Source of the DNA: an uncultured Spirochaetaceae bacterium
Lineage (GTDB): Bacteria > Spirochaetota > Spirochaetia > Sphaerochaetales > Sphaerochaetaceae
Reading direction: 5' to 3'
DNA length: 42,247 nucleotides
NCBI GenBank assembly: GCA_944392975.1
Contig: CALXYN010000017.1
Span: forward strand, 1 to 42,247
The notes under the pieces were generated by a model. It made no database searches. It was not told where the DNA came from and was given only the letters and a program-made list of their open reading frames with translations. Shown here in pieces: positions 1 to 42,247 of the stretch; position 1 is the stretch's first letter, and each line of letters opens with the position of its first letter. The position numbers were made by a program, and so were the translations under genes.

Positions 1-614
1 TATTGTTTCTCCGGAAGGCGTGCAGAGAGGGAAATAGGAATTTCCTTGAACCCGGAGTCCCTTGAGGCCGTGGATGCAAAAGGGAAGGAACCTGTTGCAG
101 CATAGTACAGAAGCTCTGCCATTTCAGTTATGAGCAGAAACTGCTTTTCCGCATTTCCCTGTATGATCCAGTTAACCTCTGCTTCCTTTCGCTCTTCGCT
201 TCTCATTACAGCAAAGATATCTCCAAGATCGGGGGGAAGGATGAGAACATCGTTCTCTCCATAAATCCAGATGCGGTAGAGCGGGAATATTCCTGTGATG
301 AGATCCAGAAAGTCCTTTTTCATGCTCTGCAGAGCAAATGCGATCTTTCTGACAATTGTCAGAGCTTCACTGCGTTTTGATGTAGCAATCTCGTAAATTG
401 ATTTGAGACGGCATGGTGCGAAATAGACATAGCGCTCTCCGTCAATTGCACAAAGGCCATCCCAGTACCATTCCTTTGTTTCCTTTCCATCGGAGATGAG
501 GCCATTCTTTTTCTCGCCCTGCATGAGATGTCTTGGAATTCCCAAGTCATCTGAACCAATCCAGATGGCAGTCTTTGCCTCTCCATCCCGAACAATGTCT
601 ATAATCTCTTCCAT
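1..614 (-). CDS. Partial protein of unknown function, possibly a degenerate protein-kinase fold
   Basis: The frame is open from an ATG at 614 to the window edge, giving 204 codons without a stop, so the C-terminus is missing. It begins 2 nt after the stop of the Memo-like gene, so it is the last visible gene of the folC-NFACT-Memo unit. I do not recognise a named family. The region around residue 120 (ENDVLILPPDLGDIF) and a later segment (AELLYYAATGSFPF) resemble the catalytic-loop strand and the helix-F 'YxxxTGxxPF' element of protein kinases, but no HRD or DFG catalytic motif is visible. If the resemblance is real, this is a pseudokinase-like domain. The existence of the gene is well supported by frame, codon use and spacing; the fold is only a guess. 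Confidence 0.75.
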   Translation of the reverse strand, partial: MEEIIDIVRDGEAKTAIWIGSDDLGIPRHLMQGEKKNGLISDGKETKEWYWDGLCAIDGERYVYFAPCRLKSIYEIATSKRSEALTIVRKIAFALQSMKKDFLDLITGIFPLYRIWIYGENDVLILPPDLGDIFAVMRSEERKEAEVNWIIQGNAEKQFLLITEMAELLYYAATGSFPFASTASRDSGFKEIPISLSARLPEKQ

Positions 615-616
615 AA

Positions 617-1336
617 TCAGTCCATATACAGAGCGGCATGTCCCGCCCTTGTCTCCTTTTCAGATACTCCCATAAGGTGCCATTTGCCGCTTCCGAGCCT
701 GGAAAGGGCCATAATCTGCGGAAGCGCACATATTCCAATATGTCCCTTCTGCCACATATCAAGCGCATTTTCTCCTCTTTCAAGGAGGCCGATGGCTTTA
801 TCCCTTTCTTCTGTGACATTCTCCTCTGGAAGTTTACCAGTCATATTTGAAGATAATATGAATACTGTGTTTCCGTCATCCAGAGTTCTGAGAAAAGCGG
901 TAAGTTTCTTTACATTTTCAGAGTTCCTTATCTTTGTGAAGATAGGACAGATTTCAGATGACGGCGTATTGGCGGCAACAAACGGGTAAAGCAGCTCCTG
1001 GCTGTATTCCTCCTCTTCATAAGGCGCTGCGTCATCTTCACAAAGAGATTTCACCTTCACCTTTCCAAGGAGCGTCTCTTCCTCTCGGGATGCAGGGGAG
1101 AAGATTATTTTTCCTTCATCTTTTACCAGAACTTCCCTGTGAATCGGGAGAATTGCCACAATCCTCTTTCCGTCATCAATTGATGCAAAAGCCTTTCTGT
1201 AGAGATTGGCGATGTAATCAAGATGCATGTGGGGGAGAATGAATGCCTTGTGTGAATCTCCTTTCTCAGTAACCGTTACCAGCGCTCTAAGTTTTTCCTC
1301 ATTGTCTGGATAGAATATTCCACTATGGTAAATCAT
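617..1336 (-). CDS. Divergent Memo-family (AmmeMemoRadiSam system B-like) protein
   Basis: A 239-residue cytosolic protein. The pattern follows the Memo/extradiol-dioxygenase-like fold: an N-terminal histidine in LPHMHLDY (H36), a second in ILPIHRE (H66), an acidic segment EEYSQELLYPF where Memo proteins have EHSLEVQLPF, a strand VFILSSNMTG matching the usual 'VVSSDLSH', and a late cysteine in IGICALPQI (C203). These correspond to the two His and one Cys of the human MEMO1 pocket. Overall identity to canonical Memo is clearly low, and the HxH and HRE contexts differ from the family's usual PHAGY and SHH. It starts at an ATG overlapping the NFACT stop (ATGA) behind AAGGAG, so it is translationally coupled. 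Function is unknown: Memo proteins bind copper or iron and often sit with AMMECR1 and radical-SAM partners, neither of which is seen here. Confidence 0.65.
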   Translation of the reverse strand: MIYHSGIFYPDNEEKLRALVTVTEKGDSHKAFILPHMHLDYIANLYRKAFASIDDGKRIVAILPIHREVLVKDEGKIIFSPASREEETLLGKVKVKSLCEDDAAPYEEEEYSQELLYPFVAANTPSSEICPIFTKIRNSENVKKLTAFLRTLDDGNTVFILSSNMTGKLPEENVTEERDKAIGLLERGENALDMWQKGHIGICALPQIMALSRLGSGKWHLMGVSEKETRAGHAALYMD

Positions 1337-2721
1337 CCTAAAATCTCCTTAACGCGTTTTTCATCGAGAACTGCACTCAAATTACGTTCCTGAGTTGGAA
1401 GTACAAGTCCTGTTTTGCCATCTTTGGCTCTTCTCAGATACTTGACCTCAGTGTAGTACAGATCAGCCTTTCCGCTCTTTTTTGCCTTTGAGTAATGTAT
1501 TGCAAGAGACGCCGCATCCAGAAGGACTGGGAGCGGTACGCTCTTTCCCTTCTTTGCCTTGATAATCACATAGCCCCCTGCAAAATCCCTTGTATGAAGC
1601 CAGATATCTGAGCCCCTTGTGTAGTGCCGGAGAATCTCATCATTTTCTTTTGCATTTCTTCCTACAATGAGATCAAAGCCGCTGACAGAAACCCATACAC
1701 CTGCTTTCTTGTCAACGTCTTTCCGTCCGTCACGGGATCTTTCTGTTTCCTTTTTAAGCTTCTCAGCCGATCCGGATTCCAAGAGGGATGCATACCGTTC
1801 TTCAGCTTCCTTTATCTCTTCCCTTGTCCTCTCTGCTTCCTCTGCAGCAAGCTCAGATGCTCTTTTATCCTTCCTGTACCTCTGATAGAGCTTTTCGAGA
1901 TTATCGTTGGGAGAGAGGGAAGGGTCGAGGGAAATTGAGATTTTTCCTCCTCTTTCCCAGTCATCAAGTTCAATGCTCTTCATCCCCTTGGAAACAGCCC
2001 AGATATTTCCTGCAAGTAAATCAGCAATACGCTTTGTCTCTCCGTATCCCTCTGTTTCCTTGATTCTCCTGATCTGTCTTGAGAGTTTCTCAGAAAGAGC
2101 CGCAAGTTCCTTATCCCGTTTTTCCTTTATTCTCTCCTCAAGTTCTGCTTTCCTCTCTGCAGATGATTCGATGGAAGAGGTTTTGTCAATGAACTCATTG
2201 AATGTAGGAGTGTCAAATTCTCTGATAGAGAACTGTCTGGGGCCTTCATCCGTTCTTTCATCAAGCAAAAGCTCATTTCCTTTCTCCTCATTTCTGCCTG
2301 GTCTTCTGTAGAGGAGCTCAAGAATATGATTATTACTGTCTGTGATGATTATATTTGCCCCCGGTCCGGAGAACAGGCGGATATGCATTCTCAATGTGTT
2401 CTCAGATGAGACAAGGTCCATGGAAAATGCCCTGTCAAATGGATACTGCTTCACGTTCTCCACTCTTCTGCCGATAATATGAGCATTCATATATTGGGTG
2501 AAGCGTTGCATCCTCTGATTCTTTTTTCTGATACGGTCAGTCCGGCAGACTCTTGCATATGGTGTTGATATCTCGATATAGAACAGCCACGCCTTTTCCA
2601 TGCGGGAAAACATGGAGAAGGTGAAAGATGAGATGCTGTGTTCCGTTATCTTCTGTATATAACTTCCCTCAAGCGGCAGCTCAGAGAGTATTTTCTCAAG
2701 TTCCTTCCAGTTAAGGCTCAT
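1333..2721 (-). CDS. NFACT-family protein (RqcH/Rqc2-like, formerly 'fibronectin-binding')
   Basis: A 462-residue member of the NFACT family, whose bacterial RqcH members bind stalled 50S-peptidyl-tRNA complexes and add alanine tails. The N-terminal NFACT-N domain has the diagnostic Asp-Arg pair (YPFDRAF, D96-R97). A charged coiled coil occupies roughly residues 170-330. The C-terminal NFACT-R (DUF814) domain includes DIWLHTRDFAGGYVII and a closing YTEVKYLRR segment. At 462 residues it is shorter than the roughly 570 of Firmicute RqcH, mainly in the middle region. The start codon lies 11 nt inside the end of folC, behind a GAGGAA ribosome site, so the two are coupled. Family assignment is firm; a ribosome quality-control role is inferred from the family. 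Confidence 0.88.
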   Translation of the reverse strand: MSLNWKELEKILSELPLEGSYIQKITEHSISSFTFSMFSRMEKAWLFYIEISTPYARVCRTDRIRKKNQRMQRFTQYMNAHIIGRRVENVKQYPFDRAFSMDLVSSENTLRMHIRLFSGPGANIIITDSNNHILELLYRRPGRNEEKGNELLLDERTDEGPRQFSIREFDTPTFNEFIDKTSSIESSAERKAELEERIKEKRDKELAALSEKLSRQIRRIKETEGYGETKRIADLLAGNIWAVSKGMKSIELDDWERGGKISISLDPSLSPNDNLEKLYQRYRKDKRASELAAEEAERTREEIKEAEERYASLLESGSAEKLKKETERSRDGRKDVDKKAGVWVSVSGFDLIVGRNAKENDEILRHYTRGSDIWLHTRDFAGGYVIIKAKKGKSVPLPVLLDAASLAIHYSKAKKSGKADLYYTEVKYLRRAKDGKTGLVLPTQERNLSAVLDEKRVKEILG

Positions 2722-4036
2722 ATTGCTTCCTCAGTCTTTCCATCTCGGATGCAAGATAGAAAGAACCAGTGATGAGTATATCAGAGGAGAGCGAAAGTGC
2801 GCTATCCAGAGCCTCATCCGGGTTTTCAATAAGTGAGATGTCTTTTTCCGGAAAAAGCCTCTCTGCCTTTTCTAAAAGCCCTCTGGGATTACTTTTCCTG
2901 TAACTCGACGGCTTTGTGATGATGATGTGAGTGAAAGGATGAAAAAGAGCTTTTATTATTCCTTCCTCATCCTTTCCGGAAACAAGACCCAGAATGAGAA
3001 CTGGATTCTGACGCGCTATACTGCAGAAAGCATCGCATGATGCAGCTGCAGATACAGGTGTATGCGCAGTATCGATGACAATGAGACTCTCGCCAATTCT
3101 TCTCTTTTCAAAACGTCCTGGAAGCTGTGTTTTTTCCAGTTTTCTGATTCCACTGTCGGTTATCAGGGAGAGGACGGATCCTCCAAGGATTGCAAGCGTG
3201 GCATTCTCTGCCATTGCATGCGTTGGCATTGAAAGCGTAAGCGAGTATGCAGTGTTTCCGATTGAAAACGAAGTGTGTTCTCCGTCTTGTAGAGTTTCTG
3301 TATGAAAAGACTTCACATAGTCATCAATATGATAGTACGGCGCTCCCATTTCCTTTGCTTTCTCATAAATGATGCTTTTTGCGTCCTCATCATGGCAGGA
3401 TGCGAAAACAGGGGCATCGGAGACAATGATTCCCGCTTTTTCTTTGGCGATTTCCCTGATTGTTTTTCCCAGAACATCCTGATGTTCCAGTTCGATTTCC
3501 GTAATGAATACAGCTTCGCTTTCTATTGTGTTGGTTGCATCCAGCCTTCCTCCGAGACCTGTCTCAATAACAGCATCCGTACATCCTGCTTCTTTGAAGA
3601 GAATGTAGGCAAAAGCCGTATACATCTCGAATGTTGTTGGTTTTTCAGGTCCCAATGAAGAGGGAAATATAAAACTTCCAGTTTTCTCCAGCAGTTTGTT
3701 GCACGTGTTGATATACAGTGAATCTGAAAAGAAAGCGCCAGAGAGCGTGAAGCGCTCACGGACTGAAAAGAGGTGAGGGGAAGTATAGAGCCCGCATTTC
3801 CTGCCGTATCCTGTGATGATGGCAGAAAGATAGGAAGCGGTAGATCCTTTTCCCTTTGAGCCCGCAATGTGGTATGTCCGGAAAGCTTTCTCAGGATTGC
3901 CAAGAAAGGAGAGGAAAAGTTTCATCCTCTCCACCCTGTGTTCCCTAGCTCTTCTGTCTCCGCTTTCCGGAGCGAATGTATCAAAAACTGTCTCCAGTTC
4001 TGCTATTTGTTTGATCACGCCATGAGTGTACCCCAT
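2711..4036 (-). CDS. folC: Folylpolyglutamate / dihydrofolate synthase FolC
   Basis: A 441-residue Mur-ligase-family enzyme that adds glutamate to (dihydro)folate using ATP. Visible elements: the P-loop GSKGKGST at residues 59-66, the FolC signature following it (CGLYTSPHLFSVRERF), an omega-loop/central region ETGLGGRLDATN, and a C-terminal Mur-type domain starting near GRFEKRR with VIDTAHTP. Length is normal. It is the first gene of the minus-strand unit folC-NFACT-Memo-unknown. The start codon has no Shine-Dalgarno sequence; instead TTATAT lies 6 nt upstream (4043-4048), suggesting its own leaderless promoter inside the 22-nt gap after the ATPase gene. Confidence 0.95.
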   Translation of the reverse strand: MGYTHGVIKQIAELETVFDTFAPESGDRRAREHRVERMKLFLSFLGNPEKAFRTYHIAGSKGKGSTASYLSAIITGYGRKCGLYTSPHLFSVRERFTLSGAFFSDSLYINTCNKLLEKTGSFIFPSSLGPEKPTTFEMYTAFAYILFKEAGCTDAVIETGLGGRLDATNTIESEAVFITEIELEHQDVLGKTIREIAKEKAGIIVSDAPVFASCHDEDAKSIIYEKAKEMGAPYYHIDDYVKSFHTETLQDGEHTSFSIGNTAYSLTLSMPTHAMAENATLAILGGSVLSLITDSGIRKLEKTQLPGRFEKRRIGESLIVIDTAHTPVSAAASCDAFCSIARQNPVLILGLVSGKDEEGIIKALFHPFTHIIITKPSSYRKSNPRGLLEKAERLFPEKDISLIENPDEALDSALSLSSDILITGSFYLASEMERLRKQYEP

Positions 4037-4042
4037 TACGGG

Positions 4043-4048
4043 ATATAA
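4043..4048 (-). promoter_or_regulatory. -10-like hexamer for leaderless folC
   Basis: On the minus strand TTATAT is followed by exactly 6 nt (CCCGTA) and the folC ATG, and preceded by TG in a near extended -10 arrangement. No Shine-Dalgarno sequence is present between it and the start. This matches the arrangement seen at several other genes in this window. No convincing -35 is visible. Confidence 0.45.
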
Positions 4049-4058
4049 TCACAGAGCC

Positions 4059-5942
4059 TCAGAGCTTCTTCACGAAAAGCGCGCGGATTGCATTAAGAAC
4101 TGCAAGTACCATCACTCCTACATCAGCAAAGATTGCAAGCCACATATTCGCGATTCCAACTGCTCCAAGAATGAGGCATAGCGCTTTAACGCCGATAGCG
4201 AAAACGATGTTTTCATAGACTATTCTCATGCATTTCTGAGATATCCTGATAGCCTTCGCAATCTTCAGCGGATCATCATCCATTAAAACGACATCTGCAG
4301 CTTCAATAGCGGCATCAGAACCCATTGCGCCCATTGCTATCCCGATATCAGCCCTGCCGAGAACCGGTGCATCATTTATGCCATCCCCGACAAATGCCAG
4401 TTTCTCGTCATTGCTCTTTGTTTTCAGGATACTTTCGACTTTCTCAACTTTATCGGATGGCAGAAGCTCACTGTAAACTTCCTCAATGCCAAGCTCCTTT
4501 GCAATTTTCTCCGCAGTTGCTTTTCTGTCTCCTGTGAGCATTACAGTCTTTCGTATTCCTGCAGCTCTGAGTTTTCTTATTGCTTCTGCAGCGTTTGGTT
4601 TTACGACATCGGAGATGACAATGTGTCCTGTATAAGCTCCGTCTATCGCCACATGGACAATTGTTCCGATGCTGTGGCAGGGTATCGAGCGGATGGAAAG
4701 ATATTCCATCAGACCTTCATTTCCACATGCGACAGTGTGGCCATCGACTGTTGCTATGATGCCTTTGCCGCTTATTTCCCGTACATCAGATACCCTTGTC
4801 CTGTCGATTTCCCTGCCATATTCCTTTTGCAGGCTCTTGGCGATAGGGTGGGATGATGAACTTTCTGCAAGTGCGGCATACTCAATTATCTTTTCGTTCT
4901 CGATGGTGTTGTGATGGATTCCATTCACCTCGAAAACCCCCTGTGTAAGCGTTCCTGTTTTATCGAAGACGACAATCTTTGTCTTTGATAGCGTCTCCAT
5001 GTAGTTTGAACCTTTTACAAGGATTCCTGCATTGCTAGAGCCGCCAAGGCCTGCAAAGAATGAAAGCGGTATTGAGATAACAAGCGCACACGGACAGCTG
5101 ATGACAAGGAATGTCAGGGCTCTGTATATCCAGCTCTCCCATGCTGCATCCAAGCCTACAGCAATCCTCACAACAGGTGGTAGTATTGCCAATAGAAGTG
5201 CACCAATACAGACTGCCGGAGTATAGATACGTGCAAATTTCGAGATGAAATCCTCCGATCTGGATTTCCTCGAACTTGCATTTTCAACAAGATCGAGAAT
5301 CTTTGAAACCGTTGATTCTCCGAATTCCTTTGTTGTCTTTATCTTCAGTAGTCCTGTGATATTGATTGACCCTGATATGATTTCATCACCGCTTTGTACC
5401 TCTCTGGGAAGGCTTTCGCCTGTAAGGGCCGCAGTGTTGAGCGTGGAGTTTCCTTCTATGACAATACCATCAATAGGAACTTTTTCTCCCGGCTGCACGA
5501 TTATGGTGCTGCCGATTCCTACATCATCGGGATCGACTTTCTCGAGCTTTCCATCCTTTTCTATATTCGCATAGTCCGGGCGGATATCCATCAGTTCCGT
5601 TATGTTCTTTCTGCTCTTGCCGACAGCATAGCTCTGAAAAAGCTCTCCGATCTGATAGAAGAGCATTACCGCAATTGCTTCTGTGTAATCACCGGAATTC
5701 TCATAGATGGCAAGTGCAAATGCTCCGACTGTAGCCGTTGCCATCAGAAAGCATTCATCGAGAACCTGTCCTCGGATAATGCCTTTGAATGCTTTAATGA
5801 GGATATCATAACCAACAATGAGGTAGGGTATGATATAAAGCACAAGTCTCAATGCCCCTGATGATGGTATGAAGAAAAGGGCAACCATCATCAAAAGGGA
5901 AATAATGATGCGGATAAGCATCAGCTTCTGTTTCTTGTTCAT
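4059..5942 (-). CDS. Heavy-metal P1B-type ATPase, Zn/Cd/Pb exporter type
   Basis: A 627-residue cation pump of the ZntA/CadA kind that uses ATP to export soft divalent metals. Motifs in order: actuator TGES, transmembrane metal motif SCPCAL, phosphorylation motif DKTGTLT, the P1B-specific HP dipeptide (SSSHPIA), ATP-site GDGINDAP, and a last membrane segment MWLAIFADVGVMVLAVLNA carrying the Asp typical of the Zn/Cd subgroup. The usual fused N-terminal metal-binding domain is absent: the protein starts directly with membrane helices. That domain is encoded separately by the gene 2 nt upstream (5945-6163), so the pair acts as a split ZntA. Regulation is probably by the ArsR-type repressor at 6893-7273 through the operator ahead of the small gene. 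Confidence 0.93.
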   Translation of the reverse strand: MNKKQKLMLIRIIISLLMMVALFFIPSSGALRLVLYIIPYLIVGYDILIKAFKGIIRGQVLDECFLMATATVGAFALAIYENSGDYTEAIAVMLFYQIGELFQSYAVGKSRKNITELMDIRPDYANIEKDGKLEKVDPDDVGIGSTIIVQPGEKVPIDGIVIEGNSTLNTAALTGESLPREVQSGDEIISGSINITGLLKIKTTKEFGESTVSKILDLVENASSRKSRSEDFISKFARIYTPAVCIGALLLAILPPVVRIAVGLDAAWESWIYRALTFLVISCPCALVISIPLSFFAGLGGSSNAGILVKGSNYMETLSKTKIVVFDKTGTLTQGVFEVNGIHHNTIENEKIIEYAALAESSSSHPIAKSLQKEYGREIDRTRVSDVREISGKGIIATVDGHTVACGNEGLMEYLSIRSIPCHSIGTIVHVAIDGAYTGHIVISDVVKPNAAEAIRKLRAAGIRKTVMLTGDRKATAEKIAKELGIEEVYSELLPSDKVEKVESILKTKSNDEKLAFVGDGINDAPVLGRADIGIAMGAMGSDAAIEAADVVLMDDDPLKIAKAIRISQKCMRIVYENIVFAIGVKALCLILGAVGIANMWLAIFADVGVMVLAVLNAIRALFVKKL

Positions 5943-5944
5943 CT

Positions 5945-6163
5945 TCAGATATAGACCTCAGCGTCACTTTCGACTTTCTTGCAGTTCTTTCTCACATTCT
6001 CCATTACAGCTTTTCTGTCAGCTGTATCTTCGAATTCAACTATCATTCTCTGCATCATGAAATTGACCGTACAGTCTTTCACACCCTCAGTTTTCTTTGC
6101 CGCATTTTCCATCTTGTTGGCGCATGCAGCGCAGTCAACCGCTATGTTATATGTCTTCTTCAT
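5945..6163 (-). CDS. Heavy-metal-associated (HMA) domain protein, partner of the P-type ATPase
   Basis: A 72-residue protein with the CxxC metal site DCAACA (C11, C14) near its N-terminus and the beta-alpha-beta length of a single HMA (CopZ-like) domain. The start is the ATG at 6163, 3 nt after GGAGGA-type sequence and 8 residues inside the longest possible frame; the longer start has no ribosome site. Its stop is 2 nt before the ATPase start, so they form one transcript. It most likely delivers metal to the pump or serves as its detached metal-binding domain. The motif lacks the Gly-Met that usually precedes CxxC in copper chaperones, which fits Zn/Cd better than copper; this is inference. 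Confidence 0.9.
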   Translation of the reverse strand: MKKTYNIAVDCAACANKMENAAKKTEGVKDCTVNFMMQRMIVEFEDTADRKAVMENVRKNCKKVESDAEVYI

Positions 6164-6176
6164 ATATCCTCCAAAA

Positions 6177-6235
6177 CAATTAAACAAATGCTTAATTGTT
6201 GATTTGATGTTATATCCTTACCCATCATCTGTCAA
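6177..6235 (-). promoter_or_regulatory. Promoter and ArsR/SmtB-type operator for the metal-export pair
   Basis: On the minus strand a consensus -35 TTGACA (6230-6235) is followed after 17 bp by TAACAT (6207-6212). Immediately downstream, where transcription would start, lies the imperfect palindrome with core TTAAACAAATGCTTAA (6180-6195, with flanks extending to 6177-6198). Its TTAARCA-N2-TGYTTAA form resembles ArsR/SmtB-family operators, and an ArsR gene lies about 700 nt away. Confidence 0.7.
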
Positions 6236-6258
6236 CAGAAAAGAGAATACAAAAGACG

Positions 6259-6289
6259 AAAAAAATCTCCCCAACATAAAGAAGGGGAG
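6259..6289 (-). terminator. Rho-independent terminator after the small lipoprotein gene
   Basis: On the minus strand CTCCCC (6284-6289) pairs with GGGGAG (6267-6272) around an 11-nt loop, followed by A and a run of seven T (6259-6265). It lies 24 nt after the stop of the lipoprotein gene. Confidence 0.8.
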
Positions 6290-6312
6290 TGTTATTAAAG
6301 CTGATGAGTTAA

Positions 6313-6747
6313 TCAGACAGCTGGTGTTTCTTCTGTAACTGGTGTCAAAGTACCAGTAATTTCACCTGTCATACTTAATGTAAGATTTATATTAAGTGCG
6401 CCATTTTCACCTTTTGTAATTGTGACTGGCACGTTCTCGCCCAAAGCGGCCTGAACACCTTCTAATTCAATTGTCCATGAAGTATCTGTATATTCATTTT
6501 TCACTGTAGAAACACCGTCATCGGATGAACTAATCGGTATACCACCCATTATGTTAACGTTAATTGAAAAACTTGAACTTGTGATTTCAGCTTCTACCGA
6601 AAAGTCACTACCATATACATTGATAGAACCTGTGTAATTTCCCTCTGCCCAGTCTGGAGCATATGGTTTACTCTCTGGGTTACCACTACATGAAGCAAAA
6701 AGCATTGCAATTATACAAATAACTGCAACGATACTAAGTTTTTTCAT
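6313..6747 (-). CDS. Small lipoprotein of unknown function
   Basis: A 144-residue exported protein. It opens with a positively charged n-region, a hydrophobic stretch and the lipobox LFASC, so Cys20 would be lipidated. The mature part is rich in Ser, Thr and Gly with alternating hydrophobic residues, consistent with a beta-sandwich or beta-barrel-like fold (EITSSSFSINVNIMG, LNINLTLSMTGEITGTL). I recognise no family. It has a strong ribosome site (AAGGAG), a promoter at 6789-6816 and its own terminator, so it is a one-gene transcript. It sits between the metal-export pair and the ArsR gene but shows no metal-binding residues. Confidence 0.82.
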   Translation of the reverse strand: MKKLSIVAVICIIAMLFASCSGNPESKPYAPDWAEGNYTGSINVYGSDFSVEAEITSSSFSINVNIMGGIPISSSDDGVSTVKNEYTDTSWTIELEGVQAALGENVPVTITKGENGALNINLTLSMTGEITGTLTPVTEETPAV

Positions 6748-6788
6748 TTTTCTCTCCTTTCGTTTCCCTTAATTCGAAAACCACGGCA

Positions 6789-6816
6789 AGTATATCATAA
6801 ATAACGAACAAAGCAA
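6789..6816 (-). promoter_or_regulatory. Promoter of the small lipoprotein gene
   Basis: Minus-strand TTGCTT (6811-6816), 16 bp spacer, TATACT (6789-6794, 5 of 6 consensus), about 40 nt upstream of the lipoprotein start codon. Confidence 0.6.
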
Positions 6817-6855
6817 TGGTAAGGTGTTAGTTATCTTCATATTCGGCTTTTGTAT

Positions 6856-6897
6856 TTGCATCAAAAGTGGAGTATAGCTATATTTTTCATTAATGAA
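6856..6897 (+). promoter_or_regulatory. arsR promoter with a palindrome over the start codon
   Basis: TTGCAT (6856-6861), 17 bp, TATATT (6879-6884), then 8 nt to the ATG at 6893. The perfect palindrome TTCATTAATGAA (6886-6897) covers the expected transcription start and the start codon, so the repressor could shut off its own gene there. There is no Shine-Dalgarno sequence, so the mRNA is probably leaderless or nearly so. Confidence 0.55.
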
Positions 6898-7273
6898 TAA
6901 TGCATCATATCCATCATTACCTCATGATCATGGCCAGTCTTTTGAGAAAGAAGTGGGACATTGCATGCCTCCTAGTGAGAATTTCAGGACACTTGCAGAT
7001 ATCTACAAGGAACTGGGTGATGAAAGCCGTCTCAGGATATTTTGGCTTCTCTGCCATTGTGAGGAATGCGTTATAAACATATCTTCGATGGTGGATATGT
7101 CCAGTCCTGCTGTTTCTCATCATCTCAGACAGCTTAAATCCGGAGGCCTTATCGAGAGCAGGAGAAGGGGAAAAGAAGTCTATTACAAAGCAGCCGACAC
7201 TGATAAAACACGTCTTCTTCACTCCATGATTGAAAGCATGATGGAAATCGCATGTCCTTGGGGAAAACAGTGA
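6893..7273 (+). CDS. ArsR/SmtB-family metal-sensing repressor
   Basis: A 126-residue winged-helix regulator. The core ELGDESRLRIFWLL leads to the helix-3 metal site CHCEECV (C54, C56, C59), the equivalent of ELCVCD in CadC/ArsR proteins. Recognition helix SSPAVSHHLRQLKSGGLI and wing SRRRGKEVYYK follow. The N-terminal arm contains HDH (residues 11-13) and GHC (22-24), possible extra ligands as in CadC/ZiaR sensors, which supports the long start at 6893 over the internal ATG at residue 25. It probably represses the HMA/P-type ATPase pair at 4059-6163 and itself, releasing DNA when Zn, Cd or Pb binds. The exact metal cannot be told from sequence. Confidence 0.92.
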   Translation: MNNASYPSLPHDHGQSFEKEVGHCMPPSENFRTLADIYKELGDESRLRIFWLLCHCEECVINISSMVDMSSPAVSHHLRQLKSGGLIESRRRGKEVYYKAADTDKTRLLHSMIESMMEIACPWGKQ

Positions 7274-7450
7274 GTTTTTCTATTAACCAACTGCTATAAG
7301 AAGAGCGTTATCCAATATATTTGTGATACTTCATTCATCGATTTTACAGTCAGTTTTATCTTTTAAGTAAGATTTCTTAAATTGCTTCTTCTAGTTAATT
7401 CATTATTACATATAGTGTTAATTCTTTTGATGATTATTTGTTATGCAATT
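7274..7450. other. AT-rich intergenic DNA between arsR and the Pho boxes
   Basis: No reading frame, stable hairpin or clear terminator is visible in this stretch. Termination of the arsR transcript is not obvious from sequence. Confidence 0.6.
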
Positions 7451-7501
7451 TTGTTAAAAATTTGTTAATTAACAGAGATTTAACATTACTGAGCTTATTA
7501 C
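7451..7501 (+). promoter_or_regulatory. Pho-box-like repeats and -10 of the pst-pho operon
   Basis: Two direct copies of TTGTTAA start at 7451 and 7462, an 11-bp period, followed by the same core in the opposite orientation, TTAACA at 7469 and 7480, again 11 bp apart. An 11-bp direct repeat is the hallmark of PhoB/PhoP binding sites. Ten nt after the last repeat is TATTAC (7496-7501), a usable -10, and no -35 hexamer is seen, as expected for a PhoB-activated promoter. The operon encodes its own PhoB/PhoR. A short GGGC-AAAA-GCCC hairpin (7543-7554) sits just before the pstS ribosome site. Confidence 0.7.
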
Positions 7502-7567
7502 TTAATTCTGATTCATTAATATGCACTCCAGAAAACGAATAAGGGCAAAAGCCCATAGGAGTCTGAA

Positions 7568-8377
7568 ATGAAGAAGATTTTCACTATCATGCTTGTTGCA
7601 GTACTTGCAATGACTGCAGTTTTCGCATCTGGCGCTGAGGAGAGCGCAACTGTCTCTACAGACGGTTCTACATCAATGGAGAAGGTCATCCTTTCTCTTG
7701 CAGAGCAGTATATGGCTGACAACCAGGGTGTGAATGTTACATATAATCCAACAGGAAGTGGTACAGGTATTACAGCAGCTCTCGAGGGCAGATGTGATAT
7801 CGGACTTTCTTCTCGCGCTCTTTCTGATGATGAGATCGCAAATGGTCTTACTCAGACAATCATCGCACTTGATGGAATTGCAATCATCGTAAATGCAGAT
7901 AATCCTGTTAGCGACCTCTCAATCGATCAGATTGCAAAGCTTTACACAGGCGAGATCACAAACTGGAGTGAAGTAGGTGGTGCAGATGTTCCAGTTGTTC
8001 CAGTTGGACGTGAGGCAGGTTCTGGTACAAGAGATGGTTTTGAGTCCATCACAGGTACAGAGGATGTCTGCAAGTACAGCCAGGAGCTTACATCCACAGG
8101 TGCTGTTATCACAGCAGTTTCCCAGAACCCAGGTGCTATCGGATATGCATCTCTTGCAAGCAACCTTGAGTCTGTAAAGACAGTTACAGTTGAGGGCGTT
8201 GCTCCTTCTGAGGCTACTGTAAAGAGCGGTGAGTACAAGATCCAGAGACCATTTGTATTCGCAACTAGCTCATCAACTCCGCTTTCTGAAGCTGCTCAGG
8301 CTTTCTATGATTACTGCGTAAGCGCAGACGCTGCTTCCATCATCGCAGGAGCTGGCGCTGTTCCTGTAGCAGAGTGA
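7568..8377 (+). CDS. pstS: Periplasmic phosphate-binding protein PstS
   Basis: A 269-residue precursor. A signal peptide of about 20 residues ends at AVFA|S with no lipobox cysteine, so the mature protein is a soluble periplasmic receptor. Phosphate-binding segments visible: DGSTSMEK near the mature N-terminus, PTGSGTGI, DIGLSSRALSDDE and GREAGSGTRDGFE, the last containing the Ser/Arg/Asp/Thr ligand cluster typical of PstS. It has an AGGAG ribosome site and leads the operon pstSCAB-phoU-phoBR downstream of the Pho-box-like repeats, so expression should rise under phosphate starvation. Confidence 0.96.
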   Translation: MKKIFTIMLVAVLAMTAVFASGAEESATVSTDGSTSMEKVILSLAEQYMADNQGVNVTYNPTGSGTGITAALEGRCDIGLSSRALSDDEIANGLTQTIIALDGIAIIVNADNPVSDLSIDQIAKLYTGEITNWSEVGGADVPVVPVGREAGSGTRDGFESITGTEDVCKYSQELTSTGAVITAVSQNPGAIGYASLASNLESVKTVTVEGVAPSEATVKSGEYKIQRPFVFATSSSTPLSEAAQAFYDYCVSADAASIIAGAGAVPVAE

Positions 8378-8396
8378 TTACTGAGGTTCTCAGGAA

Positions 8397-9302
8397 ATGA
8401 ATCTTAAAGAGTTCTTCGCCCAGAAGGGGTATAAGGATAACCCCAGAAGGCTGATAGAAGATATGATTCATCTGTTGTTCCTGGTCCTCGGACTTGTCGC
8501 GGTCGGTTCGGTTCTGGTCATCACAATCTATCTTGTGGTGTCCGGCCTGCCGGCCATCTTCAAGATTGGGCCCATTGAGTTTTTATTCGGAACCCGCTGG
8601 GCCTCGACGGCTTCGGAACCGGAGTTTGGTATTCTTCCATTCATCCTTACATCAATCTACGGCACAGCAGGTGCAATTATAATAGGTGTGCCTATTGGCT
8701 TTTTTGCCGCAGTATTCCTTGAAAAAATGGCACCTAAGAAGGTCCGCGAAGTGATGGAGCTCTGCATCGGTGTTCTTGCAGGTATTCCATCAGTTGTATA
8801 TGGTCTTGTCGGTATGACAATTCTCGTGCCAGGTATCAGAATACTTTTCGGAGTTCCTGATGGTGCAACGCTTTTTGCCGCAATCATAGTGCTTGCAGTC
8901 ATGATTCTTCCATCTGTTATCAATGTCTCCCTTTCTGCAATTCATGCAGTTCCAAGGGAGTATGAAGAAGCATCACTTGCACTTGGAGCCACCAGCACAG
9001 AGACATATTTCAGGGTAACTGTTCCTGCAGCGAAAAGTGGTATATTCACAGCTATAGTCCTTGGTATCGGAAGAGCAATCGGAGAGGCAATGGCCATCAT
9101 GATGGTTGCTGGAAACGTTGCCAACATGCCATCGCTTTTCAAGTCAGTAAGATTCCTTACGACTGCTGTTGCGTCTGAAATGTCATATTCATCTGGATTG
9201 CAGAGAGAAGCTTTGTTCTCAATTGCGCTGGTTCTCTTCTTGTTCATCATGATAATCAACGCAATCCTCAACATGCTTAAGTCCGGGGGAGAGAAGAAAT
9301 GA
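8397..9302 (+). CDS. pstC: Phosphate ABC transporter permease PstC
   Basis: A 301-residue inner-membrane permease with about six transmembrane helices. The ABC-permease coupling loop is clear (EYEEASLALGATSTETYFRVTVPAA, the EAA motif), as is the PstC/PstA signature GIPSVVYGLVGM. The N-terminal helix and the SEPEFGILPF periplasmic loop match the PstC rather than the PstA branch. It follows pstS after 19 nt, and its last 4 nt overlap the start of pstA. With PstA and PstB it imports inorganic phosphate delivered by PstS. Confidence 0.95.
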   Translation: MNLKEFFAQKGYKDNPRRLIEDMIHLLFLVLGLVAVGSVLVITIYLVVSGLPAIFKIGPIEFLFGTRWASTASEPEFGILPFILTSIYGTAGAIIIGVPIGFFAAVFLEKMAPKKVREVMELCIGVLAGIPSVVYGLVGMTILVPGIRILFGVPDGATLFAAIIVLAVMILPSVINVSLSAIHAVPREYEEASLALGATSTETYFRVTVPAAKSGIFTAIVLGIGRAIGEAMAIMMVAGNVANMPSLFKSVRFLTTAVASEMSYSSGLQREALFSIALVLFLFIMIINAILNMLKSGGEKK

Positions 9303-10159
9303 TAGAGAGAATTTCGGGTAAAAGACTATTGTGGTGTACGCTGATGAAGGGGCTTTGTATCATTTCTCTTGTCATTGTCACGGCCCTTACGGTTTTCATG
9401 CTTGGCTATGTGCTTTTCCGCGGGGTTCCTCACATTACATCGGAGCTTCTATTCACAAGCCCAAGTATGCTCCGCCAAACAATTGGAATTCTTCCGGATA
9501 TCCTGAACACGATTTATATTGTCATTACAACGCTCATCATAGTCCTTCCAATCGGAGTAGGTGCTGCAATTTACCTCAACGAGTATGCGACTAACAAAAA
9601 AGTCGTGGAGGCTATTGAGTTCGCTGCAGAGACACTTTCAGGTATTCCTTCAATCATCTATGGTCTTGTCGGTATGCTTGTCTTCGTTCAGTTCTGCTCT
9701 TTTGGCACATCCCTTCTTGCTGGTGCCCTTACCCTTGTGATCATGAACCTTCCTACCATCATGAGAACAACACAGGAAAGCCTCAAGACAGTGCCTGAAA
9801 GCTACAGGGAAGGAGCGTTTGCTCTGGGAGCTGGAAAGTGGAGGGTTATCAGGACTGTAGTACTTCCGACATGTATCAATGGAATCATTACAGGCTGTAT
9901 TCTTTCCATCGGAAGAATTCTCAGTGAATCTGCAGCCCTTCTTTTCACAGCAGGATTCGCACACAACGTCAATGGATTTATCAAAGGTATGGGAAGTGCC
10001 GGCGCGACACTCACTGTAGCTCTCTACGTTTATGCAAGCGAGAGAGGTGAGTTTGATATCGCATTCGCTATTGCGGCAATTCTCATGGTACTTACGGTCA
10101 TCATCAACATTGCCACCACATATATGGGCAAGTTGATGGAAAGGAGAAATGGACAGTGA
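9299..10159 (+). CDS. pstA: Phosphate ABC transporter permease PstA
   Basis: A 286-residue membrane protein, second permease of the Pst importer. It shows the [15 protein letters not shown] signature and the coupling-loop sequence [23 protein letters not shown]. About six hydrophobic helices are visible, with a C-terminal MGKLMERRN cytoplasmic tail. Start and stop overlap pstC and pstB by 4 nt each, so PstC, PstA and PstB are translationally coupled, consistent with fixed stoichiometry. Confidence 0.95.
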
Positions 10160-10908
10160 CAATCATAGAGACAAAGAACCTGGATCTCTGGTATGGGAAC
10201 ATGCAGGCTCTGAAAAAGATAAATCTCAGTATGGAAGAGAAGAGCATTACTGCTTTGATCGGTCCTTCCGGATGCGGTAAATCAACATTCCTCCGCACAC
10301 TTAACAGAATGAACGATCTCGTTCCTGGTGTTCGCATCGAAGGTGAGGTTCTTTATAACGGAGAGAACATCTTTTCCCCGAAAGTTGATGTTAATGGACT
10401 CAGGTATGAAGTGGGTATGGTTTTCCAAAAGCCTAATCCTTTCATGATGAGTATCTATGACAACATCGCATATGGTCCTCGCACACATGGAATCAGGAGC
10501 AAGGTCAAGCTTGATGAGATTGTGGAGAAGGCTCTTGTTGATGCAGCCCTTTTCGATGAAGTGAAGGACAGGTTGAAAAAGAGCGCTCTCGGTCTTTCAG
10601 GTGGTCAGCAGCAGAGACTCTGCATTGCACGTGCACTTGCTGTAGAGCCGAAAGTCCTTCTCATGGATGAGCCTACATCCGCACTTGATCCTATTTCCAC
10701 TGCAAAAGTCGAGGAGCTTGCGATGAGTCTTTGTGACAGATATACAATCATCATTGTCACTCACAACATGCAGCAGGCACTCAGAATTGCACATAAGACA
10801 GCTTTCTTCCTCCTTGGTGAGGTTATAGAATATGATGATACGGAGAAGATTTTCTCCAATCCATCCGATTCCAGAACGGAGGATTACGTTACAGGAAGGT
10901 TTGGTTGA
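10156..10908 (+). CDS. pstB: Phosphate ABC transporter ATPase PstB
   Basis: A 250-residue ABC ATPase that powers the Pst importer. Walker [10 protein letters not shown] at residues 36-44, Q-loop in MVFQKPNPF (the PstB-typical 'FQKPNPFPMSIYDN' form), signature LSGGQQQRL, Walker [12 protein letters not shown] and the switch histidine in [10 protein letters not shown] are all intact. It starts with GTG overlapping the pstA stop (GTGA), with AAGGAG 9 nt upstream, so GTG is a convincing start. Confidence 0.97.
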
Positions 10909-10909
10909 T

Positions 10910-11575
10910 ATGAGAACTAGATTTGACAGCGAACTTGAGACACTTTATGTCAGCATGATAAAAATGGGTTCTCTTACGGAGGACACACTCACAGCCTTGC
11001 AGGAAGCCTTGGCAGGAAAGAGCCGCGAAAGACTGAAGATGATTGCGGATATTTCCCACGAAATAGACGAGAAGGACAGAGAGATTGAAGCTCAGTGCCT
11101 TCGTCTGCTTCTGAGAAGACAGCCTGTGGCAAAGGATCTGAGGACGATTTCTTCAGCAATGAAGATGATTTACGATATTGAACGCATTGGTGACAATGCT
11201 GTGGATATCGCAGAGATTCTGCCATTCATCTCTTCTGAGGAGATTACGGTCCGTGTTGGTCTTGACAGGATGATTGAGACTGTAATCGGCATGGTGACAA
11301 ATGCAATAGATGCATTCGTGCATTCTGATGCGGCAAAGGCCTCTGCCGTTATTGCTGAAGATGATGTTGCTGACAAGGCCTTTGTGGAGGCCAAGCAGAT
11401 GGTGACGGAGATGATCAGGGAAGGAGACAAGGATGCCCAGGAAGCTCCTGATCTTCTTATGATCGCGAAATACCTTGAGAGAATGGGCGACCATGCAGCT
11501 TCCCTTGCTCGCTGGGTCCTCAATTCTCTTGATGCTTCAGGTGACTGGATCAATAATCCGGTAAAGGTTGAATGA
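10910..11575 (+). CDS. phoU: Phosphate signalling regulator PhoU
   Basis: A 221-residue cytosolic protein made of two three-helix PhoU repeats, each with the metal-binding motif: E/DKDREIE-type then MIYDIERIGDNAVDIAE, and later AKYLERMGDHAASLARW. PhoU transmits Pst transporter status to PhoR and restrains phosphate uptake. The start chosen is the ATG at 10910, 2 nt after the pstB stop with GGAAGG upstream (MRTRFDSELETL, the canonical PhoU N-terminus); a longer in-frame start inside pstB would add 26 non-conserved residues. Confidence 0.95.
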   Translation: MRTRFDSELETLYVSMIKMGSLTEDTLTALQEALAGKSRERLKMIADISHEIDEKDREIEAQCLRLLLRRQPVAKDLRTISSAMKMIYDIERIGDNAVDIAEILPFISSEEITVRVGLDRMIETVIGMVTNAIDAFVHSDAAKASAVIAEDDVADKAFVEAKQMVTEMIREGDKDAQEAPDLLMIAKYLERMGDHAASLARWVLNSLDASGDWINNPVKVE

Positions 11576-11576
11576 A

Positions 11577-12254
11577 ATGATTTACCTCGTTGAGGATGAT
11601 CCTTCGATCAGAAAACTTGTAAGTTATGCCCTCAAGGGAGCTGGTTATGAGGTTGAATCATTTGAATCCGCAGAGGAGATGAATGCTGCAGCAGGAAAAC
11701 AGAATCCTGAGCTTTATCTTCTGGATATCATGCTGCCGGGAAAATCCGGACTGGAGATTCTCTCTGAAATCCGCTCATCATCTGTATTGAGGGATATCCC
11801 TGTCATCATGCTTACGGCAAAAGGTACTGAGTATGATAAGGTTCTTGGCCTCGACAGCGGAGCTGATGATTATATATCGAAACCGTTTGGAATGATGGAG
11901 CTTTTGTCTCGTATCAAAGCAGTGCTGAGGCGTGCAGAACGGCAGAAGCAGCGCGATGATATTTCCTGGGGTGGAATTTCCATCTCTCCATCATCGCATA
12001 CTGTGCGTGTAAACGGTTCAAAGGCAGAGCTTACATTGAAGGAGTTCAACCTCCTTCTTTATCTGATGGAGAATGAGGGAATCGTTCTTGACAGAGACAG
12101 TATTCTCAACACTGTCTGGGGATATTCATTCGATGGTGAAAACAGAACTGTTGACGTGCACATCCGCCATTTGAGGGAAAAACTCGGAGATGAAGGACTT
12201 CGCATAGAGACAGTCAAGGGCGTAGGTTATAGGTTTAGAGGACACGATGAATAA
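11577..12254 (+). CDS. phoB: Phosphate response regulator PhoB (OmpR family)
   Basis: A 225-residue response regulator: a receiver domain (acidic pair E6-D7-D8, phospho-acceptor D50 in LLDIMLPG, T80, K102) and a C-terminal winged helix (residues 130-222) ending in the OmpR-type VDVHIRHLREKLGD and TVKGVGYRF. The ATG at 11577, one nt after the phoU stop, gives the canonical MIYLVEDDPS start; a TTG nine nt earlier lacks a ribosome site. It should bind the Pho-box-like repeats at 7451-7485. The stop overlaps phoR by 8 nt. Confidence 0.93.
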   Translation: MIYLVEDDPSIRKLVSYALKGAGYEVESFESAEEMNAAAGKQNPELYLLDIMLPGKSGLEILSEIRSSSVLRDIPVIMLTAKGTEYDKVLGLDSGADDYISKPFGMMELLSRIKAVLRRAERQKQRDDISWGGISISPSSHTVRVNGSKAELTLKEFNLLLYLMENEGIVLDRDSILNTVWGYSFDGENRTVDVHIRHLREKLGDEGLRIETVKGVGYRFRGHDE

Positions 12255-13902
12255 AAAGATATTCCAGACGGTTTTTCTTTCGATTCTGCTCACACTTGTG
12301 CTAGTGCTTGCAGTCTCAATTTCCGTCTTCTATACAACATATGAAAATAGGATAGAGGAGGATCTCTCATCAGAGCTCAGGTTCCTTGTTTCCGCAGCTG
12401 AAAACGGTATCGATATCACTTCTCTGTCAGTGCCTGGACACAGAATTACTATTATAGGGGCCGATGGAACGGTGCTTTTTGAAAGTGAGACTGATCCTGA
12501 CATGATGGAGAACCATCTGGAAAGACCGGAGGTTCAGGCTGCAATTGTTTACGGTTTTGGTGAAGATACAAGAGAAAGCCATACGCTTCTTGAGAATCTT
12601 CATTATGCTGCAGCAAGACTTGCAGATGGCCGTATTCTCCGTCTTTCGGTTCCTGCTGACAACCTGTTCTCCTTCATTCTTGAGATGATGCTCCCGATGG
12701 CTCTGATTCTCATACTTCTGCTGATTTTCTTTGCCTGTTTTTCGATGCGTGCTGCCAGGAGGATTACGGATCCTATCAACTCGATAGATCTTGAACATCC
12801 TGAAAAGAGCGATGAGTATGAGGAGCTTTCTCCTCTTCTTTATCGCATTGCAAAACAGCAGGTGACGATAAGGGAACAGCTTGAGAGTGCAGAGCGCCGT
12901 ACCCATGAGTTCAGTATTATCACGGATAATATGTCTGAAGGTCTTGCCGTCATTGACAAGGAAATGAGGCTTCTTTCGGTGAACAGGGCTGCATACAGGC
13001 TTTTTGATTCAGAACCTGTTCATGCAGGGGATTCAGTACTTGCAGTGAACCGTTCAGACCTCTTTTCCTCTGTTGTGACAGATTCGCTTTCCGGAAAGAG
13101 GGCAGAGACAATAATAGACAACAAGACCAGAACGCTGCAGATTATTGCATCCCCAGTGTTTGAAGGAGAAGCTGTTTCCGGTGCTGTCATCATTATCATG
13201 GATATTACCGAGAAGTCGGAAAGGGAGAGACTGAGACGGGAATTCACAGCCAATGTCAGCCATGAGCTGAAGACACCTCTCACTTCCATTTCAGGTTTTG
13301 CCGAGCTTCTGAAAAATGGTGGTGTTCCGGAAGAGACTGTGAAGGATTTTGGAAAGGAAATCTATGAGGAGAGCCAGCGTCTCATTGCGCTTGTACACGA
13401 TATAATAAGGCTTTCAAAACTCGATGAAGGCGACAGCGAGGAGACGCTGCAGCGTGTCTCTGTTTCCGAAATTGCTGCGGATGTTGTCTCCAGGCTCAGT
13501 AAACGTGCAGAGAGTTTTGGGGTAAAGCTTTCCTTCCACAAAATGGATGACGGATTCATAAACGGTTCGGATGTCCTTCTCGATGAGCTCATTTCCAACC
13601 TTGCGGATAACGCCATCAAATACAACAAGCGTGGCGGCTGTGCAGATGTTTCTGTTGCTCGTAGTGGAGAGGAGGTAATCCTCACTGTTAAGGATACAGG
13701 AATTGGTATCCCGGATGAGGATAAGGACCGCGTGTTCGAGCGTTTTTACAGAGTGGATAAATCACGTTCAAGAGCATCCGGAGGTACGGGACTTGGCCTT
13801 TCGATTGTACGGCATAGTGCAATCTCGCTACACGCTTCAATCTCATTGCAATCGAAGCTTGGAGAAGGCACGGAGATAACGGTCCGTTTTCCCGCGCTCT
13901 GA
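12247..13902 (+). CDS. phoR: Phosphate sensor histidine kinase PhoR
   Basis: A 551-residue membrane kinase. Two transmembrane helices (about residues 8-30 and 145-168) flank an extracytoplasmic domain of about 110 residues; a PAS domain (about 220-315) precedes the HisKA box with the phosphorylated H339 in NVSHELKTPLTSI. The catalytic domain has the N box (SNLADNAIKY), G1 (VKDTGIGIP), F box (FERFYRVDKSR) and G2 (GGTGLGLSIV). The large extracytoplasmic domain is more like Firmicute PhoR than the short E. coli form. It ends the pst-pho operon. Confidence 0.93.
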   Translation: MNKKIFQTVFLSILLTLVLVLAVSISVFYTTYENRIEEDLSSELRFLVSAAENGIDITSLSVPGHRITIIGADGTVLFESETDPDMMENHLERPEVQAAIVYGFGEDTRESHTLLENLHYAAARLADGRILRLSVPADNLFSFILEMMLPMALILILLLIFFACFSMRAARRITDPINSIDLEHPEKSDEYEELSPLLYRIAKQQVTIREQLESAERRTHEFSIITDNMSEGLAVIDKEMRLLSVNRAAYRLFDSEPVHAGDSVLAVNRSDLFSSVVTDSLSGKRAETIIDNKTRTLQIIASPVFEGEAVSGAVIIIMDITEKSERERLRREFTANVSHELKTPLTSISGFAELLKNGGVPEETVKDFGKEIYEESQRLIALVHDIIRLSKLDEGDSEETLQRVSVSEIAADVVSRLSKRAESFGVKLSFHKMDDGFINGSDVLLDELISNLADNAIKYNKRGGCADVSVARSGEEVILTVKDTGIGIPDEDKDRVFERFYRVDKSRSRASGGTGLGLSIVRHSAISLHASISLQSKLGEGTEITVRFPAL

Positions 13903-13921
13903 ATCTTGATCCAGATTATTC

Positions 13922-13952
13922 AGTCCGTCAGAGATGGCGGACTTTTTTCTTT
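13922..13952 (+). terminator. Terminator of the pst-pho operon
   Basis: An 8-bp stem (AGTCCGTC at 13922-13929 with GGCGGACT at 13936-13943, one G-T pair) with a 6-nt loop, followed by TTTTTCTTT. It lies 20 nt after the phoR stop. Confidence 0.88.
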
Positions 13953-14114
13953 CATAGACAAATCAGAAATCGCTAAAATCATGTGTTTTTCCATGCTTTC
14001 TGTCCCTTCTAGTGAATAATCACTATGCAAAAAACAGCACTGGTCGTTTGACTTGGGATAAAGGCAAGGTACAATCTTAGGTGTTGAATCAACAAGAAAG
14101 GGGAATTAATTCTT

Positions 14115-15830
14115 ATGAAATTCAAAGAAACACAGCCATGGAAATTCCTCGATGAATTCCGTGGTAAGGAATTTGAAGGCCAGTGGCCTGATATCAAGAC
14201 AATGTTCCATATCTCATGCCTGAGGTATCCAGATAACCTTTGCTTCCGTGCTTTTTCTCCAAAGGAAGAGACGTTCACATACAAGGAAGCAGAAAAGAAG
14301 ATTAAAGAGGTTTCATACTATTTACTTTCAGAAGGTGTTAAGAAAGGCGATAAAATCGCTGTCTCCGGAAAGAACAGTCCGGAATGGGCCATTGCCTATC
14401 TTGGAGTGATTTATGCGGGTGCTATCGTTGTACCTCTCGATTATTCACTCAAGGATCAGGAGATGGAACATCTCATTTCCTTTGGAGGTGTTTCCAGGCT
14501 TTTTATCGACAAGGAGCGTATCAGCCGCATAAATGCTGACTGCCTTGTGGCAAAATATTCTCTCGAGCCCTCCGACGACAATATCTTCGTCCTCGATATG
14601 AATGGAGAGGAGAGGGAAGCTGAGAAGGCTGATGTGAAGGAGACTGCTGCCATTCTCTTCACATCCGGTACGACAGGAACCCCGAAAGGCGTCATGCTTT
14701 CGCATGAGAACCTCGTCTCGGATTGTTATCTTGCGCAGGGAAACATGAATATCTATTCAACGGATGTTTTCTATGCAATTCTTCCAATTCACCATGCCTA
14801 TACAATGCTTGCAGTTTTCTTCGAGTCTTTCTCCGTAGGTGCTGCAACCGTATTTGGCAAGAAACTCGTGGTTTCCCAGATTCTCAAAGAACTCAAGGAA
14901 GGCCATGTGACGATGTTCCTTGCCGTCCCGATGCTTTTCAACAAAATGATAGCCGCTCTTATGGCCGGTGTACGTAAAAAGGGAATTGTCGTATACGGTC
15001 TTATAAGGGGAATGATGGGTGTTTCCGGAGTAATTAAAAAGGTCTTCGGTGTAAATATCGGGAAAAAGATGTTCGGCTTCTTGCTGAAAAATCTTTCCCT
15101 TGAGGATAACAGAATCTGTATCTGCGGAGGTGGCCCGCTTCCGGCATCTACATTCAAGATGTTCAACGAGCTTGGCATCGACTTTGTACAGGGTTATGGA
15201 CTTACAGAGACTTCCCCGATTACCCATCTCAATCCGACTGAGGCATATATCGAGACATCAGTTGGACGAAGAATCCCTGGATGTGAGGTGAAGATCGTGG
15301 ATCCGGACAGTGATGGAAACGGTCTTATTTACATCAAGGGTTCGATGGTTATGCAGGGTTATTACAACAACAGGGAAGCTACAGAGGAAGTACTTTCCGA
15401 TGATGGATGGCTTAATACCGGCGATGTCGGTCATCAGGATGAGAACGGTTATCTTTACCTCACTGGAAGAAAGAAGAGCGTCATAGTTACAGAAGGCGGC
15501 AAGAATGTCTTCCCTGAGGAGATTGAGGATCATTTCCAGCTTTATGATGATATCGATCAGGTATGTGTCATCGGCTATCTCTTTGATAAAGCGATGAAGA
15601 GCGAGGGAATCAGGGTCCTGATTTATCCTGCCGAGAAGTATTCAAAATCCGTCGGTGGAGACAAAGCCGTGATCGAAAAGCATATGGCAGAGATTGTCGA
15701 AGAGGTCAACAAGGAGCTGCAGAGCTATAAGAAGATCACAAAGATTACTGTCGTTGATGCCCCGATGCCTATGACGAGTACAAAGAAAATCAAGCGCTTT
15801 GAAGTCAAGGCAATGTACGACGAAGACTGA
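14115..15830 (+). CDS. AMP-forming long-chain acyl-CoA synthetase (FadD-like)
   Basis: A 571-residue ANL-superfamily enzyme expected to activate a fatty or other carboxylic acid via an acyl-adenylate to its CoA thioester. Motifs: A3 P-loop ILFTSGTTGTPKGVM, A5 QGYGLTETSP, A7 GWLNTGDVG, and A8 hinge YLTGRKKSVIVTEGGKN; the A10 lysine region is STKKIKRFEV. Length and the 'long-chain' spacing match FACS-type enzymes of spirochaetes. It has an AAAGGGG ribosome site and a TACAAT -10 about 45 nt upstream. It appears to be a single-gene unit. The substrate cannot be read from the sequence; acyl-ACP synthetase is an alternative. Confidence 0.9.
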   Translation: MKFKETQPWKFLDEFRGKEFEGQWPDIKTMFHISCLRYPDNLCFRAFSPKEETFTYKEAEKKIKEVSYYLLSEGVKKGDKIAVSGKNSPEWAIAYLGVIYAGAIVVPLDYSLKDQEMEHLISFGGVSRLFIDKERISRINADCLVAKYSLEPSDDNIFVLDMNGEEREAEKADVKETAAILFTSGTTGTPKGVMLSHENLVSDCYLAQGNMNIYSTDVFYAILPIHHAYTMLAVFFESFSVGAATVFGKKLVVSQILKELKEGHVTMFLAVPMLFNKMIAALMAGVRKKGIVVYGLIRGMMGVSGVIKKVFGVNIGKKMFGFLLKNLSLEDNRICICGGGPLPASTFKMFNELGIDFVQGYGLTETSPITHLNPTEAYIETSVGRRIPGCEVKIVDPDSDGNGLIYIKGSMVMQGYYNNREATEEVLSDDGWLNTGDVGHQDENGYLYLTGRKKSVIVTEGGKNVFPEEIEDHFQLYDDIDQVCVIGYLFDKAMKSEGIRVLIYPAEKYSKSVGGDKAVIEKHMAEIVEEVNKELQSYKKITKITVVDAPMPMTSTKKIKRFEVKAMYDED

Positions 15831-15840
15831 TTATATTTTC

Positions 15841-15872
15841 CAGCCTTTTCAGAAGAGATTCTGAGAAGGCTG
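15841..15872 (+). other. Strong inverted repeat after the acyl-CoA synthetase gene
   Basis: CAGCCTTTTCAG (15841-15852) pairs with CTGAGAAGGCTG (15861-15872) with one G-T pair and an 8-nt loop, 10 nt after the stop. No T-run follows on either strand, so it is not a classic intrinsic terminator; it may stabilise the mRNA 3' end. Confidence 0.6.
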
Positions 15873-15930
15873 ACGATAATTTGCAGGGAGACTTGCAAAA
15901 CTGCCGTTATGGCTTTATCTTTCGTGTGTT

Positions 15931-16224
15931 ATGGAACTCAAGAGTTATCAGAGAGCATTCCTGCGCTCGCAGGCACAGCAGCTCGATCCAGTTGTATATG
16001 TAGGAAAGGATGGCTTTACCCCTGGAGTGGTATCTGCCCTCGATAATGCCCTTACAGCCCATGAGCTTGTAAAGGTAAGATTCACAGCTTCAAAAGATGA
16101 AGTGAAAGAGATTTCCTCCTCCCTTGAAGCAGCTACTTCATCAAAGCTTATTGCAATCACTGGCTTCACTGCTGTCTTCTTCCGCCAGGATCCTGAGTCA
16201 TCAGAACGTATCTACAGAATCTGA
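15931..16224 (+). CDS. yhbY: YhbY-family CRM-domain RNA-binding protein
   Basis: A 97-residue single CRM domain, the fold of E. coli YhbY and plant group II intron splicing factors. It matches along its full length: LRSQAQQLDPVVYVGKDGFTPGVVSALDNALTAHELVKVRF contains the GxxG-like loop region and the 'HELVKV' strand, and it ends with the usual aromatic 'GFTAVFFR' strand. YhbY associates with pre-50S ribosomal particles. No Shine-Dalgarno sequence precedes the ATG; a -35/-10 pair TTGCAA (15893-15898) and TTATCT (15915-15920), 16 bp apart, ends 10 nt before it, so the mRNA may be leaderless. Confidence 0.9.
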   Translation: MELKSYQRAFLRSQAQQLDPVVYVGKDGFTPGVVSALDNALTAHELVKVRFTASKDEVKEISSSLEAATSSKLIAITGFTAVFFRQDPESSERIYRI

Positions 16225-16229
16225 CGGAT

Positions 16230-16258
16230 TTGCCTTTTTCATTTTGATTTGTTACAAT
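16230..16258 (+). promoter_or_regulatory. Promoter of the CDF transporter transcript
   Basis: TTGCCT (16230-16235), 17 bp, TACAAT (16253-16258). Transcription should start near 16265, giving a leader of about 80 nt. Confidence 0.6.
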
Positions 16259-16272
16259 AATAACAATAAAGA

Positions 16273-16345
16273 AGGTGTTGCTCCCGCTTTTGCGGGGTGT
16301 CACCAGGAGGGGTTGCGGCCGTGATGGGCCGTCCTGAAATCAATT
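16273..16345 (+). ncRNA. Structured 5' leader with two hairpins (unassigned)
   Basis: GGTG (16274-16277) can pair with CACC (16301-16304) around an inner CCCGC-TTTT-GCGGG hairpin. A second hairpin joins CAGG (16304-16307) to CCTG (16333-16336) around GCGGCC/GGCCGT (16315-16320 and 16327-16332). The only strong ribosome site, AGGAGG (16305-16310), lies in this second element, well before the annotated start at 16346. The position is typical of a metal-responsive leader, but the bases do not match the NiCo, yybP-ykoY or fluoride riboswitch consensus as I know them. Confidence 0.45.
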
Positions 16346-17278
16346 ATGAGAAAGGAAATCATCTACATTAGAGCAGTCACTCTGATCTGCTTTGCGTTCG
16401 GTGTGCTAGGTATAGCCGCAGCACTTATTTCCGGTTCTTCCTCGATGTTTTTCGATGGAATGTATTCGATGGTACAGTCTGTATTCATCCTTCTTTCCGG
16501 TTTCATTGTCCGTCTTATTGGGCGAAAGGATGATGAATATTACCAGTTTGGATATGCGGCTTTCGAGCCTTTCTATATCATCATCAGAACACTGGTACTT
16601 CTTACCATGAATTCGATTCTTGCTTCTGAAGCCGTGGAATCACTGTTTCACGGAGGCCGCCGTGTCGAAGCTTCAATCGGTCTTGCTTTTACCATACTCT
16701 CAATCGTTGGTTGCACCGGTGTCTATTTCTTCCTGAAAAGGGAAGCAAAAAAGCTCAATTCTCCGCTTCTGAAAGCAGAGTCCAGGAGCTGGCTCAATGA
16801 CATCCTGATAAGTGTCGCTGTGCTTGTGTCCTTTGCTGTTATGGCTGTTTTCGACAGAATCGGATTGTCTGAAGAGGCTATGATGATAGACCCTATCATC
16901 ACAGTGGCTTTCGCTATTTCCCTTCTTCCTCCGCTTCTGAAACAGATGATTACAAGCGTAAAAGATCTTCTGGATGCCGCGCCGCCAAAGGATGCTCAGG
17001 AGAGATTGGGTACTGTGATGGAGAAGTATTCTTCGATTTATGGCTTCTCCGATTATGAAATCTACTCATCAAACAGGGGCAGGACAGTCCTTTCCACAAT
17101 CCATGTGATTCTCTCTGAAGATCTTCCTGTAAGCAGGTTGGATTCGATGAGGAAGACTATGCTGAAGGAAATAGTTGAGACCTGGCCTTGGAGCGATACG
17201 GATATCGTGTTCACAATTGATCCAAGCTGGATGAAATATGCCGTTCCTTCTGCATATGGTACTGAATTGTCTGTCTGA
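16346..17278 (+). CDS. Divergent cation diffusion facilitator (CDF) family transporter
   Basis: A 310-residue membrane protein with five or six transmembrane helices and a soluble C-terminal domain (about residues 205-310), as in CDF exporters. The usual transmembrane zinc site is altered: helix 2 reads FFDGMYSMVQS, keeping one Asp, and helix 5 reads SRSWLNDILISV, keeping Asp but not the common His. A metal other than Zn, or a non-metal role, is possible. The ATG at 16346 has no Shine-Dalgarno sequence. The good site AGGAGG (16305-16310) instead serves GTG/ATG at 16321/16324 in another frame, which stops at 16371. A one-base shift would fuse the two into MMGRPEINYEKEIIYIR, so the true N-terminus is uncertain. 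Confidence 0.82.
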   Translation: MRKEIIYIRAVTLICFAFGVLGIAAALISGSSSMFFDGMYSMVQSVFILLSGFIVRLIGRKDDEYYQFGYAAFEPFYIIIRTLVLLTMNSILASEAVESLFHGGRRVEASIGLAFTILSIVGCTGVYFFLKREAKKLNSPLLKAESRSWLNDILISVAVLVSFAVMAVFDRIGLSEEAMMIDPIITVAFAISLLPPLLKQMITSVKDLLDAAPPKDAQERLGTVMEKYSSIYGFSDYEIYSSNRGRTVLSTIHVILSEDLPVSRLDSMRKTMLKEIVETWPWSDTDIVFTIDPSWMKYAVPSAYGTELSV

Positions 17279-17303
17279 TACTTATCATTTCCGTTTCTTC
17301 TGC

Positions 17304-17309
17304 TAAAAT
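17304..17309 (+). promoter_or_regulatory. Extended -10 for leaderless UPF0303 gene
   Basis: TGC followed by TAAAAT, then exactly 6 nt (GCATGC) and the ATG at 17316. No Shine-Dalgarno sequence is present. Confidence 0.5.
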
Positions 17310-17315
17310 GCATGC

Positions 17316-17816
17316 ATGGTTGATGCATTACTTGAGATACTGGAAACACAGGAGAATGAACTCCGTTTCAAGGAAGTTTCATTCTCCTCCCTTCATGAAA
17401 TAGGTGAACGTCTTCTCTTTCTTGCCGGTGAGCGTGGAGGAAAGGTTTATGTTCAGATAAGAGTCAGTGGTGATGTTGTTTACGCATCTGCTATGGATGG
17501 CACCTCGCGTAATAATATTGTCTGGGCAAGACGCAAGGCAAATACAGCAGAACTTGCAGGAAAGAGTTCTCTTCGTGACGGGCTTATTAACAGGGCAAAG
17601 GGAAGAACTCTTTCAGAAAGAGGACTTTCAGAAACCGATTACACAGAGGAAGGAGGCTCTTTTCCACTCCTCCTTGAAAGTGGTGTTACGATAGGTTCTT
17701 TTACAGTTTCAGGGATGAAAAGCGAGGAGGACCATCAGCTTATTGCCGATGTGCTTTCCGAGCATCTTGGGAAGAAAATACCTTCTGTTCTTCCTTGTTT
17801 TCAGATAAGCTTGTAA
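17316..17816 (+). CDS. UPF0303 / HbpS-like (DUF336) protein
   Basis: A 166-residue cytosolic protein that matches the UPF0303 (YBR137W-like) branch of the HbpS/GlcG fold across its length: VYVQIRVSGDVVYASAMDGTS, then the branch-specific NNIVWARRKANTAELAGKSS, and a C-terminal GGSFPLLL...GSFTVSGMKSEEDHQLI. The final HxxI segment is the conserved helix. Biochemical function is not settled for the family; heme or cobalamin binding is reported for relatives with this fold. It lies 37 nt after the CDF gene but has its own leaderless-type promoter. Confidence 0.87.
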   Translation: MVDALLEILETQENELRFKEVSFSSLHEIGERLLFLAGERGGKVYVQIRVSGDVVYASAMDGTSRNNIVWARRKANTAELAGKSSLRDGLINRAKGRTLSERGLSETDYTEEGGSFPLLLESGVTIGSFTVSGMKSEEDHQLIADVLSEHLGKKIPSVLPCFQISL

Positions 17817-17898
17817 AAATATTTTGCTCATTGTCTGATTTTCTGTTAAATTTAGCCTGTACATTTATTCCAGGGCAACCTGGATAGAGGATTGAAGC

Positions 17899-18771
17899 AT
17901 GTATACACCATTTTTGTTTAGCACTTCTGAGCAGGAACTTCATTATGTCCTCTTGCATAAGAAAGCGACTGAGGCGTTTCCGCTACACTGGCACGATGAG
18001 ATTGAGATTTCCTACGTGGATAAAGGAAAGCTTGAGCTTTTTCTGAATGGAGAGAATCTTATCGTAAAGCAAGGAGATGCCGTTTTTATCAACTCCGGCG
18101 ATTGCCATTATTATCTGCCCTCAGATGCAGAGTTGACTTCTGTGATTTTCTCTCCGGACATTCTTGCCGGAACGCCTGGTAGTGCCGCTTTGATTGCGTC
18201 CATCAGAGAACGCCTTGGAAAGAATTCAAAGACCACAGAGAAGTGGAAGCATGACGATGTGGAAATACTTAAAAGCATTTTGTCATATCTGGAAGCTCTG
18301 GATAAATCCACTTTCTCTTATGAGCTTTTAGTCAGGTCTGCAGTATTCCGCCTGATTGCCATGATTGCAGATGAGAGCATTAATCCGCTGTCCCAGCTTT
18401 CTTCTGGAATAGAGTGCAGTAAGGTACGTAACAGGATTGGAGATGTATTCAAGTATATTGAAGAGCATTACAAAGAACCGATGACGCTTCCTGAAGCAGC
18501 TGCGGCTTCTGGTTATGTGCCTACATATTTTTCTCGTGTATTCAAGAACTGTACTGGAATGACATTCTATGATTACCTCACGGTTTTCCGTGTCAGAAAA
18601 GCCGAGATACTTCTGGTGAACACAAATGACAGCATTGCCAATATTGCAGCATCTTCAGGATTCAGCAGCGTCAAGACATTTGACAGGGTGTTCAAGGAAC
18701 AGCTTGGAATATCTCCATTGAAATTCCGGAAAATGCATGGTTCCTCTAAATCAGGACGCCGGAAGAAGTAA
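17899..18771 (+). CDS. AraC-family transcriptional regulator with cupin sensor domain
   Basis: A 290-residue regulator. The N-terminal cupin (residues 15-100) has the typical FPLHWHDEIEISYVDKGKLELFLNG start and the GDAVFINSGDCHYY turn. The C-terminal AraC domain (about 185-285) has two helix-turn-helices: LPEAAAASGYVPTYFSRVFKNCTG and IANIAASSGFSSVKTFDRVFKEQLG, followed by the diagnostic SPLKFRK. Cupin AraC proteins usually sense a sugar or small metabolite; no adjacent transporter or enzyme identifies it here. The 5' leader has a hairpin CCAGG-GCAA-CCTGG (17870-17883, GNRA loop) before an AGAGGA ribosome site, and a terminator follows directly after the stop. Confidence 0.93.
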   Translation: MYTPFLFSTSEQELHYVLLHKKATEAFPLHWHDEIEISYVDKGKLELFLNGENLIVKQGDAVFINSGDCHYYLPSDAELTSVIFSPDILAGTPGSAALIASIRERLGKNSKTTEKWKHDDVEILKSILSYLEALDKSTFSYELLVRSAVFRLIAMIADESINPLSQLSSGIECSKVRNRIGDVFKYIEEHYKEPMTLPEAAAASGYVPTYFSRVFKNCTGMTFYDYLTVFRVRKAEILLVNTNDSIANIAASSGFSSVKTFDRVFKEQLGISPLKFRKMHGSSKSGRRKK

Positions 18772-18773
18772 GG

Positions 18774-18802
18774 AAGGAGGCTGTGTCCTCCTTTTCTTTT
18801 TA
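18774..18802 (+). terminator. Terminator of the AraC gene
   Basis: AAGGAGG (18774-18780), loop CTGTGT, CCTCCTT (18787-18793), then TTCTTTTT. It begins 2 nt after the stop codon. Confidence 0.88.
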
Positions 18803-18837
18803 CCTTCCTCTGCCTATCTTCTTTTAGAGGAGTTCTT

Positions 18838-19581
18838 ATGCTTGAACTTAAAAATATATATTGGAGCACTCCAGATGGACGCTCTGTGATCCGTGATGTC
18901 TCTCTTACTATCCCTGATAGCGGTATGACGGTGATCACTGGTCCTAATGGCGGTGGAAAGACAACGCTTGCAAAGATAATTGCAGGCATTGAGACTCCCC
19001 AGGAAGGAAGAATCATCTTCCAGGGGGAGGATATAACGGGCCTCGATGTGACAGAGCGTGCCAGAAAAGGTATCAGTTATGCTTTTCAGCAGCCTGTCAG
19101 GTTCAAAGGCATCACTATTAGATCACTTCTTGAAATAGCCTATGGTGGCAAGCTCGATGAGAGTGCACTGTGTGCTCTTCTTTCGAAAGTCGGACTTTGT
19201 GCCAAAGACTATGAAGACAGAGAAGTGAATGCATCGCTTTCTGGCGGAGAAATAAAACGTGTTGAGATTGCCTCAGTTCTTGCACGCAGGGCAAAGCTCA
19301 CTGTCTTTGATGAACCGGAGGCTGGAATAGATCTTTGGTCTTTTGAAGGACTTATTGAGGCTTTTCAGGAAATCAAAAAGAATCCAGACAGGGCAGAGAT
19401 CATCATCTCTCACCAGGAAAGGATACTTTCTGTTGCAGACAGAATCATCGTGATCGAGAATGGCTGTGTCAAAAGCGAGGGAAGCCGTGATGAGGTCCTT
19501 CCGACAATTATATCCTCTTCCCATTGTCCTGCCTGTCCTAAACCTGTTGTGAAGGGGGTAAGCCATGCAGAACACAACTGA
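18838..19581 (+). CDS. sufC: SUF-system ABC ATPase SmsC/SufC
   Basis: A 247-residue ABC ATPase of the SufC branch, the energising subunit of the Fe-S scaffold. Walker A GPNGGGKT at residues 35-42, the SufC-typical Q-loop YAFQQPVRFKGI, signature SLSGGEIKRVEIA, Walker B LTVFDEPEAGIDLWS and switch His in IIISHQER. Unusual is a C-terminal extension with HCPACP (C230, C233) that canonical SufC lacks. It overlaps the partner gene by 17 nt. With only a SufB/D-type partner and no sufS, sufU or sufA next to it, this is the two-gene SMS (minimal SUF) arrangement known from anaerobes and archaea. Confidence 0.9.
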   Translation: MLELKNIYWSTPDGRSVIRDVSLTIPDSGMTVITGPNGGGKTTLAKIIAGIETPQEGRIIFQGEDITGLDVTERARKGISYAFQQPVRFKGITIRSLLEIAYGGKLDESALCALLSKVGLCAKDYEDREVNASLSGGEIKRVEIASVLARRAKLTVFDEPEAGIDLWSFEGLIEAFQEIKKNPDRAEIIISHQERILSVADRIIVIENGCVKSEGSRDEVLPTIISSSHCPACPKPVVKGVSHAEHN

Positions 19582-20482
19582 AGAAATACTGAAGATAGTT
19601 GCAGACTGGAAGGGATCTTTCTGTGGAGCTTATTCAATCAGGGAAAATGGAAAGGGTATTGCCAGAATGAGTACTGAGCATGTCCACATCGAACCGAAGA
19701 AGGATAAGCCTGGATTGGATATTATTATCGATGACGGTACGAAAGGTGAGAGTCTTGCTATTCCTGCATGTGTAACCCATGGAAATGTAGATGACCTTGT
19801 CTATAATGATTTTTACATTGGTTCAGATTGCGATGTGACTATTATTGCCGGGTGTGGTGTGCATACGGATAATGGAGAACCCGCAAGGCACAATGGCATT
19901 CACAGGTTTTTTATCAAGGACAGGTCCAGTGTCAAATATCTTGAGAAACATGTAGGCCTTGGTAAAGGACTAGGAAGAAAGACTATTGATCCGATAACGG
20001 AAGTTACTCTTGGTGAGAATAGTACAATGGAGATGGATACATCGCAAATTGGAGGTGTCACAGATACTCGTCGTATAACAAGGGGCACAGTCGGGAATGG
20101 AAGCAGTCTCATTATCCATGAACGACTTCTGACAGAGAAGAATCAGAGCGCGACAACAGAGTTTTCAGTAGATATGAATGGAGAAGACAGCTCTATTGAT
20201 CTGATTTCTCGTTCTGTCGCAAAAGATGAGTCACATCAGTCATATCATTCTGTAATAAGAGGAAACGCAAGATGTACAGGCCACAGCGAATGTGATGCTA
20301 TTATCACTGGGCATGGAACTGTCAGTGCATCTCCTCAGCTTGATGCGAATGACATAGATGCTTCTTTGATTCATGAGGCAGCTATCGGAAAGATTGCTGG
20401 TGAACAGCTTCTCAAGCTCAGGACATTCGGTTTGACAGAAGAGGAAGCAGAAGCTGAAATTATCAAAGGATTCTTAAGATGA
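19565..20482 (+). CDS. sufB: SUF-system scaffold SmsB (SufB/SufD family)
   Basis: A 305-residue SufB/SufD-family beta-helix protein, shorter than the roughly 480-residue SufB of full SUF systems, as expected for the minimal SmsB. Conserved segments: CDVTIIAGCGVHTDNGEPARHNGIHRFFI, the LxExNQSATTEFSVDMNGEDSSIDLISRSVAKDESHQSYHSVI core, and C-terminal SASPQLDANDIDASLIHEAAIGKIAGEQL, where the 'HEAxIGKI' block holds the conserved His and Glu. Expected to form an SmsB2C2 complex assembling [4Fe-4S] clusters in the cytosol. Coupled to smsC by overlap with a GGGGG ribosome site inside it. Confidence 0.9.
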   Translation: MQNTTEEILKIVADWKGSFCGAYSIRENGKGIARMSTEHVHIEPKKDKPGLDIIIDDGTKGESLAIPACVTHGNVDDLVYNDFYIGSDCDVTIIAGCGVHTDNGEPARHNGIHRFFIKDRSSVKYLEKHVGLGKGLGRKTIDPITEVTLGENSTMEMDTSQIGGVTDTRRITRGTVGNGSSLIIHERLLTEKNQSATTEFSVDMNGEDSSIDLISRSVAKDESHQSYHSVIRGNARCTGHSECDAIITGHGTVSASPQLDANDIDASLIHEAAIGKIAGEQLLKLRTFGLTEEEAEAEIIKGFLR

Positions 20483-20488
20483 TTTATG

Positions 20489-20512
20489 GCCGGAGAAAAT
20501 CTCCGGCTTTTC
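20489..20512 (+). terminator. Terminator of the smsCB operon
   Basis: GCCGGAG (20489-20495), loop AAAAT, CTCCGGC (20501-20507), TTTTCT, starting 7 nt after the stop. Confidence 0.9.
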
Positions 20513-20555
20513 TAAAAATTAATGCACTCTCAATAACCCTTTTACTCTCATATGC

Positions 20556-20561
20556 TTTAAT
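20556..20561 (+). promoter_or_regulatory. Extended -10 for leaderless zinc phospholipase-like gene
   Basis: TGC, then TTTAAT, then 6 nt (TACAAC) and the GTG start at 20568. Same geometry as at 17304 and 4043. Confidence 0.45.
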
Positions 20562-20567
20562 TACAAC

Positions 20568-21134
20568 GTGCGTTTGATAAGCCATATTAGACTAAGTCTG
20601 TATATACTGAAGAATTCCCCAATGGGAATCATCACTTCGCTTTCGTATATCATTGGTAATATACAGCCAGATCTCTGTTTTACATCATATCTCTTGGGTG
20701 TTGAACCCGGAGATGAAAAACGCGGTCACAGCTATAGCACTGCCATGAAGAGAATCAGAGTACTTGAGAATTTGAAAGTTTCTAACAGAATTTTTGCCGC
20801 ATATGTCCTTGGAAAAATTTCTCATTATGCAGCAGACAGCTTTACATTCCCTCATAATCAGACACTCTTCAGCGGTACTTTAAAAGAGCATATGAAGTAT
20901 GAAAGGCTGCTTGATGATGTTCTTAGAAATGCTTTCAATATGCACAATGAAATACAGGAAAATGATATATCCGATGTTTCCTCTTTCTTAGCAAAACTGC
21001 ATGAAAAGTATGAAAGACAAAAACCTTCGCCTCATAATGATGTTTCATATATCATACCAATAGCGTTAATGCTTGCAACTTCATTTAATTATGTCGCAAA
21101 TCAGAGGCTAAAACGAACAATTGCAGTATTATAA
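20568..21134 (+). CDS. Zinc-dependent phospholipase C-family protein
   Basis: A 188-residue protein of the Zn-dependent phospholipase C / S1-P1 nuclease superfamily as used in Pfam 'Zn_dep_PLPC'. The family markers are present: YIIGNIQPDL near residue 30, GHSY at the first His, and AYVLGKISHYAADSFTFPHN with the HxxxD and terminal His pair. No signal peptide is visible, so it is probably cytosolic; it may not be a secreted lipase. The start is GTG without ribosome site behind a -10-like element. No terminator follows; the gene is bordered by a long AT-rich gap and appears to be transcribed alone. Confidence 0.78.
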   Translation: MRLISHIRLSLYILKNSPMGIITSLSYIIGNIQPDLCFTSYLLGVEPGDEKRGHSYSTAMKRIRVLENLKVSNRIFAAYVLGKISHYAADSFTFPHNQTLFSGTLKEHMKYERLLDDVLRNAFNMHNEIQENDISDVSSFLAKLHEKYERQKPSPHNDVSYIIPIALMLATSFNYVANQRLKRTIAVL

Positions 21135-21572
21135 GCACTGAATAACTAAATTGATACATGTTATTTATCATATAATAATTTATATAAATTATATAATAAA
21201 ACTGTAATATCTATATCAGAAATAGCTTGGTAGACAATATTCCTATCCTCAGTACTATTGATTAAAAAGGTTGTCCAGATTCCTTTGACAAAAATACTTT
21301 GCTTGTATATCAGTAAATCGGATCTATCCAAAAACAAAACACAATTTTAATGAAATTAAATTTGATAAGATTTAAAGTTGGGATTTGAAGCATATGATTA
21401 CAATATGGTAAATATTCATAAACAGCTAAAAGAATTATAGAATATTATTATAATCATATAATAAACCCCATTAAATAATATTGTTATTATATCAAATACA
21501 TAGGCTTATTTTGGTTTATATAGTAGAGCGAAATCATATTCATATTTTCCTCGACAAAACGAATTTCAATTC
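21135..21572. other. AT-rich non-coding region upstream of the Ig-like lipoprotein
   Basis: About 440 nt with many TA-rich runs (for example around 21170-21200 and 21440-21490). I see no reading frame of usable length, no RNA gene and no clear terminator for the preceding gene. Composition differs sharply from the flanking genes; intrinsic curvature or an old insertion scar are possible. Confidence 0.6.
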
Positions 21573-21603
21573 TTGACAAATATCTACCGGGGGGGGGTAG
21601 CAT
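21573..21603 (+). promoter_or_regulatory. Promoter with a nine-G tract in the spacer (candidate phase-variable)
   Basis: A perfect -35 TTGACA (21573-21578) is followed by a spacer containing nine consecutive G (21589-21597), then TAGCAT (21598-21603) as the nearest -10, giving a 19-bp spacing. The tract is bounded by CTACC and GGTAG-like ends. With seven G the spacing would be the optimal 17 bp. Slipped-strand changes in G number would therefore modulate expression of the lipoprotein gene 35 nt downstream. Confidence 0.75.
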
Positions 21604-21637
21604 ATATCCAGAAAATCTAGTGGAGGAGAAGAATACG

Positions 21638-24148
21638 ATGAAAAAGAAATCTATTCTTTTGACTTGCATCGTCGCAATCATGGCACTTGCTATGTTTGTA
21701 GGATGCGATAATGCACCGGTATTCCCCGATATGCCAAAATCGGTAAAGGGTGGATACCTTACCCAGACAGGAGTAATCCTTACTGGGCAGGAAGTGACAG
21801 CTGATAAGTTCACTCTTACTGTTGAATATGACAACGGAGATGAGCCAACTGTAATGCCTGCAACAAACATCCAGCTTGATGGAACAGGTAATGTTTTCGC
21901 AGTTGCAGGGCTTGATTCCGACAACAACCCTGTTGATACAGAGAAGCTTCTTGTTGCATTTACAGATGCAAACAGAATTGAGGCAACAGGATTCAAGGAG
22001 TCATATACAGTAGCAGAAGCAAAGGCAATCAAGCCATCTGACATCCAGGTAACAGCTTATTATGGAACAGATGGATCTGTTGCTCTTACATCTTCTGAGT
22101 TTACTGTTACATATGATACAACAGTACTCAAAGATGAACTTGTTTCTCCTTCTCATCCTACTGAGCAGGTTGAAATTACAGTTCATCCAACAGTTGGTGT
22201 AGCTAAAGATAACAGAGCTCTTGATGAGACATATGTAATCACAGTGAAGTATGCAGAAGCTGTAGAGCCAGAATATGCTATTGCCTCTGTTGATAGTGTA
22301 AAATTTGTAGATACAGCTATTCTTAAGGGTCTTGCATATGATGAAATTCCTGTACCATCTTTTGATGATGTAGAATTCAAGGTCACATATGATAATGGTG
22401 AAAAGACAGAAAATTATTGGGTAAAGCTTACAGAAGAATCAGGAGTCACACTCAGCTATGTAGATTCTGGAACAAAGCTTGAACTCAATAAAAAGAATCT
22501 CGTCAAAGATAATCGCTCATATGAAGTAAAGGCCGTATACAATGACGAATCGGTTAAGTTTGATGATACTGCAATTTCTGTAACTCAGGTTTCTGAGGTC
22601 AGGGTAATTCCAGTAGAGGGATACAAAGCACCTGTTTTCAAAGCTGGTGATGACTTTGTAGCTCCTGTTGCCGAAGATTTTGACGTAGTTCTTGCTTATG
22701 ATAACGGTTCTTATGAAAGACTTGATGCTGCAGCAAAAGAGAATTTTGTATTCTCTTACGTAAAAGCAGATTCAGACGCTTATAAATCAGTTGATGAGTT
22801 TGTTGAAAAAGATGTTCTTGTTGTGAAGGCAGAATACATGGGTGTTGCAGGTTACTCTGCACAGACTATTACTGTTCTCCCAGAAGATGCTCCAGTACCA
22901 CAGGCTATTAAAGCTGTAAAACTTGTACCGGCATATCAGGCTCCTGCAAAACAGTCGTATTATGATGTAAATACTATTAATCAGACTCTTACAATTGCTG
23001 CAATTGATTCTATTACAGTATCTTATGATAAGGGTGATGACCAGGTGATTACAGATGGTTTTACGTCAGGTAATCTGTCTGTTGAGTATTCTCTTACATC
23101 AGGATCTGTAACAAAGCTTGATAAGGATAGCCTTGTAAATACTGATACTATCTACATTCATGTAGTTTGGTATTATCTGGATTCAGAAGGTGAAGTTCAG
23201 ACTCTCGAGTACTATGAACCTGTAGAGCAGCTCAATACTGCATATGCAAGTGCGCTTAATGTTATAGTTGACTATGATAAAGTTGCAGTAGGAACAGAGA
23301 CTCCGATGTATGGAACTACATACAAATATACAGTTAACGCTGTTAATGTGTATGGTGTTGTTTCTACACTTAATGCAAATGAATATACAATTGATGGAAC
23401 TCTTCCTGAGACTGTTACAAAGGCGGTTAGTGTACCTGTAAATGCATTCATCAATACTGCTGATGGCGAAAAGCTCATGACAGCAAATATTAGTCTTGTA
23501 GAACCTATGGCCTATATTTCAGCTGAAAAGCTTACGCTTGCTGTTGGTGAAGGAGAAGCAATTACTCCTTATCTTGTCGGAAGCAAGACAGCAAATCATT
23601 TCAATGATGACACAGCAAAGAAGTATGTTGTGACAGGCTATACTTCACATGGAGATGCAACTGTTACAATAAGATCGAAGGATGCTTTTGCCCTCCCGGT
23701 CTCTGAAATTAAAGAAGGTGAAAATTCTGTCTACGCTTATGTATCTTATGTTGATGAGAATGGTAGAACTCAGAATAATGTTCGGGTTGAATACAAGTAT
23801 ACAGGCGTTGCTTATACAGAGACTGATTCAATAGTTCTTGTTTCAACAGAAGATGGTTGTGATGAGATTGCTGAAGGTAAAATGTATTATGGAAAAGCAT
23901 ATGACCTTTCCAAGATTACATGGGATACAGAAGTAATCAAAGAGCATGGTGACGATGCAAAACTCACTGTAAAAGGATACTGCAAGGGTGATTATAAAGC
24001 AGGTGTAACAACACTTAAGCCAATGAGTGGTTCTTATACAGATAACTATGCTGGAACAATCAATTTTGTAATCGGATATACAAACAATCAGGGTGCCGAG
24101 GCTGAAAAGGTATTCCCAGTTACATTGACTGAGGCACCTAGAAACTGA
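21638..24148 (+). CDS. Large Ig-like-repeat lipoprotein, probably surface-exposed
   Basis: An 836-residue lipoprotein: MKKK n-region, hydrophobic core and lipobox MFVGC, so Cys25 is lipidated. The mature part is a chain of roughly six to eight beta-rich modules, several marked by a recurring 'VxYDNG' turn (VEYDNGDEP, VTYDNGEKT, LAYDNGSYE, VSYDKGDDQ) between hydrophobic strands, resembling bacterial Ig-like repeats. No enzyme domain or C-terminal anchor is seen. The ATG at 21638 sits 9 nt after GGAGGAG; an upstream GTG at 21620 would place extra charged residues before the signal peptide and is rejected. The poly-G promoter suggests variable expression, as for surface antigens and adhesins. 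Function as adhesin is inference. Confidence 0.85.
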   Translation: MKKKSILLTCIVAIMALAMFVGCDNAPVFPDMPKSVKGGYLTQTGVILTGQEVTADKFTLTVEYDNGDEPTVMPATNIQLDGTGNVFAVAGLDSDNNPVDTEKLLVAFTDANRIEATGFKESYTVAEAKAIKPSDIQVTAYYGTDGSVALTSSEFTVTYDTTVLKDELVSPSHPTEQVEITVHPTVGVAKDNRALDETYVITVKYAEAVEPEYAIASVDSVKFVDTAILKGLAYDEIPVPSFDDVEFKVTYDNGEKTENYWVKLTEESGVTLSYVDSGTKLELNKKNLVKDNRSYEVKAVYNDESVKFDDTAISVTQVSEVRVIPVEGYKAPVFKAGDDFVAPVAEDFDVVLAYDNGSYERLDAAAKENFVFSYVKADSDAYKSVDEFVEKDVLVVKAEYMGVAGYSAQTITVLPEDAPVPQAIKAVKLVPAYQAPAKQSYYDVNTINQTLTIAAIDSITVSYDKGDDQVITDGFTSGNLSVEYSLTSGSVTKLDKDSLVNTDTIYIHVVWYYLDSEGEVQTLEYYEPVEQLNTAYASALNVIVDYDKVAVGTETPMYGTTYKYTVNAVNVYGVVSTLNANEYTIDGTLPETVTKAVSVPVNAFINTADGEKLMTANISLVEPMAYISAEKLTLAVGEGEAITPYLVGSKTANHFNDDTAKKYVVTGYTSHGDATVTIRSKDAFALPVSEIKEGENSVYAYVSYVDENGRTQNNVRVEYKYTGVAYTETDSIVLVSTEDGCDEIAEGKMYYGKAYDLSKITWDTEVIKEHGDDAKLTVKGYCKGDYKAGVTTLKPMSGSYTDNYAGTINFVIGYTNNQGAEAEKVFPVTLTEAPRN

Positions 24149-24191
24149 GTTCTGCTAATTGTGAGACGTTGCAATTAACGAAATCTTGATA

Positions 24192-24220
24192 GCTGTTCCC
24201 GTTTTTTGGAACGGGGCAGC
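24192..24220 (+). other. Stem-loop before the HTH gene
   Basis: GCTG (24192-24195) pairs with CAGC (24217-24220) and CCCGTT (24198-24203) with AACGGG (24210-24215). There is no T-run after it. An additional short inverted repeat TAATTG/CAATTA lies at 24156-24177. It could be a weak terminator of the lipoprotein gene or a leader element of the HTH gene, whose ribosome site begins 8 nt later. Confidence 0.5.
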
Positions 24221-24238
24221 TAATTCTAGGAGGACGCT

Positions 24239-24457
24239 ATGGAAGAAAACAACACGTCCCTCCGAGGTAGCAGAACAAGGATTCCGAATGCAAAACGACA
24301 GGAATGTCTGAAGCTCTTTGAACAGGGATACGGATACAAAAAGACCGCACAGCTCACAGAGCTTAACGTATATACGGTCCGTGAGTACAAGCGGAGATTC
24401 GCCTCCGGTGATAACACCTGGGCGAATCGGGGTGGAGGAAAAACCTTCGCTCGATGA
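24239..24457 (+). CDS. Small helix-turn-helix protein (transposase-type HTH)
   Basis: A 72-residue basic protein with a strong ribosome site (AGGAGG, 8 nt before ATG). Residues 17-55 form a Hin/homeodomain-like helix-turn-helix: RQECLKLFEQGYGYKKTAQL followed by TELNVYTVREYKRRF. This is the type found at the N-terminus of IS3-type transposases and in short stand-alone proteins of spirochaetes. No transposase catalytic domain follows, and no terminal inverted repeats or target duplications are seen, so it is either a remnant or a domesticated DNA-binding protein. It ends before its own terminator at 24503. Confidence 0.75.
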   Translation: MEENNTSLRGSRTRIPNAKRQECLKLFEQGYGYKKTAQLTELNVYTVREYKRRFASGDNTWANRGGGKTFAR

Positions 24458-24502
24458 CAAAGGTAACGAAGAGTGTTCAACCTCTTCCAAAGTTTATCTA
24501 TT

Positions 24503-24531
24503 GGCCTTTCCTTCTCCGGGAAAGGCCTTTT
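24503..24531 (+). terminator. Terminator of the HTH gene
   Basis: GGCCTTTCC (24503-24511) pairs with GGAAAGGCC (24519-24527), 7-nt loop, followed by TTTT. Confidence 0.88.
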
Positions 24532-24602
24532 GGTCTCAGTATTTTTGACTTCCAAATACTAGAAACTCATATATGATTTGAACTGTAAGGAGGAATTACC
24601 GC

Positions 24603-25337
24603 GTGAAGACTGCGATAGTTACGGGTGGGGCTGGAAGTCTTGGTAAGGCAATATGCAAAAAGCTTGCTTCTGACGGTTTTATTGTTTACATGACAGATAT
24701 CTCTGAGGAGAGGTGTCTTGATGCAATTAAAGAAATTCATCTCGAGAATGTACGTGCAAAGAAGCTTGACGTAACAGAGGAAGCTGACTGGATATCTGTT
24801 TATGATGATGTGATGTCGGAAGAGGGAAGTGTTGATGTTGTTGTGAATAATGCTGGTGTCAACATCCGTTTTGATATCGAGGAATGTTCTGTGGAGAACT
24901 GGGACAGAATGTTCCAGATAAACGTAAGAAGCATCTTTCTTTCAATAAAGCATGCTCTTCCCATTATGAAGGCACAGGGTGGTGGTTCGATAATCAACAT
25001 ATCCTCAGTTTGTGGCCTTGTTGGACACAGATATACCAATGAGTCTTATACAGCAACAAAGGGTGCTGTTACTTTGCTTACAAAAAGTGTTGCAGCTCGT
25101 TATGGGAAATTCAATATCCGATGTAATTCAGTTCATCCGAGTACAGTCAAAACGGAACTTGTGAATAATTTCCTGTCAGATCCTGAACGTATGAAAGAAA
25201 GAGTCGAAGAAGTTCCTCTTGGGCATCTTGCAACACCTGCTGATGTAGCTGCTGCCGTGTCATTCCTTGCAAGCGACGAGGCTGCTTTCATAAACGGTGT
25301 TCAGCTTCCTGTTGATGGTGGAACAAGCTGCGATTGA
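24603..25337 (+). CDS. Short-chain dehydrogenase/reductase (SDR)
   Basis: A 244-residue classical SDR. Cofactor motif TGGAGSLG near the N-terminus, an acidic residue after strand 2 (MTDIS) favouring NAD(H), NNAG structural motif, and catalytic S135, Y149 and K153 (YTATK). The C-terminal VNGVQLPVDGG-type ending (FINGVQLPVDGGTSCD) is the usual 'DGG' tail. It starts with GTG, clearly supported by AAGGAGG 8 nt upstream. Substrate is unknown: 3-oxoacyl-ACP reductases, hydroxysteroid and polyol dehydrogenases look alike at this level. It appears to be a single-gene unit. Confidence 0.9.
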   Translation: MKTAIVTGGAGSLGKAICKKLASDGFIVYMTDISEERCLDAIKEIHLENVRAKKLDVTEEADWISVYDDVMSEEGSVDVVVNNAGVNIRFDIEECSVENWDRMFQINVRSIFLSIKHALPIMKAQGGGSIINISSVCGLVGHRYTNESYTATKGAVTLLTKSVAARYGKFNIRCNSVHPSTVKTELVNNFLSDPERMKERVEEVPLGHLATPADVAAAVSFLASDEAAFINGVQLPVDGGTSCD

Positions 25338-25398
25338 TTTTGTATCAGTATTGCGGGCAGGGTTGTTTTCTGTCCGTGATGTAATAGTTTCTGGCACT

Positions 25399-25426
25399 TT
25401 GCCTTTTCCTTCTTCTTCGATAGAAT
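25399..25426 (+). promoter_or_regulatory. Promoter directly ahead of the ACT-domain gene
   Basis: TTGCCT (25399-25404), 16 bp, TAGAAT (25421-25426), then 7 nt and ATG. GAGG lies only 3 nt before the ATG, too close to act as a ribosome site, so a leaderless mRNA is likely. Confidence 0.5.
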
Positions 25427-25433
25427 CGAGGAT

Positions 25434-25706
25434 ATGAGAAAGTCTATAATCACAGTAGTTGGCAAGGATCAGGTGGGTATCATTGCCAGAGTATGCGCAT
25501 ATCTTGCAGATAATAACGTAAATATTCTTGATATCAGCCAGACAATCGTCGATGGTTTTTTCAATATGATGATGATTTGCGATGCAAACAACGCAAACAA
25601 GGAATTCCTTACTCTTTCCGATGAGCTTGAGGCCCTTGGAAAGAGCATGGGCTGCATTATAAAGCTTCAGAGAGAAGAAATCTTTGAAAGTATGCAGAGG
25701 ATCTGA
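25434..25706 (+). CDS. ACT-domain protein (UPF0237)
   Basis: A 90-residue stand-alone ACT-domain protein: [45 protein letters not shown] follows the ACT fold with the ligand-contacting GKDxxGI turn. Members of UPF0237 are predicted amino-acid-binding regulators. The gene ends 2 nt before the DUF711 gene, an association seen widely in anaerobes, so the two probably act together, for example with the ACT protein sensing a ligand for the larger partner. The function of either is not established to my knowledge. Confidence 0.92.
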
Positions 25707-25708
25707 AG

Positions 25709-27073
25709 ATGATCAATATCAATGAAGTAATCGAAACGAATACCATGATAGAGAAGGAGAACCTTGATGTGAGGACAATCACACTCGGTATTTCTCTTCT
25801 GGACTGTATTTCGGATGACGTTGATAAGCTCTGTGACAATATTTACAGAAAGATAACCACAGTGGCTAAAGATCTTGTCAAAACCGGCAATGAAATTGAA
25901 CGTGAGTTTGCAATTCCTGTTGTGAATAAACGTATATCGATTACCCCTGTGGGGATTATTGGAGCTTCTGCCTGCAAGACTCCTGCTGATTTTGTAAAGA
26001 TTGCGAAAATCCTCGATAAAGCTGCTGAAAAAGTAGGAGTGAATTTCCTTGGAGGCTATTCTGCTCTCTGTGCAAAAGGCATGACAAATGCAGAGAGAAT
26101 GCTTATTGAATCAATTCCTGAAGCTCTCGCTGTCACTGAACGTATCTGTTCGTCCATTGCTCTTGGTTCTACAAAGACAGGTATCAATATGGATGCAGTT
26201 GCCCTTATGGGAAGGATAATAAGAGAAACAGCAGAGAAAACAGCTGACAGAGATTCAATAGGCTGTGCCAAGCTCGTTGTATTCTGCAATGCTCCTGATG
26301 ACAATCCTTTCATGGCGGGTGCTTTCCATGGAGTTACGGAAACCGATGCCGTAATCAATGTAGGTGTAAGTGGACCTGGTGTTATCAAGCACGCTCTCGA
26401 AAGTGTGAAGGGTAAGGACTTCGAGATACTTGCAGAGACAGTTAAGAAGACAGCCTTCAAGATTACGAGACTCGGACAGCTTGTTGCTAAGGAAGCCTCA
26501 AAACGGCTAGGCATTCCTTTTGGTATTGTAGATCTCTCACTTGCTCCAACGCCGGCAATTGGGGACAGTATCTCCGATATTCTTGAGCTTATGGGACTGG
26601 AAAGAACTGGTGCTCCTGGTACGACAGCCGCTCTTGCACTTCTCAACGATCAGGTGAAGAAAGGCGGTCTGATGGCTTCGAGCTATGTTGGAGGACTCAG
26701 TGGATCTTTTATTCCTGTTAGCGAGGATCAGGGAATGATCAATGCCGTTAATGCCGGGGCACTCACAATTGAAAAACTTGAGGCAATGACATGCATTTGT
26801 TCTGTCGGCCTTGATATGATTGCTATTCCCGGAGACACAAAAGCAACGACTATTTCAGGTATCATTGCTGATGAGATGGCTATCGGCATGGTCAATCAGA
26901 AGACTACAGCCGTGCGTCTGATACCGGTTATCGGGAAAGGAGTAGGGGACACCGCTACATTCGGAGGCCTTCTTGGTTATGCTCCGATAATGAAAGTGAA
27001 CAATTTCTCCTGTGATGATTTCATCGCTCGCGGAGGCAGAATTCCTGCCCCTGTTCACAGTTTCAAGAACTGA
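25709..27073 (+). CDS. UPF0210 / DUF711 (PFL-like) family protein
   Basis: A 454-residue cytosolic protein matching UPF0210 from end to end: [24 protein letters not shown] at the start, the middle block [39 protein letters not shown] and the end [32 protein letters not shown]. The fold is related to pyruvate-formate-lyase-like alpha/beta barrels in database descriptions, but no glycyl-radical motif is present. It has an AGAGGA ribosome site and is co-transcribed with the ACT protein. Confidence 0.93.
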
Positions 27074-27077
27074 TGCC

Positions 27078-27105
27078 AAGAGCCTGGGGCAAGCCTCAGG
27101 CTCTT
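27078..27105 (+). terminator. Hairpin between convergent DUF711 and bcp genes
   Basis: AAGAGCCTG (27078-27086) pairs with CAGGCTCTT (27097-27105). The following sequence is AAAATTCTTT, a poor T-run, so it is a weak or bidirectional terminator candidate. Confidence 0.55.
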
Positions 27106-27113
27106 AAAATTCT

Positions 27114-27575
27114 TTAAATTGTCTCCAGAGCTTTTCTCACATCTTCGCCGTGTGTGGCTGTGTTGACTCTCTTGAAGATCTTCTCGATCGTACCATCTTT
27201 CCCGATTATGTATGTTGTGCGGATGACTCCCACAGTCTTCTTTCCATAAAGAGTCTTCTCTCCGTATGCGCCATACATCTCCATCACCTTGTGTTCAGGA
27301 TCTGAGAGCAGATGGAACGGAAGGTTGTGTTTTTCTCTGAATTTCCTGTGTGAAGCCGTGGTATCCGGACTTATTCCTATGACTGTGGCATCAAGCTTGC
27401 CCAGATCCTCTATTGAATCCCTGAGGGAGCAGGCTTCCTTTGTGCAGCCTGGGGTGTTGTCCTTGGGATAGAAATAGAGAACGACGCGCTGTCCTTTTAA
27501 TGAAGAGAGTGTTATCTCCTCATCATTTTCATTCAGCAATGTAAAATCCGGAGCTTTTGAATCCTTTTCAAGCAT
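27114..27575 (-). CDS. bcp: Thiol peroxidase of the Bcp/PrxQ family
   Basis: A 153-residue atypical 2-Cys peroxiredoxin that reduces hydrogen and alkyl peroxides with thioredoxin. The active-site segment FYPKDNTPGCTKEACSLRD carries the peroxidatic C44 and resolving C49, five residues apart as in E. coli Bcp. PDFTLLNENDEEITLSSLKGQRVVLYFYP and GVIRTTYIIGKDG complete the fold. The start is the ATG at 27575 with AGGAGG upstream; a longer frame exists but would add a non-conserved 53 residues. It has its own promoter (TGC-TATAAT). A role in oxygen exposure of an anaerobe is inferred. Confidence 0.95.
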   Translation of the reverse strand: MLEKDSKAPDFTLLNENDEEITLSSLKGQRVVLYFYPKDNTPGCTKEACSLRDSIEDLGKLDATVIGISPDTTASHRKFREKHNLPFHLLSDPEHKVMEMYGAYGEKTLYGKKTVGVIRTTYIIGKDGTIEKIFKRVNTATHGEDVRKALETI

Positions 27576-27591
27576 TTTATCCTCCTCGTGG

Positions 27592-27597
27592 ATTATA
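27592..27597 (-). promoter_or_regulatory. Consensus extended -10 of bcp
   Basis: Minus-strand TGC-TATAAT about 16 nt upstream of the bcp start codon; a ribosome site AGGAGG lies between. The -35 is weak. Confidence 0.6.
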
Positions 27598-27637
27598 GCA
27601 TCTTTTCTGTATTCTCCGTGAAGAATGCACGTAAGAT

Positions 27638-27667
27638 TTGCCACCCTGTGGAATAATAGGATATATT
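27638..27667 (+). promoter_or_regulatory. Promoter of the BAX-inhibitor-1-like gene
   Basis: TTGCCA (27638-27643) and TATATT (27662-27667) with 18 bp between, divergent from bcp; AAAGGAG (27677-27683) follows. Confidence 0.5.
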
Positions 27668-27696
27668 TAAACTGTAAAAGGAGTTTACTTTTAAAG

Positions 27697-28404
27697 ATGA
27701 ATGAGAAAAAAGCAATTGTAATGAGGGACGTCAAACTCAGGGAAAATGTCCTGATGAAGAATGTCTATCTCTGGATGATACTAGGACTTGCTGTCACTGC
27801 AGGTATTTCATTTGCGGTTTCACAGTCAATCACGCTGATGAGATTTGTTCTTCTTAATCCGCTTGTGACAATTGGTATCTTCATAGCCCAGATTGTTCTT
27901 GTCGTGATGCTCTCTGGAAGAGTTGAGAGACTTCGCACAGGTTCTGCAATCGCACTGTTCCTTGGTTATTCTGCACTTACAGGCGTAACGCTTTCCTCGA
28001 TATTCCTTGCCTATACAGGAACATCGATTGCCATCGCATTCGTATCTGCACTTTCCGTCTTTGCAGGTGGTGCAATCTACGGTGCAGTGACAAAGAAGAG
28101 CCTTAAAAGCTGGGGCGGTTTCCTGACAATGGGACTTTTCGGTTTGATCGTAGCATCGTTTATCAACCTGCTTTTTGCATCAAGCGGACTCAATTTCCTT
28201 GTTTCCATTGTTGGTGTTGTCCTCTTTACAGGTCTTACAGCATGGGATTCCCAGCGCATTGCTGACATGAATGCACAGTTTGGCCAGGATATGACAAATG
28301 AAGAGCTCACAAAGATCGGTATTCTTGGAGCACTCGATCTTTATCTCGACTTTATCAATATCTTCCTCTATCTCGTGAGGATTTTTGGTCGCAGTGACAA
28401 CTAG
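27697..28404 (+). CDS. BAX inhibitor-1 / YccA (TMBIM) family membrane protein
   Basis: A 235-residue inner-membrane protein with seven hydrophobic segments (starting at VYLWMILGLAVTAGISFAV and ending before the C-terminal LYLDFINIFLYLVRIFG). Family markers: GYSALTGVTLSSIFLAYTG, and the paired C-terminal LTAWDSQRIADM and ALDLYLDFINIFLYLLR blocks containing the conserved Asp residues of the pH-sensitive calcium leak site. E. coli YccA is an FtsH substrate and modulator. The ATG at 27697 is chosen because AAAGGAG precedes it and the conserved region begins soon after; an earlier frame start lacks a site. Confidence 0.92.
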   Translation: MNEKKAIVMRDVKLRENVLMKNVYLWMILGLAVTAGISFAVSQSITLMRFVLLNPLVTIGIFIAQIVLVVMLSGRVERLRTGSAIALFLGYSALTGVTLSSIFLAYTGTSIAIAFVSALSVFAGGAIYGAVTKKSLKSWGGFLTMGLFGLIVASFINLLFASSGLNFLVSIVGVVLFTGLTAWDSQRIADMNAQFGQDMTNEELTKIGILGALDLYLDFINIFLYLVRIFGRSDN

Positions 28405-29071
28405 ACTGCTTTTTGAAGGTCCTGACACTCTTGTTTTCTGGAAAGAAAGCGGCATCCCATCGGTGCCGCTCAGGACCACAATCGATGGCCGTACATTGCT
28501 TTCAATTGCGGCCGCATATTATCCTGAAATCCGCTGCTGTCATGGTACGAATGAATGGGAGGGTGGGGTAATCCACCGTCTCGATAACCTTACAAAGGGT
28601 CTTGTCCTTATTGCCAGAAACCAGAAGGCATATGACGCCCTGATGCAACAGCAGAAGAAAGATATGATCCAGAAAGAATATAGAGCAACCGTAACCTCTG
28701 GCCGTTCTCTTGATGAGGGCTTTGAGGATTATCCTTACACGAATCCGTTTGATGGCGGTTGCCTTATAACCTCTTATTTCCGCTCATTCGGCCCTGGTGG
28801 AAAGAGCGTCCGCCCGGTTGTTTCCAATAAGCGTTATGCAGAAGGAAGAATCTATACGACGATGGTGGAAAAAGAAGAGGCTGATGTTCTTCGCTGTACA
28901 ATCACCAGAGGTTTCCGCCATCAGATCAGAGCACATCTTGCATGGTCAGGCTATCCGATAAAGGGGGATACGCAGTATGGAGGAGAACCTTCTGACGATT
29001 TCGGTCTCGAAGCTGTTTCAATCAGTTATATTGAGCCATGTTCAGGTCGTAAGCTGACAATAACCGCTTAG
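28394..29071 (+). CDS. RluA-family RNA pseudouridine synthase
   Basis: A 225-residue pseudouridine synthase with the RluA signature GGVIHRLDNLTKGLVLIARN, in which D64 is the catalytic aspartate, and the later RGFRHQIRAHLAWSGYPIKGDTQYGG block. There is no N-terminal S4 domain, as in the short RluA/TruC-type enzymes; whether the target is 23S rRNA or tRNA cannot be told. The start is taken as GTG at 28394 (AGGA about 11 nt upstream, overlapping the preceding gene by 11 nt); TTG at 28385 is an alternative. It converges on purU with a 4-nt tail-to-tail overlap. Confidence 0.9.
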   Translation: MTTRLLFEGPDTLVFWKESGIPSVPLRTTIDGRTLLSIAAAYYPEIRCCHGTNEWEGGVIHRLDNLTKGLVLIARNQKAYDALMQQQKKDMIQKEYRATVTSGRSLDEGFEDYPYTNPFDGGCLITSYFRSFGPGGKSVRPVVSNKRYAEGRIYTTMVEKEEADVLRCTITRGFRHQIRAHLAWSGYPIKGDTQYGGEPSDDFGLEAVSISYIEPCSGRKLTITA

Positions 29072-29925
29072 CGTTCAACAGAGAATACGATTGTCCTGTT
29101 CTTGTAGATTATCACACGGTGTTCAAGATGCGCTTTGACAGCAGCTGCAAGCGTCCTCTTTTCAGAATCCTTTCCGACCTCTTTCAGTCCTTTGGGTGTA
29201 AGCTCATGATTCACTCTTATAACATCCTGTTCGATTATCGGACCCTGGTCGAGGTCTTCTGAGGCGTAGTGGGCAGTGGCCCCGATCATCTTTACTCCCC
29301 GTTCATATGCTCTGAGATATGGATTTGCTCCCTGGAATGCTGGCAGGAATGCATGGTGGATATTTATGATTTTCCCTCGCCATTCGTCGATGAAGTCTGA
29401 TGAAAGGATCTGCATGTACCTTGCAAGGACCACCAGATCAATATCGAAACGCTTCAGGAGGTTTCTTATTTTCTCCTCCTGCTTTTCCTTTCCCTCCGTC
29501 ATAGGAAAATAGTAATAAGGAATCCTGAACTGATTCGCCGCTATTTCCATATCAGGATGGTTTGAGATGATGAGCGGAATCTCCACATCCAGCTCTCCCT
29601 CCAGCTGTCTTGCAAGAAGGTCGTAAAGGCAGTGTCCTGTCTTCGATACAAGTATTGCCATCCTCATTTTGTAGTCTGACCAGTGACAGGACCATTCAAG
29701 GCTGAATTTATCGGCGAGTTCTGAAAATGCTTCCTCAAGCTCCTTTCTGGTCATTCTCATATCGCTGGCATCGAGTTCGATACGCATAAAAAAGCGTTTC
29801 TCATAGCTGTCAGTATGCTGCTGGCAATGGAGGATGTTGAAATCCCTTTCGGAAAAGAAATTAGTGACAGATGCAAGGATTCCCTTGCTGTCAGGACTCT
29901 GTATGAGGAATATGACTTTGATCAA
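29068..29925 (-). CDS. purU: Formyltetrahydrofolate deformylase PurU
   Basis: A 285-residue enzyme hydrolysing 10-formyl-THF to formate and THF. The N-terminal ACT domain (about residues 1-85, LIQSPDSKGILASVTNFF) and C-terminal formyltransferase fold are both present: catalytic asparagine and histidine in IINIHHAFLPAFQGANPY and the aspartate in AHYASEDLDQGPIIEQD. The start is an unusual TTG, overlapping the xseB stop (TTGA) behind AGAGGAGG; no ATG is nearby and the family N-terminus fits. It is the last gene of xseA-xseB-purU. The formate released feeds one-carbon balance with folC products. Confidence 0.94.
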   Translation of the reverse strand: MIKVIFLIQSPDSKGILASVTNFFSERDFNILHCQQHTDSYEKRFFMRIELDASDMRMTRKELEEAFSELADKFSLEWSCHWSDYKMRMAILVSKTGHCLYDLLARQLEGELDVEIPLIISNHPDMEIAANQFRIPYYYFPMTEGKEKQEEKIRNLLKRFDIDLVVLARYMQILSSDFIDEWRGKIINIHHAFLPAFQGANPYLRAYERGVKMIGATAHYASEDLDQGPIIEQDVIRVNHELTPKGLKEVGKDSEKRTLAAAVKAHLEHRVIIYKNRTIVFSVER

Positions 29926-30149
29926 AATGGCAAATCCTCCTCTTCAACTTCTTCTGTCTCCAGTTCAACTTCCTCCTCGGAAGTGACTTTCTCGACCTTC
30001 CTCTGGATCTCAGTAAGTGTCTTGGTCAGTTTCTTACCGAGTTCTGTCGCTTCTTCATACAGCTTGATTGCTTCCTCAAGCCCTGTATCTTCTTTTTTCA
30101 GGAGATCCGTAATCTCCTCCATTCTCTTAAGATCGCTTTCAAAACTCAT
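29922..30149 (-). CDS. xseB: Exodeoxyribonuclease VII small subunit
   Basis: A 75-residue helical protein matching XseB: FESDLKRMEEITDLLKKEDTGLEEAIKLYEEATELGKKLTKTL, with a very acidic C-terminal tail (VELETEEVEEEDLPF). Several copies bind the coiled coils of one XseA subunit. Its start overlaps the xseA stop by 4 nt, with a GAAGGA site, and its stop overlaps purU. Confidence 0.95.
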   Translation of the reverse strand: MSFESDLKRMEEITDLLKKEDTGLEEAIKLYEEATELGKKLTKTLTEIQRKVEKVTSEEEVELETEEVEEEDLPF

Positions 30150-31540
30150 ATTCGTTCCTTCACTATGGATTTTATGCTTCCATCCATCATTCTTGTTATT
30201 ATTTCATCGCCAGGTGCGGCATCTTCTGCTCTTCTGATTATCTTTCCTTTGCTGTTCATTGTTACTGAATATCCTCGGCTCAGGATTGAAAGAGGGGAGA
30301 GAGCCTCCGTTTCTCTCAGAAGTGCAGAAAGCCTCGATGAATTATCCTTTATCCTGATTCTTACTCTGTTTTCTATCTCTGGAACAAAGTCTTTCAGAAG
30401 GACACTGTATGTATTCATCTTATTTTCAATCAAAGCCCTCGATTCTGAAAGAAGTTCATCAAGTTTCTTCTCCTTATCTTCTAGCCTCTTTTTCATGAGG
30501 GTGTTTATACCATCCTCTGTATATAAAAGCGTGGTTTCTGCATTCAGCACCCTCAACTGCAGAAGTCTGCCAAGATCTGAAGTTGATGGTATCCTTCCAC
30601 CCAATCTCAGTATCTTCTTTTCAAACTCTGCAAATGAATGTCTGCATTTCTCAAGCCTTGCAGCATAGTCTGATATCTTTTCATTCATTGCAGATAGGGA
30701 GAATGCGAGCGCTTTTTCAAGCCGTTCTCTCCGTCTGAATATTGTCTCTGTGACGAGCTCTGCAGCTGCAGATGGAGTGGGGGCTCTTTTGTCTGCAGCA
30801 TAGTCGGAAAGAGGCCAGTCTATCTCATGGCCAACCGCGGAGATGATGGGAATAGATGAATCATGTATTGCTTCAATCACCACCGGCTCTGAAAAACATG
30901 AAAGATCCTCTGCGCTTCCGCCACCTCTGCCTACTATCAGCACAGAACAGGCATCAAAGAGATTTGCCTGTCTGATTCTCATCGCAATATTCTCTGCAGC
31001 CCCATCTCCTTGTACAAGGGTTGGGAAGATGATGATATCTAGAGATGGTGCACGTCTCTTTGTAATATTGAGAATGTCCCTAATGGCAGCTCCTGTGGGG
31101 CTTGTTATGACACCAAGCTTTTCAATTTCATCAGGAATCGGTTTCTTTCTGTCTTCATCAAAGTATCCGAGAGAGCGGTAATAGGCTTTTCTCTTCTCTA
31201 TCATTTCCAGAAGCCCGCCATCTCCTTTCTTTTTCATTTCCCTGATGATGAAAGAAAGCTTACCAGTTTTTGTGTAGAATGAAAGGGATCCTTTTGCGAC
31301 AACTAAATCACCATTTTCAGGCATCATCATCTGCATTTGGAAAGAACGGAACACGGCGGCGTCTATGGCTGCTGAACTGTCCTTCAATGTGAAATACCAG
31401 TGTCCGGAGGAAGCTGGCCTGAATCCTGATACTTCCCCTTCAATGCTCAGTTCATAGAAAAGCTCTTCAACAGTATCATGGATAAGACCATTTGCTTCTG
31501 AAACGGTAAGTGTTCTGTCGAAGATATCATAAGCTTTCAT
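30146..31540 (-). CDS. xseA: Exodeoxyribonuclease VII large subunit
   Basis: A 464-residue XseA: N-terminal OB-fold (residues 8-100, VSGFRPASSGHWYFTLKDSSAAI), catalytic domain with GVITSPTGAAIRDILNI, the metal/active region VGRGGGSAEDLSCFSEPVVIEAI and SAVGHEIDWPLSDYAADKRAPTPSAAAEL, then a long coiled coil and a C-terminal LSRGYSVTMNSKGKIIR segment. It degrades single-stranded DNA into oligonucleotides. No ribosome site precedes the ATG; TAGAAT lies exactly 6 nt upstream with TTCTCA 17 bp before it, so transcription from within the end of the preceding gene would give a leaderless mRNA. Confidence 0.95.
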   Translation of the reverse strand: MKAYDIFDRTLTVSEANGLIHDTVEELFYELSIEGEVSGFRPASSGHWYFTLKDSSAAIDAAVFRSFQMQMMMPENGDLVVAKGSLSFYTKTGKLSFIIREMKKKGDGGLLEMIEKRKAYYRSLGYFDEDRKKPIPDEIEKLGVITSPTGAAIRDILNITKRRAPSLDIIIFPTLVQGDGAAENIAMRIRQANLFDACSVLIVGRGGGSAEDLSCFSEPVVIEAIHDSSIPIISAVGHEIDWPLSDYAADKRAPTPSAAAELVTETIFRRRERLEKALAFSLSAMNEKISDYAARLEKCRHSFAEFEKKILRLGGRIPSTSDLGRLLQLRVLNAETTLLYTEDGINTLMKKRLEDKEKKLDELLSESRALIENKMNTYSVLLKDFVPEIENRVRIRIKDNSSRLSALLRETEALSPLSILSRGYSVTMNSKGKIIRRAEDAAPGDEIITRMMDGSIKSIVKERI

Positions 31541-31546
31541 TGCTTT

Positions 31547-31575
31547 ATTCTAGCTTTTCTTCCTATTTCTGAGAA
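31547..31575 (-). promoter_or_regulatory. Leaderless promoter of xseA
   Basis: Minus-strand TTCTCA (31570-31575), 17 bp, TAGAAT (31547-31552), 6 nt (AAAGCA), ATG. The -10 overlaps the stop codon of the upstream membrane protein gene. Confidence 0.5.
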
Positions 31576-32371
31576 TCAGGAATATTGCAATGGCTGTATT
31601 GGCTACGGCTACAACACATCCTGTAAGGGCATTCATTATTGTCTGGAAACGCTCATCTCCTCCAAATGTGGAGAACATTGCAGTTTGCAAAGAGAAGATG
31701 GAGAGCAGGGCAGAGGAGAGCATTATTGCTTTTGCGCATTTTATAGCAGGACTGGGAATGGATCTGTATACAAGCAGTGAGCGGATAGCTATCCCTAGAG
31801 AATAGAAAGCATATAAAGCCGCAGCATATATGAGATAACCAAGATATACCGCTCCTTCATGCCACAATACTGCATGTATTGTCATCCCTATCAATGACAA
31901 ATCGAGAAAGAGCATCAGAAATGATGCCCTTTTTGCGGCAAGTCCTTCATCACTTTTTCCAATATGTTTTAAAAGAAGAAGTTTCATGATAGCAGCTATT
32001 GCAAAATATATTGCCCCGAAGATACTGAACGGTGAGAAATACAAAATTCCTGTAAATGACTTGAATATCGAATATGCGATGCTTATGGCCGTAGATGCGT
32101 AGAGCGAGATTATGGCTTTTCGTTTCCTGTTATTGAGAAAAAGATTTACACGCTGGAAAGAATAGATAAGTCTCCTTATATTCCTGACGATACAGATTGA
32201 GAGGATCAGCAGCGTGTAAAAACTGAAGAAGAAAACAATGGGAGCATACCATTGCTCTTCCTTTTCATATAAGAGGACAAGACAATTGAGCGGAAATACG
32301 GTAATGGAAAGAAGTTCAATTACAGCAGGATGGGGGAATATCAGGGATTTTAAAACCGTTCGTATCTGCAT
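31550..32371 (-). CDS. Unknown integral membrane protein
   Basis: A 273-residue polytopic membrane protein with about seven to eight hydrophobic helices, a basic loop NNRKRKA near residue 80 and basic C-terminus RNRKKS. I recognise no family signature. It has no Shine-Dalgarno sequence; TTATCT lies 6 nt before the ATG, within the T-tract of the terminator that ends the upstream ferredoxin transcript. It lies directly upstream of xseA, with 9 nt between, but the function is probably unrelated. Confidence 0.75.
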   Translation of the reverse strand: MQIRTVLKSLIFPHPAVIELLSITVFPLNCLVLLYEKEEQWYAPIVFFFSFYTLLILSICIVRNIRRLIYSFQRVNLFLNNRKRKAIISLYASTAISIAYSIFKSFTGILYFSPFSIFGAIYFAIAAIMKLLLLKHIGKSDEGLAAKRASFLMLFLDLSLIGMTIHAVLWHEGAVYLGYLIYAAALYAFYSLGIAIRSLLVYRSIPSPAIKCAKAIMLSSALLSIFSLQTAMFSTFGGDERFQTIMNALTGCVVAVANTAIAIFLILRNRKKS

Positions 32372-32373
32372 GG

Positions 32374-32404
32374 AAAAAGATAAGGCCCTCTATGCGAGGA
32401 CCTT
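32374..32404 (-). terminator. Terminator of the ferredoxin gene, overlapping the next gene's -10
   Basis: Minus-strand AAGGTCCTC pairs with GAGGGCCTT (G-T pairs in the middle; plus-strand 32382-32404), loop GCATA, followed by ATCTTTTT. The same TTATCT (32378-32383) is positioned as a -10 for the membrane-protein gene. Confidence 0.75.
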
Positions 32405-32423
32405 GAACTGAAAAAGAGTTATC

Positions 32424-32591
32424 TCACTCCTCTTCGATTGCACCCTGTGGGCATACGCTTGCGCATGTTCCGCAGCTGATGCATGTATCTGCATCGATTA
32501 CATAGATATCTCCCTCGGAGATTGCTCCGACTGGGCACTCACCTGCACATGTTCCGCAGGCAATACAGCTGTCTGTGATTTTATAAGCCAT
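32424..32591 (-). CDS. 2[4Fe-4S] clostridial-type ferredoxin
   Basis: A 55-residue protein too short for common ORF cut-offs. It contains two CxxCxxCxxxCP motifs: C9, C12, C15 and C19-P, and C37, C40, C43 and C47-P, the complete set for two [4Fe-4S] clusters. The ATG at 32591 has AAGGAG 9 nt upstream. It is a low-potential electron carrier, likely serving enzymes such as hydrogenase or pyruvate:ferredoxin oxidoreductase elsewhere in the genome. It is transcribed alone between a good promoter and a terminator. Confidence 0.95.
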   Translation of the reverse strand: MAYKITDSCIACGTCAGECPVGAISEGDIYVIDADTCISCGTCASVCPQGAIEEE

Positions 32592-32641
32592 AACAAAAAC
32601 TCCTTTCTAGCCGCAATCGCAGCTTGTAGTCACTTACCAAG

Positions 32642-32670
32642 AATCTACACCCAAAGCGCATTAGCGTCAA
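32642..32670 (-). promoter_or_regulatory. Promoter of the ferredoxin gene
   Basis: Minus-strand TTGACG (32665-32670), 17 bp, TAGATT (32642-32647), about 50 nt upstream of the start codon. Confidence 0.7.
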
Positions 32671-32697
32671 CAAAATGCCCGGATACAATGCAGATTT

Positions 32698-34044
32698 TCA
32701 TGTTTTCATCATCCTCTTCTTCCCGATTGTAATGTAGAAGAGAATACCAGCGGCATCTGCCAGTGCCCATCCTATAGGAATACTCATCCAGATACCTGTT
32801 TCCCCCAATGGCGGATTTGAAAGAAGCGCTGCAAGGAGAACCCTCAGTCCAAGACTTATGATGGTCAGAACCAGTGAAATTGCTGGTGTTTTGAGCGCGC
32901 GGAATATTCCATAGAAAAGGAAAAGGTATCCAATAAGGATATAGAAAGCACCTTCTATTCTCAGATATTCGCTGCCAATTGCTATGAGAGCAGTATCACC
33001 TGGATCAATAAATATGGACATGAAGAATGATGGGAATATGAATATAATGAGGGATATAATCAGGCCAAATACCGTCGCCAGCATGAAAGCGACTTTCATA
33101 CCTGCCTTTATCCTGTCGCTTTTTCCGGCACCGCTGTTCTGGCTCACGAAAGTGGAGAATGCATTTCCAAATTCCTGAAGTGGCATGTATGCAAGACTGT
33201 CGATTTTCACGCCTGCTGCGAATGCCGCCATTACTCCAGAACCGAAACCATTGACGATTCCCTGTACACAGAGGATTCCGAGATTCATGATTGACTGCTG
33301 CAGTGAAGTCAGTACGGACAGTGACAGAAGCTCCTTGAAAAGGGACTTTTCTGGAATCATGTCACGAAGGGAGAATCGGAGCATCCTGTGTTTTGACACA
33401 GAGAGAACCATTATCCCGATACCTGCTGCATATTGTGATATCGTGGTAGCTACCGCAGCTCCCCACACACCCCAGTCAAGCGAAATGACGAAATAGAGAT
33501 CAAGAATGACATTCATAATGGCGGATACTGCCATGAAAAGGAGCGGTGTTCTCGAGTTTCCTACAGCGCGCTCTGCTGCTGCGTAGAAATTATAAAAGAA
33601 GAGGGCCGGCAGGCCTATGAATATGACTTGAAGGTATGAAGCCATATCCTCATAGACATCTTCAGGAACCTGCATCAAGATCATGATCTGATCCTGCATG
33701 ACGATGGCAAGTATCGTGATTATCGCTGAGATGATGCCGATTGACAGGAATGATATCCCCAGCGCTTTTTTTAGTTTTTCCTGATTTCCTTCTCCAAAAA
33801 GATAAGAGAAGACGATTCCGGATCCCATTGAAAGTCCAATCATCAATGATGTGAGGAATGTCATCAGTGAATATGCGGAGCCGACCGCAGCAAGCGCCTC
33901 TGGACCAACAAAACGGCCGACTATGATTGAATCGGCGGCATTGTATAGTGTCTGAAGCATGTTGCCAAGTATCAGTGGCATGGCAAATGCAAGGATTGGT
34001 CCTGCAATGCCTCCTTTTGTGAGATCTCTGTAGTTGTCATGCAT
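32698..34044 (-). CDS. MATE-family multidrug efflux transporter
   Basis: A 448-residue membrane protein with twelve predicted helices. MATE features: LTKGGIAGPILAFAMPLILGNMLQTLYNAADSIIVGRFVGPEALAAVGSA at the start and the matching second-half start with NGFGSGVMAAFAAGVKIDSLAYMPLQEFGNAFSTFVSQNSGAGK. NorM/DinF-type exporters use Na+ or H+ gradients to expel drugs or metabolites. The ATG at 34044 gives the canonical N-terminus; there is no ribosome site but a promoter (TTCAAA, 17 bp, TAAAGT) ends 7 nt before it. It is divergent from topB with 66 nt between. Confidence 0.93.
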   Translation of the reverse strand: MHDNYRDLTKGGIAGPILAFAMPLILGNMLQTLYNAADSIIVGRFVGPEALAAVGSAYSLMTFLTSLMIGLSMGSGIVFSYLFGEGNQEKLKKALGISFLSIGIISAIITILAIVMQDQIMILMQVPEDVYEDMASYLQVIFIGLPALFFYNFYAAAERAVGNSRTPLLFMAVSAIMNVILDLYFVISLDWGVWGAAVATTISQYAAGIGIMVLSVSKHRMLRFSLRDMIPEKSLFKELLSLSVLTSLQQSIMNLGILCVQGIVNGFGSGVMAAFAAGVKIDSLAYMPLQEFGNAFSTFVSQNSGAGKSDRIKAGMKVAFMLATVFGLIISLIIFIFPSFFMSIFIDPGDTALIAIGSEYLRIEGAFYILIGYLFLFYGIFRALKTPAISLVLTIISLGLRVLLAALLSNPPLGETGIWMSIPIGWALADAAGILFYITIGKKRMMKT

Positions 34045-34051
34045 GAGAAAC

Positions 34052-34101
34052 ACTTTAACAAGGAGAAAACTCTTTTTGAAGGGGGTTCTTTCTGCTATCA
34101 T
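34052..34101. promoter_or_regulatory. Back-to-back leaderless promoters of the MATE gene and topB
   Basis: For the minus strand: TTCAAA (34075-34080), 17 bp, TAAAGT (34052-34057), 7 nt, ATG at 34044. For the plus strand: TGC (34093-34095) plus TATCAT (34096-34101), 9 nt, ATG at 34111. Neither gene has a Shine-Dalgarno sequence, so all control must lie in 66 nt. Confidence 0.5.
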
Positions 34102-34110
34102 CTCCGCTGT

Positions 34111-36348
34111 ATGAAGAAGCTTGTCATAGCAGAGAAGCCCTCTGTTGGGCGTGAGATAGCAAGGAACCTCGGATGCTTTTCAAAGGAAAAGGGTTACATC
34201 GATGGTTCAGAATATATAGTCACCTGGGCGCTGGGACACCTCGTTGAGCTTGCAGAGCCGCAGCACTATTCGGAAAGCTGGAAACGCTGGTCCCTTAAGG
34301 AGCTGCCGATGCTCCCCGAGCATCTTGACCAGGTTGTCATTGATGAGTCGAAAGAGCAGTTCGAAATCATCGATTCTCTTCTTCACCGCCCTGATATCTC
34401 ATCTGTCGTCATCGCAACTGATGCGGGAAGGGAAGGAGAGCTTGTTGCCCGTTGGATTCTGAAAATGGCTGAATACAAAGGTCCGCTTGAACGACTTTGG
34501 ATTTCATCCCAGACAGAGAAGGCAATAAAGGAAGGTTTCCAGAATCTCCATCCAGCTTCAGAGTATGACAATCTTTATCAGGCAGCGTCCTGCAGGGCTG
34601 CCGCTGACTGGTATGTAGGAATGAACGTGACAAGGGCGCTTACCTGCTACTACGATGCAAAGCTTTCATCGGGACGTGTCCAGACTCCGACTCTTGCTCT
34701 GATGACACAGAGAGAAGATGAGATAGAAGCTTTTGAAGGCAAATATTACTACACCGCACGTGGAGATTTCGGTGTATTTGGCGCTTCTTATTATCCGGAG
34801 GAGAACAGTATCAGGTTTACTGACGACTCCGTGGCGGAGGAAATGAAGGCGTGGAAAGATAAAAAGGGTAAGGTTGTTTCGATGGTGACGGAGGAGAAAT
34901 CTGATCCAGTTCCACAGGCATATGACCTTACGGAGCTTCAGCGCGATGCGAACATCATGCTTGGGTTCTCTGCCAAGGAAACCCTTGATACGCTGCAGCG
35001 CCTTTATGAGGTGCACAAGATCGTCACCTATCCAAGAACAGATTCAAGATATATTACAGAAGATATTGTTCCTACGCTTTCCGAACGTATAAAAGCACTT
35101 TCCGAGACAATCTTTTCACGTCAGGCTGATGAGTATCTTCAGAATGGATACAGAAAGGATAACCCAAGATTCGTCAATAACAGCCTTGTTTCCGACCATC
35201 ATGCAATCATTCCAACCGAAGAGAAGGTGAGAATGGATAAGCTTACTCCGGATGAGGCGAAACTCTGGCAGCTTATTGCGCTTCGCTTTTTGGAAGTAAT
35301 CGGTGAGGACTATCTTTATAAGACTACTGTCTGTACCGTTGATGTAGATGGCAGGCTTTTCCGTACACGGCTCACGCTTCCTTCCCGTAAAGGTTATCGC
35401 TCCGTTGCGGAAAGTGCCGGAATCAAGAGCGCGTCAAATGTCACAGAGGATACTGAGAACAGCTTCATCCTGACACAGATGAAGGAAGGTGATGAGGTCA
35501 CGCTTTCTTCTGTGAAAATCAGGAAGAATGTGACAACACCTCCGGAAAGGTATACGGATGCCACGCTTCTTTCTGCAATGGAACATGCTGGACGATTTGT
35601 CGATGATGACAAGCTTAAGGCAAACCTCGGTAATGGACTTGGTACTCCAGCAACCCGTGCTGACATGATTGAGAAGCTTGTTCAGAACAGATACGTGGAG
35701 AGGGAGGGCAAGTATTTCGTGCCGACAGCAAAAGGCCGGGAGGTCGTGCGTCTTGCACCTGAGATCCTTCGTTCCCCGGAACTTACCGGAGTCTGGGAAG
35801 GACGGCTTGAAAGGATTGCCAAGGGCAAGGAGGATCCGGAGCTTTTCATTAAGGACATAAAGAAGATGGCCTCGGATCTCGTCAAGGAAGTAGAGAGAAG
35901 CGATAAGGTTTTTGCTCCTGTATTCAAGGATTCAAAGAAGTGCCCTTACTGCGGTTCTGAGATGATGAAGGCTGTGGATCCTGACGGTTCCACCCACTAT
36001 ATCTGTCAGCGTCTTTCCTGCCAGTACGAGGAAAAGGAAGTCCGTGTGAAAGTCGATACAGGCTCTGTCTCAGTAAAAAAGATTTCACAGATTCCAGGGG
36101 AGAAAGTGAAGGTCGTGCTCAATAAGAAGAGCAGTGTGAGGGTTCCGAAATCCGTATATGAGACAAAGACCGTGGTCGTCAGGGAGTCGAAGAAGGCTTT
36201 CAGACGTGACAGGACCATCGATGATCAGAGAAGGCCTCAGCCACAGCGACACTCCTCAAATGATTTTGGAGGAGGAACGATGGCGGACTTCTTCCGCATT
36301 TCAAAAGAGAGGCAGGAGAAGGACAAGGATAGGAAGAAACGCAAATGA
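34111..36348 (+). CDS. topB: DNA topoisomerase III
   Basis: A 745-residue type IA topoisomerase. N-terminal TOPRIM with VIAEKPSVGREIA and ATDAGREGELVARW, then GRVQTPTLALM, the catalytic tyrosine Y307 in IVTYPRTDSRY, GTPATRADMIEKLVQNRYVE and a C-terminal zinc-ribbon-like KCPYCGSEMM with a second pair C-QRLSC about 20 residues later. The last 70 residues are basic and disordered (KKAFRRDRTIDDQRRPQPQR). TopB decatenates replication intermediates. The ATG at 34111 is the canonical start MKKLVIAEKPS. It overlaps the first thioesterase by 4 nt. Confidence 0.95.
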   Translation: MKKLVIAEKPSVGREIARNLGCFSKEKGYIDGSEYIVTWALGHLVELAEPQHYSESWKRWSLKELPMLPEHLDQVVIDESKEQFEIIDSLLHRPDISSVVIATDAGREGELVARWILKMAEYKGPLERLWISSQTEKAIKEGFQNLHPASEYDNLYQAASCRAAADWYVGMNVTRALTCYYDAKLSSGRVQTPTLALMTQREDEIEAFEGKYYYTARGDFGVFGASYYPEENSIRFTDDSVAEEMKAWKDKKGKVVSMVTEEKSDPVPQAYDLTELQRDANIMLGFSAKETLDTLQRLYEVHKIVTYPRTDSRYITEDIVPTLSERIKALSETIFSRQADEYLQNGYRKDNPRFVNNSLVSDHHAIIPTEEKVRMDKLTPDEAKLWQLIALRFLEVIGEDYLYKTTVCTVDVDGRLFRTRLTLPSRKGYRSVAESAGIKSASNVTEDTENSFILTQMKEGDEVTLSSVKIRKNVTTPPERYTDATLLSAMEHAGRFVDDDKLKANLGNGLGTPATRADMIEKLVQNRYVEREGKYFVPTAKGREVVRLAPEILRSPELTGVWEGRLERIAKGKEDPELFIKDIKKMASDLVKEVERSDKVFAPVFKDSKKCPYCGSEMMKAVDPDGSTHYICQRLSCQYEEKEVRVKVDTGSVSVKKISQIPGEKVKVVLNKKSSVRVPKSVYETKTVVVRESKKAFRRDRTIDDQRRPQPQRHSSNDFGGGTMADFFRISKERQEKDKDRKKRK

Positions 36349-36755
36349 GACAATTCAGACTGCATGACAGGGTGTATTTTTCGGACACCGATGCCGGTGG
36401 AATAGCATATCACAGGAGTTATTTTGACTGGGCAGAGCATGGAAGAACGGAGATGCTGAGGGAGATTGTACCAGAGCTTCCTCAGTCCGAGCTTGCAGAG
36501 AATGGTATACTGACTGTCATAAAGTCGATAGAAATTCACTACAGACTTCCTGCTCATCTTGATGATGAAATAGAGATTGTGACTGAAGTTGACAGTATCA
36601 AGCGTTTTTCCTGCACTATCAGGCAAAGCATTAAAAGAGGAGAGGAGATTCTTGCTGATTTAAGTGTCAAGGCGGCATTCATCAGCCGTGATACAAAGCA
36701 TCCGATACCTGTGCCTGATGCTTTTGCGAAAGCTTTGGTGGCGGAGGATGTATGA
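36345..36755 (+). CDS. YbgC/4HBT-family acyl-CoA thioesterase, copy 1
   Basis: A 136-residue hot-dog-fold thioesterase. The active-site signature VYFSDTDAGGIAYHRSYFDWAEHGRTEML has the catalytic D16 and the hot-dog helix. It is a close paralogue of the following gene: a 29-nt block around the active site (36375-36403 and 36782-36810) is identical at DNA level. Start overlaps the topB stop by 4 nt with an AGGAAG ribosome site. YbgC enzymes hydrolyse short-chain or hydroxybenzoyl-CoA thioesters and associate with Tol-Pal, which is absent here. Confidence 0.92.
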   Translation: MRQFRLHDRVYFSDTDAGGIAYHRSYFDWAEHGRTEMLREIVPELPQSELAENGILTVIKSIEIHYRLPAHLDDEIEIVTEVDSIKRFSCTIRQSIKRGEEILADLSVKAAFISRDTKHPIPVPDAFAKALVAEDV

Positions 36756-37159
36756 AGGAATTCCTGTATAAGACAAGAGTATATTTTTCGGACACCGATG
36801 CCGGTGGAATTGTTTATCATGCAAGTTACATCGACTGGGCAGAGCATGGAAGGACTGAAATGCTCAGGGAAATGGTCCCCGATAAATCCCAGTCCGAACT
36901 TGCTGAGGGTGAGAATGGAATCCTGATTCTTGTCCGTTCGATAAAGATCGAGTACCAGAAGCCTGGATATCTTGATGATGAAATCACAGTGCATACCTCA
37001 ATTGAAGAGATGCGCAGATTGTCATGTACAATCCGTCAGACTGTGATGAGAGGTGATGACGTGCTTGCAGATCTACGTGTCAGTCTTGCTTTCGTCTCTG
37101 CAAAGGATAAACGTCCTGCATTGATTCCGGAATTCATAAAGAAGGCATATACGGATTAA
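36752..37159 (+). CDS. YbgC/4HBT-family acyl-CoA thioesterase, copy 2
   Basis: A 135-residue tandem paralogue of the preceding gene, with the same signature VYFSDTDAGGIVYHASYIDWAEHGRTEML, catalytic D16 retained. Divergence is spread over the C-terminal halves (for example VIKSIEIHYRLPAHLDDEI against VRSIKIEYQKPGYLDDEI). Its start overlaps copy 1 by 4 nt with GGAGG upstream, so both are made from the topB transcript. It may form hetero-oligomers with copy 1 or have shifted specificity. Confidence 0.92.
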   Translation: MKEFLYKTRVYFSDTDAGGIVYHASYIDWAEHGRTEMLREMVPDKSQSELAEGENGILILVRSIKIEYQKPGYLDDEITVHTSIEEMRRLSCTIRQTVMRGDDVLADLRVSLAFVSAKDKRPALIPEFIKKAYTD

Positions 37160-37188
37160 TTGACTGCTTTCGCTGTTTTTGCTATCCC
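37160..37188 (+). promoter_or_regulatory. Promoter of the ABC-F-nrdG unit
   Basis: TTGACT (37160-37165), 17 bp, TGC-TATCCC (-10 at 37183-37188), starting just after the thioesterase stop and leaving a leader of about 62 nt with an A5-T8 run. Confidence 0.45.
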
Positions 37189-37256
37189 TGAGATATAGGA
37201 GACGCCAATGCTGATGATGTTCTGAATCTAAAAATTTTTTTTCATAAGGAGTCAGA

Positions 37257-38810
37257 ATGTCTGAATATATAATGCTTGATGGCGTCTCATATGCTTATCC
37301 TGGATCATCTGTCCTGATCTTTGAGGATCTTTCACTTACATTGAATGAAGGCTTTACGGCTTTGTCTGGCGCAAATGGCAGTGGAAAGACCACGCTGCAG
37401 CGTCTGATTTCTCAAGAACTTATTCCCGATAAAGGAACAGTGAGGACAAGTGGAGAGGTCGTTGTCTGCTTGCAGGTCTTCTCATCCCTTGCTGATGATG
37501 ACATGTTCTATATTTATGATGGCAGCGCTGAGAATGGCCGTCTGATGTCACGACTGCATCTTACAGACGAGATGATAGCTTCTCCTGAATGCCTTTCAGG
37601 AGGAGAGAAGAAGCGCCTGCAGCTTCTTGCAGCGCTTTCTCGTCATCCTTCTGTTGCAATCTTTGATGAACCGCTGAACCATCTGGATGCAGAAAACAGG
37701 TCAATTATCCTTTCCGCTCTTTCAGATTTTGAGGGCTGTGGCCTGATAATCACTCACGACAGGGAGACGGGGGATAGACTCTGCACTCGTACCTTGTTTC
37801 TTGAAAGGGGAATGGATGCACCGTCTTCTCTTTATGATATTCCTCTTCCTCTGTCGCAGGCTTTGGATGAAGTTGAACGCCAGAAGAATGAGAAGAGAAG
37901 TGTTTATCAGGGGCTATCGGCAGAGATAGAGCGAAGTCTTTCAGTGGCATCGAAAATGGCAGAGAAGTCCAGGGAGATGGAAAAGAAACTCTCGAAATCA
38001 GGTATTGACCGCCATGATCACAGTGCGAAAGCAAAAATCGACGGAGCCCGTCTTACTGGTAAGGACCGTTCCATTGCAAAGGAGATGAAGAGAGTTCTCT
38101 CATCTGTAGAACAGAAGAAGGCAAAGCTTGATGCAATGGAGAATCCGGGAAGGAGAAAAGAAGGTCTTTCCTTGAATGCGGTGAGATCATATCTTCCATC
38201 ATTTTCCTTCGGACCAGAAAAGCTGATGGCAGGAGACTACACGCTTTCTGTACCATACCTTTCTGTCGAGAAGGGGGAGCGCATTGCACTTACAGGATGC
38301 AATGGTTCAGGCAAGACGATGCTGATGGAAGCGATAAGAAGAGAGCTCTGTGAAAGCGGAAGAGACCAGTATCTGATGTATATTCCTCAGGAGTATTCCG
38401 CCGAAGACATTGCTGCTATCACAAGGAGAATAGAAGAGCTTTCGGATTCAGAGCGGGGTGAAGTCCTTTCCGACCTGTACCGTCTTGGTTCCAATCCTTC
38501 GTTCCTTCTTGATTCCCAGATATCCCCAAGCCCTGGTGAGCTGAAGAAGCTTGATTTCATTCTTTCCAGAAGGGAAGGGCGGAATATCATAATGATGGAT
38601 GAACCGACCAATCATCTGGATATTGTGAGCGTAAGAATTTTCGAAAGAATACTATCATCAGATGATGATTTCACATTGATTCTAGTAAGCCATGATGAAT
38701 CTTTCCTCTCTTCTCTCTGCCACATAAGATGGTCAATAAGGAGAGATGGGAACAATGGAATACTCTCCGTCTCTTCTTTTTCCTCGATTTGTGATACAAC
38801 GCAGGTATGA
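37257..38810 (+). CDS. ABC-F family ATPase
   Basis: A 517-residue cytosolic protein with two ABC domains and no membrane segments, as in ribosome-associated ABC-F proteins. First domain: Walker A SGANGSGKTT, signature LSGGEKKRLQ, Walker B VAIFDEPLNHLD. A charged linker (about 215-300) with ERQKNEKRS and an arginine/lysine-rich helix follows. Second domain: GCNGSGKT, a degenerate signature SPSPGELKKLD in place of LSGGE, and IIMMDEPTNHLD. ABC-F members rescue stalled ribosomes or protect them from antibiotics; the altered second signature recalls the resistance branches, but no conclusion is safe. The stop overlaps the nrdG start by 4 nt. Confidence 0.9.
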   Translation: MSEYIMLDGVSYAYPGSSVLIFEDLSLTLNEGFTALSGANGSGKTTLQRLISQELIPDKGTVRTSGEVVVCLQVFSSLADDDMFYIYDGSAENGRLMSRLHLTDEMIASPECLSGGEKKRLQLLAALSRHPSVAIFDEPLNHLDAENRSIILSALSDFEGCGLIITHDRETGDRLCTRTLFLERGMDAPSSLYDIPLPLSQALDEVERQKNEKRSVYQGLSAEIERSLSVASKMAEKSREMEKKLSKSGIDRHDHSAKAKIDGARLTGKDRSIAKEMKRVLSSVEQKKAKLDAMENPGRRKEGLSLNAVRSYLPSFSFGPEKLMAGDYTLSVPYLSVEKGERIALTGCNGSGKTMLMEAIRRELCESGRDQYLMYIPQEYSAEDIAAITRRIEELSDSERGEVLSDLYRLGSNPSFLLDSQISPSPGELKKLDFILSRREGRNIIMMDEPTNHLDIVSVRIFERILSSDDDFTLILVSHDESFLSSLCHIRWSIRRDGNNGILSVSSFSSICDTTQV

Positions 38811-39499
38811 TTATTCATGGCTTACAGAAAATGACGCTTGTCGATTACCCCGGAAAGGTTGCGGCCATCCTTTTTACCGGTGCCTGCAATTTCCGTTGTC
38901 CATTCTGCCAGAATGCTTCCCTTGTGCTGAATCCCGGTTCAGAACCCGTCATTGAGGATGAGGAGATTTTTTCTTATCTGAAGAAGAGGAAAGGAATGCT
39001 TGACGGTGTTGTTGTGACAGGAGGTGAGCCTACTGTGCATGGCGATTTGCTTGATTTCATGAAAAGAATCAAGGATCTTGGCTATTCTGTGAAGCTTGAT
39101 ACAAACGGATACAGGCCTGATGTGCTTAAAGCGGCAGTAGAGGGAGGGTATGCAGATTACGTTGCCATGGATATCAAAAATAGTCTTTCATCATATCCGG
39201 AAACAGCAGGTGTCCCTCATATCTTCACATCCTTGATCCAGGAAAGCATCTCATACCTTCTTGAGAACCATATACCCTATGAATTCCGCACTACAGTCGT
39301 CCATGAGCTCCATTCTGATGAAGATTTTGAAAGTATCGGAAAAATGTGCGCCGGATGCAGTAATTATTTCCTGCAAAGCTATAGTGACAGAGGAGATATC
39401 ATCAATCCCATATTTTCTTCCCCTACTGCTGAGGAGATGGAAAGATATATAAAGATACTAAGAAAGACTATAGAAAATGTATCATTTCGAGACAGGTAG
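38807..39499 (+). CDS. nrdG: Anaerobic ribonucleotide reductase activating enzyme NrdG
   Basis: A 230-residue radical-SAM enzyme. The cluster motif CNFRCPFC (C27, C31, C34; CxxxCxxC) and the following GGEP (VVTGGEPTVHGDL) are intact. The N-terminus MIIHGLQKMTLVDYPGKVAAILFTGACNFRCPFCQN is typical of NrdG-like activases. It installs the glycyl radical on NrdD, encoded 237 nt downstream. Its start overlaps the ABC-F stop (ATGA). Unusually, nrdG precedes nrdD and the two are separated by NrdR-type boxes and a terminator, so they may be expressed independently. Confidence 0.93.
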   Translation: MIIHGLQKMTLVDYPGKVAAILFTGACNFRCPFCQNASLVLNPGSEPVIEDEEIFSYLKKRKGMLDGVVVTGGEPTVHGDLLDFMKRIKDLGYSVKLDTNGYRPDVLKAAVEGGYADYVAMDIKNSLSSYPETAGVPHIFTSLIQESISYLLENHIPYEFRTTVVHELHSDEDFESIGKMCAGCSNYFLQSYSDRGDIINPIFSSPTAEEMERYIKILRKTIENVSFRDR

Positions 39500-39501
39500 C
39501 A

Positions 39502-39548
39502 ACGCTATATATAGCGTAATAAGAATTATATAACACTTTCTATTGCGT
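39502..39548 (+). promoter_or_regulatory. Pair of NrdR-type boxes and candidate promoter of nrdD
   Basis: ACGCTATATATAGCGT (39502-39517) is a perfect 16-bp palindrome close to the NrdR consensus ACACTATATATAGTGT; ACACTTTCTATTGCGT (39533-39548) is a second, weaker copy. The boxes are 31 bp apart (three helical turns, 15-bp gap), the spacing used by NrdR. TATAGT at 39550-39555 is a likely -10. NrdR would repress nrdD when dATP is abundant. Confidence 0.85.
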
Positions 39549-39555
39549 TTATAGT

Positions 39556-39683
39556 TGCATATCTACGCTTTTCATGTTACCCTTATCTAACGATGGGAAG
39601 AGGAAAATCCTCAAGCTGAATCAGGCTTTATCCTGTCAGTCTAAATGGGTCTTTTCAGATTCTTGCAATCTGAAATATTTTTT
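39556..39683 (+). ncRNA. nrdD leader with intrinsic terminator (attenuator candidate)
   Basis: If transcription starts near the NrdR boxes, the leader includes hairpin GAGGA-AAA-TCCTC (39600-39612), hairpin CAGG-CTTTAT-CCTG (39622-39635) inside a possible ACCC/GGGT closing pair (39579-39582 and 39647-39650), then a strong terminator: TTTCAGATT (39653-39661), loop CTTGC, AATCTGAAA (39667-39675), TATTTTTT. CTGAA at 39616-39620 could pair with TTCAG at 39654-39658 as an antiterminator. Alternatively the terminator simply ends the nrdG transcript. Confidence 0.6.
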
Positions 39684-39691
39684 ACACACAG

Positions 39692-39710
39692 TATCCGGTT
39701 AATCCGGATA
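39692..39710 (+). promoter_or_regulatory. Inverted repeat ahead of nrdD
   Basis: TATCCGG (39692-39698), TTAAT, CCGGATA (39704-39710): a perfect 7-bp inverted repeat between the leader terminator and the ribosome site AGAGG. It could be an operator or an RNA hairpin. Confidence 0.6.
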
Positions 39711-39736
39711 TTCCGTTCTAGCAGAGGTTTATTTAC

Positions 39737-42115
39737 GTGTATCAGGTAGTCAAAAGAGACGGAAAGACAGTTGCATTCGATATCCAGAAGATTTCCAATG
39801 CGATAAAGAAGGCTTTTGATTCAATCGAGAAGCCTTTTGATGATAATGTTATCGACTTCATCTCGCTCAAGGTCACTGCGGATTTCGCATCCAAGGTCGC
39901 CGAAGACAAGGTTTCTGTTGAGGATATTCAGGATTCAGTAGAGAAAGTTCTCGGAGAAGCCGGTTATGGCGATGTTGCAAAGAGTTACATTCTCTATCGC
40001 CGCCAGAGAGAGAAAATCAGGAACATGAAGTCAACTGTTCTTGATTATAAGAAAATTGTCGATGATTATCTCAGTCTCAATGACTGGAGAGTAAAGGAGA
40101 ACAGCACCGTCTCATATTCAATCGGTGGACTTATTCTCTCCAATAGCGGCGCAATCACGGCAAATTATTGGCTTTCTGAGGTCTATGATGATGAGATTGC
40201 AAATGCTCACCGCAACTGCGATATCCACATCCACGATCTTTCAATGCTTTCCGGCTATTGTGCTGGCTGGTCAATCAAGCAGCTTATCCAGGAAGGTCTT
40301 GGCGGAGTCACGGGAAAGATCACATCAGCTCCTGCAAAGCATCTCTCGACTCTCTGCAATCAGATGGTCAACTTCCTCGGTATCATGCAGAATGAATGGG
40401 CCGGTGCTCAGGCATTTTCCTCTTTCGATACCTACCTTGCTCCATTTGTGAAGGTAGACAACCTTTCGTATCACGAAGTTAAGCAGTGCATTCAGTCCTT
40501 CATTTATGGCGTGAACACACCATCAAGATGGGGAACTCAGGCTCCATTCACGAATGTCACGCTCGATTGGGTCATTCCACAGGATCTGAGGAATGTTCCT
40601 GCTATTGTCGGCGGTAAGGATATGGACTTCACATATGGCGACTGCCAGGAAGAAGCTGACATGGTCAACAAGGCCTTCATTGAAATCATGATTGAAGGAG
40701 ATGCAGAGGGCAGGGGATTCCAGTATCCTATCCCGACGTATTCAATCACAAGGGATTTCAACTGGGATGAGACTGAGAATAACAAGCTTCTTTTTGAGAT
40801 GACTGCAAAGTATGGCACTCCATACTTCTCAAACTATATCAATTCAGATATGGAGCCATCTGACGTCAGATCGATGTGCTGCCGTCTCCGCCTCGACCTG
40901 AGAGAGCTTAGGAAGAAGTCCGGTGGATTCTTCGGTTCCGGAGAGAGCACAGGTTCTGTTGGCGTTGTCACCGTAAACCTTCCGCGTATTGCTTATCAGG
41001 CAAAGGACAAGGAAGATTTCTTCAAGCGTCTCGACAGGATCATGGACATCTCTGCACGTTCTCTGAAGATAAAGAGGACAGTCATCACAAGACTTCTTGA
41101 CGAAGGACTTTATCCATATACGAAGAGATATCTTGGAACATTTGACAACCACTTCTCGACAATCGGTCTTGTCGGTATGAATGAGGCTTGTCTCAATGCT
41201 TCATGGCTTGGTGTAAACCTTGGGGATAAGAGAGCTCAGGACTTCTCAGTTGAGGTACTCAACCATATGAGGGAAAGACTCTCCGATTACCAGGAGCAGT
41301 ATGGTGATCTCTATAACCTGGAGGCAACTCCGGCAGAGTCCACATCATACAGACTCGCAAAGCACGATGTAGAGCAGTTCCCTGGAATCATCACTGCATC
41401 AGCTGATGACAATGCTCCATACTACACCAACTCCTCACACCTTCCTGTAGGCTATACCGATGATATCTTCTCCGCTCTCGATGTGCAGGACAGGATGCAG
41501 ACACTCTATACATCAGGAACTGTATTCCATGCATTCCTTGGCGAAAAGATGCCAGATTGGAAGAGTGCGATGAGGCTTGTGCGTACGATAGCTGAGAACT
41601 ATGAGCTTCCGTACTATACTCTCAGTCCGACATACTCTGTATGCGCTGACCATGGCTATATTGCGGGCGAAGTCTATAAGTGTCCTCACTGTGGAAGGCC
41701 GACAGAGGTCTATTCGAGAATCACAGGATATTATCGTCCTGTCCAGAACTGGAATGTCGGCAAGGCAGAGGAGTTCAGGGAGAGAAAGACTTACGATGTG
41801 CCAAATTCCCATCTGACACATACAGGTCCTCTTTCTCAGAGAGCTCATAACAATGAGGACTGCTATACAGTAGTAAGTGAAGACAATGAGATGCTTCTTT
41901 TCACGACAAAGACATGTCCTAATTGCCGCATTGCAAAGGCTGCACTGGACAAGGCTGGAATGAAGTATAAGGTCGTCGATGCCGAGGAAAATCCAGAGCT
42001 TTGCAGAAAGTTCAATATCCAGCAGGCTCCAACACTTGTCTCATTCACCGATGGTGTTGCCACTGTGATAACCAACGCTTCCCAGATCAGATCATTCGCA
42101 GAGAGTGCTGTATGA
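39737..42115 (+). CDS. nrdD: Class III (anaerobic) ribonucleotide reductase NrdD with fused glutaredoxin-like domain
   Basis: A 792-residue glycyl-radical enzyme reducing ribonucleotides to deoxyribonucleotides under anoxia. Residues 1-92 form an ATP-cone (MYQVVKRDGKTVAFDIQKIS), the allosteric dATP/ATP domain. The barrel includes MCCRLRLDL (C381-C382, thiyl region), CPHCGRP zinc site and glycyl radical G664 in SRITGYYRPVQNWNVGK. After the normal end of NrdD comes about 75 residues beginning LLFTTKTCPNCRIAKAALDKAGMKYKVVDA, with a CxxC (C727, C730), cis-Pro APTLV and the glutaredoxin fold. This supplies a tethered thiol reductant, in line with NrdH/glutaredoxin-using NrdD subclasses. GTG start, AGAGG upstream. 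Confidence 0.95.
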   Translation: MYQVVKRDGKTVAFDIQKISNAIKKAFDSIEKPFDDNVIDFISLKVTADFASKVAEDKVSVEDIQDSVEKVLGEAGYGDVAKSYILYRRQREKIRNMKSTVLDYKKIVDDYLSLNDWRVKENSTVSYSIGGLILSNSGAITANYWLSEVYDDEIANAHRNCDIHIHDLSMLSGYCAGWSIKQLIQEGLGGVTGKITSAPAKHLSTLCNQMVNFLGIMQNEWAGAQAFSSFDTYLAPFVKVDNLSYHEVKQCIQSFIYGVNTPSRWGTQAPFTNVTLDWVIPQDLRNVPAIVGGKDMDFTYGDCQEEADMVNKAFIEIMIEGDAEGRGFQYPIPTYSITRDFNWDETENNKLLFEMTAKYGTPYFSNYINSDMEPSDVRSMCCRLRLDLRELRKKSGGFFGSGESTGSVGVVTVNLPRIAYQAKDKEDFFKRLDRIMDISARSLKIKRTVITRLLDEGLYPYTKRYLGTFDNHFSTIGLVGMNEACLNASWLGVNLGDKRAQDFSVEVLNHMRERLSDYQEQYGDLYNLEATPAESTSYRLAKHDVEQFPGIITASADDNAPYYTNSSHLPVGYTDDIFSALDVQDRMQTLYTSGTVFHAFLGEKMPDWKSAMRLVRTIAENYELPYYTLSPTYSVCADHGYIAGEVYKCPHCGRPTEVYSRITGYYRPVQNWNVGKAEEFRERKTYDVPNSHLTHTGPLSQRAHNNEDCYTVVSEDNEMLLFTTKTCPNCRIAKAALDKAGMKYKVVDAEENPELCRKFNIQQAPTLVSFTDGVATVITNASQIRSFAESAV

Positions 42116-42182
42116 GAGAAAATAAAGGGATTGTCGCATAAATCAATTTTGAGAATTGGTAACAACCTTTAATCAACCACAG

Positions 42183-42208
42183 AGCAGGACTTCGGTCCTG
42201 CTTTATTT
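42183..42208 (+). terminator. Terminator of nrdD
   Basis: AGCAGGAC, UUCG-type loop TTCG, GTCCTGCT (42183-42202), then TTATTT, about 67 nt after the stop. Confidence 0.88.
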
Positions 42209-42247
42209 GAGCCCGTAAGTCAAGAATGGGAATAAAAACAGCAATAT

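Follow-up and report, generated by a model that had tools for sequence, protein, structure and literature searches.

Promoter elements and lipoprotein gene in the window

The window, which is the whole stretch of DNA analyzed (42,247 nucleotides from an uncultured Spirochaetaceae bacterium), carries a lipoprotein gene preceded by a candidate sigma-70-type promoter with nine consecutive G residues in its spacer. The features of the locus are as follows.

21573..21578, plus strand: -35 hexamer TTGACA, read in the sequence
21579-21588: spacer prefix AATATCTACC, between TTGACA and the G tract
21584..21600, strand not assigned: inverted repeat CTACC-G7-GGTAG from a dyad scan, which includes TAC-N9-GTA, the spacing of a CsoR-type operator
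21585..21588, plus strand: conserved WACY element TACC, abutting the tract on its 5' side
21589..21597, plus strand: poly-G tract of nine G, read in the sequence, adjoining the -10 element
21598..21603, plus strand: -10 hexamer TAGCAT (family consensus, TAgncT)
21610, plus strand: predicted transcription start, an A 7 nt 3' of the -10 element and preceded by a pyrimidine, placed by family alignment
21622..21628, plus strand: Shine-Dalgarno-like GGAGGAG, read in the sequence and conserved in the family
21638..24148, plus strand: lipoprotein gene, an ORF of 836 amino acids, beta-rich and tentatively Ig-like in its predicted structure

The TTGACA, the nine G residues in the spacer, the TAGCAT, and the 19-bp spacing described in the initial annotation were all borne out when the sequence was reread, and the tract is, as also stated there, the sole long G run in the window, which holds no other run of G or C of at least 7 nt. 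The ATG lies at 21638, with 34 bp between it and the end of TAGCAT. A G9 or C9 run alone is mildly unusual, being present in 26 of 600 Markov-simulated windows; the whole configuration of TTGACA, spacer, G8 or longer, and TANNNT occurred in 0 of 600. Other sigma-70-like sites upstream were found at the chance rate (6 versus 5.0 expected) by a consensus scan that permits spacers of 16 to 18 bp only, so that the TTGACA/TAGCAT site, with its 19 bp, is absent from the output. RNA elements were not found in an Rfam search of positions 21135 to 21700, and a plasmid search returned nothing matching the window promoter region. A phage-carried origin is unsupported, the promoter pattern having no match in viral contigs. 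A terminator-like match on the minus strand was the tract's own TACC/GGTA dyad. The predicted 5' leader and the start of the coding region (21610-21720) fold better than shuffled sequences (z, -2.5), most of the stems falling within coding sequence.

The ORF at 21638-24148 encodes 836 residues, and its N terminus, MKKKSILLTCIVAIMALAMFVGC, is a type II signal peptide with a lipobox, in agreement with the lipoprotein of this length first proposed. The further description of the protein as Ig-like is plausible but weak. An AlphaFold model (mean pLDDT, 73; pTM, 0.35) contains beta-sandwich-like segments in a chain and has S-layer and other Ig-like tandem proteins as its top PDB matches, but the protein had zero matches in Pfam and NCBIfam. 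Loci matching the gene were found on eight more contigs of the same genome.

Recurrence of the promoter in the genome, the genus, and beyond

A genome-wide pattern search of the 2.07-Mb source genome found 14 tracts of G8 or longer, 9 of which sit between TTGAC(A/T) and TANNNT, shortly upstream of a lipoprotein-type start. These nine promoters are on contigs C3, C17 (the window), C18, C22, C31, C35, C76, C80, and C86; the -35 element on C3 reads TTGACT, and the gene on C18 is truncated by the contig end. Several of the genome's promoters drive paralogues of the window protein, and those on C3 and C35 drive another type of lipoprotein (CTQYVFVPFPG). A tenth promoter, on C89, has a G7 tract followed by C and TATTGT. 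The product of its gene (C89:3-245) shares 96% identity with the window protein across the first 81 residues, yet the promoters differ, which suggests that paralogues have recombined close to their 5' ends. Two other long tracts are associated with coding regions. In another lipoprotein gene, the sequence coding for the signal peptide contains a G9 tract (C16:16206-16214). The lipobox frame there is closed with nine G but open with eight or eleven, and the tract is a probable translational switch judging from these reading frames. A G11 tract at C46:2073-2083 is close to the start of an ORF with a signal peptide, and its ON length depends on the start codon used.

In the genome collection, loci matching the promoter come from uncultured Spirochaetales/Spirochaetaceae metagenome-assembled genomes (MAGs) and from Candidatus Ornithospirochaeta. 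In a genus set of 48 genomes of Candidatus Ornithospirochaeta relatives, TTGACA-N3-8-TACY-G4+ was found at 97 places in 25 genomes, compared with 4 for the reversed pattern, and TTGACA-N6-12-G8 was found in 34 genomes, compared with 0 for the reversed pattern. In total, 182 distinct promoters were gathered with search patterns that required TTGACA and mostly WAC, so that the shared TTGACA is by construction of the searches. Their consensus is TTGACA-N6-(T/A)AC-(C/T)-Gn-TAgncT, with n mostly 8 to 10. TA directly follows the tract in 168 of the 182, and the final T of the -10 hexamer is kept in 166 of these 168. The alignment also revealed an A-rich block upstream of the -35 element and a C immediately before TTGACA; among 149 aligned promoters, the position 7 nt past the -10 element is A in 67%, and the preceding position is a pyrimidine in 79%. 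The conservation of WAC was measured in a search that did not require it, in which 83 of 96 promoters had WAC 0 to 3 nt from the tract, and in 75 the (T/A)AC had spacer position 7 as its first base. A lipobox could be looked for in 156 downstream ORFs and was present in 151. Some gathered copies have interrupted tracts (GGGGGTGGG and GGGGGAGGG) or a damaged -10 element, as expected of locked or decayed promoters. The promoter is thus a lipoprotein promoter module, with about ten copies in the source genome and more than a hundred, by a wide margin, across the genus.

A scan of the genome collection, with follow-up, found TTGACA-N6-TACC-G8-11-TATAAT in Lachnospiraceae, other Clostridia, Bacilli, and a Treponemataceae MAG from horse feces, often ahead of genes whose products are secreted or located in the membrane. 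There are 13 places in one Bacilli genome and 7 in one Clostridia genome, with 0 for the reversed pattern in both. In Clostridia and Bacilli MAGs, TTGACA-N6-TACC-G8-10-TATAAT lies upstream of tandem paralogous secreted proteins; on one contig (G064:C46), five such promoters, almost identical in sequence and with tracts of G8 or G9, lie within about 11 kb.

Tract length, spacer length, and proposed switching

The relatives showed that the nine-G tract is not invariant, a comparison that the initial annotation had called for. Tract lengths are the assembly consensus of single MAGs and may include homopolymer assembly errors. Where two promoters match fully over the spacer prefix and over the 40 nt that follow the tract (16 pairs), the length differs in 11; where up to 2 mismatches are allowed (39 pairs), it differs in 28. 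One promoter carries G8, G9, and G10 across three species, G8 and G11 occur on one promoter inside one genome, and paralogous promoters have tracts of G8 to G12. At the syntenic sufD-phospholipase-lipoprotein site, which was compared in three species, the tract is G9 in the present genome, G10 in G057, and G9 in G009; most other species have no lipoprotein gene after sufD and the phospholipase-C-like gene. As in porA- and tp0126-type systems, the homopolymer lies between the -35 and -10 elements, the gene is of the envelope type as judged by its lipobox, and the tract varies faster than its flanks, here between paralogues or species.

The initial annotation also proposed that the loss of two G residues, which gives a 17-bp spacer, would be the ON state and that 19 bp would be poor. 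The family does not support this. Of the 168 promoters, 87 have a spacer of 19 bp (the mode), 39 have one of 18 bp, and 14 have one of 20 bp; 17 bp occurs in 8, via shorter prefixes. In the main class, which has a 10-nt prefix (n = 113), G7 followed by TA was found in 0 promoters, G8 in 20, and G9 in 71. Since these are the common alleles and most interrupted tracts keep about nine positions, 18 to 19 bp is more likely than 17 bp to be the strongest spacing. We infer that 18 to 19 bp is the working range, possibly since a G tract takes an A-like form in which each base pair adds less length. Tracts of G10 or longer are found in 17 of 35 promoters where the tract directly follows WAC compared with 22 of 113 in the WACY class (P = 0.002), which suggests selection on a total length of about 19 bp rather than free drift. 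These distributions thus suggest that tract length is pulled toward about nine G and, at the same time, toward a total spacer of about 19 bp. The promoters with a 7-nt prefix, 9 of 10 of which have spacers of 14 to 16 bp, fit no simple spacing rule; this class keeps G9 at a 16-bp spacer, and therefore the direction of a switch there would be reversed.

The recurrence of the module and the length differences on identical flanks support slipped-strand phase variation. We estimate a probability of roughly three in four that the window promoter is a phase-variable sigma-70-type promoter controlled by slipped-strand mispairing of its G tract. The tract, which occupies the second half of the spacer, may gain or lose a single G by mispairing within a strain, and the spacer would shift among about 18, 19, and 20 bp, rarely 21 to 22 bp, with promoter strength following. 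The phase switch of the initial annotation is accordingly retained as to the architecture, which recurs before lipoprotein genes with different tract lengths on identical flanks; the switching itself is a prediction from that pattern. As the same module drives a large and divergent set of lipoprotein genes, the mix of weak and strong lipoprotein promoters could differ from cell to cell; the products are predicted to be surface exposed. The conserved WAC before the tract argues against this reading, since a tract that served for spacing alone would not call for it; the excess of G10 or longer directly after WAC and the short spacers of the 7-nt-prefix class also count against it.

Poly-G switches in promoters have been described for a few loci of Neisseria meningitidis and Treponema pallidum. 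In this uncultured gut spirochete genus, well over 100 lipoprotein genes share one module whose motif and spacing are conserved. Should the switch prove real, gut commensals would commonly show combinatorial phase variation of their envelope proteins, and metagenome reads would reveal it directly. In addition, the natural length alleles on near-identical promoters provide a ready series for measuring the effect of a poly-G spacer on promoter strength.

Alternative explanations and known systems

The main rival, or co-mechanism, is a CsoR/RcnR-type operator, in which a CsoR-family repressor would bind the G tract between TAC and GTA. The published CsoR operator consensus is TAC-N9-GTA around G tracts, with TACT-G6-N-AGTA also described (PMC3902906). 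The promoters would then be co-regulated through A-form-prone G tracts, and tract length would matter only because the operator needs nine positions. TACC-G9-TA contains an exact TAC-N9-GTA at the published spacing (PMC3902906), the dyad is present in the window and in the TACY-G9 copies, G9 is the modal allele, and WAC is conserved in the 83 of 96 promoters mentioned above. However, many copies have AAC instead of TAC, many tracts have 8, 10, 11, or 12 G so that the dyad spacing is not fixed (n = 8 to 12), and WAC is present in just 5 of 13 promoters in the Bacilli genome G070. Known CsoR/RcnR operators share the G tract bounded by TAC and GTA, with the same spacing at n = 9, but their targets are metal-efflux genes and their G tracts are fixed and either shorter or split, whereas the tracts here are variable and precede lipoprotein genes.

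A candidate regulator for such an operator is encoded at C23:17957-18172, between metG, which it directly follows, and a convergent Mur-ligase-like gene; the other CsoR-family protein of the genome is encoded at C26:10767-11006. The candidate is a CsoR-family protein without the core cysteines, and equivalents were found in 25 other genomes, all in one clade of the genus. The association of this second CsoR gene with the promoters is striking at first, the divergent paralogue being present in 26 of 34 promoter-bearing genomes and in 0 of 14 others. However, the 26 genomes are exactly those with a MetG at least 76% identical to that of this genome, and the association therefore collapses to one clade, that is, to a single phylogenetic event. 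Eight genomes outside this MetG set have promoters without the paralogue (in one, G049, metG is cut by the contig end), and two Firmicutes genomes, G067 and G073, carry the promoter but have zero PF02583 proteins. We regard the operator as an unlikely sole explanation and retain it as a rival and possible second layer.

Such a layer could act together with slippage, which would change the spacing and also shift the promoter in or out of repressor recognition. A slippage switch that is also a CsoR-type operator core, read by the sensor-less CsoR paralogue, would jointly account for WAC, the G9 mode, the shift to G10 directly after WAC, and the length polymorphism, but the bound regulator is only putative and the phylogenetic confounding is the same. 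We place this putative double role next in order after the operator and likewise consider it improbable. If it is true, one G gained or lost would move each lipoprotein promoter in or out of the regulon of a shared repressor.

The least probable of the alternatives is that the tract is a fixed structural element whose A-like helix lets 19 bp behave like 17 bp, with length differences that are neutral or assembly noise: the strong 19-bp mode in both Spirochaetia and Firmicutes and the nine positions mostly kept by interrupted tracts agree with it, but it has no need for a pure, mutable G run and is poorly compatible with lengths of 8 to 12 on identical or near-identical flanks and with the downstream genes, whose envelope type is characteristic of contingency loci.

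In the literature collection searched, no earlier report was found on this genus or on promoters with poly-G tracts in gut commensals. The phase-variable promoter proposed here was compared with those of other bacteria. The porA promoter (van der Ende 1995, as cited in PMC5084427) likewise has poly-G between the -35 and -10 elements, but it belongs to another phylum, an unrelated gene, and a single locus rather than a repertoire; we know of no WACY element in porA. Transcription of N. meningitidis porA is graded by the length of this tract, as described in PMC7864442. The T. pallidum OmpW homologue tp0126 also has poly-G between -35 and -10, with a reported optimum of 17 bp (PMC7864442). It is likewise a spirochete envelope-protein gene, but its 17-bp optimum differs from the 19-bp mode found here, and it is a single gene, in contrast to the multigene lipoprotein set with the conserved WACY. 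The tract of T. pallidum tprL ranges from 7 to 11 G in vivo and is mostly 9 (PMC7864442). Together with tprE/G/J, tprL resembles the present set in being a paralogous envelope-protein family with poly-G near the promoter, mostly nine G in tprL. However, the tprL tract overlaps the -10 region, whereas the tract here fills the spacer, and the tpr genes encode putative porins rather than lipoproteins. By this comparison, the window promoter likely works like those of porA and tp0126, and what is new would be a module shared genus-wide with a conserved WAC.
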